Assembly (NCBI RefSeq): GCF_007997085.1
Contig: NZ_VORR01000014.1
Span: 1 to 64,000, forward strand
DNA: 64,000 nucleotides
From: Polaribacter sp. IC066
GTDB taxonomy: Bacteria > Bacteroidota > Bacteroidia > Flavobacteriales > Flavobacteriaceae
Direction: 5' to 3'
Positions 1-64,000 of the stretch are shown piece by piece. Below the pieces are notes generated by a model. The model had not been told where the DNA came from. It searched no databases and worked only from the letters and a program-made list of their open reading frames with translations. A program made the translations under genes and the position numbers. Every line of letters starts with the position of its first letter. The stretch's first letter is position 1.

Positions 1-654
1 AAAACTTTACCGGAACATTACAGTCTGATGGCTATAAAGCCTATCACAATTTAACAACTAAAGGAACTATTTCTCTTTTAGGTTGCATGGCGCATGCTAG
101 GCGATATTTTGAGAAGGCATTAGATAATGACCCTAGAAGAGCAGATCACATACTGCTGCTCATTCAAAAATTATATAGAATAGAAAGAGTCTTAAAAGAA
201 AGAGAAGCGTCTGTTGCTGTAATCAAGAGATTTAGAATGCGCTATGCATTGCCAATTTTAAATGAATTAGAACTGTATTTGATTGCTCAAAAAGAGAATG
301 TATTGCCAAAAAGTTCAATAGGGATCGCCATAAGATATACCTTAAATATTTACCAGAATCTAAAATACTATATAAATGACGGGAGGTATGAAATTGACAA
401 CAATAACATTGAAAATGCGATTAGACCTTTAGCGATAGGTAGAAAAAACTACCTCTTTGCTGGAAGTCATGAATCTGCACAAAACATTGCAATGTTTTAC
501 TCCTTTTTTGCAACTTGTAAAACCTTAAACATAAATCCATATCATTGGTTAACTGATGTCATTGATCGAATCCCGGAATATAAAGCAAATAAACTAGCTG
601 AATTGTTACCTCAAAATTGGAGTAAAAGATAGTTGTACATTACAGAACGCTTAC
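1..654 (+). mobile_element. IS66-family insertion sequence, right portion
   Basis: The left part of the element lies outside the window. The visible part carries the C-terminal half of the transposase and ends at 654 in CGCTTAC. Read inward this is GTAAGCG, the terminal motif typical of IS66-family inverted repeats. The transposase stop (630-632) is 22 bases from this end, as expected for such elements. The sequence right after it (655-662, CCTTTTAA) should be one copy of the usual 8-bp target duplication; the other copy is outside the window. A reading frame of an unrelated gene resumes at 655. Confidence 0.85.
3..632 (+). CDS. IS66 family transposase, C-terminal part (5' end outside window)
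   Basis: DDE transposase of the IS66 family, which cuts and joins the element ends. The frame is open from base 3, so the start lies upstream. Visible blocks are the family hallmarks: SDGYKAYH near the left edge, GCMAHARRYF (about 85-115), IDNNNIENAIRPLAIGRKNY (about 400-450, carrying the last catalytic Glu in NNNIENAIRP) and a C-terminal IS66 tail. The early ATG at 87 is internal to the real protein. No accessory ORFs are visible because the left half is missing. Nothing in the visible part is broken, so the copy may be active. Confidence 0.93.
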   Translation, partial: NFTGTLQSDGYKAYHNLTTKGTISLLGCMAHARRYFEKALDNDPRRADHILLLIQKLYRIERVLKEREASVAVIKRFRMRYALPILNELELYLIAQKENVLPKSSIGIAIRYTLNIYQNLKYYINDGRYEIDNNNIENAIRPLAIGRKNYLFAGSHESAQNIAMFYSFFATCKTLNINPYHWLTDVIDRIPEYKANKLAELLPQNWSKR

Positions 655-1242
655 CCTTTTAAAGGCTCTGGAGACAATAAAACAAAAGCCGTAAGAAATG
701 GTGTTTCTAATATTAAAACGAATGATAAAAAGTTTCAACAATTTTTAAATAATGTAAAAAGCAAAGTAACTACCTATTATCAAAACAACTGTAATTTATA
801 TCTTACGGAAGCAGATAAATTAAATTCAAGTAAACAATATGAACAAGCACTTTTAAAGTTAATGGCTATTCCTGCTGGGGTCACAAGCTGTAATACGCAA
901 ATAAATGCAAGAATCGTACAATATTACACCAACTATTCTAACAGTATTTGTGATCAAAAAATAATAACGGCTAATGGATATTTCAGTGAAAAAGAATATG
1001 CTAAATCTTTAGAAATTTTAAGAACCGTTAATCCCGAATCTAAATGTAAAAGTGCTTCCTTAAGTTTGATGAAAAAAATTGAAGAAAAAATAGAAAAAGC
1101 AGATAAGCAATTATTAGAAATCACTAAAAAAATATACAGCGATCAGGTTGCTATAAAAAAAGCTAGATTAAAAAATATAAAAGATATTACACTTGCGTAC
1201 TATAAAAACCAACCCGACACTAATATTCATATTATCAGGTAA
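655..1242 (+). pseudogene. 3' remnant of an unknown gene split by IS66
   Basis: The frame is open from the IS end at 655 to a stop at 1242, giving about 195 residues with no signal peptide and no convincing start; the first Met is at 862. The remnant is rich in Lys, Asn and Tyr and looks helical. It contains two similar segments, each with a Cys followed by a helix (around NNCNLYLTEADKLNSSKQYE and SICDQKIITANGYFSEKEYA), like a tetratricopeptide-type repeat. I do not recognise the family. Because the frame continues directly out of the IS, the insertion most likely truncated a longer exported or periplasmic protein. The 5' part should lie left of the element. Confidence 0.7.
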
Positions 1243-1319
1243 TTTTATTTCTGATGAATTATTACATTAAAAATAACAAATAAAGTATTCATTTTTAGTT
1301 CAGTTTCGTTTTTTATTTG

Positions 1320-1352
1320 AAAGATGACTATACATTATCAATAGTCATCTTT
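1320..1352 (+). terminator. Intrinsic terminator between the IS66-split gene and recQ
   Basis: Perfect 11-bp stem AAAGATGACTA / TAGTCATCTTT with an 11-base loop, followed by a T run (1350-1356). It serves the plus-strand gene and overlaps the end of the convergent recQ. Confidence 0.75.
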
Positions 1353-1354
1353 TT

Positions 1355-3538
1355 TTAATTTCCTACTTCATTAAAAAACTTAATACGCATTAAACGCAAT
1401 TCATCTTCGTCATAATCACCATCAAATTCGTTTAAAGCCTCCTCTATATCGTCTGTTTCAGCTTCCATAAAATACTCATAAATTTCTTCTTGCTGTTCTT
1501 CATCTAACAAATCATCTATTGCATAATCAATATTTAGCTTTGTTCCAGAAAAAATAATCACCTCCATTTCCTTTATCAACTCTTTCATTTCTAATCCTTT
1601 CGATTTAGAAATATCTTCTAAAGGTAATTTTTTATCAGTATTCTGAATAACAAATAGTTTTAAACCAGAATTGACACCAGTACTTTTTACAATTAAATCA
1701 TCGGGTCTTAAAACGTCGTTTTCATCTACATACTCTGAAATTAATTTTACAAAATCTTTTCCAAATTTTCTTGCTTTCCCCTCTCCAACTCCATGTACGG
1801 TTGCAAGTTCAGCCAATGTGATGGGATATTTTAAAGCCATATCCTCTAAAGATGGATCTTGAAAAATAGCAAATGGAGGAATCCCCTGTTTGATGGCTAC
1901 TTTTTTACGCAAACTTTTTAAGATTTTAACTAACCTTTCATCCGCTACTCCTGCTGAAGTTTTCGCATTTGTAATAATTGCATTGTCATTCTCTGCATTG
2001 TAAGAATGATCTTCTGTCATCATAAAAGAAGTAGGATTTTGAATATAATTTTCTCCTTCTTTCGTCAGTTTCACAACACCATATTGTTCTATTTCCTTTT
2101 TGATAAAATGTACCACTAAAACCTGACGAATTAACGCCATCCAATACGGTGCAAATCTATCTTTACCAATACCAAAATACGGTTGTAAATGTGTTTTATG
2201 TGATGTTAATAAAGCATTTTCTTTCCCTATTATTGTGTTTACAACATCTTTAGATTTATATTTTTGTAATGTTTCTTTTACAACTTTTAAAAGTTTCACA
2301 ACATTATCTTTTGCTTCGTGTTTTTTCTTCGGATTTCTAGAGTTGTCATCCATATCTGCACCATCACCATTGATTGCGTCAAAGTCCTCACCAAAATAAT
2401 GCAACAAATATTTACGCCTGTTCATAGAAGTTTCTGCATAACCAACAACTTCTTGCAACAAAGCATGCCCAATTTCTTGCTCTGCAACGGGCTTACTTGC
2501 CATAAATTTTTCTAACTTTTCGATGTCTTTGTACGCATAAAAAGCCAAACAATAACCTTCACCATCATCTCGGCCCGCTCTACCCGTTTCTTGGTAATAG
2601 CTCTCTAAACTTTTAGGAATATCATGATGAATTACAAAACGCACATCGGGCTTGTCAATTCCCATTCCAAAAGCAATCGTTGCCACAACAACATCACAAT
2701 CTTCCATCAAAAACATATCTTGATGTCTTACTCTTGTTTTGGCATCTAAACCGGCATGATAAGGAACTGCTTTTATGCCATTTACCTGCAAAATTTGTGC
2801 AACTTCTTCTACCTTTTTACGACTTAAACAATAAATAATACCAGATTTACCTTCTCTTTGCTTAACAAAACGGATAATATCTTTATCTACCTCTTTGGTT
2901 TTAGGTCTTACCTCATAAAATAAGTTAGCTCTATTAAAAGAGGCTTTAAACCTATTTGCATCGGTAATTCCTAAAGTTTTTAAAATGTCTTCTTGCACCT
3001 TTTCTGTGGCTGTAGCTGTTAAACAAATTACAGGCACGCTGTCTATAGCGCTAATAATGTGTTTTAGATTCCTATATTCTGGTCTAAAATCGTGTCCCCA
3101 TTCAGAAATACAATGCGCTTCATCAATCGCCACAAAAGATATTTTTTGTGTTCTTAAAAATGTAACATATTCTTCTTTGATTAATGATTCTGGCGCAACA
3201 TATAACAGCTTTGTAATACCACTTGCAATATCTGCTTTTACCTGCGCTACGTCCGTTTTATTTAAAGACGAATTTAAAACATGTGCAACGCCATGTTGTT
3301 CAGAAATACCTCTTATGGCATCGACTTGATTTTTCATCAAGGCAATTAAGGGCGAAACCACAATTGCAGTTCCTTCTGCCATTAAAGCTGGCAGCTGATA
3401 ACACAAAGATTTACCACCACCTGTAGGCATAATCACAAAAGTATTATGATTATTTACAATGCTTGTTATAACTTCTTCCTGTAATCCTTTAAACTTATTA
3501 AACCCAAAAAATTTCTTAAGGGGACTATGTAAATCCAT
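1355..3538 (-). CDS. recQ: ATP-dependent DNA helicase RecQ
   Basis: 3'-5' superfamily 2 helicase acting in recombination and stalled-fork repair. The 727-residue protein has a Walker A motif TGGGKS at about 39-44, the DEAH box in AIDEAHCISEWGHDFRPEY (about 137-155), helicase motif VI in QETGRAGRD (about 340), an RQC region and an HRDC domain (about 545-625). It ends in an acidic tail (about 640-727) common in Bacteroidota RecQ. Zinc-ligand cysteines of the classical RecQ zinc-binding domain are not evident; the stretch after motif VI reads instead RRKYLLHYFGEDF. The gene stands alone and is divergent from kdsD across 136 bases. The start is the Met opening MDLHSPLKKFFGF, which matches family N-termini. 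Confidence 0.95.
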   Translation of the reverse strand: MDLHSPLKKFFGFNKFKGLQEEVITSIVNNHNTFVIMPTGGGKSLCYQLPALMAEGTAIVVSPLIALMKNQVDAIRGISEQHGVAHVLNSSLNKTDVAQVKADIASGITKLLYVAPESLIKEEYVTFLRTQKISFVAIDEAHCISEWGHDFRPEYRNLKHIISAIDSVPVICLTATATEKVQEDILKTLGITDANRFKASFNRANLFYEVRPKTKEVDKDIIRFVKQREGKSGIIYCLSRKKVEEVAQILQVNGIKAVPYHAGLDAKTRVRHQDMFLMEDCDVVVATIAFGMGIDKPDVRFVIHHDIPKSLESYYQETGRAGRDDGEGYCLAFYAYKDIEKLEKFMASKPVAEQEIGHALLQEVVGYAETSMNRRKYLLHYFGEDFDAINGDGADMDDNSRNPKKKHEAKDNVVKLLKVVKETLQKYKSKDVVNTIIGKENALLTSHKTHLQPYFGIGKDRFAPYWMALIRQVLVVHFIKKEIEQYGVVKLTKEGENYIQNPTSFMMTEDHSYNAENDNAIITNAKTSAGVADERLVKILKSLRKKVAIKQGIPPFAIFQDPSLEDMALKYPITLAELATVHGVGEGKARKFGKDFVKLISEYVDENDVLRPDDLIVKSTGVNSGLKLFVIQNTDKKLPLEDISKSKGLEMKELIKEMEVIIFSGTKLNIDYAIDDLLDEEQQEEIYEYFMEAETDDIEEALNEFDGDYDEDELRLMRIKFFNEVGN

Positions 3539-3586
3539 TCAATATTAGTTTTGTTGAAATTAAAAGACAAACCTTTAATTATATTA

Positions 3587-3617
3587 TTTGTGCAAACTTA
3601 TTTTTGTAGTAACTTTG
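3587..3617 (+). promoter_or_regulatory. Predicted promoter of the kdsD operon
   Basis: TTTG at 3587-3590, a 19-base spacer, then TAACTTTG at 3610-3617. This fits the Bacteroidota consensus (-33 TTTG, -7 TAnnTTTG) exactly. It lies 57 bases before the kdsD start. Confidence 0.7.
3593..3600 (-). promoter_or_regulatory. Predicted -7 element of recQ
   Basis: Read on the minus strand this is TAAGTTTG, matching TAnnTTTG, 54 bases upstream of recQ. No clear -33 TTTG is present. It falls inside the spacer of the kdsD promoter on the other strand, so the two promoters physically overlap. Confidence 0.45.
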
Positions 3618-3674
3618 TCTTGTAAACATATCTAAAGATATAACTTTTTTTTATTCTGATAAAATACAAAAGAC

Positions 3675-4643
3675 TTGAAAAATCAATCTTCAATTATTGC
3701 AAATGCAAAAAAAACTATTTTAGCAGAAAGTAAAGCTATCGCTAATTTAGCAAATTTAATTAATGTAGATTTTGAAAATGCCATTAAATATATATATAAT
3801 TTTAAAGGCAGAATAATTGTTACAGGTATTGGTAAAAGTGCCAATATAGCTACAAAAATTGTAGCCACTTTTAACTCTACAGGCTCGCCTGCTGTTTTTA
3901 TGCATGCAGCAGATGCTATTCATGGAGACTTAGGCAATGTTTTAGAAGACGATGTTGTTATTTGTATTTCTAAAAGTGGGAATACACCAGAAATAAAAGT
4001 GCTGGTGCCTCTAATTAAAAACTACGGAAATAAAATAATCGCTATTACGGGTAATGTAGATTCTTTTTTAGGTAAAAATGCCGATTTTACCTTAAATACT
4101 TTTGTAGAAAAAGAAGCTTGTCCTAATAATTTAGCACCAACAACAAGCACCACCGCACAATTGGTAATGGGTGATGCTTTGGCAGTTTGCTTATTAGAAT
4201 TAAAGGGTTTTACGAGCAAAGATTTTGCAAAATACCACCCAGGTGGTGCTCTAGGGAAACGCTTGTATTTGCGGGTTTCTGATCTAATAGAGCAAAATGA
4301 ATTGCCTCAAGTTAATGATAATGACTCTATTGCAAAAGTAATTATAGAGATTTCAGAAAAACGTTTAGGGGTTACAGCTGTTATAAAAGACCATAAAGTT
4401 ATTGGCATCATTACCGATGGTGATATTAGAAGGATGTTGAGTAAATCTACAAAAATAGATGATTTTGTTGCCAAAGATATCATGGGTAAAAACCCAAAAA
4501 CAATTCATAAAGACGCAATGGCAATTGAAGCTTTAGAAACTTTAGAAAATAATAGTATTACTCAAATTATAGCTGTAGATGATGACGATAATTATGCAGG
4601 AGTTGTACATTTACATGATTTAATTAAAGAAGGTATTTTTTAA
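3675..4643 (+). CDS. kdsD: D-arabinose 5-phosphate isomerase (KpsF/GutQ family)
   Basis: Converts ribulose 5-phosphate to arabinose 5-phosphate, the first step of Kdo synthesis for lipopolysaccharide. The protein has 322 residues: a SIS domain at about 35-185 (GIGKSANIATKI, then the SKSGNTPEI phosphosugar-binding loop) and two CBS domains at about 205-320. The start is TTG at 3675, after a good promoter; no ATG in the frame lies near enough to be preferred. The stop overlaps the tatC start (TAATG), so the genes are translationally coupled. The nearby lptB also belongs to LPS biogenesis. Confidence 0.93.
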   Translation: MKNQSSIIANAKKTILAESKAIANLANLINVDFENAIKYIYNFKGRIIVTGIGKSANIATKIVATFNSTGSPAVFMHAADAIHGDLGNVLEDDVVICISKSGNTPEIKVLVPLIKNYGNKIIAITGNVDSFLGKNADFTLNTFVEKEACPNNLAPTTSTTAQLVMGDALAVCLLELKGFTSKDFAKYHPGGALGKRLYLRVSDLIEQNELPQVNDNDSIAKVIIEISEKRLGVTAVIKDHKVIGIITDGDIRRMLSKSTKIDDFVAKDIMGKNPKTIHKDAMAIEALETLENNSITQIIAVDDDDNYAGVVHLHDLIKEGIF

Positions 4644-5464
4644 TGGCAGAACAACAGAAAGAAATGTCTTTTTTAGGGCATTTAGAAGAATTAAGATGGC
4701 ATTTAGTAAGAAGCGCTTCAGCAATTTTTATTTTTGCTATTATCTTTTTTATTTTTGCAGAGCAAGTGTATGACCACTTTCTACTAGCGCATTTAAAACC
4801 AGATTTTTTTACCTACAGGTTATTTTGTGATTTCTTCAGTTTATTCGGAGTGGAGAGTGATTTTTGCAGTGTTAATTTTGCCGAAAAAAAGTTACAGAGT
4901 ATTAAAGTTACCTCGCAATTAATGAACTCCATATGGTCTTCATTTATTTTGGGTGTGATCGTTTCTTTTCCTTACCTACTTTGGGAAGTTTGGCGTTTTG
5001 TTTCACCAGGTTTAACCAAAAATGAAATAAAAAGATCTAGAGGGTTTATATTTATTGCTTCCTTTCTCTTTTTTCTTGGTGTTTTATTTAGTTTTTATGT
5101 AATTGCACCCATATCTATTAACTTTTTATATAATTATCAAATTACAGATTCTATTGAAAATAGTTTTACGCTAGAATCTCATATAGGTTTAGTTACCAAT
5201 ATGTTATTAGGTGTTTCTATTTTATTTGAATTACCCGTATTAATTTATTTCTTAACAAAAATCGGACTGATTACACCAGAGTTTTTAAAGAAATACAGAA
5301 AACATGCTTTGGTTGTTGTGCTAATTGTTGCGGCAATTATTACACCTCCCGATGTTGCTAGTCAAGTTATTGTTGCAATTCCTATCTTATTTTTATATGA
5401 AATAGGGATTATAGTTTCACGAAGAGTTATTAAAAATCAAGAAAAAAATGCCAAAAAAGGTTAA
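4643..5464 (+). CDS. tatC: Sec-independent protein translocase subunit TatC
   Basis: Inner-membrane receptor of the twin-arginine translocase, which exports folded proteins. The 273 residues include the conserved N-terminal FLGHLEELR (about 10-18), the first-loop signature FVSPGLTKNE (about 118-127), a conserved Glu in ELPVLIYF, and six hydrophobic segments. The start overlaps the kdsD stop by one base and the end overlaps the next gene by 17 bases. No tatA or tatB lies next to it. An insert of about 25 residues after the first TM segment (with two Cys) is longer than in enterobacterial TatC, as is common in Flavobacteriia. Confidence 0.95.
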   Translation: MAEQQKEMSFLGHLEELRWHLVRSASAIFIFAIIFFIFAEQVYDHFLLAHLKPDFFTYRLFCDFFSLFGVESDFCSVNFAEKKLQSIKVTSQLMNSIWSSFILGVIVSFPYLLWEVWRFVSPGLTKNEIKRSRGFIFIASFLFFLGVLFSFYVIAPISINFLYNYQITDSIENSFTLESHIGLVTNMLLGVSILFELPVLIYFLTKIGLITPEFLKKYRKHALVVVLIVAAIITPPDVASQVIVAIPILFLYEIGIIVSRRVIKNQEKNAKKG

Positions 5465-5795
5465 AGAATTTAATGCGTATCGTCAGAAAATGAACGATAA
5501 AATTTTAGCTGCTGATAACAAAGTTATCAAACGTATTTTTAATTTAGATACAAATACTTTTAAAGAAGATCATCTTCCTGTAAAAACAAAAGAATTGCTT
5601 GGTTTGGTTGCATCTGCTGTTTTAAGGTGTGATGATTGTATTGCCTATCATTTAGAAACGGCATATAAAATAGGAGTTACTAAAGAAGAAATGATGGAAA
5701 CCATGTCTATTGCAACTTTGGTTGGTGGCACTATTGTAATTCCTCATTTAAGAAGAGCTCTTGAATTTTGGGAAGCTCTTGAAAGCGAGGTTTAA
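5448..5795 (+). CDS. Carboxymuconolactone decarboxylase / AhpD-like family protein
   Basis: A 115-residue all-helical protein of the CMD/AhpD fold. It carries the redox motif C61-DD-C64 with H68 (CDDCIAYH), the arrangement used by AhpD-type peroxidases and disulfide relays. That points to a thiol-based antioxidant role rather than aromatic-ring catabolism; no ring-degradation genes are nearby. It overlaps tatC by 17 bases and probably belongs to the kdsD-tatC transcript. The exact substrate cannot be read from sequence. Confidence 0.85.
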   Translation: MPKKVKEFNAYRQKMNDKILAADNKVIKRIFNLDTNTFKEDHLPVKTKELLGLVASAVLRCDDCIAYHLETAYKIGVTKEEMMETMSIATLVGGTIVIPHLRRALEFWEALESEV

Positions 5796-5936
5796 TTGTT
5801 TATTTGTTAACGTGTACTTGTTTGTGAAGGTTTTAAGAATATTGTAAAACTAGATTAAATACTTTTACACACTAAAATAATTTTGCGTTTTACAGGTACA
5901 CATTTAAACAATTCAATATTTACACAGATATAAAAT

Positions 5937-6677
5937 ATGGTTTTAAGAGCAGAAAATATTCAAAAAATTTATGGTTCTAGAAAAGTTGTAAAAGGCATTT
6001 CTTTAGAGGTAAAACAGGGTGAAATCATCGGTCTTTTAGGTCCGAATGGCGCCGGAAAAACCACCTCTTTTTATATGATTGTAGGTATGGTAAAACCAAA
6101 CAATGGTCATATTTATTTAAATGAGAAAGAAATAACCAAAGACCCTATGTACAAACGTGCTCAAAAAGGAATTGGCTATTTAGCACAAGAAGCTTCTGTT
6201 TTTAGAAAATTATCTGTAGAAGACAACATTCTGTCTGTTTTACAATTCACAGATTTATCAAAAAAAGCACAAAAAATTAAGTTAGAGTCTTTAATTGAAG
6301 AGTTTAATATTGGGCACGTGCGTAAAAATAGAGGCGATTTACTTTCTGGAGGCGAAAGGCGAAGAACAGAAATTGCTCGTTGTTTAGCTTCTGATCCCAG
6401 TTTTATTTTATTAGATGAGCCTTTTGCAGGTGTAGATCCTATTGCTGTAGAAGATATTCAAGGTATTGTTGCCCAATTAAAAAACAAAAATATTGGTATC
6501 TTAATTACCGATCATGATGTACAGGCAACTTTAGCGATTACAGATAAAACGTATTTAATGTATAATGGTAGTATTTTAAAAGAAGGTACACCAGAAGAAT
6601 TAGCTGCGGATGAAATGGTGCGCAAAGTATATTTAGGCAAGGATTTTGAACTAAAAAAGAAGAAAACTTTTCAATAG
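5937..6677 (+). CDS. lptB: LPS export ABC transporter ATP-binding protein LptB
   Basis: Cytoplasmic ATPase that powers the LptBFG complex extracting lipopolysaccharide from the inner membrane. The 246 residues carry Walker A GPNGAGKTT (about 35-43), the ABC signature LLSGGERRR (about 138-146), Walker B FILLDEPFAGVDP and the switch His in ITDHDV. The SGGERRR signature is characteristic of LptB. A short Lys-rich tail (KKKKTFQ) follows the usual end. A -7 candidate TAATTTTG lies at 5878-5885. lptF/lptG are not in the window. Confidence 0.93.
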   Translation: MVLRAENIQKIYGSRKVVKGISLEVKQGEIIGLLGPNGAGKTTSFYMIVGMVKPNNGHIYLNEKEITKDPMYKRAQKGIGYLAQEASVFRKLSVEDNILSVLQFTDLSKKAQKIKLESLIEEFNIGHVRKNRGDLLSGGERRRTEIARCLASDPSFILLDEPFAGVDPIAVEDIQGIVAQLKNKNIGILITDHDVQATLAITDKTYLMYNGSILKEGTPEELAADEMVRKVYLGKDFELKKKKTFQ

Positions 6678-6826
6678 CCTGTTGCGTATCGTTCGTTGCG
6701 TGTGCATGTAACTAAATTAATAATCAAATACGATCTAGAGAAAATTCTGCAGAAATTTTTGAGAGAATACTTATTAAAGCAGCTAATTATAAACTGTATT
6801 ACCTGTTGGCTTATATTCTTTCGTTT

Positions 6827-7199
6827 TTATTTTCTTTTTTTAGTCAAAGCCTTCACCCAATAGGTAATAATAACATCATACCCGCCAGATATAGCTCTTT
6901 CATCTTCATTTAGTTCTACAAGCCAAGTTGCAATTTTATTTCCGTTTTCATTCCATTCTTTTATTTGATCCAAAGATTCCGATTTCGTTCCGAATTGATG
7001 AGCACTGTTCCAGTAACAAAAATCGCTTTCTTATAAATAAGTCAAAACTTTTCTGCTGCGCGTCATTCATAGAAACATTCAGAAATTTAGATTCCGCTTG
7101 CATAAGTTTCGGGTTCGTGTCAATTCCACATTTAGCGAGCTTTTGTCCAATTATGTTTAATGAAACCAACAGTATTATTGCAATTACAATTTTTTTCAT
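6827..7199 (-). pseudogene. Small exported-protein gene broken by a frameshift
   Basis: From 7199 the minus strand encodes a signal-peptide-like start (MKKIVIAIILLVSLNIIGQ) and a Cys-containing region up to about FDLFIRKRF. The first frame then runs into low-quality sequence and stops at 6948. From about 7045 the neighbouring frame carries a clearly protein-like run: FCYWNSAHQFGTKSE, IKEWNENGNKIATWLVELNE, then SGGYDVIITYWVKALTKKRK, ending at a TAA at 6827-6829. The join needs a one-base shift around 7045-7060, where a TAA also sits in the second frame. The resulting product would be about 120 residues. I do not know the family. Confidence 0.6.
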
Positions 7200-7254
7200 A
7201 AGTTCAATTTCTAGTTTGCAAGCAACCGTATGAGAAATAATATTTTGTACTACT

Positions 7255-8457
7255 TTACGTATGTTTTATAGAAAAATGAAAAGAAACACCTTTTTTACGG
7301 TCTTCTCTATCTTTTACATAAATTGTGCCTCCTAATCTTTTAATAATTGACTCTACCGTGGCTAAACCTATACCTGTATTCTCGTTATTACTATTTTCTA
7401 GAGTCTCGAACATTAAGAAAATTCTTTTCCAATATTTTTCTTCAATACCAGGACCGTTATCTTTGTAAATGAAATGAAAATGTGTTTTATCCTTTTTAAA
7501 ATCTACTTGAATATTTACTTTATCTTCATTAGAAAACTTTCTAGAATTAGAAATTAAATTCTGAAAAACTTGAACCATCCCTATTTTAGAACTCTTAATA
7601 TTGATATCTAAATCATTAGAAATCAATACTATTTTATTCTCAAAATCTATATTACTTAAAATACTCTCTAAAATTGCTTTTACATTGAACTCCTCAAAAA
7701 CGATATGTTCTGCATTTACACGAGTATATTCTAAAATATCATCAACCAAACGACTCATATAAATCATTCGATTAGAAATTAAATTCACGTACTCTTCTGC
7801 CTCGGTATCTTTAAATAATTTTATGTGATCTTCTTTTAAAACATCAACCAAAAAATTAACACCGCTAATAGGCGATTTTAAATCATGTGTTAACCGATAT
7901 GCAAAATTATTTAATTGTTCGTTTAACTTTGTTGCCTTTTTATTAGATTCAAGTAGTTCGTAATTCTTTTTTCTTAACTCTAATAAAGTGACTACTTGTT
8001 TTGCTAATAGTTTTAAAGAATCTTTCTGACTTTGATTCAATTCTCTTGGCTTATTATCGATAACACACAAAGTCCCTAAAGGAAACCCCTCGGAGGTATT
8101 TAAGGGAGCTCCTGCATAAAAAACGACGTTAGGGCTGCCTGTAGTTAAAGGATTATCAAAAAAACGTTCGTCTTTTGTAGCATCATTAACAATAAATAAC
8201 TCCTCTGGGTTTAAAATGCTATGGGCACAAAAAGCAAAATCTCTTGATGTTTCTTTGGCATCTAATCCGTGTTTAGCTTTAAACCATTGTCTGTCTTTAT
8301 CAATTAAAGAAACCAGTGCAATGGGAGAATTACAAATACTAGAAGCTATTTTAGCAATAGCGTCATAATCTTCTTCAGGTAGTGAGTCTAAAATATTATA
8401 AGTACTTAAAACTCGTAACCTTTCTTCTTCATTCTCTGGAATGTTTGCTGTAATCAT
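7255..8457 (-). CDS. GAF-domain sensor histidine kinase
   Basis: A 400-residue cytoplasmic kinase with no signal peptide or membrane segment. An N-terminal GAF sensor (about 20-165, containing [18 protein letters not shown] and FCAHSI) is followed by a HisKA helix with the phospho-acceptor H191 in [11 protein letters not shown]. The HATPase domain shows the N box ([11 protein letters not shown]), the G1 box (YKDNGPGIE) and the G2 box ([10 protein letters not shown]). No response regulator gene is adjacent, so the partner is elsewhere. It sits 5 bases downstream of pssA and is probably cotranscribed. The GAF subtype resembles redox- or light-responsive sensors, but no chromophore ligand can be assigned. 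Confidence 0.9.
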
Positions 8458-8462
8458 AAATT

Positions 8463-9188
8463 CTAAATCTTGGGGGTTAAATTTTTTAAGACGGACAAAA
8501 CTACATATAATATTATAATTATAGGAACGGATAAATAATTAAATATAAAAATTAATAGTAGAGAAGCGATCAAGAACATATAAATAATCCAATTTTTTTG
8601 AATAGAATAGTCTTTAAACTTCATAGAAAAAAGCGGAATTTCCGCATTCATGATATACGTTAAAAGTAGTGTGATGATTATTAAAAAATAATTATTGCTA
8701 ATTAAATATTGCACAAATTCTATATCAGAATATTCTTGTATTAAGGGCAAAGAAATTACAAATAAACTCATGGCAGGCGTTGGCAAACCAATAAAGGAAT
8801 CAGATTGTCTTGTATCTAAATTAAATTTAGCCAATCGATAACAAGCACCTAAAGTTAGTAAAAGACCAACTAATGAAATGCCTAAAAAAGAATCGTCAAA
8901 AGGATTCAGCTCATCAAACAAATTATTTTGAATCATTTTAGCCATAATAACTCCAGGTACAACACCACTTGTAACCATATCTGCCAAAGAATCTAATTGT
9001 GTACCAAGCTCTCCAGAAACTTTTAACAAACGTGCTACAAAGCCATCTAAAAAATCAAATAAAATGCCAACAACTACAAACAATCCTGCGGTTTTAAAAT
9101 CGCCTTCAACGGCATAAACAGTTGCCACTGTTCCGCAAAAAAGATTACCCAAGGTTAATAAATTAGGAATGTGCTTTTTAATATTCAT
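8463..9188 (-). CDS. pssA: CDP-diacylglycerol--serine O-phosphatidyltransferase
   Basis: Membrane enzyme making phosphatidylserine, the precursor of phosphatidylethanolamine. The CDP-alcohol phosphotransferase motif is complete: D48-G49-x2-A52-R53-x8-G62-x3-D66-x3-D70. The 241 residues contain several hydrophobic helices, and the N-terminus [16 protein letters not shown] is typical of bacterial type II enzymes. It is the first gene of a two-gene unit with the GAF kinase and is divergent from the hydrolase at 9279. A decarboxylase (psd) is not in the window. Confidence 0.94.
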
Positions 9189-9278
9189 AAAACTGATTTT
9201 TAGCTAAAATAGCAAAATGAAATTTCTTAATTTTCTAAATGAATAAATATTTATCATATTTGTAAAAAAAATAAAGCT

Positions 9279-10262
9279 ATGCCCATATTTAAATCTAATT
9301 TCTTACCGACGATACCTTTTAAAAATGGTCATTTTAATACCATGTATAGACCGCTTTTTATGAAAGACAAAGCTACCTATATAAGAGAAAGAATTACAAC
9401 CTGGGATCACGATTTTATCGATTTAGATTTTTCTTTTAAAGGTTCAGAAACCCTCGTATTATTGATTCATGGTTTAGAGGGTAGTTCTGAATCTAAATAT
9501 ATGGCAGCGGCAACAAATCATTTAAATCATAAAGGAATCGATACAGTTTGTTTTAATTTAAGAGGTTGCAGTGGCGAGGATAATTTGTTGCTGGCAACCT
9601 ATCATACGGGTAAAACAGAAGATGTAGATTTTGTTGTAAAACATCTTTTAAAAAATTATTCATACAATAATATTGTGCTTGTTGGTTTTAGTTTGGGCGG
9701 AAATTTAACATTAAAATATTTAGGTGAACAAGGTTCTCAATTATCTCCAATCATTAAAGGCGGCATTGCCACTTCTGTACCCATAGATATTGCGAGTGCA
9801 GAATTTGAAATGGATAAACTAAAAAACAAATTGTATATGGAAATATTTTTTAAAACCATGAAAAACAAAATTTTAGAAAAAGCACATAAGTTTCCTGAAT
9901 ATCAATTAAATAAAGACAAGTTATTTAAAGCTACTAAATTTAAACATTTAGAACACTTATATAATGTTCCTGTTTTTGGTTTTGATAGCCCAGAAGATTA
10001 CTGGGAAAAAGCGAGTTCTAAACCCTATTTGTCAAAAATTATGCGTCCTACTTTACTCATTAATGCTAAAGACGATACTTTTTTGTCTCACAAATGCTTT
10101 CCGTATGAAGAAGCTGAAAATTCTGAATTTTTCTTTTTTGAAGAAACAAAATTCGGGGGTCATGTTGGCTTTATGACCTCTTTTAAACCACATGAAAACA
10201 AATGGTTAGAACATAGAATTACCCGTTTTATAAAAGAAAACATAGCAATTGATATTGCCTAA
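9279..10262 (+). CDS. Alpha/beta hydrolase, YheT family
   Basis: A 327-residue alpha/beta-fold hydrolase of the YheT/EMB8 group. The nucleophile elbow GFSLGGN (Ser about 149) and the oxyanion-region motif LIHGLEGSSES (about 64-74) are visible. An Asp in INAKDDTFLS and a His in KFGGHVGFM supply the rest of a Ser-Asp-His triad. The group is linked to carboxylesterase activity but physiological substrates are poorly defined. No signal peptide is seen, so it acts in the cytoplasm. It precedes an outer-membrane gene pair but is separated by 63 bases. Confidence 0.88.
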   Translation: MPIFKSNFLPTIPFKNGHFNTMYRPLFMKDKATYIRERITTWDHDFIDLDFSFKGSETLVLLIHGLEGSSESKYMAAATNHLNHKGIDTVCFNLRGCSGEDNLLLATYHTGKTEDVDFVVKHLLKNYSYNNIVLVGFSLGGNLTLKYLGEQGSQLSPIIKGGIATSVPIDIASAEFEMDKLKNKLYMEIFFKTMKNKILEKAHKFPEYQLNKDKLFKATKFKHLEHLYNVPVFGFDSPEDYWEKASSKPYLSKIMRPTLLINAKDDTFLSHKCFPYEEAENSEFFFFEETKFGGHVGFMTSFKPHENKWLEHRITRFIKENIAIDIA

Positions 10263-10325
10263 ACAATATCTATAAAAAACAAGAGTTATTTTAGTAGGTT
10301 TTTAGATATTTGTTATTCATAAATT

Positions 10326-11405
10326 TTGCAACTATTGAAATATAGAATTTTACTTCTCTTATTCATTTTCCCATTGTTTTTAACTGCGCAAGCGTTTAGA
10401 AATTACTCGAATGAATTTTTAAATATTGGGGTAGATGCCGCCGCTTTAGGAATGAGTAAAGCCGTTGTAGCAACCACCAATAATGTAAATGCAATTTACT
10501 GGAATCCTGCGGGTTTAGTCGGCATCAAAGATTATCAAGGATCTTTAATGCATGCATCTTATTTTGCAGGCATTGCCAATTATAACCATGCTGCATTTGC
10601 CATGCCCATTGATGATCAGAGTGCTCTTGGTATTTCTATAATTCGTTTTGGGGTCGATGATATTCTAAATACCACAGAACTTATCGACAACGACGGAAAC
10701 ATCGATTTTAATAGAATTAGCCTTTTTTCTGCTGCAGATTATGCCTTTAATGTGGCTTATGCAAGAAATTTAATTTTTAAAGATCTTAAGTTTGGTGTAA
10801 ATGCTAAAATTGTAAGAAGAATTATTGGTCAGTTTGCCTCCTCCTGGGGATTTGGTTTTGACGCAGGCATTCAGTTTGAAAGAAATAACTGGAAATTTGG
10901 ATTGATGGCCAGAGATATTACCACAACCTTTAATAGTTGGGCAATTAACGAAGAAGAATTCAACAAAATTAGAGACGCCATTCCTGGTCAAAATCAAGAA
11001 TTACCAGAAACCACAGAACTTACCAAACCAAAAATACAGGTAGGTGTTGCAAGAGATTTTAGAATTGGGCGTTTTTTTAACTTACAGACAGAAGTAGATT
11101 TAAACATTCGTTTTGAGCAAAGCAATGATGTTTTTTCGTCAGAATTGGGTAGTATAGATCCGGCAATTGGTTTTCAATTAGATTATGATCAGTTGGTTTA
11201 TTTGCGATTAGGCGTTGGTAATTTTCAATACATCACCGAGTTTGATGATTCTCAATCGCTCTCTACACAGCCAAATTTTGGACTTGGTTTTAACTACAAA
11301 GGCATCCGTATAGATTATGCCTTAACCAATATTGGTAGTGTTGGTAATGCTTTATTTTCTAATATTTTTTCGATAACTTTCGATTATAGTTTCTTTAGAC
11401 CTTAA
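10326..11405 (+). CDS. PorV/PorQ family outer-membrane protein
   Basis: A 359-residue protein with a signal peptide (hydrophobic core about 6-20, cleavage near TAQA), an N-terminal stretch that places Gly/Ala-rich GVDAAALGMSKAVVATT before AIYWNPAGL, and beta-strand-rich sequence ending in Phe-Phe-Arg-Pro. The WNPAGL block is typical of the PorV/PorQ (FadL-like) barrel family. Relatives include PorV of the type IX secretion system, but this length and context do not identify PorV itself. The start is TTG (10326). The next gene follows after 5 bases, suggesting an operon with the DUF4105 protein. Confidence 0.85.
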   Translation: MQLLKYRILLLLFIFPLFLTAQAFRNYSNEFLNIGVDAAALGMSKAVVATTNNVNAIYWNPAGLVGIKDYQGSLMHASYFAGIANYNHAAFAMPIDDQSALGISIIRFGVDDILNTTELIDNDGNIDFNRISLFSAADYAFNVAYARNLIFKDLKFGVNAKIVRRIIGQFASSWGFGFDAGIQFERNNWKFGLMARDITTTFNSWAINEEEFNKIRDAIPGQNQELPETTELTKPKIQVGVARDFRIGRFFNLQTEVDLNIRFEQSNDVFSSELGSIDPAIGFQLDYDQLVYLRLGVGNFQYITEFDDSQSLSTQPNFGLGFNYKGIRIDYALTNIGSVGNALFSNIFSITFDYSFFRP

Positions 11406-11410
11406 TTTTT

Positions 11411-12583
11411 ATGCACAAAAAATACGTATTTCTCCTCTTTTTTTTATTGTTGATAAAACCCATACAAGCACAAATGCAACTTTCTGTATATTCAGAAATT
11501 AGCATTGTAACTGTAGGCCCAGGAACGGAATTATATGAGGCTTTTGGGCACGCCGCTATTCGGGTTAAAGATCCTGTTTTAAAGTTAGATTTGATTTATA
11601 ATTATGGGATGTTCGATTTTAACCAACCTAATTTTTATACAAATTTCGCAAAAGGAAATATGATTTACAGCCTTGCTAGATATGATTTTAAGTACTTTTT
11701 AGCAAGTTATAAAAGAGACAAACGATGGGTTAAACAGCAAGTTTTAAACTTAAATAAACAGCAAAAACAAAATTATTTTATATTTTTAGAAAACAATGCA
11801 TTGCCAGAAAACAGAAATTATCAATATGATCCTTATTTCGATAATTGCGCAACCAAATTAAGAGATATTACAAGGTTCATTTTAGCAGAAGATACTATAA
11901 TTTTTAATGATAAAAACATTAGCAAAGAATTAACCTTAAGAGATTTAACAAACAAAGAAATCCATTGGAATACATGGGGTAGTTTTGGATTAAATTTAAT
12001 TGCTGGCACAAAATTAGATAAAAAAGCTACGACAGAACAGTATATGTATTTACCTGATTATGTCTATGCAATATTTAAAGATAGCCATATAAATACAGAA
12101 GACACCTTTAAAACTTTAGTAAAAAGAGAAGATGTTTTATTAGACTTTAATGAGATAGAGCAACAGATTTCTTTCTTAAATCCGCTTTTAATTTTTAGCA
12201 TACTTTGCCTTTTAACGCTGTATACAACGTACAAAGATTTCAAAAATAATAGAAGAAGTCGCTATTTAGATTTTACGCTACTTTTTATTACGGGCTTAAT
12301 AGGAGTGTTATTACTATTTCTTTGGTTTTTCTCTACCCACTCTACCGCACCAAACAACTTTAATATTTTATGGGCATTTGCACCTAACCTTATCATTGCA
12401 TTTTTAATCGTAAAAAAGCAACCACAAAAATGGGTGATAAATTACACTAGGCTTCTCTTACTTTTCATACTATTCATTCCATTTTTTTGGCTTTTGAAAG
12501 TTCAATCCTTTCCAATTTCAGTAATTCCTGTATTAATTTTGCTGGGTACTCGATATTTATTTTTATCAAAAAAACTTAATTAG
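11411..12583 (+). CDS. DUF4105 domain-containing membrane protein
   Basis: A 390-residue exported protein: signal peptide (1-20, ending near IQAQ), a periplasmic DUF4105 (Lnb N-terminal-like) domain at about 25-200, then about five hydrophobic segments in the C-terminal 140 residues. Domain hallmarks include ELYEAFGHAAIRV, NYGMFDF and the Cys-containing YDPYFDNCATKLRD; His and Cys here resemble an NlpC/P60-like catalytic pair. The family is uncharacterised in Bacteroidota; in bifidobacteria a related domain occurs in lacto-N-biosidase chaperone-type proteins. A catalytic role is inference only. Confidence 0.82.
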   Translation: MHKKYVFLLFFLLLIKPIQAQMQLSVYSEISIVTVGPGTELYEAFGHAAIRVKDPVLKLDLIYNYGMFDFNQPNFYTNFAKGNMIYSLARYDFKYFLASYKRDKRWVKQQVLNLNKQQKQNYFIFLENNALPENRNYQYDPYFDNCATKLRDITRFILAEDTIIFNDKNISKELTLRDLTNKEIHWNTWGSFGLNLIAGTKLDKKATTEQYMYLPDYVYAIFKDSHINTEDTFKTLVKREDVLLDFNEIEQQISFLNPLLIFSILCLLTLYTTYKDFKNNRRSRYLDFTLLFITGLIGVLLLFLWFFSTHSTAPNNFNILWAFAPNLIIAFLIVKKQPQKWVINYTRLLLLFILFIPFFWLLKVQSFPISVIPVLILLGTRYLFLSKKLN

Positions 12584-12994
12584 CTAATTATCTTTTAGTT
12601 TATGATAATTTTTACAGCTTATATTTAATGAAATTTATATATTTGATTACAAGTGTCCACTAAAAATATTTTAGTTCCAAGTAACTTCACGAAAAACAAA
12701 ATATTACACATAAATTGTTGAGTGTAGATTTGAGTTAGACATTTTAATTATGAATAGAATTGTACTATAAACTGTTCTTTTTGTAATTTACACGTTACTC
12801 AAATACAGTTCGTTGAGAAAGTCTTGTTTCACTGCATACGGCAGGCAGGCTGTGTCTTTTAGCGCGGCGGTTTTAAGTCTTTTTAATGGATACTAGTGCT
12901 ATTTAATAAGAGTAGTCTGTACTTTAAAGCGCATGCTCATCAAACCTAAAATTGTATAAATTCTATTTTTTTTTAATCTAAAAACTCATCAACC
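12584..12994. other. Intergenic region before ftcD, no gene seen
   Basis: 410 bases with stops in all frames. A short GC-richer island (about 12836-12870, GGCAGGCAGGCTGTGTC and GCGCGGCGG) stands out from the AT-rich surroundings but forms no convincing gene or RNA. No full consensus promoter was found. Confidence 0.5.
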
Positions 12995-14677
12995 ATGAAC
13001 AAACAACTTATAGAATGCGTTCCTAATATTAGTGAAGGTAGAGATCTCAACAAAATAAATACAATTGCAAATATTGTAAAAACGGTTGAAGGAGTAAAAT
13101 TACTAGATGTAGATCCGGGAAAAGCAACAAACAGAACCGTAATTACCTTTGTTGGTGAACCAAAAAATGTGATTGAGGCAGCTTTTAGACTGATAAAAAA
13201 AGCGTCAGAACTCATCGATATGAGCAAGCAAACTGGCGAGCATCCTCGTTTCGGGGCAACAGATGTTTGTCCGTTAGTACCCATTGCTAATATTACTATG
13301 GAAGAAACAACAAAATACGCACATCAACTAGGTAAAAGAGTTGGCGATGAATTAGGTATTTCTGGTTATTTCTATGAAAATGCAGCAACCTCTGATAATC
13401 GTAAAAATTTGGCTACGGTTCGTTCAGGGGAATATGAAGGCTTAAAAGAAAAGTTATCTAACTCAAATTGGAAACCCGATTTTGGACCCACAGAATTTAA
13501 TGAACGAATAAAAAATTCTGGAGTAACCGCAATTTCTGCACGTGATTTTTTAATTGCTTATAACGTAAATTTAAACTCGACATCTACCCGAAGAGCAAAT
13601 GCAATCGCTTTTGACATCCGTGAAAACGGAAGAACAAAATTAGTTAATGGAAGACAAATAGTAGATAAAAACGGCGATCCAGAAAGAATTCCAGGTAAAT
13701 TAAAAGCCGTAAAAGGAATTGGTTGGTTTATCGAAGAGTATGGCATTGCCCAAATTTCTTATAATTTAACCAACATCAGCATCACTTCTATGCACGAAGC
13801 TTTTTACGAAACAGCTTTAGCTGCCACAAAACGCGGATTGCGAGTAACAGGCTCTGAATTAGTTGGTTTAGTTCCTCTAAAAGCCATGTTAGATGCCGCA
13901 GATTTTTATCTAAAAAAACAAGAACGTTCTTTAGGAATCAGTGAAAGCGAAAAAATAAAAATTGCAATAAAATCTTTGGGTTTAGATGATTTAAAACCTT
14001 TTAATCCACAAGAAAGAATCATAGAATATGTTATGAATTCTGATACGAATAAAAAATTAATCGACTTTACAGTTAAAGATTTCGCCGACGAAACAGCATC
14101 AGAATCGATGGCTCCAGGAGGTGGGAGTATTGCTGCTTATGTGGGCGCTTTGGGTGTTTCTTTAGGAACTATGGTGGCCAATCTTTCTGCACACAAACCC
14201 GGTTGGGATGCTAAATGGAACTATTTTTCTGATTGGGCAATAAAAGGCCAACAGTATAAAAATGATTTATTGTTTTTAGTGGATGAAGACACCAATGCTT
14301 TTAATAAAATTATTGATGGTTTTAGATTACCAAAAACCAACCCAGAAGAAATAGAAATTAGAAAGCAGGCTATTGAAAATGCCACAAAATACGCAACAGA
14401 AATTCCTTTTAAAATCATGGAAACAGCACATAATTCTATCGAAGTAATGATAGAGATGATGAAAAACGGATTGCAAAATTCGCTTTCTGACGGTGGTGTT
14501 GGTGTTTTATGTGCAAAAACCGCTGTTACTGGCGCGTATTTTAATGTAAGAATCAATGCAAAAGACATTAAAGACAGCGCTTTTGCTGAAGAGATAGTCG
14601 CGAAAGCCGAGGCTATTTATCAAAAAACGATTGTTTTAGAAAATGAAATGATGCAAATTATTAATGAAAATATTTAA
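12995..14677 (+). CDS. ftcD: Bifunctional glutamate formimidoyltransferase / formimidotetrahydrofolate cyclodeaminase
   Basis: Moves the formimino group from N-formimino-glutamate (a histidine breakdown product) to tetrahydrofolate and then deaminates it. The 560 residues contain the transferase N- and C-subdomains (about 4-300; ECVPNISEGRD at the start, GEHPRFGATDVCPLVP with the conserved His) and a helical cyclodeaminase domain (about 350-555; APGGGSIAAYVGALG). This full-length fusion is typical of Bacteroidota. No hut genes are adjacent, so it is a stand-alone locus here. The start ATG at 12995 opens MNKQLIECVPNIS, which agrees with the family. Confidence 0.95.
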   Translation: MNKQLIECVPNISEGRDLNKINTIANIVKTVEGVKLLDVDPGKATNRTVITFVGEPKNVIEAAFRLIKKASELIDMSKQTGEHPRFGATDVCPLVPIANITMEETTKYAHQLGKRVGDELGISGYFYENAATSDNRKNLATVRSGEYEGLKEKLSNSNWKPDFGPTEFNERIKNSGVTAISARDFLIAYNVNLNSTSTRRANAIAFDIRENGRTKLVNGRQIVDKNGDPERIPGKLKAVKGIGWFIEEYGIAQISYNLTNISITSMHEAFYETALAATKRGLRVTGSELVGLVPLKAMLDAADFYLKKQERSLGISESEKIKIAIKSLGLDDLKPFNPQERIIEYVMNSDTNKKLIDFTVKDFADETASESMAPGGGSIAAYVGALGVSLGTMVANLSAHKPGWDAKWNYFSDWAIKGQQYKNDLLFLVDEDTNAFNKIIDGFRLPKTNPEEIEIRKQAIENATKYATEIPFKIMETAHNSIEVMIEMMKNGLQNSLSDGGVGVLCAKTAVTGAYFNVRINAKDIKDSAFAEEIVAKAEAIYQKTIVLENEMMQIINENI

Positions 14678-14685
14678 TTTATGTA

Positions 14686-14777
14686 GGGCGTTACCACACA
14701 AAAAAAATGTGTGGTCAGGCTTTACATTATATCTTTTGCTCAAAAAAGCAAAAGGATGCCATTTCAATCCTTAACGC
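14686..14777. repeat. Small structured repeat, GGGCGTT...TAACGC class
   Basis: A 92-base intergenic element bounded by GGGCGTTA and TAACGC, which pair as a terminal inverted repeat. Inside are two hairpins: CCACACA/TGTGTGG and CTTTTGCT/AGCAAAAG. It shares its ends and the CAATCC-TAACGC 3' block with a second copy at 61488-61568. It lies between ftcD and the GNAT gene. Confidence 0.65.
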
Positions 14778-14789
14778 AGCTTATTTATT

Positions 14790-15257
14790 ATGGATAATAC
14801 AAAACTAGAAATTATAGCATATCAACCAGCTTATGCGAAAGATTTTTACGATTTAAATGTAGCTTGGCTACAAAAATATTTTTATGTAGAACCTTATGAC
14901 GAAAAAGTTTTAAGCAATCCTAAAGCATATGTTCTAGATGTTGGTGGTTTTATATTTCTAGCAAAATATAATAGTGAAATCGTCGGAGTTATAGCGCTCA
15001 TCAACCAAAAAACATTTTTTGAATTGAGTAAAATGGCCGTTTTACCAAAATACCAAGGACTAAAAATCGGACAACAATTAGTCAATTTCTGTATTAAATT
15101 TGCTAAAGAGAAAGAGTGGAAAAGCATTACTTTATACTCTCACAGGTCATTAGTGCCTGCCATTAATTTGTATAAAAAAATGGGGTTTAAAGAAGTTGAA
15201 CTAGAAAAAGACGTTCATTATGAAAGGGCAAATATTAAGATGCTTTTAGAGTTATAG
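14790..15257 (+). CDS. GNAT family N-acetyltransferase
   Basis: A 155-residue cytoplasmic acetyltransferase. The acetyl-CoA-binding motif A appears as KMAVLPKYQGLKIGQQLVNF (about 90-109; Q/RxxGxG/A pattern), followed by LYSHRSLVPAINLYKKMGFK, the usual motif B. The substrate is not predictable; relatives act on amino groups of amino acids, antibiotics or protein N-termini. It stands alone, 112 bases after ftcD with a structured repeat in between. Confidence 0.85.
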   Translation: MDNTKLEIIAYQPAYAKDFYDLNVAWLQKYFYVEPYDEKVLSNPKAYVLDVGGFIFLAKYNSEIVGVIALINQKTFFELSKMAVLPKYQGLKIGQQLVNFCIKFAKEKEWKSITLYSHRSLVPAINLYKKMGFKEVELEKDVHYERANIKMLLEL

Positions 15258-15303
15258 CTATTTATAACATCCTATTAGTATCCTGAAAGCATCCCGCAAG
15301 TAT

Positions 15304-15332
15304 CCTGCAAGGTCTTTTTTTGACCTTGCAGG
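15304..15332. repeat. Perfect hairpin at the left edge of the aroQ/xerD duplication
   Basis: CCTGCAAGGTC and GACCTTGCAGG form an 11-bp stem with a T7 loop. A T-poor flank argues against a classic terminator. The related sequence CCTTGCAGG recurs between argC and proC. The left limit of the duplicated block (15330) falls on the last bases of this hairpin. Confidence 0.6.
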
Positions 15333-15855
15333 GTATTTCTTAATTCATTTCAAATACCGTCAAAGTTATGCTAATACTTAAGATTGTGCAGCAATAAACC
15401 TTCGCAGTAAAAAAATAAAAGATTCTGAAACAAGTTCAGAACTAGAGAAAACTCTGAATAGCCAATTCGTATCCTTTTAATCCAAATCCAAATAAAACAC
15501 CTTTTGCATTAGGAGCAATATAACTATGCTTTCTAAATTCTTCACGTGCATGAATGTTAGAGATATGTACCTCTACAACGGGTGTATTGATTCCTTTTAC
15601 CGCATCGGCAATACCCACAGAAGTATGTGTATATGCTGCTGCGTTTAAAACTATTCCGTCATAATCAAAACCAACTTCGTGTAATTTATCGATAATATCC
15701 CCTTCACTATTCGATTGAAAGCAAGACAATTCTATATTTTTAAATTGCAATTGTAAATCTCTAAAAAAATCTTCAAATGTTTTTGAACCATAGATTTCTG
15801 GTTCTCTTTTTCCGAGAAGATTAAGGTTTGGGTCGTTGATGATAATGATTTTCAT
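15330..15855. repeat. Direct repeat, copy 1 (aroQ and its downstream flank)
   Basis: Aligns without gaps to 16887-17412 at a constant offset of 1557 bases. Long stretches are identical; differences cluster in the middle and at the 5' end of aroQ. Together with the xerD repeat this defines a mosaic tandem duplication. Confidence 0.9.
15442..15855 (-). CDS. aroQ: Type II 3-dehydroquinate dehydratase, copy 1 (altered signature)
   Basis: Shikimate-pathway enzyme converting 3-dehydroquinate to 3-dehydroshikimate. The 137 residues have the catalytic Tyr of KREPEIYG (about 23), NAAAYTHTS (about 73-81), the catalytic His of VEVHISNIHAREEFR and the conserved C-terminal FGFGLKGYELA. Its N-terminus reads MKIIIINDPNLNLLG. 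The class signature normally has Gly where this copy has Asp (NDPN instead of NGPN), so activity may be impaired. The second copy (16999-17412) has the normal Gly. The proteins differ at only about five or six positions. Confidence 0.9.
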   Translation of the reverse strand: MKIIIINDPNLNLLGKREPEIYGSKTFEDFFRDLQLQFKNIELSCFQSNSEGDIIDKLHEVGFDYDGIVLNAAAYTHTSVGIADAVKGINTPVVEVHISNIHAREEFRKHSYIAPNAKGVLFGFGLKGYELAIQSFL

Positions 15856-15885
15856 GGTGTAAAGATGTTAAAAATTGAGCAAAAA

Positions 15886-15911
15886 ATAAGGAAGCAAAAA
15901 TGCTTCCTTAT
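15886..15911 (-). terminator. Intrinsic terminator of the beta-barrel gene
   Basis: Perfect 11-bp stem ATAAGGAAGCA / TGCTTCCTTAT with a 4-base loop. On the minus strand it is followed by a T run (15885-15881). It sits between the barrel gene stop and the aroQ copy 1 start, so aroQ copy 1 is probably not read from the barrel promoter. Confidence 0.75.
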
Positions 15912-15937
15912 ACTATTTTAAATGGTATTAACAATCT

Positions 15938-16555
15938 TTAAAATCTATAGCCTACAGATACTGAAAACACAGAGTTTTGCGCTTTCTCATCATCAGAATC
16001 CATATCTTCTGAATCAATAATATTTGACAAACCAAGGTTGTATCTTGCTCCTATAAATACATTTTCAACTATATCAAAAGAAGCTCCAAAGTTTAAACCA
16101 AAATCGATAGATTTAAAAGAATCTTTAACGTCAACCTCTACAGAAATTGATTCACCTTCAATATTACCCGTTGTTTCAGCATCAGCAGAAAGTAAAAAAC
16201 CAATTTGAGGTCCGAACTCTAATGCAAACTTATCAGAAACTGCATACTTTAACATTAAAGGCACATTTAAATAATTAGCTTTAATTGTTTGTTCAAAACT
16301 ATCAGAACCCTCGGAATCTTCACTTTTAGCACCTTGAGTAGAAAATAATAATTCTGGTTGAAAAGTAAATTTATCCGATAAACCAATTTCTACAAATGCG
16401 CCAATGTTAAAACCTATTTTAGTTTTTGCATCTTCTACATCTCCTGTAAAGTTAGAAAAATTCAAACCCGTTTTTGCTCCAAATTTTACATCTTGTGCAT
16501 TTACATTACTTAAACTTAACAATGCAATTACAGCAATTAACAATACTTTTTTCAT
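15938..16555 (-). CDS. Outer-membrane beta-barrel (porin-like) protein
   Basis: A 205-residue exported barrel of the OMP_b-brl_2 type. Signal peptide 1-20 (ending near NVNAQ), then alternating beta-strand sequence beginning FGAKTGLNFSNFTG, repeated YLNVPLMLKY and FGPQIGFLL blocks, and the terminal aromatic SVSVGYRF that marks outer-membrane barrels. Function is unknown; such proteins are often abundant surface antigens in Flavobacteriia. It sits between aroQ copy 1 and the xerD fragment, in the place occupied by a different gene on the other strand in copy 2. Confidence 0.87.
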   Translation of the reverse strand: MKKVLLIAVIALLSLSNVNAQDVKFGAKTGLNFSNFTGDVEDAKTKIGFNIGAFVEIGLSDKFTFQPELLFSTQGAKSEDSEGSDSFEQTIKANYLNVPLMLKYAVSDKFALEFGPQIGFLLSADAETTGNIEGESISVEVDVKDSFKSIDFGLNFGASFDIVENVFIGARYNLGLSNIIDSEDMDSDDEKAQNSVFSVSVGYRF

Positions 16556-16722
16556 AATTTTTAATTTAATTTATAATAATTAGTTTATTAAAATCACTAT
16601 TTGACATAACACATCCTTAACAATATTTATTATTACTAAAATGTAAAGTGGAATAAATAGCAATTTTAAATTTCAAGGCAAACATAAGTTATTTTTACAA
16701 AATAATAATGTTTTTTTTTTAT

Positions 16723-16888
16723 ATGAAATGGTAAAACGCAATTAGAGATTATCAATTGTATTTAAAAATAGAAAGAGGTTTATCTCAAAACACAATCGAT
16801 AGTTATTATAGAGATTTAGAGAAACTCTTGCTTTTTTTAGAAGAACACGAAATAGACTCCTCTCCTATTAGTGTTGACAAAATTATAG
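16723..16888 (+). pseudogene. xerD: Truncated 5' fragment of xerD (copy 1)
   Basis: Aligns without gaps to 18027-18192, the first 55 codons of the intact xerD. It starts ATGAAATGG then TAA, a nonsense codon where the intact gene has CTA (codon 4). After codon 55 the sequence jumps at 16887/16888 into the downstream flank of aroQ copy 2. The last 75 bases or so before the junction are identical to the intact gene, while the first part differs at about a dozen sites. It cannot encode a recombinase. Confidence 0.92.
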
Positions 16889-17412
16889 GGTATTTCTTAA
16901 TTCATTTCAAATACCGTCAAAGTTATGCTAATACTTACGATTGTGCAGTAATAAACCTTCGCAGTAAAAAAATAAAAGATTCTGAAACAAGTTCAGAACT
17001 AGAGAAAACTCTGAATAGCCAATTCGTATCCTTTTAATCCAAATCCAAATAAAACACCTTTTGCATTGGGAGCAATATAACTATGCTTTCTAAATTCTTC
17101 ACGTGCATGAATGTTAGAGATATGTACCTCTACAACGGGCGTATTGATTCCTTTTACCGCATCACCAATACCCACAGAAGTATGCGTATACGCCGCAGCA
17201 TTTAAAATAATACCGTCATAATCAAAACCAACTTCGTGTAATTTATCGATAATATCCCCTTCACTATTCGATTGAAAGCAAGACAATTCTATATTTTTAA
17301 ATTGCAATTGTAAATCTCTAAAAAAATCTTCAAATGTTTTTGAACCATAGATTTCTGGTTCTCTTTTTCCGAGAAGATTAAGGTTTGGGCCGTTTATGAT
17401 CATTAGTTTCAT
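16887..17412. repeat. Direct repeat, copy 2 (aroQ and its downstream flank)
   Basis: Second copy of 15330-15855. The join to the xerD fragment shares the dinucleotide AG between both parents, a short microhomology at the duplication junction. Confidence 0.9.
16999..17412 (-). CDS. aroQ: Type II 3-dehydroquinate dehydratase, copy 2
   Basis: Same shikimate-pathway enzyme as copy 1, with an intact signature MIINGPNLNLLGKREPEIYG at the N-terminus and all catalytic motifs (Tyr in EIYG, the AAAYTHTS loop, VEVHISNIHAREEF). The frame is open further upstream to 17481, but the family start is the ATG at 17412 (MKLMIINGPN), giving 137 residues, the same as copy 1. This is the copy most likely to supply the activity. 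It lies divergent from the broken gene at 17487. Confidence 0.93.
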   Translation of the reverse strand: MKLMIINGPNLNLLGKREPEIYGSKTFEDFFRDLQLQFKNIELSCFQSNSEGDIIDKLHEVGFDYDGIILNAAAYTHTSVGIGDAVKGINTPVVEVHISNIHAREEFRKHSYIAPNAKGVLFGFGLKGYELAIQSFL

Positions 17413-17486
17413 CACTTTATTTTTAAGATTTAAAAAGTAAATATTATTCTTTTTTTTATATTTGTCGATACAATCAGCCAAAAATT

Positions 17487-17957
17487 ATGAAAAAAATTTT
17501 AGTCTTTACAATTCTCTTATTTTCTTTTGGCTTTGCGCTAGGACAATCAAAAATTATTAAAGCCAACCCGTTAGGCTTGGCTTTTGGAATCGCCAATGCT
17601 GGCTTTGAATTTAAAACTGCCGAAAATCAATCTCTTACGGTTTCTGGAATCTCTTATAATATTTCAGAAATAAATGGTGCTGGGGCTGGCGCCGAATACC
17701 GTTTTTACCTTGCAGAAGAAGATTTAAAAGGATGGCATGCTGGCCCTAGTATCGGTTTTTTTTCGTTAAAAGATGATTCAAATAATTCTGCGACTGTTTT
17801 TAGTATTGCCGTTGAAACTGGTCATCAATAGATTTCTGGGAAGTACTTTGCTTTAAATATTTTTGCAGTATATGGCTTCATTGCTGGCGACAACACTTTA
17901 GATGGTCTTAATGATACTTCTTTAAGTCTTGGTGTTTCTTTGGGGTATGCTTGGTAA
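17487..17957 (+). pseudogene. Exported barrel-like protein gene with an internal stop
   Basis: Starts with a signal peptide (MKKILVFTILLFSFGFALGQ) followed by Gly-rich beta-type sequence (AFGIANAGFEFKT, GAGAGAEYRFYL, HAGPSIGFFSL). A TAG at 17829-17831 interrupts the frame after VETGHQ, but the same frame continues as ISGKYFALNIFAVYGF and ends SLGVSLGYAW at 17957, a proper barrel terminus. A TGG-to-TAG change explains it. The intact product would be about 156 residues. It occupies the aroQ-xerD gap in copy 2, where copy 1 has an unrelated barrel on the other strand. A sequencing error cannot be excluded. Confidence 0.75.
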
Positions 17958-17980
17958 TCTAAACGCTCTAAATATTTTAT

Positions 17981-18006
17981 AAAACCACCTAGTTGAGGTG
18001 GATTTT
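17981..18006 (+). terminator. Probable terminator upstream of xerD
   Basis: CCACCT / AGGTGG stem with a 5-base loop, flanked by AAAA on the left and ATTTTATTT on the right, placed between the broken barrel gene and xerD. Confidence 0.6.
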
Positions 18007-18026
18007 ATTTGTGTAAATTTGTCTTA

Positions 18027-18929
18027 ATGAAATGGCTAAACGCACTAAAAGATTATCAATTATATTTAAAAATTGAGAGAGGTTTGTCTCAAAACACGAT
18101 AGATAGTTATTCTAGAGATTTAGAGAAACTCTTGCTTTTTTTAGAAGAACACGAAATAGACTCCTCTCCTATTAGTGTTGACAAAATTATAGTGCAACAA
18201 TTTATTTATGATGTTGCAAAAAAAGTAAACCCAAGAAGCCAAGCAAGAATTATTTCGGGATTGCGCAGTTTTTTTGATTATTTGGTATTTGAAAATTATA
18301 GAGAAACAAATCCTACAGATTTAATTGAAGCACCAAAAATCGGAAGAAAATTACCAGATACTTTATCCGAAGATGAAATAAATGAACTGATTGCCGCAAT
18401 AGATTTAAGTCATCCGCAAGGAGAAAGAAACAGAACTATTTTAGAAACCATGTATAGTTGTGGTTTAAGAGTTAGTGAACTCATTACCCTAAAAATATCC
18501 GATTTATTTTTTGACGAAGGTTTTATAAAAGTTACTGGTAAAGGAAATAAAGAGCGCTTTGTTCCTATTCATTATAGTGCCCAGAAATATATTTCTATCT
18601 ATATAAATGACATTAGAAGTCATTTAAAACCTATTAAAGGCTTTGAAGATACGTTGTTTTTAAATAGACGCGGAAAAGGTTTAACAAGACAGATGATTTT
18701 TACAATTTTAAAAGATGTGTCCGTTAAAATCAATTTAAAGAAAAAAATAAGTCCGCATACATTAAGACATTCATTTGCCACTCATTTATTAAAAAATGGT
18801 GCCGATTTAAGAGCAATACAGCAAATGTTAGGGCATGAAAGCATTACAACTACAGAAATATATGTGCATTTAGATACAAGTTATTTAAAGGAGGTTGTCG
18901 AAACGTATCATCCAAGAAGCCCTGTCTAA
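18027..18929 (+). CDS. xerD: Site-specific tyrosine recombinase XerD
   Basis: Resolves chromosome dimers at dif with a XerC partner during division. The 300 residues contain an N-terminal SAM-like DNA-binding domain (about 5-90) and a catalytic domain with the first Arg in YSCGLRVSEL, HTLRHSFATHLL (His-x-x-Arg), GHESITTTEIY with the third His and the nucleophilic Tyr. The ATG at 18027 (MKWLNALKDYQLYL) is preferred over an upstream TTG (18009) because the truncated copy starts at the matching ATG and family proteins begin here. It ends just before a strong bidirectional terminator. Confidence 0.95.
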   Translation: MKWLNALKDYQLYLKIERGLSQNTIDSYSRDLEKLLLFLEEHEIDSSPISVDKIIVQQFIYDVAKKVNPRSQARIISGLRSFFDYLVFENYRETNPTDLIEAPKIGRKLPDTLSEDEINELIAAIDLSHPQGERNRTILETMYSCGLRVSELITLKISDLFFDEGFIKVTGKGNKERFVPIHYSAQKYISIYINDIRSHLKPIKGFEDTLFLNRRGKGLTRQMIFTILKDVSVKINLKKKISPHTLRHSFATHLLKNGADLRAIQQMLGHESITTTEIYVHLDTSYLKEVVETYHPRSPV

Positions 18930-19010
18930 TTCCCTAAAAGGGGAGAACTCTTACTCTTGCCAATATCATAAAACTAGTAATAAGGGGCAAAAACCCGTGC
19001 AATACAAAAC

Positions 19011-19043
19011 AAAAAATCTTGCTTTTATAAAGCAAGATTTTTT
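19011..19043. terminator. Bidirectional terminator between xerD and rny
   Basis: 14-bp stem AAAAAATCTTGCTT / AAGCAAGATTTTTT with a 5-base loop, giving T runs on both strands between convergent genes. Confidence 0.85.
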
Positions 19044-19147
19044 AAATATATTTTGAAAATGGTGAAATAAACACAAAAGTAAATCTCCATAAGTTTCTCC
19101 GAGAGTTTTTATTGAGCTCACTGAAATAGAAAGCTTAAGATAAACTT

Positions 19148-20716
19148 TTACTTCGCCACATTTACTGCTCTTGTTTCTCTAATAACCGTCACTTTTACCT
19201 GACCGGGATAGGTCATATCATTTTGTATTTTTTGAGAAATACTAAAAGATAATTCCGCTGCTTTGGTATCATTAACTTTACCACTTTCTACCATAACGCG
19301 CAATTCACGACCGGCTTGAATAGCATACGCTTTCTGAACGCCTGTAAACCCAAAAGCAATTTCTTCTAAATCTTTTAAACGCTGAATATAAGAATCTAAC
19401 ACTTGGCGTCTTGCACCTGGTCTTGCTCCTGAAATAGCATCACAAACCTGAACGATTGGTGATAATAAACTCTTCATTTCAATTTCATCGTGGTGCGCTC
19501 CAATAGCATTACAAACTTCTTCTTTTTCACCGTATTTTTCAGCCCATTGCATTCCTAAAAGTGCATGCGGTAATTCGCTTTCTGCATCAGGTACTTTCCC
19601 TATATCATGCAACAAGCCTGCTCTTTTTGCTAATTTTGCATTTAAGCCCATTTCTGAAGCCATAATACCACATAGGTTTGCAACTTCTCGCGAGTGTTGT
19701 AATAAATTTTGACCATAAGAAGAACGATATTTCATTCTTCCAACAGTTTTAATTAACTCTGGGTGCAATCCGTGAATCCCTAAATCTATAACAGTTCTTT
19801 TACCAACTTCTATAATTTCTTGGCTAATTTGTTTTTCTGTTTTTTTAACAACCTCTTCAATTCTTGCTGGGTGAATTCTACCATCAGTAACCAATTTATG
19901 CATTGCCAAACGTGCAATTTCTCTACGCACAGGATCAAAACAAGAAAGTATAATTGCTTCAGGGGTATCATCTACAATAATCTCTACACCTGTTGCTGCT
20001 TCTAGCGCTCTAATATTACGTCCTTCTCTACCTATAATTCGTCCTTTCACATCATCCGACTCCAAATTAAAAACAGATACACAATTTTCTACGGCTTGCT
20101 CTACACCAACTCTTTGTATGGTTCCTAAAACAATTTTTCTTGCTTCTTGTTCAGCTGTTAATTTAGATTCTTCAATAGAAGTTTGTACAAAAGCCATGGC
20201 TTCTGCTTTAGCTTCTTCTTTTAAAGATGCCACCAACTCTTTTTTAGCATCCTCAACAGACAAACCAGAAATTTGCTCTAGCATATCTACATGACGCTTG
20301 TGCATTTTATCTAAATCGCCTTCTTTTTTTTCTAAAAAGTCTAGCTTAAAATTATAATCCTTTTCTTTTTGTTCTATCGATTGATTTAAGCGTTTGTTTT
20401 TGTCAAATTCTGAAGCCACTTTAGATTCTCTATCTCTAATTCTCTTCTCTACATCAGAAATCTTTTTCTCTCTAGATAAGATTACCTTCTCATGTTCTGA
20501 TTTTAATTCTATAAACTTCTCTTTAGCTTGTAAAATTTTATCTTTTTTAACTGATTCTGCATCAATTTTAGCCTCTTTTAAAATAGTAGCGGCTTCTTTT
20601 CTTACGCCGTTAAGTATTTTCTTACCCTTCGATTTTTCCATCGATTTAAAGATTACAAAACCTATTGCAATCCCTGCTATGACTCCCAGTATAATGGGAA
20701 GTATCATTCCATCCAT
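19148..20716 (-). CDS. rny: Ribonuclease Y
   Basis: Membrane-anchored endoribonuclease that starts mRNA decay. The 522 residues show an N-terminal membrane helix (about 5-25, [16 protein letters not shown]), a long charged coiled coil (about 28-200), a KH RNA-binding domain (about 215-270; [15 protein letters not shown]) and an HD metal-dependent phosphohydrolase domain (about 335-430; GLLHDIGKV). All catalytic motifs are present. It lies downstream of zapA and the 6S-like RNA in the same orientation. Confidence 0.95.
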
Positions 20717-20740
20717 AATTTAAATTTAAATATAAAAAAA

Positions 20741-20940
20741 GCCTACGTTAGATAGGTTTTTAAACTCCAAAATGACATTTATAGGATTAACTAACTGTTC
20801 AAGAATCCGTTTGAGATACTGACATGATACTGAAGTAAATCCAGCATAAAAATTCAGCACTAACGGCATGCTTTAGTAGTTAAGACTCATCCTTCATAAT
20901 AGAATAGTGTTGAGTTTAATAAACAATTACTAACGTAGGC
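20741..20940 (-). ncRNA. ssrS: 6S-like RNA (6S-Flavo type)
   Basis: A roughly 200-base gene-free segment between zapA and rny. Its ends form a perfect 11-bp helix (GCCTACGTTAG / CTAACGTAGGC) that closes the whole stretch. On the minus strand the 3' arm is followed by a T run, so the closing helix can also act as terminator. 6S RNA mimics an open promoter and binds RNA polymerase. Position next to zapA is classic for 6S RNA, and Flavobacteriia have a described 6S-Flavo class here. I cannot run a covariance model, so the class is inferred from place, size and the closing helix. Confidence 0.72.
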
Positions 20941-20968
20941 AGTGTGTTGTTAATGTATTTTAATGAAC

Positions 20969-21262
20969 TTATTCTAAATGATCACTTACTAATTTAGTAA
21001 GCTCCTTTAATTTTTCTATTTCTTCTTTTTTTGTATCTGTCTTATCCAAAGATAATATTTCTAATTTAGAAGCAAATTGCAATGCAGACATGGCTAAAAC
21101 ATCTTGTTTATCACTCACTGCATAATTTTGCTCATACATAGAAATTAACTTGTTAATTGCAATGGCTGCTTTGCGCATCCCTTCTTCTTCTTTCGTGTTA
21201 TTTACACTTAAAGGGTAGCTTCTCCCTGCAATTACAATATTTATCTTTAGTTTATTACTCAC
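20969..21262 (-). CDS. zapA: Cell division protein ZapA
   Basis: Small cytoplasmic protein that bundles FtsZ filaments at the division ring. The 97 residues begin with the family block KINIVIAGRSYPLSV and continue through EEGMRKAAIAINKLI into a C-terminal coiled coil. It follows the coiled-coil gene at 21276 after 13 bases and precedes the 6S-like RNA and rny, the usual Flavobacteriia order. Confidence 0.93.
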   Translation of the reverse strand: MSNKLKINIVIAGRSYPLSVNNTKEEEGMRKAAIAINKLISMYEQNYAVSDKQDVLAMSALQFASKLEILSLDKTDTKKEEIEKLKELTKLVSDHLE

Positions 21263-21275
21263 AATTTAAAGAACT

Positions 21276-21566
21276 TTATTCTTGTAACTGTACAATACAT
21301 TTATCGATTTCTCTAATTAATGAATTTATTTTCAGTTTTGTATCTTTTGTATTTGAACTACTGCCTTCAATAGTTTTCGCAATTTTAAGCGCATCGAATT
21401 GTTTTTTTTGATTCGCTAGATTTTGCGTTGTTTCTAAAAGTTCATGTTGTAATTTTGTGTTACTTTGAAGCAATATATGATTTTCTGTCTTTAAAAATTC
21501 ATAATTAGAAAGAAGGTTTTGCAACGTTTTCTCTAATAAATGAATTGCTTCTAGTGTATTACTCAT
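21276..21566 (-). CDS. Small coiled-coil protein upstream of zapA
   Basis: A 96-residue cytoplasmic protein that is almost entirely heptad-type helix (residues 5-60: LEKTLQNLLSNYEFLKTE, then ILLQSNTKLQHELLETTQNL) followed by a Ser/Lys-rich linker and another helix. There is no signal peptide and no known enzyme motif. Its place directly before zapA in one transcription unit and its ZapB-like size and coiled-coil content suggest a division-ring role, but sequence alone does not show this. A -7 candidate lies 27 bases upstream. Confidence 0.8.
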   Translation of the reverse strand: MSNTLEAIHLLEKTLQNLLSNYEFLKTENHILLQSNTKLQHELLETTQNLANQKKQFDALKIAKTIEGSSSNTKDTKLKINSLIREIDKCIVQLQE

Positions 21567-21592
21567 CTTACTTTTAGAATAATCTATCCGTA

Positions 21593-21600
21593 CAAAGTTA
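21593..21600 (-). promoter_or_regulatory. Predicted -7 element of the zapA operon
   Basis: TAACTTTG on the minus strand matches TAnnTTTG. A TTG lies about 20 bases further upstream, close to the expected -33 spacing. Confidence 0.55.
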
Positions 21601-21711
21601 ACATTCTGTTTGAAACTTTACAACATTTTCTTGCTTTATTACTAAATAATTGATATTGAACTAATTGCAGACAAATTGTTTTTTAGTATTTTTACCTAAA
21701 ATATTGAACAT

Positions 21712-23415
21712 TTGAAACACCTTATTCTTATTTCATTTTTACTCTTACAAATTACAACCTTTTCTCAAGAAAAATATCCTCAAAACTATTTTAGAACTCC
21801 TTTAGAGATTCCTATTGTACTATCAGGTTCTTTTGGCGAACTGCGCAGCAATCATTTTCATGCAGGTGTAGATATTAAAACACAAGGAAGAGAAGGCTTG
21901 CATGTTCTTGCAACTGCAGATGGCTATGTTTCTCGAATTAAAGTGCAGCAATTTGGCTACGGAAAAGCTATCTATATTGCACACCCTAATGGGTACACAT
22001 CGGTTTATGGGCATTTAAGTAAATTTAACGATACTATTGAAAAATATGTAAAATCGATACAGTACAAAAAAGAAAGCTATGCCACGGGCAATTTATATTT
22101 TAAAAAGAACACATTTCCTGTAAAAAAAGGAGAAATTATTGCTTTTTCTGGTGATACAGGAGGTTCTGGAGCGCCTCACTTACATTATGAGATACGCAAT
22201 ACAGCATCAGAAAACATTATCAATCCTTTATTATTTGGTTTAAAAGTTAAAGACACAAAATCACCTACTTTTAGGTCATTAAAAGTGTATTCTTTAAGTG
22301 ATGATGCAAGAGTTAATCAACAAAAAAAGAGTTTTCAAATCTCTATAAAAAATATTGGTAACGGTATCTATACGGCAGATAGAATTACAGCAAGTGGCGA
22401 AATTGGATTTGGAGTGAGCGTTTTTGATCGATTAAATGGTGCGCCCAACAAAAACGGAATTTATAGTTTAGAAATGCTAGTAAACGGAGAACGTTTCTAT
22501 TACCATGATGTAGAAACTTTTTCTTTTTCTGAAAGTAAATACCTCAATTTACATATCGATTACGAGCATTATAAAAAATACAAAAGACGCTATCAAAAAA
22601 CGCATAAAGTTGCTGCAAATAAACTGTCTATTTATGAATCCTTACTTAACAATGGTAAAATAGACATTAAAAAGGCGATGAATTATTCCGTGCAAATTAT
22701 TGCTAAGGATTTTAAAGGAAATATAAGTTCTATAAAAATACCTGTTGCTGGTAAAGAAAGTAATGCTATTTTCACAGAATTGGCAGACACTACAAACTAC
22801 AAAGTAAAGGCTAAAAAATTTAATAAGTTTACGAAAGAGAATGTTACGATTGCATTTCCTAAAAACACATTTTATGAAGATGTATTTTTAGATTTTACCA
22901 TAGATAAAGAAATAGCAAAAATACACACCCCAACAATCCCTTTACATAAAAGTTTTACACTTACTTTTAATGTTTCTAAATATTCAGAACCTGAAAGAGA
23001 ACAACTCTATATTGCCAATTTAGAGTACCCTAAATACCCAAGATATCAATATACTAGAAAAAGAGATAGCACTTTTTATACCACGACAAAAACGCTAGGA
23101 AACTACACTTTACTAGCCGACAATCAAAAACCTAAAATAAATTTATTGTATTTTAAAGACCAACAATGGATTACCAATTCTGAAACCATAAAAGTAAAAA
23201 TTAGTGATACACAATCTGGTATTAAAGATTACAACGCTACCATAGACGGTGAATGGGTTTTAATGGAGTACAATCATAAAAAAAACATTTTAACCTACAA
23301 TTTTAGCGATAAAAAATTGGTAGGTAGCAAACATATCTTTAATCTTGTAGTTTCAGACAATGTTGGGAATACGAATACACTTTCTGCAACGTTCTTTAAG
23401 AAACAAATAAACTAA
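21712..23415 (+). CDS. M23 family zinc metallopeptidase
   Basis: Exported peptidase that cleaves peptidoglycan cross-bridges or acts as a division or envelope amidase activator. The 567 residues begin with a signal peptide (MKHLILISFLLLQITTFSQ). The M23 domain (about 35-180) has the metal ligands H50 and D54 (HFHAGVD) and the HLHYE motif near 158-162. The remaining 390 residues are beta-rich and not assignable to a known domain; they may bind the envelope. The start is TTG at 21712. The TonB receptor follows after 5 bases. Confidence 0.9.
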   Translation: MKHLILISFLLLQITTFSQEKYPQNYFRTPLEIPIVLSGSFGELRSNHFHAGVDIKTQGREGLHVLATADGYVSRIKVQQFGYGKAIYIAHPNGYTSVYGHLSKFNDTIEKYVKSIQYKKESYATGNLYFKKNTFPVKKGEIIAFSGDTGGSGAPHLHYEIRNTASENIINPLLFGLKVKDTKSPTFRSLKVYSLSDDARVNQQKKSFQISIKNIGNGIYTADRITASGEIGFGVSVFDRLNGAPNKNGIYSLEMLVNGERFYYHDVETFSFSESKYLNLHIDYEHYKKYKRRYQKTHKVAANKLSIYESLLNNGKIDIKKAMNYSVQIIAKDFKGNISSIKIPVAGKESNAIFTELADTTNYKVKAKKFNKFTKENVTIAFPKNTFYEDVFLDFTIDKEIAKIHTPTIPLHKSFTLTFNVSKYSEPEREQLYIANLEYPKYPRYQYTRKRDSTFYTTTKTLGNYTLLADNQKPKINLLYFKDQQWITNSETIKVKISDTQSGIKDYNATIDGEWVLMEYNHKKNILTYNFSDKKLVGSKHIFNLVVSDNVGNTNTLSATFFKKQIN

Positions 23416-23420
23416 TTTTT

Positions 23421-25868
23421 GTGAAAAACATATTTTTCTTTCTACTATTGATTCCTAGTTTTTTGATTGCTCAAAAAACAACAATTATAAAAGGCACCAT
23501 AAAAAACAACCTAAAAGAAGGCATCGAAAAGGTTTCTATTAAATATGGTAAAACAGGAACCGTAACCGATGCTGACGGTAATTACCAATTAAGAATTCCG
23601 CTAGACGAAGAAATCACTATTATTTTTCGCCATGTTTCTTATCAACCATTTATCAAAAAAATCACAGTAAAAAGTAGAAATGTACTTCGCTTCTCTCCTG
23701 TTCTAATTTTAAAAACAGAGAAGCTTAAAGAAGTTGTTGTACAAGATCAAAGAAAACAAGCTTCAGGAATTACAAATATCGATGTTCAGAAAGTTAAAAA
23801 CATTATTGGTCCGAATGCGGGTGTAGAAAACGTTTTAATGACGCTACCAGGTGTAAACAATAACAACGAGTTAAGTACACAGTACAATGTAAGAGGTGGT
23901 AATTTTGATGAAAACCTTGTGTATGTAAATGGCATTGAAGTTTACAGACCTTTTTTAGTAAGGTCTGGTCAGCAAGAAGGTTTAAGTTTTATCAACACCA
24001 ATATGGTACAAAATATTGATTTTTCTGCTGGCGGATTTCAAGCAAAATATGGCGATAAATTATCGTCTGTGTTAGACATTACCTATAGAAAACCAACGGA
24101 AACTGCGGTAACCGTTGATGCTAGTTTATTGGGCGCTAGTGCTACTTTTGAAGGCCTTTTTTTAAACAACAAATTAAGTGCAATTACAGGCGTTCGGTAT
24201 AGAGACAATAGTTTATTTGTGAATAGTAAACAAATAGACATTAATTTTAGACCAAGGTTTACAGATATTCAAACCTATTTATCATATCAATTTTCGGAAA
24301 AATTTGAATTGAGTTTTTTAGGGAATTTTTCCTTAAATAATTATAATTATCAACCTATATCTAGAAGAACTCGTTTTGGCACCGTTGCCAATCCTTTAGA
24401 GTTAATTGTTTTTTATGATGGCCAAGAACAAAATAATTACTTAACACTATTTGGTGCCTTATCTGGTGATTATAAAGTGAATGAAGATTTTAAAATTACC
24501 ACAACCGCATCTCGATACAACACACAAGAGGAAGAATATTTTGATATTTCTGCACAATATAATTTAGGCGAAGTTGATGCCAATATTGGTTCAGAAAATT
24601 TTGGTGATGTTGAGTTTTCGCAAGGAATTGGCGCTCAATTAAATCATGCACGTAATGATTTAGATGCCTTAATTTCTAATGTTCAAGTGAGAGGAACTCT
24701 AAAAAAAGAAAATATACAATGGAATTTTGGTGTAAAATATCAAAAAGAAGATATTATTGATAGAATTAGAGAATGGGAAATGATAGACTCTCTTGGTTTT
24801 GCAATAAGGCCTCCTTTTCATTCGTCAAATAATCAACCTTACGAGCCTTTTGAAGGTGACATTACTGCATATCAAAATATTAGAAAAGATAATAATGTTG
24901 CCATAAATAGACTTTCTGGTTTTGTTCAATTTAATCAACGTTCTTTCTGGAACGATCACGAAGTTTGGTATAATTTAGGCGTTAGAGCCCATAGTTGGTC
25001 TGTTACAGGAAATGGAGTTGCCTCTAAAAATAAACTTATATTTAGTCCAAGAGGTCAGTTTGCCATCAAACCAGATTGGAAAAGAGATATGTTGTTTCGA
25101 GTTTCTGGCGGCTGGTATTCACAACCTCCTTCTTACAGAGAGTTAAGAGATTTTGACGGAAATGTTAATGTGGATGTAAAAGCGCAAAAATCGATTCATT
25201 TTGTAGCAGGAATGGATTATAGTTTTATCATGTGGGAGCGTCCTTTTAAGTTAACAACAGAGGTGTATTACAAAGATTTATCGGATGTGAATGCATATAC
25301 AGTTGATAATGTTAGAATTCGGTATCGAGCAGACAATGCCGCTGTAGCATATTCTACTGGGCTTGATGTGCGTTTAAATGGCGAGTTTGTTCCTGGAAGT
25401 GAAAGTTGGGTAAGTTTTGGATATTTAAAAACAGAAGAAAACATTAATAACAGGGGTTTTATTGCAAGGCCGTCTGATCAAAGAATAAAATTCGGAATTC
25501 TATTTCAAGATTACGTTCCTAATTTACCAGATCTAAAAGCCTATTTAAATTTAGTCTATAATTCGGGCGTTCCTGGTGGGGCACCATCGTATTCAGATCC
25601 TTATAATTTTCAACAACGATTGCGGGATTATAGACGTGCAGATTTAGGTGTTTCTTATGTTTTTGCAGATGCTAACAAACAGTTTTCCGCGGGTTGGCTT
25701 TCTAAATTTAAAGAATTATCCGCAGGTTTAGAATTGTTTAATATGTTTGATATTCAGAATGCAATTACCAATACTTGGGTAAGAGATGTGTATTCTAAAA
25801 CGCAATTCGGAATTCCTAATTTTATGACCGGACGTGTTTTGAACTTTAAAGTTGCGATGAAGTTTTAG
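23421..25868 (+). CDS. TonB-dependent receptor with carboxypeptidase-regulatory-like domain
   Basis: An 815-residue outer-membrane receptor. Signal peptide (1-17), a CarboxypepD-regulatory-like beta-sandwich (about 20-105; TGTVTDADGNYQL), a plug domain (about 115-220; MTLPGVNNNNELSTQYNVRG, then YGDKLSSVLDI) and a 22-strand-type barrel ending NFKVAMKF. No lipoprotein SusD partner is next to it, so it is not a polysaccharide-utilisation pair; the ligand is unknown. The GTG start at 23421 is 5 bases after the peptidase stop, suggesting cotranscription. Confidence 0.92.
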   Translation: MKNIFFFLLLIPSFLIAQKTTIIKGTIKNNLKEGIEKVSIKYGKTGTVTDADGNYQLRIPLDEEITIIFRHVSYQPFIKKITVKSRNVLRFSPVLILKTEKLKEVVVQDQRKQASGITNIDVQKVKNIIGPNAGVENVLMTLPGVNNNNELSTQYNVRGGNFDENLVYVNGIEVYRPFLVRSGQQEGLSFINTNMVQNIDFSAGGFQAKYGDKLSSVLDITYRKPTETAVTVDASLLGASATFEGLFLNNKLSAITGVRYRDNSLFVNSKQIDINFRPRFTDIQTYLSYQFSEKFELSFLGNFSLNNYNYQPISRRTRFGTVANPLELIVFYDGQEQNNYLTLFGALSGDYKVNEDFKITTTASRYNTQEEEYFDISAQYNLGEVDANIGSENFGDVEFSQGIGAQLNHARNDLDALISNVQVRGTLKKENIQWNFGVKYQKEDIIDRIREWEMIDSLGFAIRPPFHSSNNQPYEPFEGDITAYQNIRKDNNVAINRLSGFVQFNQRSFWNDHEVWYNLGVRAHSWSVTGNGVASKNKLIFSPRGQFAIKPDWKRDMLFRVSGGWYSQPPSYRELRDFDGNVNVDVKAQKSIHFVAGMDYSFIMWERPFKLTTEVYYKDLSDVNAYTVDNVRIRYRADNAAVAYSTGLDVRLNGEFVPGSESWVSFGYLKTEENINNRGFIARPSDQRIKFGILFQDYVPNLPDLKAYLNLVYNSGVPGGAPSYSDPYNFQQRLRDYRRADLGVSYVFADANKQFSAGWLSKFKELSAGLELFNMFDIQNAITNTWVRDVYSKTQFGIPNFMTGRVLNFKVAMKF

Positions 25869-26334
25869 GCTCAAAGAATCAGGTTTTTTTGATTGAAAAG
25901 ACCTGAAAATAAAAGTTTTGTGATTTAAATTAGAAGCAATGCTTTTTGATTCAAATGGTACACCACAAGACTAGTCTTGTTTAAAAAAAAAAACGAGTTA
26001 ACTTTTAAATGTTATTGATACGTATCATTTTTGATTCCAATATTTTTTTTTCTAAAGATCATTCTCCTAACGGATGACAATTTAAAACTAACGAATATTT
26101 TTGAATCGTATACAAGTATATTTCCCATACATTCAAAAAAATATTTTTGAGTTTTTTATCACTACTTTATAAAAATAATTGCTTCTGCAACTAGCTTTTA
26201 AAAGCAACAAGTCTTATTTTTTAATTGAATCCTAAAATTTAGGCATAAAAAATAAGCTGTTAGAAATCAACTTGCTTTTAAGTTCTTAAAAAAATATTTT
26301 AAAAAAAAATCTATGCTCTTTTTTACCAATTCAA
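25869..26334. other. Intergenic region between convergent genes
   Basis: 466 very AT-rich bases with no gene. An imperfect hairpin (CAGGTTTTTT / AAAGACCTG, about 25882-25911) could end the receptor transcript. A palindrome GATACGTATC lies near 26018-26030. Confidence 0.5.
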
Positions 26335-27366
26335 TTACAAAACATTATGATCTTCTAGTTGTACACCAAATTCTTTTTTATAGATACGCACCACGATTAA
26401 AAATAAACTGATTAAAAGTGGTCCGAAAATTAAACCTATAAAACCAAATAAAGGCACACCAACGATAACACCAATTAGAGTAATTAAAGGATGTAAATCG
26501 TCTAATTTCCTTAAAATAAAAAGCCTTATTACATTATCTGTAAAACCGACCACCACAATACCATAAATTAAAATACCCCAAGCTGCAAATTCATTTCCCG
26601 TAGATATTGTTAAAATAAAGACAGGTAAAATACCTATAAAAGTTCCTATAAAAGGAATCATAGATCCTACCGTAACAATAATAAACCAGAAAAATGGATC
26701 TTGAATGCCAAAAATCAAAAAACCTATCAACGCAATTATTCCCTGTGATATTGCTACTAAAGGAATACCTATTGCATTAGAACGAACCATAGATTGAGAT
26801 TCAGAGCCAATAATTTTTAAATTCGTTTCGCTAATAGGAATGTATTCATATAAAGAAGTTCGAAGTTCAGAACGGTTTGTTAACATATAATACAGCATAA
26901 AATACATCAAACCAATACCTATAAATATATTAAAAGTACTTCCTGCAAAAGTTTCAAGATTTCCTGCAATCCAAGATGAAATTTCTGAAACATTAATTTG
27001 CGATGCTAAATCGTAACCAAATTTAGTTTCGAAGTCGCGCATTTGACTTTTAACTGCTTTCGCTACTTCTTCTGAATTCTCTACAGCTTCACCAATTTTA
27101 TTGCCCAACATTAAAACAATACCCGATACTGGTAATAAAATGCACACAAAAGACAAAATCATTAAAAAGGCGGCTGCTAAATCTGGATTCCAATTCTTTT
27201 TAACAAGAAATACCATCCATTTTCTTAACAATACATAAATAGTAATTGCTCCTAAAACGCCCGATAAATAAGGAATTATTTCTTTAAAAATTAAAGTAGC
27301 AAATAAAATAATTAATAATAAAACGAAAACCTGCCGAATTATTTTTGGTGGAATAACATTCTTCAT
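26335..27366 (-). CDS. AI-2E family transporter
   Basis: A 343-residue inner-membrane protein of the AI-2E (TqsA/PerM) family. It has about seven or eight hydrophobic segments, with two at the N-terminus (about 8-50), a soluble helical region (about 85-140) and a C-terminal membrane block containing GSMIPFIGTFIGILP and PLFGFIGLIFGPLLIS, both family signatures. Members transport varied small molecules or sodium for proton; the autoinducer link is not general. It stands alone. Confidence 0.9.
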   Translation of the reverse strand: MKNVIPPKIIRQVFVLLLIILFATLIFKEIIPYLSGVLGAITIYVLLRKWMVFLVKKNWNPDLAAAFLMILSFVCILLPVSGIVLMLGNKIGEAVENSEEVAKAVKSQMRDFETKFGYDLASQINVSEISSWIAGNLETFAGSTFNIFIGIGLMYFMLYYMLTNRSELRTSLYEYIPISETNLKIIGSESQSMVRSNAIGIPLVAISQGIIALIGFLIFGIQDPFFWFIIVTVGSMIPFIGTFIGILPVFILTISTGNEFAAWGILIYGIVVVGFTDNVIRLFILRKLDDLHPLITLIGVIVGVPLFGFIGLIFGPLLISLFLIVVRIYKKEFGVQLEDHNVL

Positions 27367-27490
27367 CAGTAAAACTTTGTTGCAATTTAGATAATATCTT
27401 ATCTAAAATTAACAACTATAATGTAATTATTAAAATATGTTTATTTTTTAGCGTTTCTTTAAAAAGATTTTTCAGTAAAGTTTATCAACT

Positions 27491-27859
27491 CTAAAGTTCT
27501 TCTCTATTTACTAAATCCATTGAAAAAGCAGGCATACAAATAGCTATATAATCGCAAGCTTCTTCAAAAGGGTTAGAATACTGTACCCTTGTATTTTTTT
27601 CAATTTTGATAGATTCACCTGCTTTTAGAATAAGTATTTCGTCATCAATAATAAATTGCTTTTTACCTTTTACAATATAGGTATATTCATCAAACTGTGG
27701 CGTTTGATAAGGTTCTTGCCAACCAGCTGGCGCAACCATATGTGCAATACTTATTTGCGAGTTTTTATCGGTTGCATTGCCAAAATGCTCTTCTATTAAT
27801 TTACCATCTGTAGTTGGAACTACAAACGGACTTTTTTGAATGGTATATTTTTTTTTCAT
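27491..27859 (-). CDS. Cupin domain protein
   Basis: A 122-residue single-domain cupin. The first cupin motif is seen around FDEYTYIVKGKKQFI (Glu about 75) and the second around YSNPFEEACDYIAICMPAF (about 97-115). The usual metal-binding His pair is incomplete, so a binding rather than catalytic role is possible. It stands alone, 124 bases from the AI-2E gene; no pathway can be inferred. Confidence 0.78.
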   Translation of the reverse strand: MKKKYTIQKSPFVVPTTDGKLIEEHFGNATDKNSQISIAHMVAPAGWQEPYQTPQFDEYTYIVKGKKQFIIDDEILILKAGESIKIEKNTRVQYSNPFEEACDYIAICMPAFSMDLVNREEL

Positions 27860-28043
27860 ATTAATTGATTTTGAACAAGCGATTGAATCGGCATCCTTTT
27901 TATAATAGTTCGTTATTAACTTTTTTGATACTAAAAAAACCTATTAATCTAAAATATACCGGAGTAAATCATCAAAAATTCTGGCTTTCGATTTGCGCTC
28001 AAAATAAGTTCCAAGCGTCGTTAAGTTTTTTAAGTGATTTATC

Positions 28044-28616
28044 CTAATGAAACCAAATTACAAAAGATTTTATTTTTGCTAAATCAGGAATTTGTTCTAA
28101 AGATACTTTTTGTGTTCTAAAATCTCTTAAACCCAATTCTTCCTTATCGATCGCAATAGTTGCATTTAATTCATCTAAAAACAAAATTACAGATTGCAAG
28201 GTAGATTCTGGTCTTAAACTATTATTAGCGTTTATTTCAGAAAATCGAGAATTTAAATTCGTGCCTGCTTCTGTTTTAAAACGTGCATCATGAATTTCTA
28301 TACTCTTAATAGTTGATGTAGAATCTAATTGCTCTTTTGGCACAATCGTTAATAAAAGCTTTCCTCCTTTTTCAAAAATTAAAAACTTGTCATCATCTTG
28401 AAAGTAGTTATCGCCTAAAGCACCCTCACTTAAATTTTTAACGATAGAATCGTTTTCAAACAATTTATCTATTTCTTTTATCGTAGTAGCAGATGTAATT
28501 AAACCAACTCTACCTTTTTCAATCTTAAACTTGTTACTATTTGTACAACTTGTTATTAAAAGTGTGGCTACTATTAGCGACAGAAAACTTCTTTTGATCA
28601 TTCTTTTTGATTTCAT
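28044..28616 (-). CDS. Putative lipoprotein of unknown function
   Basis: A 190-residue protein with an N-terminal lipoprotein signal (positively charged start, hydrophobic core, lipobox LITSC with Cys about 24). The mature part contains TSATTIKEIDKLFENDSI and GALGDNYFQDDDKFLIFEKGG, then a C-terminal helix. I do not recognise a named domain. It would be anchored in the cell envelope. No operon partners are evident. Confidence 0.8.
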   Translation of the reverse strand: MKSKRMIKRSFLSLIVATLLITSCTNSNKFKIEKGRVGLITSATTIKEIDKLFENDSIVKNLSEGALGDNYFQDDDKFLIFEKGGKLLLTIVPKEQLDSTSTIKSIEIHDARFKTEAGTNLNSRFSEINANNSLRPESTLQSVILFLDELNATIAIDKEELGLRDFRTQKVSLEQIPDLAKIKSFVIWFH

Positions 28617-29189
28617 AAAATATAAAACGTTAATTTTTTAATTTTGTTATTTAATTACCTTTTTTAAAATTCCGAAAAAGCCTCTAATAAAGGTGGCTCT
28701 TGTTAAAACTTTTACCAAAATATTCATTCTAGTGCTTGTTCTAGAAAGAGTTCTTCTAGTAAAACTTTTGGCTTTTTCTCTTTATAATTTTTCTTATTCT
28801 TTTTTTTCAGCGAATACTTGTCATATTTTTTTTTTATCCGTGCCCGCAATTAAACCATGTCGATTGTACACTGTTTAAAAGAATTTACGATTGCATTTGT
28901 GATCGTTTTTTCACCTAACTCAATACAATCGCCTTTGATTTTTTAACTCACATTTGGTGTATTCAAAAAACTCTTCCTTTTGACTGGCACAATTAAATAA
29001 ATTAAATTTCGATAAAAATAATCAAAGTTTACTGGAACGAGAATGATTTGAAGATTTTATTAAAAATAGTTTTAAATATCAGCAATAAAAACCTTTTTGA
29101 TTCTCTAGCTAGAGATCCTTACTTTAGTTCGTTAAGCTTTAAACTTATTGATATTTTTTTCTTCTTTTAAAAAAATGAAGCTATTATTT
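28617..29189. other. Intergenic region, no gene supported
   Basis: 573 AT-rich bases. Short palindromes are present (CTCTAGCTAGAG near 29103-29114; TTCTAG repeats near 28730-28762). The open stretch at 28693-28878 is low-complexity Phe/Leu/Ser and shows no homology I recognise, so I do not call it. Confidence 0.5.
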
Positions 29190-30185
29190 CTAAAAATACT
29201 GCGGAATCAATCCTCTTAACTTGTCTAATGTTTCTGTTACCGTTAAATCGCTCATACCGCCAGAGGCGTTTGCATGACCTCCGCCATTAAAATGTTCTTT
29301 TGCTAAAACATTTACGGGATTCTCTGCACCTTTAGATCGAAAAGAAATTTTCATAATTCCGTCACGTTCCGTAAACACAATCGCAGCTTTCATTCCTTTT
29401 ATAGATAGAACCGCATTGGCCAAGCTATCTGTATCGCCTTTCTTATAGTTATATTTTGCCAATTCTTCTTTAGATAAAGAAATAATTGCGACATTATAAT
29501 CGTACAATATCTCTAATTTTTCGCTCATTGCATACCCTTGCAAACGCAAACGACTTTCTGTATTGTTATCACTTAATTTTTCATGAATTAAATGATGTTG
29601 TACCCCTGAAGCTAAAATCTTCCCTAAAATTTCATGTGTTCTCGGTTGCACAGAATTAAATCTAAAACTACCTGTATCTGTCAAAATACCTAAATAAAGC
29701 GGTGTTCCTATTTGTTCATCTAACAAATCTAAATGTCCTGATTGCTCTATTAACTCTACAATTAATTGAGAAGTAGAACAAACCGTGGTCTCAGAAACCG
29801 TTATTGTAGTAAAATCTTCTGGATGCAAATGATGATCTATCATAATTTTCTTGCCAGCAGCTTCTTCTAACAAAATTTGCATATCTGGCCCTACGCGATT
29901 GGTCGCATTAAAATCTAAACAGAATATTAAATCTGCTTTTTTCATTTCGGCAGTTACTTGTTCAGGATTTTCATCCATTAAAATAATCGCCGAAGTATCT
30001 AACCAATGTAAAAAATCGGGTGCTTTATCGGGGTGACAAACCACAGCCTTCTTGCCTAATTTTTCTATAAAATGCAATAAACCTAAAGAAGAACCAATAG
30101 AATCTCCGTCTGCCGATCTATGCGCAGTAATAACGATATGTGACGCAGCTTGAATTTCTGCTTCAATTTGTTTGTAAATATTCAT
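29190..30185 (-). CDS. nrnA: Bifunctional oligoribonuclease / pAp phosphatase NrnA (DHH family)
   Basis: Degrades short RNA oligonucleotides (nanoRNAs) and dephosphorylates 3'-phosphoadenosine 5'-phosphate. The 331 residues show the DHH-DHHA1 layout: DGDSIGSSLG (about 26-35), the DHH motif in MIDHHLHPED (about 115) and the C-terminal DHHA1 motif GGGHANASGG (about 300-309). All metal-binding motifs are intact. It stands alone with a long, hairpin-rich upstream gap. Confidence 0.93.
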   Translation of the reverse strand: MNIYKQIEAEIQAASHIVITAHRSADGDSIGSSLGLLHFIEKLGKKAVVCHPDKAPDFLHWLDTSAIILMDENPEQVTAEMKKADLIFCLDFNATNRVGPDMQILLEEAAGKKIMIDHHLHPEDFTTITVSETTVCSTSQLIVELIEQSGHLDLLDEQIGTPLYLGILTDTGSFRFNSVQPRTHEILGKILASGVQHHLIHEKLSDNNTESRLRLQGYAMSEKLEILYDYNVAIISLSKEELAKYNYKKGDTDSLANAVLSIKGMKAAIVFTERDGIMKISFRSKGAENPVNVLAKEHFNGGGHANASGGMSDLTVTETLDKLRGLIPQYF

Positions 30186-30845
30186 GGATTATATTTTTGG
30201 CGATTGCGAATAAACTTGTACTTGTCTCTTTTTTAAAGAGGATGCAAAGTTAATTTTATTATTGAGTTAGCAAAAGGAACTAATCAAAGTTTAATTATTC
30301 GAAAATTATTTATTCTTTTCCAAAAATATAGCACAACTTTTTGACCTAAAGTTTACAGAATTTTTTGATTTTATGATAATATTATTACACAGAGATTCAC
30401 AGAGAAAAAAACCCGGAGTTTCACAGAGCGTTTCAAGAAAAGTTTTGCGGCATAGTTTTCGCCTTGGGGAATTAAAATGGCAATTTTTATTTTACAGAAT
30501 CTCTGTAAAATTTTCAGTACTGTTACTTCCAAAATTCATAAAAACCACCAAAATGTCATATCGTATAACTATGGCTAGTACTCGTTTTTAACGAGTACCG
30601 AATTAGATATGTTGCCAATAACAGCACTCATTAAAAATAATAGATAGCAAATTGACTTACATAAATGAACAACCTCGACGAGGTATCAAGCGGAAAAAAC
30701 TTTATTTTAAGTTTGATGAAAACCTAGGTTTTCAAACTTTCCTCTTGACCTCCGACGCGGAGCGTCGGAGAATTCTATCGATTAAATTAAGCATAAAACA
30801 CTAAATATAATATCAATAAAATAATGAATATAAAAATTGATTTCA
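30186..30845. repeat. Palindrome-rich intergenic region
   Basis: 660 bases without a gene. Four palindromes lie in a row: GTACTCGTT/AACGAGTAC (30578-30598), CCTCG/CGAGG (30673-30683), AAGTTTGA/TCAAACTT around the inner AAAACCTAGGTTTT (30709-30739), and CTCCGACGC/GCGTCGGAG (30750-30770). The last is strikingly GC-rich. The motif CAGAGATTCACAGAG near 30391 also appears in part, reversed, near 57120. Confidence 0.6.
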
Positions 30846-31601
30846 TCAATCAATCCAACTCTTAAAATCCTTCACCCTTTCTCTACTCACAATAATTTCT
30901 GTTTCGTTGTAAGAATGTAAGATTAATTTTAACCGAGAATTAGAATAGGCAATAATATCTTTTATCGCATTTATGTGCACGATAAAAGTTCTATTTACTC
31001 TAAAAAAATGTTCTGGATCTAATTGTTCTTGCCAATATTCTAAAGAATTGTCTAACAAGAAATTTCTATTTTCTTTGGTATGTATGTAGGTTGATTTACT
31101 TTCACTAAAAAAACATTCTACTTCATCAATATGAATAATTTTTATATGTTGTCCAACTTTAATCGTCAAACGTTTTTTAAACTTTCTATCTACCGGGTTT
31201 ATCAATAATTTTCGGATATCATCAATATTCACCTGAACATTAGATTGTTTTGGTTGTTGCTTTTTAAACTGATTTACAGCAACTTCTAGCTCTTCATCAT
31301 CTAATGGTTTTAACAAATAATCAATACTATTTAATTTGAAGGCTTTTAAAGCATATTCATCATAGGCAGTTGTAAAAATAATAGCAGATTTCACTTCAAT
31401 TTCCTCAAAAATCTCAAAAGATAGCCCATCAGAAAGCTGGATGTCTAAAAAGATTAAATCGGGATGTTCGTTATTTTGCAACCAATTTAAAGACTCTTCC
31501 ACCGAGTGCAACATTTGCTGCACTTCTATGCCTAACGCTGCCAACATTCTGTTTAATCTTCTTGCTGCTGGCTTTTCATCTTCAATTATTAATACGTTCA
31601 T
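30846..31601 (-). CDS. LytTR-family response regulator
   Basis: A 251-residue regulator: a receiver domain (about 1-120; acidic pocket IEDE, phospho-acceptor D53 in IFLDIQLSDG, conserved Lys in YLLKPLDDEE) and a LytTR DNA-binding domain (about 145-250; HIIHIDEVECFFSE-like strand and HFFRVNRTFIVHINAI). It is the last gene of the unit starting with the LytS-type kinase at 34365 and almost certainly is its partner. Targets may include genes of this operon itself, but no LytTR binding repeat was identified. Confidence 0.93.
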   Translation of the reverse strand: MNVLIIEDEKPAARRLNRMLAALGIEVQQMLHSVEESLNWLQNNEHPDLIFLDIQLSDGLSFEIFEEIEVKSAIIFTTAYDEYALKAFKLNSIDYLLKPLDDEELEVAVNQFKKQQPKQSNVQVNIDDIRKLLINPVDRKFKKRLTIKVGQHIKIIHIDEVECFFSESKSTYIHTKENRNFLLDNSLEYWQEQLDPEHFFRVNRTFIVHINAIKDIIAYSNSRLKLILHSYNETEIIVSRERVKDFKSWID

Positions 31602-31612
31602 TGTTGCTGGTT

Positions 31613-31690
31613 GTTAGTTGTTGGTTTTTAGCTTTTGGCTTTTGGCTTTTAGCTCTTGGCTAGCGGCTAACAGCCAATGGCTCCTTGCTC
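31613..31690. repeat. TTGGCTTTT-type low-complexity repeat with hairpin
   Basis: Tandem variants of TTTTGGC/TTTTAGC are followed by TTGGCT...AGCCAA, which can fold on itself. A shorter fragment of the same sequence occurs after prfB (58376-58395), and a related inverted repeat lies between argE and argH. Confidence 0.55.
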
Positions 31691-31729
31691 TTTAAAACTC
31701 TCTTTTCTCAATACATCTCCGTAAAGCCC

Positions 31730-32041
31730 TTACTCCTTCATAAATTCCTTGATTTTTCTCTCTTCCCAATCTTTACCAAATGCATTCGGAAAACCGAAAG
31801 TTTTAATTGCATGTGCTGCTAAAAAGATTCCCCAAATAAGCCAAATAGGTAGAGATGTAAAATTATCGCCATCAAATTGATTGCTAATCACAAAGTCACC
31901 AAAAATTTTAAAGGTAAAATTCCAAACAAATGCTAGAAATAAATTTATCAAAACATAAGCAACAGCATGCTTGTAGAATTTTTTAATTTCATCTATTCTT
32001 TGTTTTGCTCTTATTAATTGTTTGTTCTTTAAAGTATCCAT
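31730..32041 (-). CDS. 2TM-domain protein (fourth free copy)
   Basis: A 103-residue membrane protein: N-terminal charged helix RAKQRIDEIKKFYKHAVAYV, two hydrophobic segments (about 28-45 and 65-85) and the C-terminal signature FGKDWEERKIKEFM. This is the 2TM domain, seen in Bacteroidota next to or fused with LytS-type kinases. The ATG at 32041 (MDTLKNKQL) is preferred over one at 32080, because the latter would overlap the upstream gene by 35 bases and lacks family similarity. Function is unknown. Confidence 0.85.
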   Translation of the reverse strand: MDTLKNKQLIRAKQRIDEIKKFYKHAVAYVLINLFLAFVWNFTFKIFGDFVISNQFDGDNFTSLPIWLIWGIFLAAHAIKTFGFPNAFGKDWEERKIKEFMKE

Positions 32042-32045
32042 GATT

Positions 32046-32381
32046 TTAAAATTTTCTAGTACGATTTTCTTCCTCTTCAAGCAACTCCTTTATTTTTCTC
32101 TCCTCCCAATCACTTCCGAAACCTAAAGATCTAAATCCGAAAACGCCTAACCAATTAAAAAACAATCCAATTCCCCAAAATACCCAGGTAGAATAAACTC
32201 CGAAATTAGAAAATGTCTCTGAAAAAGTATCTCCACTGCTCATTAAACCGAATACAATTACACCACTAAGTAAAATATTTACAATAATATAAACGGATAA
32301 ATGAATATAGAAGCCTTTAATTGCTTTTACTCTTTTTTTTGCCCTTAAATAACTGTGCTCCTCTTTAAAATTTTGATCCAT
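32046..32381 (-). CDS. 2TM-domain protein (third free copy)
   Basis: A 111-residue relative of its neighbours: helix SYLRAKKRVKAIKGFYIHLS, two membrane segments (about 32-50 and 65-90) and the tail GFGSDWEERKIKELL. It lies 9 bases after the preceding gene's stop. The paralogues differ in the loop between the membrane helices, which here contains SSGDTFSETFSNFG, similar to the copy at 32684. Likely from local duplication. Confidence 0.87.
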   Translation of the reverse strand: MDQNFKEEHSYLRAKKRVKAIKGFYIHLSVYIIVNILLSGVIVFGLMSSGDTFSETFSNFGVYSTWVFWGIGLFFNWLGVFGFRSLGFGSDWEERKIKELLEEEENRTRKF

Positions 32382-32390
32382 GATGTTCTC

Positions 32391-32681
32391 TTATTTATGT
32401 TGTTTTTCCATTATTTGTTTAATTTTTTTCTCCTCCCAGTTTTGCCCAAATCCGAATAAATTAAATCCAAAAATTCTAAACCAGTGAGAAAAAAGTCCTA
32501 TTCCCCAGCCTAAAGCAGAAAACCAAAACCAATGAAAATGAGGTTCAAATTTTAGGTTGATAAAAATTAGCGTAGAAATTACCAAACAGTAAATCGTTAA
32601 ATGCGTATAAAATCCTTTGATGTCCTTCACTCTTTTTAGAGCTTTCTTGTAACGTTGTTCTTGTGTGTTTTCTGGCTTCAT
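32391..32681 (-). CDS. 2TM-domain protein (second free copy)
   Basis: A 96-residue member with the shortest inter-helix loop (NLKFEPHFHWFWF), closely resembling the 2TM part fused to the kinase (NLKVSPGFQWFWF). Helix YKKALKRVKDIKGFYTHLTI and tail FGQNWEEKKIKQIM are conserved. Two types of 2TM unit therefore alternate in the operon. Spacing to both neighbours is 2 to 9 bases. Confidence 0.87.
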   Translation of the reverse strand: MKPENTQEQRYKKALKRVKDIKGFYTHLTIYCLVISTLIFINLKFEPHFHWFWFSALGWGIGLFSHWFRIFGFNLFGFGQNWEEKKIKQIMEKQHK

Positions 32682-32683
32682 TT

Positions 32684-33007
32684 TTATCTTCTGTTATTTT
32701 GTTCTTCCATGTATCTTTTAATCTTTCTCTCTTCCCAGCTTTTGTTAAAAAACAAGTTGAAACCAAAAGTGTTTAATGCTTGAAAAGCGATTCCAATTCC
32801 CCAATACATCCAAATTTTATAGTTATGATAATCAAATAAAGCTTCACTAAAAGTATCACCATCGTTAACATCTCCAGCAATAAAAATAGCTGTTAGAAAA
32901 ATATTTACAATTACATAGCTTGCTAAATGTTTGTAAAATTTACTAATTTTTTCAACTCTTTTTCGAACTAAAACATATTTTTGATCTTGTGTAAATTTAC
33001 GGTCCAT
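32684..33007 (-). CDS. 2TM-domain protein (first free copy)
   Basis: A 107-residue member: helix YVLVRKRVEKISKFYKHLAS, two membrane segments, a loop with VNDGDTFSEALFDY and tail FNKSWEERKIKRYM. The start overlaps the kinase stop (TAATG), so translation is coupled to the kinase gene. Confidence 0.88.
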   Translation of the reverse strand: MDRKFTQDQKYVLVRKRVEKISKFYKHLASYVIVNIFLTAIFIAGDVNDGDTFSEALFDYHNYKIWMYWGIGIAFQALNTFGFNLFFNKSWEERKIKRYMEEQNNRR

Positions 33008-34365
33008 TATTGAGGTCTTTTTTGTTTATTTTCTTCGTCCATCATTTCTCTAATCTTTCTGTCTTCCCAATTTTTACCAAAAAAAACATTATAATTATTT
33101 ACTTCTAAAAAATGAAAAGTTACCCCTATTCCCCATCCAAACATAGGAAACCAAAACCATTGAAATCCTGGTGAAACTTTTAAATTTATGAATATTAAAA
33201 AAGGAATTACTAGGCAATACGAAGCTAAATTTTGATAAAACTCTTTCAATTTTTCTACTTTTTCGACTGCTTTTACATAGTTGCTATTTTCTAAATTATC
33301 TGTATTCATAATGTCATTCATTTTATATAAAAGCGGTAAACTCACCTTAAAAGTTTTGTTATTATTTTCTACTTTCACCCCTTTTTGAGTGATTAAGCCA
33401 TATCGATCAGCAATGTTTTGCAAGCCTACTTTGGTGCTTTTTCCTATTGCTTCTTTAGGGTTGATGTTATTTTCGATAATTAAATACCTTTCTTCTTGGT
33501 AAATACTAATCGTTAGCGGTTTAGAAGGCGAAACAACATTGTGTTTTACTGCGTTTTCTAATAAAAGCTGCAAAGAAAGTGGCACAATCTTTAATTCAGC
33601 ATCACTTATTTCATCTGGAATATTAAACTTTACGGCATCTTCAAAACGCATTTCTAATAATTGCATATAGGTTTTTGCAAATTTTAACTCTTCAGAAACA
33701 GGCACTAAATCTTTATTTCTTTGTTCTAAAACGTATCTGTAAACTTTAGATAGTTTTGTGGTAAATTTTTCTGCTTGCGTAGGATTTTCGCTAATTAAAC
33801 TCGTTAACACATTTAAACTATTGAATAAAAAATGTGGATCTAATTGATTTTTTAAAGATTCAAATTTTGCGGTCTCTGTTTTGGCTACAATTTCTTGTTT
33901 TGTACTTTCTTGCTTTACAGAATTTTTCCATTGAATCATAAACCCTCTAGCGTGCAAAAAGGCAGATACCCCGAAAGAAAGAATTACGTAAAAAAAATGA
34001 CTCCAAATAAAATCTCCTTGAAAAAACCGATCAGGATTATTACCTGAAATAACAATAAAATTTATATAGTTAATGAATAAGACTGCAGGAACCGTATAAA
34101 GTACAGTGCTAATAATACCGACCCAAATTCTTGAGTTTGTATGGGCTATCCAATCCCATTTTTCACTTAAATAATCGTTAATCATTCCTTGCGCAAAACC
34201 CAATCCAAAAGAATACATGGCAGATATTAAAAGTGTATACCCAATAGATTTTAAAGAAAAATCTTGATTTAAAAGCGTAAATAAGACTGCAAAAATTAGT
34301 GTAATTTTAATACTAACGATGAATGCATCTTTAAAACTTCTTTTGGGCATAATGCTTGTTTTCAT
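33007..34365 (-). CDS. LytS-type sensor histidine kinase fused to a C-terminal 2TM domain
   Basis: A 452-residue membrane kinase. Four hydrophobic segments (about 15-145) are followed by the LytS-type HisKA domain with acceptor His in LDPHFLFNSLNVL (about 180), and an ATPase domain with N box LLLENAVKHNV and a short G-box region ending KVSLPLL (about 340). A linker with two Met (MNDIMNTDNLE) then leads into a complete 2TM domain (about 357-445; VEKVEKLKEFYQNLASY ... FFGKNWEDRKIREMM). A stop-codon loss that fused a formerly separate 2TM gene is plausible. First gene of the operon. Confidence 0.92.
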   Translation of the reverse strand: MKTSIMPKRSFKDAFIVSIKITLIFAVLFTLLNQDFSLKSIGYTLLISAMYSFGLGFAQGMINDYLSEKWDWIAHTNSRIWVGIISTVLYTVPAVLFINYINFIVISGNNPDRFFQGDFIWSHFFYVILSFGVSAFLHARGFMIQWKNSVKQESTKQEIVAKTETAKFESLKNQLDPHFLFNSLNVLTSLISENPTQAEKFTTKLSKVYRYVLEQRNKDLVPVSEELKFAKTYMQLLEMRFEDAVKFNIPDEISDAELKIVPLSLQLLLENAVKHNVVSPSKPLTISIYQEERYLIIENNINPKEAIGKSTKVGLQNIADRYGLITQKGVKVENNNKTFKVSLPLLYKMNDIMNTDNLENSNYVKAVEKVEKLKEFYQNLASYCLVIPFLIFINLKVSPGFQWFWFPMFGWGIGVTFHFLEVNNYNVFFGKNWEDRKIREMMDEENKQKRPQ

Positions 34366-34384
34366 GTGTACGCTTATTTTTTTA

Positions 34385-34801
34385 CTAAAATTTGATGTCT
34401 AAAGATACATCTTTATCAGAAACTGTAAACTTTGCATTATCAAAATCTGGAGGTCCAAAAGACATATTGTTATTAGACGCCCCATAATCTTCTAAAGGCA
34501 TACCATTTTCAGCAAAATCCATTTTGTCATTGCTATTTTTATCATGATAACAAGTGATGGCATATACGCCAGGTTTAACATTCTTAAAAGTGACTACACT
34601 TTTACCGTCTATAACTTCTACTTTAGCACCTAAAACAGGTGTTTTCATAAAATTTTCTTTATTGTATAATGCAAAACCAACTTTGCCAACATTAGAAGTT
34701 ACATTTACAACTGTTGCGGTAATGGTTACATTTTCTTGCGCCATTATTGAGTTTGAAATAAATAACATGGTTGCTGCTAAAAGAGATACGATAAGTTTCA
34801 T
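34385..34801 (-). CDS. DUF2141 exported protein
   Basis: A 138-residue protein with a signal peptide (about 1-21, ending SIMAQ) and one beta-sandwich domain of the DUF2141 type (VGFALYNKENFM, PGVYAITCYHDKNSNDKMDF, EDYGASNN). Such proteins sit in the periplasm or on the surface with no known function. It lies just upstream (20 bases) of the LytS kinase in the same direction, so it may be the operon leader gene. Confidence 0.85.
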   Translation of the reverse strand: MKLIVSLLAATMLFISNSIMAQENVTITATVVNVTSNVGKVGFALYNKENFMKTPVLGAKVEVIDGKSVVTFKNVKPGVYAITCYHDKNSNDKMDFAENGMPLEDYGASNNNMSFGPPDFDNAKFTVSDKDVSLDIKF

Positions 34802-35427
34802 AATTTTAAATTTTTAATGATTAGTATTTAATTGTGGTACAAATATGCGATCGAAGTACAGTTTTAGAAATTAAAGAATACCGAACTGTGTTTTTTATAG
34901 GATGAATTGTTTTTTTAAGTAACATCCGTTTTAAAATCAAGAAAAATAGTACGTAAACCAGATTTTAGAATGCTACCAATTCTCATATCAAGAAATTAAA
35001 AGCTATTTACTATTGAATTATGAACGAAAACGACAAATAAGTTCATTTTTAATAAAAATTATTAAAAAGTGTTCTTCTTTTATCAGTGAAAAACAAAAAA
35101 CAGCTACATTTACCCCGATGATTACTACAATTATAAATAAAATATGTATTACAATAGATCCCAGTTTGCGCTTGCGCAGTCGCCGTCGCTAAAACTTTTT
35201 ATTAGCAACATTGATATCTATTATAGTTATAAACCATTATTTTTTTTATTTTGAATACTTCTAGCCAAACTTACTTTCTGTCTTTCGTTATTTTGATAAC
35301 TAAAAATTCACGCCGTTTCTTTTCAATTCGCCCCCTGGGTGTATAGAAAATTAGGGAATTTAGGTGAGTCCAATTCTACAATCAATCAAAACCAAATAAA
35401 AATTTTATAACTAAAAAATACAATTTA
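34802..35427. other. Upstream region of the arginine operon
   Basis: 626 bases without a gene, between two divergent transcription units. A GC-rich patch with palindrome TGCGC/GCGCA (about 35167-35178) lies inside. No arginine-repressor box or exact TAnnTTTG promoter was found. Confidence 0.5.
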
Positions 35428-36045
35428 ATGGAAATTGTAATCGCCAATAAATCGCATCTCAAATACGCAGCAATTATCTGTGAGACTATTTCTGATGCTG
35501 CACAAGTTAGAGGAACTGGAATTGCCAAAAGGCAACCTGAATATATTGCTACTAAAATGGAAAACGGCAACGCTGTAATTGCTTTAGAGAACGATAAATT
35601 TGCAGGGTTCTGTTATATAGAACAATGGGGACACGGAAAATTTGTTGCTAATTCTGGATTGATTGTACATCCAGATTTTAGAAACCTCGGACTTGCAAAA
35701 CAAATTAAAGCAGTTGTCTTTAAGCATTCTAGAACAAAGTTTCCGGATGCAAAAGTTTTTAGTATTACTACCGGTTTAGCAGTCATGAAATTAAATAGCG
35801 ATTTAGGCTACAAACCTGTTACTTTTTCTGAATTAACTGATGATGCTACCTTTTGGGACGGCTGTAAAACCTGCAGAAATTACGACATTTTAACAAGAAC
35901 AGAGCGTAAAATGTGCATGTGTACCGGCATGTTATTCGATCCTAAAAATCAAAATAAAACAGCCCCTGTAGAAGTTAAAGAAAGTGTTTTTAAAAGATTA
36001 AAAAATATAAAACAACACCTGTTTTTAAAAAAAGATAAAAAATGA
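35428..36045 (+). CDS. GNAT acyltransferase at the head of the arginine operon
   Basis: A 205-residue acyltransferase with a GNAT fold (about 1-140; motif A region LIVHPDFRNLGLAKQIK). The C-terminus carries four cysteines as C-x2-C-x13-C-x-C (GCKTCRNYD ... MCMCTGML), suggesting a metal site. Because no argA or argJ is present and the pathway needs an N-acylated glutamate, this enzyme is the best candidate for N-acylglutamate synthesis. That role is inferred from position. The stop overlaps argG by 4 bases. Confidence 0.83.
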   Translation: MEIVIANKSHLKYAAIICETISDAAQVRGTGIAKRQPEYIATKMENGNAVIALENDKFAGFCYIEQWGHGKFVANSGLIVHPDFRNLGLAKQIKAVVFKHSRTKFPDAKVFSITTGLAVMKLNSDLGYKPVTFSELTDDATFWDGCKTCRNYDILTRTERKMCMCTGMLFDPKNQNKTAPVEVKESVFKRLKNIKQHLFLKKDKK

Positions 36046-37223
36046 AAAAATTAGTAATTGCGTATAGTGGTGGTTTAGATACTTCTTACTGTGCCGTTAG
36101 TTTGTCTAAAAAATACGAAGTTCATGCAGTGAGCGTAAACACAGGCGGATTTACTGAAGAAGAAGTTAAAAACATCGAAAAAAACGCCTACAAAATGGGG
36201 GTCTCTGCTTATAAAAACATCGATGCCGTTACTACTTTTTACAGCAAAGTTGTAAAGTATTTAGTCTTTGGTAATGTTCTAAAAAATAATACCTACCCTC
36301 TTTCTGTGAGTGCAGAAAGAATTATTCAGGCCATAGAAATTGTAGAATATGCTAAAAGTATTGGTGCAGAATATATTGCACACGGCAGCACTGGTGCAGG
36401 AAACGATCAGGTTCGTTTTGATATGATTTTTCAAACATTAGCGCCAAATATTAAAATTGTAACGCCTATAAGAGATCAAAAATTAACACGACAAGAAGAA
36501 ATCGATTATTTAAAATCTGAAGGCATTAATGTGCCTTGGGAAAAAGCGCAATATTCTGTTAATAAAGGTTTATGGGGCACAAGTGTTGGTGGTTCTGAAA
36601 CCTTAACTTCTACAATGCCTTTGCCAGAAAGTGCCTATCCTTCCCAAATAGAAAAAGAAGGAATTCAAAAACTAATTTTGACTTTTAATAAAGGAGAATT
36701 GGCTGCTGTAAATGGTAAAATAGATTCGCCTGTAAATTGTATTGAACTTTTAAATAGTATTGCCTCTAAATACGGAATTGGTAGAGACATTCATGTTGGC
36801 GATACGATTATAGGAATTAAAGGAAGAGTCGGTTTTGAGGCTGCTGCTGCATTAATTACCATTAAAGCACATCATTTATTAGAGAAGCACACGCTTACAA
36901 AATGGCAAATGCAACACAAAGATTATTTGTCTAGTTTTTACGGAATGCATTTACATGAAGGCCAATATTTAGATCCGGTAATGAGAGATATGGAAGCCTT
37001 TTTAGAAAGCAGTCAACAAAAAGTTACAGGAAGTGTTTTTGTAACTTTAAGACCTTATACCTTTGCTTTAGATGGTGTTTCTTCTCAAAACGATTTGATG
37101 AACGCTAAATTTGGAAATTATGGCGAAGAAAATAAAGGATGGACAGCCGAAGAAGCAAAAGGCTTTATCAAAATTCTAGGAAATCAGAATAAAATTTATC
37201 AACAGGTACATAACAAAGAATAA
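36042..37223 (+). CDS. argG: Argininosuccinate synthase
   Basis: Joins citrulline and aspartate using ATP, the penultimate step to arginine. The 393 residues start with the ATP pyrophosphatase P-loop AYSGGLDTSYC (about 6-16), followed by AHGSTGAGNDQVRF (about 114-127) and the citrulline-binding region. The family length and N-terminus are normal. It begins inside the stop of the GNAT gene, confirming cotranscription. Confidence 0.95.
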   Translation: MKKLVIAYSGGLDTSYCAVSLSKKYEVHAVSVNTGGFTEEEVKNIEKNAYKMGVSAYKNIDAVTTFYSKVVKYLVFGNVLKNNTYPLSVSAERIIQAIEIVEYAKSIGAEYIAHGSTGAGNDQVRFDMIFQTLAPNIKIVTPIRDQKLTRQEEIDYLKSEGINVPWEKAQYSVNKGLWGTSVGGSETLTSTMPLPESAYPSQIEKEGIQKLILTFNKGELAAVNGKIDSPVNCIELLNSIASKYGIGRDIHVGDTIIGIKGRVGFEAAAALITIKAHHLLEKHTLTKWQMQHKDYLSSFYGMHLHEGQYLDPVMRDMEAFLESSQQKVTGSVFVTLRPYTFALDGVSSQNDLMNAKFGNYGEENKGWTAEEAKGFIKILGNQNKIYQQVHNKE

Positions 37224-37294
37224 TATTTTCTGCAAAGTCTTTTCATAAACTTGGTTTCAGAATTAGACTTTTAGATATTAAAATCATTCTTATC

Positions 37295-38278
37295 ATGAGA
37301 GAATTAGAAATTGGAATTATTGGTGGCGCAGGGTATACGGCAGGAGAATTAATACGATTGTTATTAAATCACCCTGAAACGAACATCAATTTTGTGTATA
37401 GCACCTCTAATGCTGGCAACAAAATCTATCAAGTACATCAAGATTTACTAGGTGCTACAGAAATCAGTTTTACACATAAAATTAATCCAAAAATTGATGT
37501 CTTATTCTTATGTTTAGGGCACGGAAATTCGACTGCTTTTTTGCAAAAAAACACCTTTTCTGAAAACACAAAAATTATCGATTTAAGTAATGATTTTAGA
37601 TTGATTGCTGATAAAACTTTTGAAGGTAAAGAGTTTATTTATGGATTGCCTGAATTACAGAAAGAGGCTATAAAATCTGCAAAGCACATTGCAAATCCGG
37701 GTTGTTTTGCAACAGCTTTACAATTGGCCATTTTACCTTTGGCTGCAAATAATATATTGCAAAATGATGTTCACATCAATGCAGTTACCGGGGCAACTGG
37801 CGCAGGAACTTCATTGTCTGCAACCACACATTTTACGCATAGGGATAATAATTTTTCTCATTATAAGGCTTTTTCTCATCAACATTTAGGAGAAATAAAT
37901 CAAACAGTGCATCAGTTACAGTCTAATTTTAATTCAGAAATTAATTTTGTTCCAAACAGAGGAAACTTCTCAAGAGGAATTTTCGCAACTACCTACACAA
38001 AATTTGAGGGTAGTATTGAAGAAGCTAAAAAAATGTATAAAAACTATTACAAAAATGCAGCTTTTACATTTGTTGCTGATATTGATGTTCATTTAAAGCA
38101 AGTAGTTAACACAAATAAATGTTTTATCCATTTGGTAAAACACAACAATAAATTATTAATAACAAGCGTCATAGACAACCTTTTAAAAGGAGCTTCTGGT
38201 CAGGCAATTCAGAATATGAATTTAATGTACGGGTTTGAAGAAACTTTAGGATTGAATTTAAAAGCGAATTATTTTTAA
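37295..38278 (+). CDS. argC: N-acyl-gamma-glutamyl-phosphate reductase
   Basis: NADPH-dependent reduction of N-acylglutamyl phosphate to the semialdehyde. The 327 residues begin with the dinucleotide motif GIIGGAGYTAGELIRLL (about 8-24) and contain the catalytic Cys in HIANPGCFATALQLA (about 137) and the conserved His in RGNFSRGI / FSHQHLGEI region. It follows argG after 71 bases and precedes an inverted-repeat-rich gap. Confidence 0.94.
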   Translation: MRELEIGIIGGAGYTAGELIRLLLNHPETNINFVYSTSNAGNKIYQVHQDLLGATEISFTHKINPKIDVLFLCLGHGNSTAFLQKNTFSENTKIIDLSNDFRLIADKTFEGKEFIYGLPELQKEAIKSAKHIANPGCFATALQLAILPLAANNILQNDVHINAVTGATGAGTSLSATTHFTHRDNNFSHYKAFSHQHLGEINQTVHQLQSNFNSEINFVPNRGNFSRGIFATTYTKFEGSIEEAKKMYKNYYKNAAFTFVADIDVHLKQVVNTNKCFIHLVKHNNKLLITSVIDNLLKGASGQAIQNMNLMYGFEETLGLNLKANYF

Positions 38279-38295
38279 TCCATTGTGTTTTCTTG

Positions 38296-38382
38296 CAAGG
38301 TTTCAAAAACTTGTAAGTAAAAATTAAATTATAAGTTAAGAATTTGAAACCTTCAAGGTCAAAAAAAGTCCTTGCAGGATAA
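38296..38382. repeat. Inverted repeats between argC and proC
   Basis: AAGGTTTCAAA and TTTGAAACCTT form an 11-bp stem around a loop of about 40 bases, followed by a small CAAGG/CCTTG hairpin with an A7 loop. The CCTTGCAGG block resembles the hairpin at 15304-15332. Confidence 0.6.
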
Positions 38383-38393
38383 AACTAACAAAT

Positions 38394-39185
38394 ATGAAAG
38401 TAGCAATTATAGGCGCAGGAAGTTTAGGTCAATCCATAGCAAAAGGATTACTGAAAAACAACGTGGTAAGCTCATTATATCTTGCAAAACGAAATTTAGA
38501 TTCTATAGAAGAATTTAATCGTTACAAAGCAGTAACCTTAACTACTGATAATGAAGAAGCTGTTAAAAATTCTGAAATTATAATCTTTGCAGTGCAACCA
38601 AGACACCTAAAAGGTATTTTAGATAACTTAAAATATAAACTTTCTAAAGAACAAGTACTAATTTCTGTAATCACTGGTTTTTCGATTGGTAAAATAGAAA
38701 ATATCATTGGCGCTAAACATTTTATCATCCGTGCCATGCCCAATACAGCCGCCGCAGTTGGGCAATCTATGACCTGTATTGCTACCAATGAAAAAGGCAA
38801 AGAAAAGGCAACAATAGCAAAAACTATTTTTAATAGTTTAGGTCTTTCTATGGAGATTCCAGAAGAGCAACTACAAGCTGCAACAGTTATCTGTGCAAGC
38901 GGAATTGCTTTTTGGATGCGTATGATTCGTGCAACAACGCAAGGTGCTATTCAATTAGGATTTGAAGCGCATAAAGCGCACGAATTAGCTATGCAAACTT
39001 GCTTTGGCGCTGCTAGTTTATTAAAAGAATCTGGTAACCATCCTGAAGCCGAAATAGACAGAGTTACAACTCCCGGAGGCTGCACCATTGAAGGTTTAAA
39101 CGAAATGGAACATCAAGGATTAAGCTCTTCTTTGATAAAAGGCATCAATGCTTCTTTTAATAAAATAAATCAAATAAAAAACTAA
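38394..39185 (+). CDS. proC: Pyrroline-5-carboxylate reductase
   Basis: Final step of proline synthesis. The 263 residues open with the Rossmann motif IIGAGSLGQSIAKGL (about 5-19) and contain FIIRAMPNTAAAVGQS (about 115) and the C-terminal VTTPGGCTIEGLNEME (about 225), all family signatures. Its presence in an arginine operon links the two glutamate-derived pathways. argD follows after 4 bases. Confidence 0.94.
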   Translation: MKVAIIGAGSLGQSIAKGLLKNNVVSSLYLAKRNLDSIEEFNRYKAVTLTTDNEEAVKNSEIIIFAVQPRHLKGILDNLKYKLSKEQVLISVITGFSIGKIENIIGAKHFIIRAMPNTAAAVGQSMTCIATNEKGKEKATIAKTIFNSLGLSMEIPEEQLQAATVICASGIAFWMRMIRATTQGAIQLGFEAHKAHELAMQTCFGAASLLKESGNHPEAEIDRVTTPGGCTIEGLNEMEHQGLSSSLIKGINASFNKINQIKN

Positions 39186-39189
39186 CACT

Positions 39190-40320
39190 ATGCCACTATT
39201 TAATGTGTATCCTTTATATAATGTTACTCCTGTTTCCGCAAAGGGAGTCTATGTATATGACGAAAATAATACTGAATATTTAGATTTATATGGCGGTCAT
39301 GCTGTGATTTCTATTGGGCACGCGCATCCAAAATATGTGGAGGCGATTACAAGTCAAGTTGCTAAATTAGGTTTTTATTCAAATGCCATTCAGAATCCGT
39401 TACAACAGCAATTAGCAGATAAAATAGAATCACTTTCTGGTTGTAAAGATTACGAATTATTTTTGTGTAATTCAGGTGCAGAAGCCAATGAGAATGCTTT
39501 AAAATTAGCTTCCTTTAAAACTGAAAAATCAAGGGTTATCGCTTTTAAAAATGGTTTTCATGGTCGTACTTCCGCTGCAGTTGCCGCAACCGATAATGCA
39601 ACTATTATTGCACCGATAAACGCACAACAAAAAGTTACTATTTTAGATTTAAATAATCTTGAGACTGTTAAGACCGAACTTGAAAAAGGAGATGTTTGTG
39701 CTATAATTGTTGAATTTATTCAAGGTGTTGGTGGATTAGATCAGGCAACGGCTGATTTTTTTGAACAACTAGATTTACTTTGTAAAGCCAACAATACAAT
39801 GTTTATTGCTGATGAAGTACAATCTGGTTATGGCCGTTCGGGAAAGTTTTTTGCCTTTCAACATTATAAAGTAACGCCAGATATTATTTCGATTGCCAAA
39901 GGAATGGGCAATGGATTTCCTATTGGTGGTATTTTAATTCACCCACATATCAAAGCAAAATTCGGAATGTTAGGCACCACTTTTGGGGGCAATCATTTGG
40001 CTTGCGTTGCAGGTTTATCGGTCTTAAATGTAATTGAAGAAGATAATTTGATGGATAATGTAAACATCATTGCTGACTATTTTATCAAAATTGCAAAAAC
40101 GATTCCGCAGATAAAAAATATCAAAGGAAGAGGATTAATGTTGGGTTTAGAGTTTAATTTTGAAGTAAGCGAATTGCGAAAGAAATTAATTTACGACTAT
40201 CATATTTTTACTGGAGGCGCTGCAAACAAAAAATTATTGCGAATATTACCTCCATTAAATGTAGAGAAAAAACATATTGATCAATTTTTTGAGGGCTTGA
40301 TTGCTGCTTTAAAGAATTAG
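39190..40320 (+). CDS. argD: Acyl-ornithine / ornithine aminotransferase (class III)
   Basis: PLP enzyme that aminates the N-acylglutamate semialdehyde to N-acylornithine. The 376 residues have YGGHAVISIGHAHP (about 34-47), CNSGAEANENALK (about 95-107), FIADEVQSGYGRSGKF and the PLP lysine in SIAKGMGNGFPIG (about 238). In a mixed arginine/proline operon it could also act on ornithine to feed proline synthesis. The specificity cannot be decided by sequence. Confidence 0.92.
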   Translation: MPLFNVYPLYNVTPVSAKGVYVYDENNTEYLDLYGGHAVISIGHAHPKYVEAITSQVAKLGFYSNAIQNPLQQQLADKIESLSGCKDYELFLCNSGAEANENALKLASFKTEKSRVIAFKNGFHGRTSAAVAATDNATIIAPINAQQKVTILDLNNLETVKTELEKGDVCAIIVEFIQGVGGLDQATADFFEQLDLLCKANNTMFIADEVQSGYGRSGKFFAFQHYKVTPDIISIAKGMGNGFPIGGILIHPHIKAKFGMLGTTFGGNHLACVAGLSVLNVIEEDNLMDNVNIIADYFIKIAKTIPQIKNIKGRGLMLGLEFNFEVSELRKKLIYDYHIFTGGAANKKLLRILPPLNVEKKHIDQFFEGLIAALKN

Positions 40321-40333
40321 AGAAGAAATTAAC

Positions 40334-41098
40334 ATGCAAAAAAAGAAACGCATTTTACTAAAAGTAGGTTCTAATACCCTTACCAAAGAAACTAATAATA
40401 TTTCTAGAGGCAAAATTGAAGATATTGCAAATCAAATTGCAAAACTCAAAGATAGTTGCGAATTTATTATTGTAAGCTCTGGTGCAATTGCCGTTGCAAA
40501 ACAATTTGTAAAGTTAGAAAGTAAACAATCGGCAATTTTTGTAAAACAAGCTTTGGCGTCCATCGGTCAGCCACATTTAATCAGAATTTATCAAGAAATT
40601 TTTAGAGAATATGGTTTGTTAACTTCACAATGTTTACTCTCCTATTCAGATTTTGAGAGAAAACAAAGTAAAACCAATATCGTGAATACCATTAATATTT
40701 TGGTACAGAATAATTACATTCCGATTATCAACGAAAATGATACGGTGGCTACAGATGAAATTCAGTTTGGCGACAATGATAAATTAGCAGCTTTAACAGC
40801 AGTTTTATTAGAGGTTGATTTGTTGATCATTGCCACAAATACATTCGGAATTTACACAAAAGAATCCATCAAAAATAAGGCTCCAAAAACAATTGAAGAA
40901 GTTGACAATTTTGAAGACTTATTAAAAGAAGTTGTCAATTCGAAATCTACACATGGAAGTGGAGGAATGCAGTCTAAAATTGAAGCTGCTTCCTTAACGA
41001 AAAATGCAAATATAGAAACATGGATTGTAAACGGTTTAGAAGATCATTTTATAACAAATGCTTTTGACAATAAAGTGCCGTTTACACGAATAAAATGA
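40334..41098 (+). CDS. proB: Glutamate 5-kinase
   Basis: Phosphorylates glutamate for proline synthesis. The 254 residues cover the amino-acid kinase domain only (LLKVGSNTLTKE at 8-19, IVSSGAIAVAKQF about 47-59, PIINENDTVATDEIQFGDND about 134-153, GSGGMQSKIEAA about 208-219); the PUA domain of the longer E. coli enzyme is absent, as in many Bacteroidota. proA, its usual partner, is not next to it or elsewhere in the window. Confidence 0.93.
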   Translation: MQKKKRILLKVGSNTLTKETNNISRGKIEDIANQIAKLKDSCEFIIVSSGAIAVAKQFVKLESKQSAIFVKQALASIGQPHLIRIYQEIFREYGLLTSQCLLSYSDFERKQSKTNIVNTINILVQNNYIPIINENDTVATDEIQFGDNDKLAALTAVLLEVDLLIIATNTFGIYTKESIKNKAPKTIEEVDNFEDLLKEVVNSKSTHGSGGMQSKIEAASLTKNANIETWIVNGLEDHFITNAFDNKVPFTRIK

Positions 41099-41106
41099 GG
41101 TCAATA

Positions 41107-41128
41107 GCAAGGGGTTTCAACCCCTTGC
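41107..41128. repeat. Perfect hairpin between proB and argF'
   Basis: GCAAGGGGTT / AACCCCTTGC, a 10-bp stem with a 2-base loop, in the 43-base gap. Similar to the palindrome between argF' and argB. Confidence 0.7.
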
Positions 41129-41141
41129 CAAAATAATAAGA

Positions 41142-42080
41142 ATGAAAAATTACACATCTATAAACGACATCGACAACATCAATTCTTGGATTGAAGAAGC
41201 CCAAGAATTAAAAGCAAATCCTTTAAAAAACATCGAACTAGGAAAAAACAAAACCTTGGGCTTGTTGTTTTTTAATTCGAGTTTACGCACCCGCTTAAGC
41301 ACCCAAAAAGCAGCTTTAAATTTAGGAATGAATCCGATTGTGATGAATGTTTCTGGTGATGCTTGGGGCATTGAATTTGGCGACGGAACAATTATGAATG
41401 GCAACACAGCAGAGCATATTAAAGAAGCTGCTGCGGTAGTTTCGCAATATTGCGATGTCATTGCAGTAAGAGCTTTTCCTAGTTTAACAGACAAAGAAAA
41501 AGACGAATCTGAACAGGTTTTAAAATCGTTTGTAAAATTTGCTTCTGTACCAATTGTAAGTATGGAGAGTGCTACAGGTCATCCTTTACAAGGTTTAACA
41601 GATGCAATTACCATCTCTGAAAACTCAACAAAAAAGAGACCTAAAGTGGTATTAAGTTGGGCGCCACACGTAAAAGCATTACCACATGCTGTTGCAAATA
41701 GTTTTACACAAGCGATGCAAAAAATGGATGTAGAATTTGTTATTGCAAATCCTGAAGGATATAATTTAAATCCAGAAATTACAAAAGACACACCGATTTA
41801 TCATAATCAAAAAGAAGCTTTTAGAGATGCCGATTTTGTGTACACAAAAAATTGGAGTTCTTATGATGATTATGGAAAAATTCTAAACACAGATGCTGAT
41901 TGGATGATTACCAAAGAAAAAATAGGCGCTGCGAAATTCATGCATTGTTTGCCTGTAAGAAGAAATATGGTAGTTGAGGATGCTGTTTTAGATAGCGATT
42001 CTTCTTTAGTTATTGAACAAGCAAATAATAGAACTTTTGCGGCACAATTGGTTTTAAAAAAGATATTAGAAAATGAATAA
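41142..42080 (+). CDS. argF': N-acylornithine carbamoyltransferase (probable N-succinylornithine type)
   Basis: Transfers carbamoyl phosphate to an N-acylated ornithine. The 312 residues carry the carbamoyl-phosphate motif SSLRTRLSTQKA (about 50), the HPLQGLTDA motif (about 147) and HCLPVRRNMVVED (about 268). It resembles Bacteroides SOTCase rather than ordinary OTCase. In the loop aligned to the specificity residue (Glu in acetylornithine enzymes, Pro in Bacteroides fragilis SOTCase) the sequence reads GNTAEHIKEA, with Ala. That favours succinyl over acetyl substrate. The assignment rests on my alignment from memory. Confidence 0.88.
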   Translation: MKNYTSINDIDNINSWIEEAQELKANPLKNIELGKNKTLGLLFFNSSLRTRLSTQKAALNLGMNPIVMNVSGDAWGIEFGDGTIMNGNTAEHIKEAAAVVSQYCDVIAVRAFPSLTDKEKDESEQVLKSFVKFASVPIVSMESATGHPLQGLTDAITISENSTKKRPKVVLSWAPHVKALPHAVANSFTQAMQKMDVEFVIANPEGYNLNPEITKDTPIYHNQKEAFRDADFVYTKNWSSYDDYGKILNTDADWMITKEKIGAAKFMHCLPVRRNMVVEDAVLDSDSSLVIEQANNRTFAAQLVLKKILENE

Positions 42081-42100
42081 CAATGGTTTTAAACCCATTG
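42081..42100. repeat. Palindrome between argF' and argB
   Basis: CAATGGTTTT / AAACCCATTG, a 10-bp stem with one mismatch and no real loop, in the 32-base gap. Confidence 0.55.
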
Positions 42101-42112
42101 CAATAAAATAAA

Positions 42113-42889
42113 ATGGAAAAACTATCAATCATAAAAATTGGAGGAAATATTATTGAAGATGAAACTTCTTTACATGCATTTCTAAAATTGTTTTCTAAAC
42201 TAGCAGGAAAAAAAATTTTAGTGCATGGAGGCGGTAAACGAGCAACCCATATTGCCTCTAAATTAGGCATTAACTCTAAAATGATTAACGGTAGGCGCAT
42301 TACGGATGCCGAAACATTAGAGGTAATTACCATGGTTTATGGAGGTTTAGTTAACAAAAATATTGTGGCAAAATTACAAGCTTTACAGATTGATGCGATT
42401 GGTTTAACAGGTGCAGACATCAACAGTATAAAATCTGATAAAAGACCTGTAAAAGAGATCGATTTTGGTTTTGTGGGTGATGTAAAAGAAGTGGCGTCGA
42501 ATTCTATTGATAAATTAATTCAAGCTGAGTTTACGCCTGTTTTTTGTGCAATTACACACGATGGAAACGGACAATTATTAAACACAAACGCAGATACAAT
42601 TGCAAGTACACTTGCCGTTGGAATGAGTGGAATTTATAAAACATCAATTTATTATTGTTTTGAATTAAATGGGGTTTTAAAAGATTTTACGGATAAAAAA
42701 TCTGTAATCAAAAATATCAATTCTAAAACCTATCAAGAATTATTAGCGAATAAAACTATTACCGACGGAATGATTCCTAAACTAGAGAATTGTTTTGATG
42801 CTTTACATAACGGTGTGTCTAAAGTACATATTGGAAATTTATCCATGTTCACAAAAGAAAACAAGTTTTTCACCACGATTACCTTATGA
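42113..42889 (+). CDS. argB: N-acyl-glutamate kinase
   Basis: Phosphorylates N-acylglutamate, the committed step. The 258 residues show the amino-acid kinase fold: IIKIGGNIIED (about 5-15), LVHGGGKRATHIA (about 38-50), and NTNADTIASTLAV (about 161-173). Family length is normal. It overlaps argE by 4 bases (ATGA). Feedback inhibition by arginine cannot be judged. Confidence 0.93.
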   Translation: MEKLSIIKIGGNIIEDETSLHAFLKLFSKLAGKKILVHGGGKRATHIASKLGINSKMINGRRITDAETLEVITMVYGGLVNKNIVAKLQALQIDAIGLTGADINSIKSDKRPVKEIDFGFVGDVKEVASNSIDKLIQAEFTPVFCAITHDGNGQLLNTNADTIASTLAVGMSGIYKTSIYYCFELNGVLKDFTDKKSVIKNINSKTYQELLANKTITDGMIPKLENCFDALHNGVSKVHIGNLSMFTKENKFFTTITL

Positions 42890-43956
42890 CAATGAATATA
42901 AAAAAATTAACAGCAAACGCAATTTCCCTTTTAAAAAACTTGATTGAAACTCAATCATTTTCAACCGAAGAAGAAAACACAGCAAAATTGATTGAAGGCT
43001 GGTTTTTGGAAAATGAAATTCCGTTTAAAAGAACAAAAAATAATATTTGGGCAACCAACAAATATTTTGATGAAAGCAAACCAACCTTATTATTAAACTC
43101 TCATCATGATACGGTAAAACCAAATTCGGCCTACACAAAAGATCCTTTTAAAGCGATTGTTGAAGACGGAAAATTATACGGTTTAGGATCTAATGATGCT
43201 GGTGGTTGTTTGGTTTCCTTAATAGCAACTTTCACTAATTTTTACGCGCAAGAAAATTTAAAGTATAATTTGGTGATTGTTGCTTCTGCAGAAGAAGAAA
43301 ATAGTGGTAAAAACGGATTGAACAGTATGTTGCCAATAATTCCGTTTATTGATGTGGCAATTGTTGGCGAACCAACTTTAATGAATTTAGCGATTGCAGA
43401 AAAAGGTTTGGTTGTTTTTGATGCCGTTGTCGCCGGAACTCCAAGTCATGCCGCACATCCAAATGACAACAATTCAATTTACAATACCATCGAAGTGTTG
43501 CAATGGTTTAAAGATTTTACCTTTGAAAAAACTTCTGAAGCTCTAGGAGATGTAAAAATGACTATTACTCAAATAAATGCTGGTTCACAGCATAATGTGG
43601 TTCCTGCCCATGTAGATTTAGTAGTTGATGTTCGTGTAAACGATGCCTATTCTAATCAAGAAATTTCAGATATTTTACAGGAAAAATCACCTTGCACAAA
43701 AATTACTCCAAGAAGTTTACGTTTAAATTCCTCTGCTATTTCTAAAGAACACGATTTAATAAAGGCAGGAATTGCAATGGGAAGAGAAACCTATGGTTCT
43801 CCTACCCTATCAGATCAAGCTTGCTTAACTTGCCAATCTTTAAAATTGGGACCTGGAGATAGCACCCGTTCTCACTCGGCTGATGAGTTTATTTATTTAG
43901 CTGAAATTGAAGAGGGAATTGAAATTTATGTAGAATTATTGAATCGAGTACTATAA
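42886..43956 (+). CDS. argE: N-acyl-citrulline/ornithine deacylase (M20 family)
   Basis: Zinc metallopeptidase-like enzyme removing the acyl group. In a pathway using an N-acylornithine carbamoyltransferase the natural substrate is N-acylcitrulline. The 356 residues carry NSHHDTVKP (about 71-79), GSNDAGGCL (about 103-111), the catalytic Glu pair ASAEEENSG (about 136) and the late His in STRSHSADEFIYL (about 327-339). All metal ligands appear intact. Confidence 0.92.
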   Translation: MTMNIKKLTANAISLLKNLIETQSFSTEEENTAKLIEGWFLENEIPFKRTKNNIWATNKYFDESKPTLLLNSHHDTVKPNSAYTKDPFKAIVEDGKLYGLGSNDAGGCLVSLIATFTNFYAQENLKYNLVIVASAEEENSGKNGLNSMLPIIPFIDVAIVGEPTLMNLAIAEKGLVVFDAVVAGTPSHAAHPNDNNSIYNTIEVLQWFKDFTFEKTSEALGDVKMTITQINAGSQHNVVPAHVDLVVDVRVNDAYSNQEISDILQEKSPCTKITPRSLRLNSSAISKEHDLIKAGIAMGRETYGSPTLSDQACLTCQSLKLGPGDSTRSHSADEFIYLAEIEEGIEIYVELLNRVL

Positions 43957-43959
43957 ATT

Positions 43960-44033
43960 GGTTGTTAGTTTTTGGTTGATGGTTTTTGGTGCATACTGAA
44001 ACCTAAAAACCATCAACTAAAAACCACAAACTA
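43960..44033. repeat. Imperfect inverted repeat between argE and argH
   Basis: TTGGTTGATGGTTTTTGG and CCATCAACTAAAAACCA-type arms are separated by about 9 bases, giving a long imperfect hairpin that fills most of the 84-base gap. Related in style to the TTGGCTTTT repeat at 31613. Confidence 0.6.
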
Positions 44034-44040
44034 AACATAT

Positions 44041-45315
44041 ATGAAACTTTGGGATAAAGGATTTTCAATAGACAAACAGATAGAAAAATTCACCGTTGGT
44101 AACGACAGAGAAATTGATATGCATATTGCAAAATATGATGTACAAGCATCTTTGGCGCACGCAATAATGTTAGAGTCTATTGGTATTATTACTGCTGATG
44201 AATTGAAAGACTTAAAAAGAGGTTTGAAAGAATTAGCCACTGATATCGAAAAGGGTACGTTTATTATTGAAGCCTCTTTTGAAGATGTCCATTCTAAAAT
44301 TGAATGGGAATTGACCGATAAATTAGGAGAAGTTGGTAAGAAAATTCATACGGCTCGCTCTAGAAATGATCAAGTTTTAGTGGCTTTGCAATTATATTAT
44401 AAAGAGAATTTAGCAATTATTAACGATAAAACGAAAACACTTTTTGATACGCTTTTAGGATTAGCCGAAACACACAAAACAAGTTTATTACCTGGTTATA
44501 CGCATTTGCAAGTTGCAATGCCATCCTCATTTGGCTTATGGTTTTCGGCGTATGCAGAATTACTAATTGACGATGTATATATGCTCAATGCGGTTTCTAA
44601 AGTGGTAGACCAAAATCCTTTGGGTTCAGCTGCAGGTTATGGTAGTTCTTTTCCTATTGATAGAGAATTAACGACTAAAGAATTAAATTTTGCTACTTTA
44701 AAATACAATGTAGTTGCGGCACAATTAAGTAGAGGAAAAAGTGAGCGCTCTATTGCCTCTGCTTTAGGCGGATTGTGCAATACCATGTCTCGTTTTGCCA
44801 TGGATGTTTGTTTGTATATGAGTCAGAATTTTAATTTTATTTCTTTTCCTGATGAATTAACAACCGGAAGTAGCATTATGCCACACAAGAAAAATCCTGA
44901 TGTTTTTGAATTGATCCGTGGAAAATGCAATAAAATTCAGGCTTTACACACAGAAATGGTCATGATTACCAACAATTTACCAACGGGTTATCACAGAGAT
45001 TATCAACTATTAAAGGAAAATATTATCAATGCTTTTGAAGATGTAAAAGATATTTTAGACATTTTCAATTACTCCATCCAACAGGTAATTGTAAAAGATA
45101 TTGATTTGAATGATGAGAAATATCAATACTTATTTACAGTAGATAGCATCAATAATTTAGTGGTAGAAGGGATGTCTTTTAGAGAAGCCTATCAAAAAAT
45201 TGGCGGACAAGTTCAGGATGGATCTTACAAACCAGATTTAGGAAAACAACACTCTCATGTGGGTAGTATTCATAATTTAAGTTTGGATAAGATTCGTGAG
45301 AAATATCCCAAATAA
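44041..45315 (+). CDS. argH: Argininosuccinate lyase
   Basis: Last step of arginine synthesis, releasing fumarate. The 424 residues contain the fumarase/lyase signature GSSIMPHKKNPDVFELIRG (about 280-298), HTARSRNDQV (about 102-111) and TGYHRDYQLLKE. The C-terminal GGQVQDGSYKPDLGKQHSHV is as in the flavobacterial enzyme. The protein is somewhat shorter than E. coli ArgH, but domains look complete. Last gene of the operon. Confidence 0.95.
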   Translation: MKLWDKGFSIDKQIEKFTVGNDREIDMHIAKYDVQASLAHAIMLESIGIITADELKDLKRGLKELATDIEKGTFIIEASFEDVHSKIEWELTDKLGEVGKKIHTARSRNDQVLVALQLYYKENLAIINDKTKTLFDTLLGLAETHKTSLLPGYTHLQVAMPSSFGLWFSAYAELLIDDVYMLNAVSKVVDQNPLGSAAGYGSSFPIDRELTTKELNFATLKYNVVAAQLSRGKSERSIASALGGLCNTMSRFAMDVCLYMSQNFNFISFPDELTTGSSIMPHKKNPDVFELIRGKCNKIQALHTEMVMITNNLPTGYHRDYQLLKENIINAFEDVKDILDIFNYSIQQVIVKDIDLNDEKYQYLFTVDSINNLVVEGMSFREAYQKIGGQVQDGSYKPDLGKQHSHVGSIHNLSLDKIREKYPK

Positions 45316-45422
45316 TAGTATTCGAAAAACTTACATAGAGAATAATAGAATTAGTTCAGATTTATAAACGAAATTTTACGTTTTACTTTTGATAAAAAAA
45401 AGAAAACCATCTAAAATAGCTA

Positions 45423-46562
45423 TTAGAAAATTCTTTTGAATACAGCTCTAATAAAATTTTTGGGTGGCATTTTTAGCATGACTTGCAAATCCTCATAAAA
45501 GAGTGTCTCCTCATCTAAAAATTTAAATATCTTTTGCACGGGAGTACGCTTAAATAACTGGGAAAAAATAGAAGAACCTAAATGATTTTTTTCATGTAAA
45601 ATATCTAATAATAATAAATCATAATACCAAAATTTACTGACTTTATGAAATTCGACTAAAGGTAGATTTTGTTTTAGGAAGTTCACAAGTTTGGTGGTTT
45701 TCTTTGTGGTGTTGTTAAAAGTAAACCCCGTACTTGCTTTAGACCAACCGCCCGCCGTACCAATATGAATAATATTTTCTGAATTTTGTTCCCAAAACTT
45801 ATAGCAAGTCATCGGTATGGAACCTTGTTCTTTTTCTAAAATTTCGTACTCGGTAATGTTTTTATTTTCTAAATATTTTTCGATTTCTGTTTTATAGATA
45901 TCATACGCTAAAACATCTTGTGAAAACAAGGTATATTCAAACAAAGCCTCATTTTTACTAGTTGGCAAAATATACATAAAACGAGTATTTCCTCGCTGCT
46001 CAACTGTAAAATCCATAAAAGTAGCTGCGGTATTATCAAAAGAATCTTCTTTCGTTTTTATAAAAAAACCAACAAAATGTTGCTGTAGAACAGGGAATTC
46101 AATTTGCTTTTTATAGGCATCCGTAAAAAGAATACTATTGATGAGCGTTTTCGTTTTAAAAACTTGATTTTCTGCTATTACTTCTGCCTCATTATCCAGC
46201 TGATGAATACTAATAACTGTATCTTTCTGAAAACTAATATTTTGTTTACGCTTTAATTGATTCCAGATTTTCAAGTAAAAATCTTTACTTCGAATCATTT
46301 TATATTTATAGGGTACAATATTTTCTTTCGCTTTATAAGAATCGCTTTTAAAGATAATTTTGTCCCATGAAGCACTTAAAATAGTGTCCCATTCACCATT
46401 TTCTTTCTCCCAATAACACCAAGTTCTATCATTGGTATCTTTCTTTTCTTTCTCTAAAATTAAAATGGTTTTATCATCAAAAAAAGTATCTTTAGACATT
46501 CTATAAGCCATCATTAACCCAGATGCACCTCCGCCAACAATTATGTAGTCGTAATAATTCAT
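45423..46562 (-). CDS. crtY: Lycopene beta-cyclase
   Basis: Converts lycopene to beta-carotene. The 379 residues have the FAD Rossmann motif IIVGGGASGLMMAYRM (about 7-22), the dinucleotide motif ILILEKEKK, the lycopene-cyclase region NDRTWCYWE (about 44-52), and GTAGGWSKASTGFTF (about 270). It lies 141 bases downstream of crtZ, farther than the other crt genes, so it might have its own promoter; none was found. Confidence 0.92.
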   Translation of the reverse strand: MNYYDYIIVGGGASGLMMAYRMSKDTFFDDKTILILEKEKKDTNDRTWCYWEKENGEWDTILSASWDKIIFKSDSYKAKENIVPYKYKMIRSKDFYLKIWNQLKRKQNISFQKDTVISIHQLDNEAEVIAENQVFKTKTLINSILFTDAYKKQIEFPVLQQHFVGFFIKTKEDSFDNTAATFMDFTVEQRGNTRFMYILPTSKNEALFEYTLFSQDVLAYDIYKTEIEKYLENKNITEYEILEKEQGSIPMTCYKFWEQNSENIIHIGTAGGWSKASTGFTFNNTTKKTTKLVNFLKQNLPLVEFHKVSKFWYYDLLLLDILHEKNHLGSSIFSQLFKRTPVQKIFKFLDEETLFYEDLQVMLKMPPKNFIRAVFKRIF

Positions 46563-46703
46563 ACAAGTTTTATTGAGGTAAATTTAGTCATAAATGAGAA
46601 AACATGGCAGTTAAGTATCATTAACTTTGATTAACAGGTGTTAGATTAAAGTTCAATTGAAGACAAGTATTATATTAAAATAGAACATAAAACCTTTAGA
46701 AGC

Positions 46704-47147
46704 TTAAATTTTTGGTTTTTGAAAATATTTTAGCGGCACAAATAACATTCCGAAACACTGGCTTTCTTCTTTGCCCATATTTTTATGATGAATTTTATGC
46801 GCTTTTCTCAACCCCTTTAAATACCTATTATTTGTATGTTTAAACCATTTAAATCGTTGATGAATTAAAACATCATGAATTAAAAAATAGGCGATACCAT
46901 AAAATAAAATACCTAGACCTATAGCCACTAAATAAGTGTTCCCTGCACCTCCTCCAAAATATAAAAGTAGCATGCTTGGTAAAGCAAAAATGACAAAAAA
47001 AGCATCATTTTTTTCAAAACCGTCGTATTTAGGTTGATGATGATCTTCATGCAAGAACCAACCAAAACCATGCATCACATATTTATGAGTACACCACGAA
47101 ACACCTTCCATTGTTAAAAAAACACCTAAAGTTGTTAGAAAAAACAT
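46704..47147 (-). CDS. crtZ: Beta-carotene hydroxylase
   Basis: Diiron membrane hydroxylase converting beta-carotene to zeaxanthin. The 147 residues have the histidine clusters HKYVMH (about 21-26), HEDHH (about 33-37), a buried H...H pair around IHDVLIHQRF and HKIHH near 117-121, the set typical of the CrtZ/fatty acid hydroxylase family, and about four hydrophobic segments. It starts 2 bases after crtB ends. Confidence 0.94.
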   Translation of the reverse strand: MFFLTTLGVFLTMEGVSWCTHKYVMHGFGWFLHEDHHQPKYDGFEKNDAFFVIFALPSMLLLYFGGGAGNTYLVAIGLGILFYGIAYFLIHDVLIHQRFKWFKHTNNRYLKGLRKAHKIHHKNMGKEESQCFGMLFVPLKYFQKPKI

Positions 47148-47149
47148 AC

Positions 47150-47992
47150 TTATATAATATTCAATTTATATTTCACATAACTTCTTGCCAACAAATTAAT
47201 TTTCATTGGATCGGAAATTCTAATTCTTGTATCCATAATTCTTTCCGATGGCACATTACTCAACTTTTTAAGCAGCCTTCTATAATATCTATAGGCCATA
47301 TAAACACCAAATTTTGCTTCAACAGGTAATTTTAAAATCCCATTTTTGTAAGCATAATCAAAATCGGCTTCTATTTCATCTATAATTATTTGTTTCGATT
47401 CTTGCGTTAATTTGCCCAAATCGATATTCGGAAAATAAGAACGATTTAACACTTCATAATCGTCTTTTAAATCTCTTAAAAAATTAACTTTTTGAAAAGC
47501 AGATCCCAAACGCATTGCTGCATCTTTTAACTCGTCGAACATTGCATCATCTCCGTTTACAAACACTTTTAAGCACATTAACCCTACAACATCTGCAGAA
47601 CCATAAATGTATTCATCATATTCTTCTTTCGTAGAATATTCCGTTTTGTGCAAATCTGCTTTCATACTTTTTAAGAAAGCTTGCACCATGTGGTCTGGAA
47701 TTTTATACCTTTTAACTGTCTGTTGAAAAGAATTTAAAATAGGGTTTAAGCTAATTCCATGTTTCGTTGCAAAATAATAATCCCGCTCAAAGTGCGTCAT
47801 TAATTCTTCTTTATCATACTCATGAAAAGTATCTACAATTTCATCTGCAAAACGCACAAAACCGTAAATATTATAAATATCAGTCCTTATTTTTGGCGAT
47901 AAAGTATTCACAGCCATAGAAAAAGAGGTACTATATCTTTTAGTAACCAATTCACTGCAACTATTACAAACGCTATCGAATAATTCTTTCAT
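47150..47992 (-). CDS. crtB: Phytoene synthase
   Basis: Condenses two geranylgeranyl diphosphates to phytoene. The 280 residues carry both Asp-rich motifs: FVRFADEIVDT (about 45-56) and KVNFLRDLKDDYE (about 167-179), and the signature YGSADVVGLMCLKVF. It follows crtI after 4 bases. Confidence 0.94.
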   Translation of the reverse strand: MKELFDSVCNSCSELVTKRYSTSFSMAVNTLSPKIRTDIYNIYGFVRFADEIVDTFHEYDKEELMTHFERDYYFATKHGISLNPILNSFQQTVKRYKIPDHMVQAFLKSMKADLHKTEYSTKEEYDEYIYGSADVVGLMCLKVFVNGDDAMFDELKDAAMRLGSAFQKVNFLRDLKDDYEVLNRSYFPNIDLGKLTQESKQIIIDEIEADFDYAYKNGILKLPVEAKFGVYMAYRYYRRLLKKLSNVPSERIMDTRIRISDPMKINLLARSYVKYKLNII

Positions 47993-47996
47993 ACTC

Positions 47997-49460
47997 TTAC
48001 TGATTTTTAATAATTAACTCTGATGCTATTTTACCAGATATTAATGCTGGAGGAACTCCTGGACCGGGTACTGTTAATTGACCCGTAAAATACAAATTAT
48101 TTACCAAACTACTTTTAATATTTGGTCTTAAAAAAGCAGTTTGTAAAAGAGTATTTGCCATACCATATGCATTACCCTTGTAAGAATTATACTCGTCTTT
48201 AAAATCTTGTACACAAAAAGATCGCTTAAATAACACACTTGATTTAATTTCTTGGTTTGTTAATTTCTCAAACCTATCAATAATTTTATGAAAATAAGTT
48301 TCTCTTAATTCTTCTGTATCATTCAATCCGGGTGATAATGGTATCAAGAAAAAACCTGCTTCTTTGCCTTCTGGTGCCGAAGTTGCATCTGTCATAGAAG
48401 TAAAATTAGCATAAAACAAAGGATCTGTTGGCCACTGCGGATGATCGTATATTTCTTCTGCATGTGCATCAAAATCTGTATCAAAAAATAACGTATGATG
48501 ACTTGCGTTTTTTATTTTTTTATCAAACCCAACATAAAATAACAGCGATGAAGGTGCAAAAGTTTTCTTATCCCAGTACTTTTCTGAATATTGTCTTAAA
48601 CTTTGATCTATCAAGGTTTCTGTATGATGATAATCGGCGCCACTCAAAACTAATTCCGCATCAATTTTTTCATGATCAAGCATCAACCCTGTTACATTTT
48701 TATTTGCATCTGTTAAGATTTCTGTAACGTTGGCATTTGTTCTAAACTGAACACCTAAACTTTCTGCTAAAGTAACCATCCCTTCAACTACTTTATACAT
48801 ACCACCTCTTGGGTGCCAAGTACCCAAACCAAAATCTGCGTAGTTCATAAAATTATAAAAAGCAGGTGTATTACTAGGTTTTGCACCTAAAAACAATACA
48901 GGAAACTCTAAAATTTTAATTAATTTAGGACTCTTTATATTTTTTCGAACTTGCGTTCTAATGGTAGAAAAAAACTGTGTAACTCTTGCTATTGTTGTAG
49001 AATTGACTAATTCTAACGGCGAAATACCTGGTTTGTATACCAAATCTTTTATCGCTGTATCGTAATTAGCTTTCGCAGAATCTAAAAAACTTTTTAAATG
49101 TGCACTACTCCCTTTTTCTTCTTCTTCAAAAAGTTGATAAATCTCTTCTAGCCTATCAGAAATTTTTACAGAATCGTTGTTTCCAAAATAAACTTCGTAA
49201 CCAGGACTTAATTTATCTAAAGTGTAATAGTCTGATGGTTTTTTACCAAAATCACCAAAAAAACGTTCAAAGACATCTGGCATCCAATACCAAGATGGTC
49301 CTAAATCGAATGTAAAACCATCTTTACTATATTGTCTTGCTCTGCCTCCTAAAGTATCATTTTTCTCTAAAACTGTTACATTATAACCTGCTTTTGCTAA
49401 ATAGCAAGATGCAGATAATGATGAAAAGCCCGAACCGATTATGTATGCGTTTTTATTCAT
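47997..49460 (-). CDS. crtI: Phytoene desaturase (CrtI type)
   Basis: FAD enzyme taking phytoene to lycopene by four desaturations. The 487 residues begin with AYIIGSGFSSLSASCYLAKA (FAD motif, about 5-24), include FDLGPSWYWMPDVFERF and end with FTGQLTVPGPGVPPALISGK, the CrtI C-terminal signature. It is the first crt gene and is preceded by a -7 candidate, TATCTTTG. Confidence 0.95.
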   Translation of the reverse strand: MNKNAYIIGSGFSSLSASCYLAKAGYNVTVLEKNDTLGGRARQYSKDGFTFDLGPSWYWMPDVFERFFGDFGKKPSDYYTLDKLSPGYEVYFGNNDSVKISDRLEEIYQLFEEEEKGSSAHLKSFLDSAKANYDTAIKDLVYKPGISPLELVNSTTIARVTQFFSTIRTQVRKNIKSPKLIKILEFPVLFLGAKPSNTPAFYNFMNYADFGLGTWHPRGGMYKVVEGMVTLAESLGVQFRTNANVTEILTDANKNVTGLMLDHEKIDAELVLSGADYHHTETLIDQSLRQYSEKYWDKKTFAPSSLLFYVGFDKKIKNASHHTLFFDTDFDAHAEEIYDHPQWPTDPLFYANFTSMTDATSAPEGKEAGFFLIPLSPGLNDTEELRETYFHKIIDRFEKLTNQEIKSSVLFKRSFCVQDFKDEYNSYKGNAYGMANTLLQTAFLRPNIKSSLVNNLYFTGQLTVPGPGVPPALISGKIASELIIKNQ

Positions 49461-49477
49461 TGAAAAAATTTGTTGAA

Positions 49478-49485
49478 CAAAGATA
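49478..49485 (-). promoter_or_regulatory. Predicted -7 element of crtI
   Basis: TATCTTTG on the minus strand fits TAnnTTTG, 17 bases before the crtI start and inside the 62-base gap to the MerR gene. A clear -33 is not visible. A CarH-like repressor would be expected to bind around here. Confidence 0.5.
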
Positions 49486-49522
49486 TAATTTTATTAAACA
49501 AGATGATGAAGTGATTTGATTT

Positions 49523-50416
49523 TTATAAGTCTTTTAACAAATCTGCCATGGAATCAAATAATGAAATATTTTCATTTAATTGAAGGTGCTTTACTTTTTC
49601 CACCTTTCTACCAACGGCAATAAATTTATTTTTTGTACCCTCCATTACCTCATTTACTTCACGAAAATAGTCTTCTATTTTTTCATCATAAGGCTGAATT
49701 GTAAAAGACGATATAAAACAAATTTGTCGTTCGCTGTCTAAAAAGTAATTCAAATTATTAAGCGGTAAACTTTGCCCTAAATATATAGTATGAAATCCTC
49801 TTAAAACCAATTCGTAATTTAAATACAACAATCCTAATTCATGAATCTCGTTTTCTGGCAAAAATAATACATACGTTTTATTGTTATCTGTAATACCGTA
49901 TTGTAATTTTTCTGTGTTTGTTTGAATTTTCTGTGCAATTAAATTTGATATAAAATGCTCGTGCGCTGGCAGCAAAGTTTCTGTTTGCCACAGCAAACCA
50001 ATTTGCTCTAAAAATGGTAAAAAAACATCCTTAAAAATTTCTCTAAAAGTTTTTTTCTGTAATAAAGTGTTATACGTGTTGTTAAAGATGATTTTATCAA
50101 ACTGAAACATTGCTACTTTAAACGAATTTATTGCTTCGTCATTTACCCCAATATTAAAGGCTAGCTCTCTTGATTTCAGCGTAATATCATCATCTGACAT
50201 TGCGGCAATTTTAGATATTTTAAATCCGTTTTTGTTTAACAAAACAATATTTAATAGTTTTGTTAAATTCTCTGGCGTGTAGTATCGAATATTTGTTTCT
50301 GTCCTTTTTGGCTCTAATAGATTATACCGCTTTTCCCAAATTCTAATGGTATGTGCCTTTATTCCAGATATATTCTCAAGGTCTTTAATAGTAAAATCTT
50401 GCTTAATATTGTTCAA
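49523..50416 (-). CDS. carH: MerR-family regulator with B12-binding domain (CarH/LitR-like)
   Basis: A 297-residue regulator. An N-terminal MerR helix-turn-helix (about 8-75; SGIKAHTIRIWEKRYNLLEP) is followed by a four-helix cap with W133-x9-E143-H144 and a cobalamin-binding domain with ExHxxG (E190-I-H192-E-L-G195). These are the B12-capping and lower-ligand motifs of light-sensing CarH/LitR. The frame is open further to 50440, but TTG 50416 (MNNIKQDFTIKDLE) is chosen, as family members begin MNN-K and a -7 motif sits at 50438-50445. It lies 62 bases upstream of crtI, in the same direction. Confidence 0.9.
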   Translation of the reverse strand: MNNIKQDFTIKDLENISGIKAHTIRIWEKRYNLLEPKRTETNIRYYTPENLTKLLNIVLLNKNGFKISKIAAMSDDDITLKSRELAFNIGVNDEAINSFKVAMFQFDKIIFNNTYNTLLQKKTFREIFKDVFLPFLEQIGLLWQTETLLPAHEHFISNLIAQKIQTNTEKLQYGITDNNKTYVLFLPENEIHELGLLYLNYELVLRGFHTIYLGQSLPLNNLNYFLDSERQICFISSFTIQPYDEKIEDYFREVNEVMEGTKNKFIAVGRKVEKVKHLQLNENISLFDSMADLLKDL

Positions 50417-50437
50417 TGCAATTCGTTTTATATTCAA

Positions 50438-50445
50438 CAAAGCTA
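50438..50445 (-). promoter_or_regulatory. Predicted -7 element of the carH-like gene
   Basis: TAGCTTTG on the minus strand matches TAnnTTTG, 21 bases before the TTG start at 50416. It supports this start over the TTG at 50440. Confidence 0.5.
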
Positions 50446-50534
50446 GTAATATTATTTAAATAAAAAATTAATTATAGAAAAATGTAACATTTTTAACTTT
50501 TTAACTACTAATAAACTAAAAGAATCAATTAAAG

Positions 50535-51029
50535 GTGCAACGAGATTTAGAGACTAAATTTTTATCAGACTTTGAACAAAATCAAAATATAGCGCACAAA
50601 ATTTGTAGAATATACACTACAAATCAAGATGCGCACAAAGATTTGTTTCAAGAAATCACTATTCAACTTTGGAAAAATTATTCAAAGTTTAGAGGAGATT
50701 CGAAATTTAGTACCTGGATGTACAGAGTTGCTCTAAATACGGCAATATCTTTATATAGAAAATCTACAAGAGCTGTTAAAACGCAAGATATTAGTGATGT
50801 TGCTTTTAAAATAAAAGCATCTGATTATGATGATACCGAAGAAAAACAGTTGAGTGCTTTGTACAATGCAATACACCAATTAAATGATATTGAAAAGGCC
50901 TTAATTTTTTTGTATTTAGAAGACAAACCCTATAAAGAAATATCAGAAACATTGGGTATCTCTTCTGTAAATGCAAGAGTAAAAATGAACAGAGCAAAAG
51001 AAAAATTAAAAAATATTTTAAACCCATAA
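50535..51029 (+). CDS. ECF-type RNA polymerase sigma factor
   Basis: A 164-residue sigma factor with region 2 (about 10-80; DLFQEITIQLWKNYSKFRGDSKFSTWMYRVA) and region 4 (about 105-160; YKEISETLGISSVNARVKMNRAKEKLK) and little between. The GTG start at 50535 is the only reasonable one. It is divergent from the carH-like gene by 118 bases and overlaps nothing; the four-TM gene follows after 2 bases. In Streptomyces a B12 regulator (LitR) controls an adjacent ECF sigma (LitS) for carotenogenesis; the same layout here suggests, but does not prove, a similar circuit. Confidence 0.9.
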   Translation: MQRDLETKFLSDFEQNQNIAHKICRIYTTNQDAHKDLFQEITIQLWKNYSKFRGDSKFSTWMYRVALNTAISLYRKSTRAVKTQDISDVAFKIKASDYDDTEEKQLSALYNAIHQLNDIEKALIFLYLEDKPYKEISETLGISSVNARVKMNRAKEKLKNILNP

Positions 51030-51031
51030 CT

Positions 51032-51676
51032 ATGGATTTATTAGAAAATTATAAAAAAGTTTGGGACAATCAGCCCGAAGAAACTCATAAACTTTCTGCT
51101 GTTGATATATACAAAATGGCGCATTCTAAATCGTCATCTATTGTAAAATGGATTTTTATTGTTGGTGTTTTAGAACTTGCTTTTTGGTTAAGCATAAATC
51201 TATTAGTACCAGATAGTTTTTATAAAATATACAGCGATTTAAATTTAGAAAAGCAGGTGAGCTTTTTTATGATTTTGCACTATATAATCATTATTGTTTT
51301 TTTGTATTTCTTTTATGCTAGCTTTAAAAAAATATCAATTATTGAGAATACGAAAAGCTTAATACAACGAATTTTAAATATTAGAAATACTGTAAAATTT
51401 TATGTGTATTACAATCTTGCCATTGTATTTCTCTCTAGTTTGGCGCTTAATATTGTTTTAATGAGTGATTCTGATAAACTGATGAAGGTGATGAATCCAG
51501 AAAACTTATCGATAGACATTAATCAATTAATAACAATTACCATTATAAGTCAAATAATTGCAATCATAATTTTTATGGTGCTACTTTGGTTTTTTTACAA
51601 ATTAATTTACGGTATTTTACTAAAAAAATTAAATAGAAATTATAAAGAATTGTCCAAATTAGAAAGCGCTACCTAA
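51032..51676 (+). CDS. Four-TM membrane protein, possible anti-sigma factor
   Basis: A 214-residue protein with a short cytoplasmic N-terminus (MDLLENYKKVWDNQPEE, about 1-37) and four membrane helices (about 38-58, 75-97, 120-145, 170-195). The position 2 bases after an ECF sigma gene and the soluble N-terminal segment resemble a membrane anti-sigma factor, but no zinc anti-sigma motif (HxxxCxxC) is present. Role inferred from position only. Confidence 0.75.
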   Translation: MDLLENYKKVWDNQPEETHKLSAVDIYKMAHSKSSSIVKWIFIVGVLELAFWLSINLLVPDSFYKIYSDLNLEKQVSFFMILHYIIIIVFLYFFYASFKKISIIENTKSLIQRILNIRNTVKFYVYYNLAIVFLSSLALNIVLMSDSDKLMKVMNPENLSIDINQLITITIISQIIAIIIFMVLLWFFYKLIYGILLKKLNRNYKELSKLESAT

Positions 51677-51686
51677 AGTAAACGTT

Positions 51687-52169
51687 ATGAAAAAAACAAT
51701 ACTCTTTTTATTTTTAAGTTTCTCACTTATTTCTTTTTCTCAACAACGAAACAACTTTTGGGAAAACGTGCAATTTGGTGGTGGATTTTCAGTTGGTTTC
51801 GGAAACCAAACCACTATCGGAATATCACCAAGTGCCATTTATAATTTTGATAATGGTTTTGCTTTGGGTGCAGGTGTCAATTATTTATATTCAGAAATTA
51901 ACGACTTTACAACACAGGTATATGGTACCAGTTTAATCTCTTTATATCAAACGAATTTCGGAATTCAGTTTTCAGGCGAATTTGATTATAATTTTGCAAA
52001 ACAACAAGACCCATTTGGTTCTATAAACACAAATTTCCCTGCACTCCATCTAGGGATCGCGTATAACCAAGGTAGATTTGCAGTAGGTATTCGTTACGAT
52101 GTTTTATATGATGAAAATAAAAGTATTTTTGCTTCACCTTTTTCACCTGTTATCCGTTTTTACTTCTAA
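51687..52169 (+). CDS. Small outer-membrane beta-barrel protein
   Basis: A 160-residue exported barrel: signal peptide (1-18, ending ISFSQ), then Gly/aromatic alternating strands (FGGGFSVGFGNQTTIGISP, FALGAGVNYLYSE, AVGIRYDVLYD) and a terminal aromatic residue (VIRFYF). The size fits an 8-strand barrel. It follows the four-TM gene by 10 bases, so it may be part of the sigma unit. Its 3' end overlaps the convergent threonine aldolase by 4 bases. Confidence 0.83.
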   Translation: MKKTILFLFLSFSLISFSQQRNNFWENVQFGGGFSVGFGNQTTIGISPSAIYNFDNGFALGAGVNYLYSEINDFTTQVYGTSLISLYQTNFGIQFSGEFDYNFAKQQDPFGSINTNFPALHLGIAYNQGRFAVGIRYDVLYDENKSIFASPFSPVIRFYF

Positions 52170-53185
52170 AAATTTTTAAGTTCTTTTAAGAGAATTTCAT
52201 GCATTTCATTTGTATAATCTAAATGCGTAACAATTCTAATTCTCCCCTCGCCCATCGGTGTTAAAAGAATATTTTTTTCTTTCATTTTTTTGATAAAATT
52301 GTCTGCACCTATTTTTTCATCCACATAAAAAATGATAATATTCGTTTCAATAGGTGCTACTTTGGTAACGTAAGAAAGTGTGTTTAAAAGAACACCTATT
52401 TCTTTTGCTTTTTGATGATCTTCTGCTAATCGGTCTACATGATAATCGAGCGCATAAATACCTGCTGCCGCTAAAAAACCAGCTTGTCTCATAGCGCCAC
52501 CAAACAACTTTCTAATTCTTAATGCTTTTGCAATATGTTCTTTAGAACCTAATAAAACAGAGCCAATTGGCGCCCCTAAACCTTTGGACAAACAGATAGA
52601 AATGGTATCAAATAATTGCCCATATTGTTTTGCCGACTCATTTTTTGCCACAAATGCATTAAACAAACGCGCGCCGTCTAAATGGAACGCTAAATTATTT
52701 TCTTTGGCAACCTTCTGAACCTTCTCTAGTTCCGTAAAATCCCAACAAGCACCTCCTCCTTTATTTGTGGTATTTTCAACACAAACCAATCTTGAATACG
52801 GAACGTGAATATCCGATCTACCAGCAACAGCTTCTTGCAATTGCGCAGCAGTAAACATCCCTCTATCTCCATCAATTAGTTTGCAGGTTACTCCAGAGTT
52901 AAAGGCGGCTCCGCCACCTTCGTAATTGTAAACATGCGCATATTTATCACAAATTAATTTATCGCCAGGTTGTGTATGTAACTTTATAGCTGTTTGATTT
53001 GCCATGGTTCCTGATGGAAAAAAAAGTGCATCTTCCATGCCGAATAATTTTGCCGCTTTCTCTTGCAATTCATTAACCGTCGGATCACTTTTAAAAACGT
53101 CATCGCCAACTTTTGCATGCATCATTACTTCCAACATTTGTGGCGTTGGTTTGGTTACTGTATCTGATATTAAGTCTATAATCAT
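52166..53185 (-). CDS. ltaE: Low-specificity L-threonine aldolase
   Basis: PLP enzyme cleaving threonine and allo-threonine to glycine and acetaldehyde. The 339 residues include LISDTVTKPTPQMLEVM (about 4-20), the PLP-stacking His region DKYAHVYNYEGGG (about 84-96), HLDGARLFNA (about 168-177) and the PLP Lys in SICLSKGLGAPIGSV (about 199). Fold-type I length is normal. It stands alone. Confidence 0.94.
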   Translation of the reverse strand: MIIDLISDTVTKPTPQMLEVMMHAKVGDDVFKSDPTVNELQEKAAKLFGMEDALFFPSGTMANQTAIKLHTQPGDKLICDKYAHVYNYEGGGAAFNSGVTCKLIDGDRGMFTAAQLQEAVAGRSDIHVPYSRLVCVENTTNKGGGACWDFTELEKVQKVAKENNLAFHLDGARLFNAFVAKNESAKQYGQLFDTISICLSKGLGAPIGSVLLGSKEHIAKALRIRKLFGGAMRQAGFLAAAGIYALDYHVDRLAEDHQKAKEIGVLLNTLSYVTKVAPIETNIIIFYVDEKIGADNFIKKMKEKNILLTPMGEGRIRIVTHLDYTNEMHEILLKELKNF

Positions 53186-53245
53186 AATTTTTATCTATAC
53201 TATCAGTTCGAGTGATTTTAGTTGAAACAAAGTGGAAAATAAAAA

Positions 53246-53296
53246 TTGTATCGAGAACTTTTTTTTAATTCGACATTAAAATTGTTCTCGATACAA
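53246..53296. repeat. 13-bp inverted repeat upstream of ltaE
   Basis: TTGTATCGAGAAC (53246-53258) and GTTCTCGATACAA (53284-53296) are perfect inverted arms around 25 AT-rich bases with a T8 tract. It could terminate the upstream minus-strand metalloprotease gene. Confidence 0.65.
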
Positions 53297-53354
53297 ATTT
53301 GTTCATTCTTTACAAATTCACTCCTACTGACAAACTGTTATTTATTATTTCTAT

Positions 53355-55775
53355 TTAATAAGCACTCCCAATTGGCGAACCATCCGGAATTTGAGGAGCA
53401 TCTGTTTTTTGAAATGACGTCGGATTTTTCATAAAACCTTCAATCATTTTTACCATCGCCTGATCATATATTTTTTGCGTTCCAGTAGCTTTTTTATTTT
53501 TTAAGATGGATGCAATTTCATCTAGCTTAAAACTCACAATGGCATGTACTTGTTTGTATTGATTTTTTAAAGTGGATGCATAAAATAACTGCTCTAAAAC
53601 TTCCATATTAATCACATTTTGTAACTCTTGATAATAATTGTCTTTGTGATTCTTTTTGATCGTTTTAGCAATTAATTCATCTAGTAACTCTACTAAACCT
53701 AACTGTTTTTCATCTAAACTTTTGTGTGCTATCAATCTCGACAATCTTTGCGGATGCAGTAAAAAACTCAAGGTCATTTCAGCAGCAGTTTCTACCGCAG
53801 AAAAAGCATCAAAAGAAACCCCTAACTTACTTTTAAAAGATTCACGAGTTCTACCATAGCCAATAGCTCTTGGCGGAAAAAGCGCTAACTTTTCTCTCGG
53901 AATTGCTATTTCTTCAACAGCAATCGTTTTTAAAACTGCTTGTAATGCAATTCTTTCTGTTGTTCCAGAAACTCTTTCTACTACTTTTTGAGTTCCGCCT
54001 TTTACAGCATAACTATAGTTTAAACCACCAATTAACTTTGCAGTTGCTTCTGTTTGAAAACGATGTAAAAAATAAAGTGGTACAAAGACATCTTCTAGCA
54101 CAGAATACGGTTGATTTGTCTTCATATTATCCACAGAAAAATTTGCAATCGCCATTTTTCTTACTTTTAAAAGGTTGTACAATTCATCATGAATATTACC
54201 ACCATTATCCCATAAATGAGCGCTTGCACTTGCACTTCCTGACGGCCTTGCATCTGAATCTGATAAATATTTTAATCCGCTCGCAAACGCATTTTCTAAA
54301 ATGGAATTTAATGCTTCTAATTCATTTTTATCTTCTGTAAAATCTTGATAAGAATAGGCAACAATCACTTTATCCCAAGCGCCTATTTTTGTATCATAGG
54401 CATCAGAAAAATCAATTTTATCATCTTTTATTGTAAATTTCGGATGCGGATAATCCATCACAGAAGCTCTTCCGTTGGTACTTGCTGCAAAATTATGCGC
54501 AAACCCTAACGTATGCCCGATTTCATGCGCAGCTAATTGTCTAATTCTTGCCAAAGCCATTTGCAACGCAAAATCATCATCAACTGTATTATTTTTATAG
54601 GGTGCTTGCAAGGCTTGTGCAATTAAAAAATCTTGACGAATTCGCAAACTTCCTAAACTTACATGTCCTTTTATAATTTCGCCAGTTCTTGGGTCAGCAA
54701 TACTTGCACCATAACTCCAACCTCTAGTAGATCGATGCACCCATTGCACAACATTATAACGAACATCTAACATATCTGCATCTTCGGGCAACATTTTAAA
54801 CTGAAAAGCATCTTTATACCCTGCGGCCTCAAAAGCTTGATTCCACCATCGTCCGCCATCTAATAATGCAGAGCGCACAGGTTCTGGAGTTCCGCTGTCT
54901 AAATAGTAAATTATAGGTTCTATAGCTTGTGAAATTGCTGCATTCGGATTTTTCTTCTCTAACCGATGTCTTTGGATAAATCGTTTTGTGATCGATTCAT
55001 TTACAGGCGTGGAATAATCCATATAACTCATTTGATTTGAACCCGATCTTGGATCAAATTTTCTTGGTTCGTATTTATTATCTGGCAATGCCACAAAAGA
55101 ATGATGTTGATGCACAGTAACCAAACTTGCATCTGGAGTTACACTTCTTATATTATATCCTTTTGGAGTTCCTTTGAACGTCAACATCAAATCAAACTCA
55201 ACATTTTTCGGAAAAGCCTTGGTTCTCTCTAAATAAAAAGCAGATTTACTTTTGTCCAAACTATAGCTTCCTTGGTCATTTCTTGCTAAAGTTGAAGCTA
55301 CTCCGTGCGCATCTCTCATGAAAAAATCAGTTGCATCAACTAAATACATTCCTTTTTTCTCTTCTTTGATGATAAATCCATGCAAAACAGATTTTGCAAA
55401 GGCTTCTTTTACCGAGTTTTTTTCTTCTTCATTATCTGTAATTGCTCTAAAATCTTGATTTGGCTGAATCAGTAATAACTTATTACCCGCTCGCTTAAAA
55501 AGAACAACTACTCCATCACCCAATTGCCCTCTATCTAAACCTATATCATTTGAACCAATTCCTTGAGAAAGCGAACGTATATAAAGAAATTCGTCTGCCA
55601 AATTTTCAATTTGTAGAAATACTTTATCTGTTTTTACATCATAATAGAATGTAAAATATCCTTCGTATTTCGTAATTCCTTCTTGAAGGTTTTTTTCGCT
55701 TTTATCAATAAAAAATTGAGAAAAACTATTAAGAGAAAGAAAAAGTAATAAAAAAATGAGTATTGATTTATTCAT
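53355..55775 (-). CDS. Zinc-dependent metalloprotease (DUF5117 type)
   Basis: An 806-residue exported protease. Signal peptide (1-19, ending LNSFSQ), an N-terminal beta-rich DUF5117-like region (about 45-250), a gluzincin/metzincin domain with the zinc motif HEIGHTLGFAHNF (about 418; HExxHxxGxxH), a Met-turn-like ASVMDYPH, and a helical C-terminal part (about 560-790). The HExxHxxGxxH layout marks a metzincin-type site. Family function is unknown; related proteins are widespread in Bacteroidota and probably act at the envelope. Confidence 0.9.
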   Translation of the reverse strand: MNKSILIFLLLFLSLNSFSQFFIDKSEKNLQEGITKYEGYFTFYYDVKTDKVFLQIENLADEFLYIRSLSQGIGSNDIGLDRGQLGDGVVVLFKRAGNKLLLIQPNQDFRAITDNEEEKNSVKEAFAKSVLHGFIIKEEKKGMYLVDATDFFMRDAHGVASTLARNDQGSYSLDKSKSAFYLERTKAFPKNVEFDLMLTFKGTPKGYNIRSVTPDASLVTVHQHHSFVALPDNKYEPRKFDPRSGSNQMSYMDYSTPVNESITKRFIQRHRLEKKNPNAAISQAIEPIIYYLDSGTPEPVRSALLDGGRWWNQAFEAAGYKDAFQFKMLPEDADMLDVRYNVVQWVHRSTRGWSYGASIADPRTGEIIKGHVSLGSLRIRQDFLIAQALQAPYKNNTVDDDFALQMALARIRQLAAHEIGHTLGFAHNFAASTNGRASVMDYPHPKFTIKDDKIDFSDAYDTKIGAWDKVIVAYSYQDFTEDKNELEALNSILENAFASGLKYLSDSDARPSGSASASAHLWDNGGNIHDELYNLLKVRKMAIANFSVDNMKTNQPYSVLEDVFVPLYFLHRFQTEATAKLIGGLNYSYAVKGGTQKVVERVSGTTERIALQAVLKTIAVEEIAIPREKLALFPPRAIGYGRTRESFKSKLGVSFDAFSAVETAAEMTLSFLLHPQRLSRLIAHKSLDEKQLGLVELLDELIAKTIKKNHKDNYYQELQNVINMEVLEQLFYASTLKNQYKQVHAIVSFKLDEIASILKNKKATGTQKIYDQAMVKMIEGFMKNPTSFQKTDAPQIPDGSPIGSAY

Positions 55776-55811
55776 AATATGATTTTTATATAAAACGTTA
55801 TTTTTTCTGGA

Positions 55812-56823
55812 TTATTTTAGAGTTTTATTTTGCTCTATTTTAGCTTTAGCCTCTATTAACAAGCTATGTAATTTTTGTTCTAGTTGTTTTTTAGGTGGTA
55901 ATTCTGTCCAATATTCGGCAACCATAATTCCATCTTTATGCATTTCTAAAAGCTCTATCTGTTCGTTACTTTTACCGGCGCAAAGAAATAATCCGATAGG
56001 ATGGTTTTCACCTTCTTGCTTTTCATATTTATTTAACCAATTTAAATTTTAACCAATTTAAATAAAGTTCCATTTGGCCTTTATAACTGGGTTTAAAATC
56101 TCCTATTTTCAACTCAATCACCACTAATCTTTTTAATTTTCGATGAAAAAATAGTAAATCTAAATAAAAATCTTTGCCATCTAAAATGATTCGTTTTTGT
56201 CTTTCGATAAAAGAAAAACCTATACCTAGTTCTAAAATAAAATTTTCTATCTCCTTTAAAATAGCGGCTTCCAAATCATTTTCTAAATAGCCATTCTTAA
56301 ATCCTAGAAAGTAAGGATCTTTAAACGGATTTTGTGAATCTTTTAATTCAGTAATGGTTTATAAACTTGCTATTTCTTTTCTTTCAAAAGCTTTTCTTTT
56401 AATTTGAAACTTTGTTTGTCTAACAGACCATTTTTCGTTTATAATCTTGTTAGCATAAAATAGTTTAGACTCCTTTGTTTTTAAAGGAAATAATTCCAAA
56501 AAATGAGTCCAACTCAATTGTGTCATCAGTGATGTCACTATTTGTAAATCATCAAATTGTTCTGCAAATTGGATCATTCTTCTAACGTTTCGCAAGGTAT
56601 AACTTCTTCCAAATTGCTTTTCTAAATCTTTTGCTAAATTTATTACGACTTTCCCTCCATATTCAGCACGTTCATTTTTTAAAATATAATCGTTTATTTT
56701 TTTACCAATTTGCCAATACGTGATTGTAAGAATGCTATTTACTCTAGATACTACTTGTTGTTTCCCGTATTCTATAATTTAAGAAAGCTCATCGAATAAA
56801 CTACCGTTTAACTCTTTGCCCAT
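55812..56823 (-). pseudogene. Decayed PDDEXK nuclease-domain protein (DUF1016/YhcG type)
   Basis: Read from 56823 the minus strand encodes MGKELNGSLFDELS, a TAA stop, then IIEYGKQQVVSRVNSILT and the helical DUF1016 N-domain (RNVRRMIQFAEQF, LTQLSWTHFLELFPL). A second in-frame stop follows ERKEIASL (56359-56361), after which the same frame continues through FKDPYFLGFK into the PDDEXK-like core (DLLFFHRKLKRLVVIELKIGDF). A 16-bp tandem duplication (56032-56063) then shifts the frame, and the rest (NKYEKQEGENHPIGLFLCAG) lies in the next frame. Without the duplication and stops it would be about 331 residues, the usual length. Confidence 0.85.
56032..56063. repeat. 16-bp perfect tandem duplication inside the DUF1016 pseudogene
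   Basis: TTTAACCAATTTAAAT occurs twice in direct succession (56032-56047 and 56048-56063). Since 16 is not a multiple of three it shifts the frame of the gene it lies in. Confidence 0.92.
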
Positions 56824-57280
56824 CTTTTTAATAATCTTTCATTTTCAATTTATACAGCTAATATAGAATTTTCTAAGTTAAATAAAATTATACATAAGTT
56901 CATTCTAAATCCATTAAAAATTATAGTGATAAATCTAAATTCTAATTTAATAAGCTGCCATTATTTTCCTCTAAAATTCTCTCTATCAAAGTTACTCTTT
57001 TTAAAAATTTATTTTTCTATTTAAGAAAGTCTAGCAAATAAAATATTACAACGCTACAAATGTTTGTGTAATACTTTTTCGTTGCTAAACAGCGCTACAT
57101 CATTTTTTTAAATACACTGTGAATCTCTGCGTTTACTTTGCGAATCTCCTCGCAACTTTTTTTTTCAGGGGTTTGCACAAAACTTATATTTTATCTCCAA
57201 ATTTCCATCCAATTCTTTTTAAATAAGTATTTACTTTAAAAACAAGTATTCCTAAAAATTCAATTATTTTTGTACTACTT
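56824..57280. other. Intergenic region upstream of prfB
   Basis: 457 AT-rich bases without a gene. The sequence TATTTTTG at 57265-57272 fits the -7 motif; it is only 8 bases before the prfB ATG, so prfB mRNA may have no or almost no leader. No -33 match was seen. Confidence 0.5.
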
Positions 57281-58378
57281 ATGATCACACAAGACCAACT
57301 TAAAGATATTGCTGAAAGAATTGAGAAACTAAAATCTTATTTAGAGATTGATAAAAAACTCATTGAAATTGCGAATGAAGAAGAACAAACGGTTGATCCT
57401 GATTTTTGGAACAACCCTAAAAAAGCGGAACTTGTGATGAAAGAACTCCGTTTTAAAAAGAAATGGGTAGAAGATTACAGAAAATCAATTACCTTAAACG
57501 AAGACCTCCTCATTTTATATGATTTTTATAAAGAAGGCGAAGTTGAAGAATCTGAAATAGAAGAAGAATTTGAAAAAGTGAGTACATTTTTAGAAGATAT
57601 TGAATTTAAAAACATGCTTTCTGAAGAAGGCGATGCAATGTCTGCAACCATTCAAATTAATGCTGGCGCTGGCGGAACAGAAAGTTGCGATTGGGTAGAA
57701 ATGTTGTCTAGAATGTACACTATGTGGGCAGAAAAGCAAGGTTTTAAACTAAAAACACTCAATTATCAAGCTGGTGATGTAGCCGGAATTAAAACGATTA
57801 CCATAGAAATTGAGGGCGATTATGCTTTTGGTTGGCTAAAAGGAGAAAATGGTGTGCATCGATTAGTTCGTATTTCACCATTTGATTCTAACGGAAAACG
57901 CCACACAACTTTTGGCTCTGTCTATGTATTTCCTGTTGCTGATGATTCTATAGAAATTGAAATTAATCCTGCCGACATAGAAATTGTTACCGCAAGATCT
58001 AGCGGTGCTGGCGGACAAAATGTAAACAAAGTAGAAACCAAAGTTCAGTTAACGCATAAACCAACGGGAATTCAGATTTCCTGTTCTAATTCGCGCTCGC
58101 AACATGACAATAGAGCCACAGCTATGAAAATGCTAAAATCGCAATTATATGAAATTGAACTACAAAAACAGCAAGCTGCTAGAGACGAAATTGAATCAGG
58201 AAAACTAAAAAACGAGTGGGGAAGTCAGATTAGAAACTATGTAATGCATCCTTATAAGTTGGTAAAAGATGTTAGAACTGCGCACGAAACTGGTAATGTA
58301 GATGCCGTTATGGATGGGAATATCAATCCGTTTTTAAAATCTTATTTAATGCTGAATGGGCAGAAGAAGAGTGATTAG
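57281..58378 (+). CDS. prfB: Peptide chain release factor 2
   Basis: Recognises UGA and UAA stop codons and triggers peptide release. The 365 residues carry the anticodon-like tripeptide SPF ([13 protein letters not shown], about 206) that marks RF2, and the catalytic GGQ in [14 protein letters not shown] (about 246-259). The frame runs continuously through the position ([11 protein letters not shown], about 17-27) where many RF2 genes have an in-frame UGA and a +1 programmed frameshift; none is present here. Confidence 0.96.
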
Positions 58379-58452
58379 CTTTTGGCTTTTGGCTAAAATG
58401 AAAAAAATAATTTCAGTCTAACAAACGTATCAACATTAAAACTCAAACCACA

Positions 58453-58794
58453 ATGATAAAAATATACCACAATCCGCGATGCAAAAAATCTAGAGAAGGT
58501 TTGGCTCTTATAGAAAATTCTGGCAAAAAGTTTGAAATTATTAAATATTTAGAAGATGTTCCCACAGAAAAAGAACTTACAGAAATTATAGAATTCTTAC
58601 ACATCTCTCCTATCCAATTAATCCGTAAAACAGAAAAAGTCTGGAAAGAAGCGTTTAAGGGTAAAGATCTATCAGATAGCGAAATCATCAAAGCTATGAT
58701 ACAAAACCCTAAGTTAATTGAAAGACCTATTGTCATCCATAAAAACAAAGCTGTTATTGGCCGACCTTCAGAAAATATCATGTCGATTTTATAA
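58453..58794 (+). CDS. ArsC/Spx-family thioredoxin-fold protein
   Basis: A 113-residue single-domain protein. The N-terminal IYHNPRCKKSREGL (about 4-17) holds the single catalytic Cys of the ArsC family (Cys12), and RPIVIHKNKAVIGRP (about 90-104) holds the Arg that lines the oxyanion pocket. It may be an arsenate reductase or an ArsC-like redox protein. No ars operon or regulator is adjacent, so arsenate resistance is not supported by context. Confidence 0.85.
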   Translation: MIKIYHNPRCKKSREGLALIENSGKKFEIIKYLEDVPTEKELTEIIEFLHISPIQLIRKTEKVWKEAFKGKDLSDSEIIKAMIQNPKLIERPIVIHKNKAVIGRPSENIMSIL

Positions 58795-59015
58795 ATTTAA
58801 CAATCCTATTTTTTTTAGAGTTTCTTTCCAACTTTATTTCGACCTCAATAAAATAGAAGGTTAAAATGAACCTCAAAACAGATATCATCATGCCTTCTAA
58901 AAACATTTTAGAAATCGTCTAAATAACACCTCTTTTATTTGTTTAACTTTTTTTTAACTCGTTTAAACTAAACTTAAAGTGATTTTTGTAGTCTTAAATT
59001 AAAATCCGTATCGTT

Positions 59016-61481
59016 TTGACTAAAAAAATAACCACACTTTTACTTTGTCTCTTTTCAGCATCTATTGTTTTTTCGCAACAGCTTTTATCAGAAAATGAAG
59101 TAATCATTACAGGTAAAATTATTGATGCTAGATCTCGTCAACCCCTAGAATACGCAACAATTGTTTTAAGAAATTCTGAAACTCAAAAAATATCTGGCGG
59201 TATAACCGATGAAAAAGGAATGTTTAACATAAAAACTCCGAAAGGAACCTATGAGATTAGTGCAGAATATATTTCTTTTAAATCTAAAAAATATCCAAAG
59301 CAAACAATTACCGAAAATTTAGATTTAGGAACCATTCAGCTTGCAGAAGATACAGCTAGTTTAAATGAAATCGTAATTATTGCAGAAAAAACCACGGTAG
59401 ACATTCGTTTAGACAAAAAAGTTTTTAATATTGGTAAAGATTTATCAATAAGAGGCGGAAATGCAAGCGATGTTTTAGGAAATGTACCATCGGTACAAGT
59501 AGATGTAGAAGGAACCGTAAGCTTGCGTGGAAATGAAAACGTAACCATTTTAATAGACGGCCGACCTAGTGCTTTAGTAGGCATGAATGGTGCAGATGCT
59601 TTAAGGCAAATTCCTGCAGAGGCTATCGAAAAGATAGAAGTAATCACCTCACCATCTGCACGATATGATGCAGAAGGTACAGCCGGAATTCTAAACATCA
59701 TTTTAAGAAAAAATAAATTGGTTGGTTTTAATGGTTCTGTACAATTAGATTTAGGAATTCCTGAAAGATTAGGTACTGCCTTTAATGCAAACTGGCGAAC
59801 AGAAAAATGGAATCTTTTTACAAATACAGGTTTTAGATACAATGAAACTCCTGGTAATGCTTTTAGCGATGTAAAATACTTACAATCTTCAGCGAACAAT
59901 GCAAGAGTGGTAGAACAAAGAAATTTTGGTAGATTAGGGAGGTCTTTATTTACCAGTTTTGGTGCCGAATATTATTTAAATAAAAACTCTAGTATTATCG
60001 GAAATATTGTTTTTAACAGCGGTAATGATGATGATGTAAACACAAATAATATAGAAAGGTTTAATTCAAATGGCGAATTAAATGAAGCTACCTTTAGAAC
60101 AGAAAATGAAAGTGAAGAAGAACAACGGATTCAATATACCATAGATTATGTGAATAATTTTGATGGCAACGGAAAAAAACTATCGATAAACACCCAATAT
60201 TCTACAGAAGTAGAAGATGCTTTAAATAATATTACAGAAGTAGATACACAAGCAAATCTTTTAAATGATTTAGAGCAAGTAATCGAAGATCAAGACGAAA
60301 CAAGTGCTCTATTACAAATTGATTACGTGCATCCCGTAGGAGAAAACATTCAATATGAAGCTGGTTATAGAGGTAATTATAGAGATATTTTTAACAGTTT
60401 CTTTTTAGCAGAAAGACAAGATTTTGTAAATAACGGACCTTTAGTTCCTGATACAAATTTAAATAATTCTTTTAATTACAAAGAATATGTAAATGCTGCT
60501 TATTTTCAATATGGTCAAAAATTTAATAAAATATCGCTGTTAGCAGGTTTACGATATGAATACACTTCTATAGAAATTGTACAACAAACCATTACCACAA
60601 AAGATGAGAGAGCTTACGGAAACCTATTTCCTACCGTAAATCTTGGCTTCGAATTTAGAGATGGAGAAAACGTTACTTTAGGGTATAACAGAAGAATAAG
60701 AAGACCAAGGGGCAGAAGTTTAAATCCTTTTCCGAGTAGATCAAGTGAAAGCAATACCTATAGTGGTAACGTAGCTTTAAATCCGGTTATTACAGACGCC
60801 ATAGATCTTGGATATTTAAAACGATGGGATAAATTTACTTTAAGCACATCACTTTACTTTAATATAAGTAATGATAATTGGGAAAGAATTCAAGAAGATA
60901 CAGGAGAAATTACAGATAACGGAGATCCTATAACAAACAGATTTCCTATTAATTTATCTACAGAAGAAAGATATGGTTTGGAGTTTACACTCAATTACCG
61001 TCCTTTTAAAGTGTGGAATATCAATAGTGATTTCAATTTATTTAATGTTACTAGTAAAGGAGATTACACAAATCCTACAACAAATACAACTCAAAATTTC
61101 GATTTTGAAAACACCGCATTTTTTATCAGAATAAACCAAAAAATAACGCTGCCTGGCAAAACCGATTTGCAAATAAACACAAATTACAGAGGTCCTTCTC
61201 AAAATGCACAAACAGACAGTCAAGGTGTTTTTAGTATGAATATTGCAGCCAGTAAAGATTTATTTAATGAAAGAGCCTCTTTAAGTTTAAATTTTAGTGA
61301 TGTTTTTAATAGCAGTATTAGTAGAAGAACAACAAATCTTGCTGGTTTTTTAGAACAGTATTCAGAATTTCAATGGAGAGAACCTCAAGTAAGAATAAGT
61401 TTTGTGTATCGTTTTAACCAACAAAAAAAGAGAGATAGACAAGAAAGAGATACTACTGGTGGCGATGATTATGAAGGATAA
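59016..61481 (+). CDS. Outer-membrane receptor with carboxypeptidase-regulatory-like domain
   Basis: An 821-residue outer-membrane protein. Signal peptide (1-20), CarboxypepD-regulatory-like domain (about 28-110; GKIIDARSRQPLEYATIVLR), a plug domain (about 120-215; VLGNVPSVQVDVEGTVSLRG, IEVITSPSARYDAEG) and a long barrel (OMP_b-brl_3 type). The C-terminus is Arg/Asp-rich (RDRQERDTTGGDDYEG) after the last barrel strand VRISFVYRF. The ligand is unknown and no SusD partner is adjacent. The TTG at 59016 is the start. Confidence 0.9.
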   Translation: MTKKITTLLLCLFSASIVFSQQLLSENEVIITGKIIDARSRQPLEYATIVLRNSETQKISGGITDEKGMFNIKTPKGTYEISAEYISFKSKKYPKQTITENLDLGTIQLAEDTASLNEIVIIAEKTTVDIRLDKKVFNIGKDLSIRGGNASDVLGNVPSVQVDVEGTVSLRGNENVTILIDGRPSALVGMNGADALRQIPAEAIEKIEVITSPSARYDAEGTAGILNIILRKNKLVGFNGSVQLDLGIPERLGTAFNANWRTEKWNLFTNTGFRYNETPGNAFSDVKYLQSSANNARVVEQRNFGRLGRSLFTSFGAEYYLNKNSSIIGNIVFNSGNDDDVNTNNIERFNSNGELNEATFRTENESEEEQRIQYTIDYVNNFDGNGKKLSINTQYSTEVEDALNNITEVDTQANLLNDLEQVIEDQDETSALLQIDYVHPVGENIQYEAGYRGNYRDIFNSFFLAERQDFVNNGPLVPDTNLNNSFNYKEYVNAAYFQYGQKFNKISLLAGLRYEYTSIEIVQQTITTKDERAYGNLFPTVNLGFEFRDGENVTLGYNRRIRRPRGRSLNPFPSRSSESNTYSGNVALNPVITDAIDLGYLKRWDKFTLSTSLYFNISNDNWERIQEDTGEITDNGDPITNRFPINLSTEERYGLEFTLNYRPFKVWNINSDFNLFNVTSKGDYTNPTTNTTQNFDFENTAFFIRINQKITLPGKTDLQINTNYRGPSQNAQTDSQGVFSMNIAASKDLFNERASLSLNFSDVFNSSISRRTTNLAGFLEQYSEFQWREPQVRISFVYRFNQQKKRDRQERDTTGGDDYEG

Positions 61482-61487
61482 TTATTT

Positions 61488-61568
61488 GGGCGTTTAAACG
61501 CGCTTTCCGCACTCGCTTTTTTTTAAAAAAGAAAAAAGAGCTCAAACAATTGCTTCAATCCCTAACGC
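61488..61568. repeat. Small structured repeat, GGGCGTT...TAACGC class (second copy)
   Basis: An 81-base element starting GGGCGTTT and ending CAATCCCTAACGC, with an internal palindrome GCGTTTAAACGC and an A/T-rich hairpin. It begins 6 bases after the receptor gene stop, so it probably lies in the 3' UTR. Same ends as 14686-14777. Confidence 0.65.
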
Positions 61569-62030
61569 AATCACTAAAGTCTATAAAAATTTTTTAATTT
61601 TATAAATTAGTCATTAAAAAAATGAGCAAACTACTATTGTAAAGTTTACTAAAAGCAAACTCCGCAATTTTGTCCTCTAAAAAGCAGCTGCACAAGCTAG
61701 TCTATGAAAGGTACTTTTAAACAATGAAACAAATTAAGCAGAAATCCGAGTAAGAGCAAGTATTTATAAAAAATCATTAAGTGTCTCATTAAAAATAGTA
61801 TAAGTTCATAAAACACTTTAAAATCAAAGAATCACACTTGTTTTAGAATTAATAATTTATCCTTGTTTTTTATCTGGTATTAAGTTAATTATTATCTAGT
61901 CTTATTTCTTGTCTCATTTTTCTTGTCTCTAAAAACAAAACAATCTTATTTCGTTTATCTCCTAACAATCATACATCATAAAAAAATATTTTTTATAAAG
62001 TGGTCCTTCAAAACTAAATAAATCCCACAA
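61569..62030. other. Intergenic region, no gene supported
   Basis: 462 bases of AT-rich sequence with frequent stops in every frame. Some short runs look protein-like (near 61620-61800) and could be relics of a decayed gene, but I cannot identify any. Confidence 0.4.
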
Positions 62031-62062
62031 AAAAACTCGTTCAATTTCTTGAACGAGTTTTT
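62031..62062. terminator. Bidirectional terminator
   Basis: 14-bp perfect stem AAAAACTCGTTCAA / TTGAACGAGTTTTT with a 4-base loop, followed by further T. It lies just past the end of the small membrane protein gene on the minus strand. Confidence 0.85.
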
Positions 62063-62083
62063 TTTATATAAGTGTTTATAAAA

Positions 62084-62257
62084 CTACTTTCCTTCAGCAG
62101 CTTTTTTTGCTTCTTGCTTTAATTTAAAATTTTCCCAAAGTGTTCCACCAATCCAGTAAGGTACTACAAATGTTAATAAGAATATTAACAACCAAAAACC
62201 AGCCGTAAAAATAAACATGAACAAAACTAATCCTGAAAATTGAGAAAAATCTAACAT
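62084..62257 (-). CDS. Small membrane protein (57 residues)
   Basis: A short ORF with an ATG at 62257 and stop at 62084-62086. It reads MLDFSQFSGLVLFMFIFTAG, then FWLLIFLLTFVVPYWIGGTL, and ends in a charged tail WENFKLKQEAKKAAEGK. One continuous hydrophobic stretch of about 30 residues (8-38) is followed by a Lys-rich cytoplasmic-type helix. A strong terminator follows 21 bases downstream of its stop. Protein-like composition, clear start and terminator support a real gene; function is unknown. Confidence 0.75.
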   Translation of the reverse strand: MLDFSQFSGLVLFMFIFTAGFWLLIFLLTFVVPYWIGGTLWENFKLKQEAKKAAEGK

Positions 62258-62381
62258 CTAATTGTATTTATATTAATTGTAAAGCAAAAATAACATATAT
62301 TTTTAAATTCTCCGAATAAATTAAAAAATATTTTTTCATGAATTCTATAAAACTGTTCATAAGTTATTATCCTAGATTTTG

Positions 62382-62389
62382 TAAATTTG
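62382..62389 (+). promoter_or_regulatory. Predicted -7 element of fumC
   Basis: TAAATTTG fits TAnnTTTG, 25 bases before the fumC start. A -33 TTTG at the right distance is not visible. Confidence 0.5.
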
Positions 62390-62414
62390 TATTTACATCA
62401 ATAACGCAATCAAA

Positions 62415-63815
62415 ATGACAAAATACAGAATAGAAAAAGACACAATGGGTAATGTTAACGTGCCTGCAGACAAATATTGGGGAGCACAAACAGAACGTTC
62501 TCGTAACAACTTTAAAATTGGTGCTGCTGGTTCTATGCCATTAGAAATAGTTTACGGATTTGCATATCTTAAAAAAGCTGCCGCATTTACAAATTGTGAA
62601 TTAGGAGTTTTAGCAGCAGAAAAAAGAGATTTAATTGCACAGGTTTGTGATGAAATTTTAGAAGGAAAGTTAGATGACCAATTTCCGTTAGTCATTTGGC
62701 AAACAGGTTCTGGTACACAATCTAACATGAATGTAAATGAAGTGATTGCCAACAGAGCGCATGAAATTGCAGGAAATATAATTGGCGAAGGTGAAAAAAC
62801 CATTCAACCAAATGATGATGTCAACAAATCACAATCCTCAAACGATACGTTTCCAACAGGCATGCACATTGCTGCTTATCAGAAAATTGTAAAAAATACA
62901 ATTCCGGGAATTGAACAATTAAGAAATACTTTAAAAGCAAAATCAGAAGCATTTAGCGACGTTGTAAAAATTGGACGTACCCATTTAATGGATGCAACTC
63001 CTTTAACTTTAGGACAAGAATTTTCTGGATATGTAGCACAATTAAACTTTGGTTTGAAAGCGTTAAATAATACGTTAGAACATTTGAGCCAGTTAGCTTT
63101 AGGCGGAACAGCTGTGGGAACAGGATTAAATACACCAAAAGGATACGATGTTTTAGTAGCAAAATATATTGCCCAATTTACAGGATTACCTTTTATAACC
63201 GCAGAAAACAAATTTGAAGCACTCGCTGCTCATGATGCTTTGGTAGAAACACACGGTGCATTAAAACAAATTGCTGTTTCTTTAAATAAAATTGCAAACG
63301 ATATTAGAATGATGGCTTCTGGACCAAGATCTGGAATTGGAGAAATCACAATTCCTGCAAACGAACCAGGAAGTTCTATAATGCCAGGAAAGGTGAATCC
63401 TACACAAGCAGAAGCAATTACTATGGTTTGTGCACAAGTGATGGGAAATGACGTTGCGGTATCTGTTGGTGGATTGCAAGGTCATTATGAACTAAATGTT
63501 TTTAAACCAATGATGGCAGCAAATGTGTTGCAATCTGCCCAATTAATTGGGGATGCTTGTGTTTCTTTTGATATCAACTGTGCTGCTGGAATAGAACCTA
63601 ATCGTGCAAGAATTACTGAGTTGGTAAACAATTCTTTAATGTTAGTTACAGCTTTAAACACCAAAATAGGATATTACAAAGCCGCAGAAATTGCAAACAC
63701 CGCTCATGAAAACGGAACCACTTTAAAAGTAGAAGCAGTTCGTTTAGGCTATGTAACTCCAGAACAATATGACGAATGGGTAAAACCTGAAGAAATGACT
63801 GGAGGATTAAAATAA
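62415..63815 (+). CDS. fumC: Class II fumarate hydratase
   Basis: TCA-cycle enzyme hydrating fumarate to malate. The 466 residues include the N-terminal [18 protein letters not shown] (about 9-26), [18 protein letters not shown] (about 97-114), the fumarase signature [13 protein letters not shown] (about 317-329) and C-terminal helices. It is the oxygen-stable, iron-independent class. It stands alone after the small membrane protein gene on the other strand. Length and all lyase-family motifs are normal. Confidence 0.96.
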
Positions 63816-63874
63816 GATAAAGGTCTTTTAGTATTCTATCAATAGCATCGATTCTTATTTTAAATATATCTCTT

Positions 63875-64000
63875 TTGAATAAAAATAAAATTATAGAAAT
63901 CAGCAAAAACTCCTATTTTCTTCTTGAAGGAAATGAGCTTATTTATTTTTCTGATTATTTTGAAAGTGAATTTATATTCAAAATGGAAAAAAGTAATTTG
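63875..64000 (+). CDS. Start of a gene cut by the window end
   Basis: An open frame from a TTG at 63875 runs to the last base: NKNKIIEISKNSYFLLEGNE, then LIYFSDYFESEFIFKMEKSN. The frame has no stop in 42 codons and its composition is protein-like. There is no ATG in this frame before the end, so the start codon is uncertain. Product unknown. Confidence 0.45.
   Translation, partial: MNKNKIIEISKNSYFLLEGNELIYFSDYFESEFIFKMEKSNL

Follow-up and report, generated by a model that had tools for sequence, protein, structure and literature searches.

The locus lies in a window of 64,000 nucleotides, the whole stretch of DNA analysed, from the draft genome of Polaribacter sp. IC066. The gene order, taken from the sequence and from self-comparison, is GNAT, inverted repeat, aroQ, barA, a xerD fragment, aroQ with its tail, barB, full-length xerD and a gene of 522 aa. 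The names barA and barB were coined in the present analysis, and the interval between aroQ and xerD is referred to as the slot. On the left, a GNAT acetyltransferase gene (14790-15257, plus strand; Pfam PF00583) adjoins aroQ in many relatives and is the conserved left neighbour of the slot. A Flavo-1 RNA (RF01705; 14709-14785, minus strand, 56.6 bits) is found between this gene and a 560-aa gene, and a repeat of about 250 nt at 12633-12902 has at least nine further matches listed on other contigs (82-90% identity) and no Rfam match at E 0.1.

The GNAT gene is followed by a perfect inverted repeat (15304-15332) with 11-bp arms and a 7-nt loop, whose right arm contains the start of the second unit. 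The left unit comprises aroQ with its 3' tail (15330-15855, minus strand; gene at 15442-15855), in which Asp replaces Gly at residue 8; barA (15938-16555, minus strand), an intact 205-aa outer-membrane beta-barrel gene with matches to PF13568 and PF13505 that makes up the A-type cassette; and the first 166 nt of xerD (16723-16888, plus strand), in which codon 4 is a stop. The right unit comprises aroQ with its 3' tail (16887-17412, minus strand; gene at 16999-17412), which keeps the NGPN motif; barB (17487-17957, plus strand), a barrel-like gene of the B type with an in-frame TAG at 17829-17831 and a match to PF12099 (DUF3575) on its open part; and full-length xerD (18027-18929, plus strand), encoding a tyrosine recombinase (PF00589, PF02899). 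The Pfam assignments are DHquinase_II for both aroQ copies, OMP_b-brl_2 for barA and Phage_integrase for the full xerD. The 522-aa gene, which we take to be rny, is the conserved right neighbour (19148-20716, minus strand) and adjoins xerD in many relatives.

The units meet at 16887-16888, where the bases AG are common to xerD nt 165-166 and to 15330-15331, which confirms by alignment the 2-base microhomology that the original prediction on this DNA had placed there. The second unit begins with the AG of 15330-15331, which leaves a single base before the perfect inverted repeat ends. Border repeats (IS or similar) are absent from the junction, which presents only the AG and the hairpin. The inverted repeat has a second copy with 2 mismatches at 38350-38378, and a further copy with exact arms is present on contig 66.

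Alignment reproduced to the base the two gap-free pairs that had been predicted, 15330-15855 with 16887-17412 (offset 1557) and 16723-16888 with 18027-18192 (offset 1304), and the repeat search listed no other direct repeats of at least 100 nt in the 64-kb window. The middles are unrelated, with exactly the lengths given before (867 and 614 bases), and homology ends at the aroQ and xerD start codons. Within the repeats the differences are very uneven. The aroQ copies differ at 17 of 411 coding positions and, counted in the sense direction, their divergence is 21% at positions 0-24, 0% at 24-199, 14.5% at 199-275 and 0.7% at 275-411, while 2 of the 112 positions of the 3' tail (15330-15441) differ. 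The xerD copies show 12 differences in nt 1-86 (14%) and none in nt 87-166, the last 80. The longest identical run in aroQ measures 177 nt, close to the figure of about 175 bp given before; the xerD stretch is indeed identical, although it is 80 nt long and not about 75. The changes are mainly synonymous overall, as had been stated, except at aroQ codons 3, 4, 8, 69 and 83, where the residue is altered.

This clustering, also claimed beforehand, exceeds chance in both genes. When the differences were placed 20000 times with weights for between-species site variability, identical runs as long as those observed were obtained in 0.15% (aroQ) and 0.78% (xerD) of the placements; unweighted placements gave 0.07% and 0.40%, respectively. 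The segment boundaries in aroQ and xerD were set after the differences were known, and the run-length test alone is independent of them. The test rejects an even spread, so that a plain duplication diverging at an even clock, already disfavoured in the original prediction, is ruled out by the identical runs. Moreover, xerD nt 87-166 varies more between species than nt 1-86, and the nearest of 132 species differs by 25% there. The combination of at least 8 differences in nt 1-86 with at most 2 in nt 87-166 was found in 0 of 8646 species pairs. Divergence of the between-species level in some stretches and its absence in others fits what would be expected from recombinational replacement, and border peaks of mostly synonymous differences are present between the two window copies.

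Three further features, on which the original prediction was silent, concern the integrity of the genes. Where the right aroQ has NGP, the left one has NDP, and the Gly of this NGPN motif is present in 132/132 relatives and in the three PDB matches shown. Codon 4 of the left xerD is TAA (16732-16734), a codon found there in 0/132 relatives; since 62/132 have CAA at this position, one C-to-T change suffices for the stop. The TAG of barB takes the place of a Trp present in 5/5 relatives (four slot relatives and G032). Hence aroQ and xerD are intact on the right and the barrel gene is intact on the left, each unit being without something that the other has. The decay of the left aroQ, marked by the single substitution G8D, is a putative loss of function.

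The slot was then compared across the genus, with one genome per species and no conspecific genome in the set. At the cut-offs used, XerD was matched in 153 and AroQ in 157 of 166 genomes, including that of Polaribacter sp. IC066. From 138 of the 165 relatives, 140 stretches were fetched, and eight without an intact aroQ-xerD pair were dropped (L060, L061, L062, L063, L095, L096, L111 and L127; among them are G041 and G133 of the A type and G032 of the B type), leaving 132 slots from 132 relatives. Slot size ranges from 37 to 3104 bp, with 32 slots under 150 bp, 5 at 150-499 bp and 95 at 500 bp or more. Close pairs may differ in content, as in a case of 749 versus 41 bp at 8% xerD divergence, and in some genomes (e.g. 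G003 and G028) the match coordinates place aroQ and xerD far apart. Slot ORFs joined by single-linkage BLAST (E 1e-5) formed a barrel cluster with members in 91/132 slots, on the minus strand only in 87 and on the plus strand only in 4. This cluster is loose: of the 4 members scanned with Pfam, 2 pass a barrel model, 1 passes DUF3575 and 1 is below the cut-off. From these data, what lies between aroQ and xerD varies across the genus; the contents are mostly barrel-like genes predicted to encode outer-membrane proteins, and the survey marks the slot as fast-changing.

Other contents and irregularities of the slot were also observed. A second kind of cargo is a divergent gene pair, present in 13/132 slots: one member, of about 304 aa, has no match in Pfam at E 0.01, and the other, of 123 aa, has a TM2 domain. 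In the L059 slot this pair is located 752-2100 nt from the aroQ start. In G141 (L161), where the slot is empty, the adjacent xerD is split between two frames, one coding for residues 1-66 and the other for residues 66-297; either the gene is broken or the sequence contains an error. In G032, G041 and G133 a contig breaks at the slot, for which hidden repeats were considered and rejected, as no repeat was seen; G032 has Ns in aroQ. The contig ends of G133 (L063 and L127) presumably carry sequencing adapter letters, and one of these ends lies within the barrel gene of the slot.

The two barrel types behave as alternatives. A barB-like gene is the sole slot content in 4/132 relatives (G005, G011, G006 and G191), and a barA-like gene of at least 45% identity is present in 5/132 slots, each time with other ORFs. 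The A type without the B type is seen in G041 and G009; in G041, barA lies directly between aroQ and xerD, and the contig ends within xerD, so that this genome is outside the 132. Relatives with both middle genes in one interval had been named as evidence that would count against the original prediction, and matches to barA and barB together (E 1e-3) were found in 0/132 intact slots. Likewise, extra pieces of aroQ, xerD, GNAT or rny were found inside 0/132 slots, and the tandem two-unit arrangement in none of them. Two AroQ matches are present in only 3/166 genomes, namely Polaribacter sp. IC066, G105 and G188, and the slot of G105 itself has one aroQ. The claim of two alternative alleles of one locus is thereby borne out, since each barrel type is found without the other among relatives. 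As no slot has both, the window holds an allele of the A type joined head to tail to one of the B type.

The use of aroQ and xerD as homology arms of an exchange site, proposed from the window alone, fares less evenly. The strong turnover between the two genes agrees with it, but a divergence peak at the slot edges is clear in few of the 30 closest species pairs (in xerD) and absent in most, so the role of homology arms is only plausible.

What the window contains is GNAT-aroQ-barA-xerD (first 166 nt) followed by aroQ-barB-xerD, that is, the A and B states in tandem. The explanation preferred here, to which a probability of roughly 0.7 is given on sequence evidence, is that two alternative states of the slot were brought together by cassette exchange, an illegitimate join and subsequent decay. 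First, homologous recombination with its end points within aroQ and xerD would have swapped the cassette together with its edges, so that the two resulting alleles were unlike each other in the cassette and in the adjoining patches. A chromosome or fragment with allele A would then have been joined to allele B by a single illegitimate join at the AG beside the hairpin, the partners being xerD nt 165-166 and the aroQ tail. Both units would then be alike in sequence beyond the exchanged tract, and this would account for the stretch of 80 identical nt in xerD and for the near identity of the aroQ tails. Finally, redundant copies may have decayed, leaving the G8D change and the stop in xerD on the left and the stop in barB on the right. 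That the hairpin stalled a fork or was cut, causing the break in a single event, is a guess. DNA uptake by this strain is possible, as the ComEC (PF03772) and DprA (PF02481) families are present; identical searches also match in E. coli, which makes them a weak pointer to competence.

Two aspects of the sequence sit less easily with these steps. The diverged aroQ patch at nt 199-275 lies 175 identical nt from the cassette, so a second patch or a later gene conversion is needed. Furthermore, the direction of import is contradictory. Over xerD nt 1-86, 23 of the 25 nearest species are closer to the left copy and 1 is tied, which makes the right copy look more foreign; over aroQ nt 0-24, 21 of the 25 are closer to the right copy and 2 are tied, so that here the left copy looks more foreign. 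For aroQ nt 199-275 there is no clear difference in nearness between left and right. The disagreement between xerD and aroQ comes from short segments that may include decay. Therefore, of the predicted import of a diverged allele by recombination in the flanks, the alternative alleles and the diverged edge patches hold, whereas the direction is contradictory and the join is only inferred.

The junction is known from one draft assembly of 169 contigs, and an assembly artefact, in which strains A and B from one culture or sample were set in series instead of in parallel, would be compatible with such a draft and with the fact that, next to the junction, the copies share only 80 and 51 nt past the last difference, which is of the scale of assembly words. 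This is nonetheless unlikely. An A-only strain would have the stop at xerD codon 4 and the replaced Gly in aroQ, each found in 0/132 relatives, and the spread of the intact genes over both units argues against a two-strain error. Contamination is 0.4%, no second contig of the region appeared among the best 40 of 209 and the best 40 of 364 own-genome candidates, and the surrounding 16 kb gave, among the best 40 of 364, only the repeat of about 250 nt and no second copy. Besides, no other long direct repeat is listed in the 64-kb window, and an assembler would hardly join sequences on a 2-nt overlap. Much more improbable, to the point of being nearly negligible, is an ancestral interval that already had the two middle genes and doubled flanks and was lost elsewhere: no supporting evidence was found, 0/132 slots have both barrel types or pieces of the flank genes, and the copies are identical precisely in the part of xerD that varies fastest between species.

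The remaining alternatives change the order or the number of the events. An ordinary tandem duplication in one lineage could have come first, one cassette being replaced afterwards by foreign DNA through homologous recombination; the final map would be identical, with the identical stretches as remains of the original duplication, and nothing in the sequence tells this order from the preferred one. It is considered slightly less probable than the artefact, as the duplication must persist without its later benefit and none of the 132 slots holds an unreplaced duplication. Homology-facilitated illegitimate recombination, reportedly described by de Vries and Wackernagel in 2002, is said to use homology at one end and a few bases at the other, and here only a possible product of it is visible. 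By this route, fully diverged donor DNA could have been integrated in one step and the units homogenized later by gene conversion, which would suit the identical islands adjoining the diverged aroQ patches. Conversion would be needed in at least three stretches, however (xerD nt 87-166, aroQ nt 24-199, and the aroQ end with the non-coding tail), and common descent of the identical stretches is simpler, so this reading is rated a little lower still.

Under the preferred cassette exchange and join, the decay could have had a consequence of its own. With working aroQ and xerD only on the right and a working barrel gene only on the left, a recombination event deleting one unit or the other would tend to come at the price of a gene, and reciprocal decay might thus lock the two-allele tandem. 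This is a tentative proposal, rather doubtful at present. If true, a normally unstable duplication turns permanent and a barrel allele is added at a swapping site, and allele replacement could in this way pass into gene addition.

Several known systems resemble parts of this locus. Replacement flexible genomic islands hold genes for exposed structures, and at their borders the differences, mostly synonymous, reach peaks (Lopez-Perez et al. 2014; PMC4033161), and the likeness extends to one site with different genes in conserved surroundings and synonymous peaks at the edges. Different genes at one site are found here between species across the 132 slots, exposed-structure contents are possible in view of the loose barrel cluster in 91 of them and of the PF13568 match of barA, and the border peaks, present between the window copies, are not general in the 30 closest species pairs. 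The slot differs from the islands as presented there in holding one or a few genes instead of a large cluster, and in having both alternatives in tandem in one genome; the words "tandem" and "duplicat" have 0 occurrences in the main text of PMC4033161. Hotspots without mobile elements, for which double recombination in the flanking core genes was proposed (Oliveira et al. 2017; PMC5635113), share the high turnover between two core genes, and in the six slot ORFs scanned there was no match to a mobility gene. The account of those hotspots concerns variation within species, whereas species of one genus are compared here.

The closest parallel is found in Streptococcus pneumoniae, where transformation gives merodiploids, including one 3,276-bp two-allele duplication without flanking repeats (Johnston et al. 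2013; PMC3784515). As in those merodiploids, two different alleles of one locus stand in tandem on one chromosome, here in one draft assembly. The pneumococcal cases, as reported in that article, were obtained by experiment and under selection, and are as a rule large, with IS repeats at their borders; the present one is natural, about 1.6 kb long, joined at a 2-nt microhomology and decayed. It has no paired border repeats, and small cases free of repeats are among those described in pneumococcus (PMC3784515). A literature search covering mostly non-subscription journals found no paper on the Polaribacter aroQ-xerD slot and, for natural two-allele tandems, nothing closer than the pneumococcal work among the matches listed. 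The locus is thus a natural example that joins known kinds, replacement islands and merodiploids, and not a new system; what is new is the survey of the slot, the lack of both cassettes together in the relatives surveyed, the decay in both units and the contradiction in direction. Sites of surface-gene swapping are usually inferred by comparing strains, and here both alternatives and the scar of their join seem to be kept in one genome, so that the Polaribacter sp. IC066 locus gives a direct view of the tract ends, the junction and the decay that followed.
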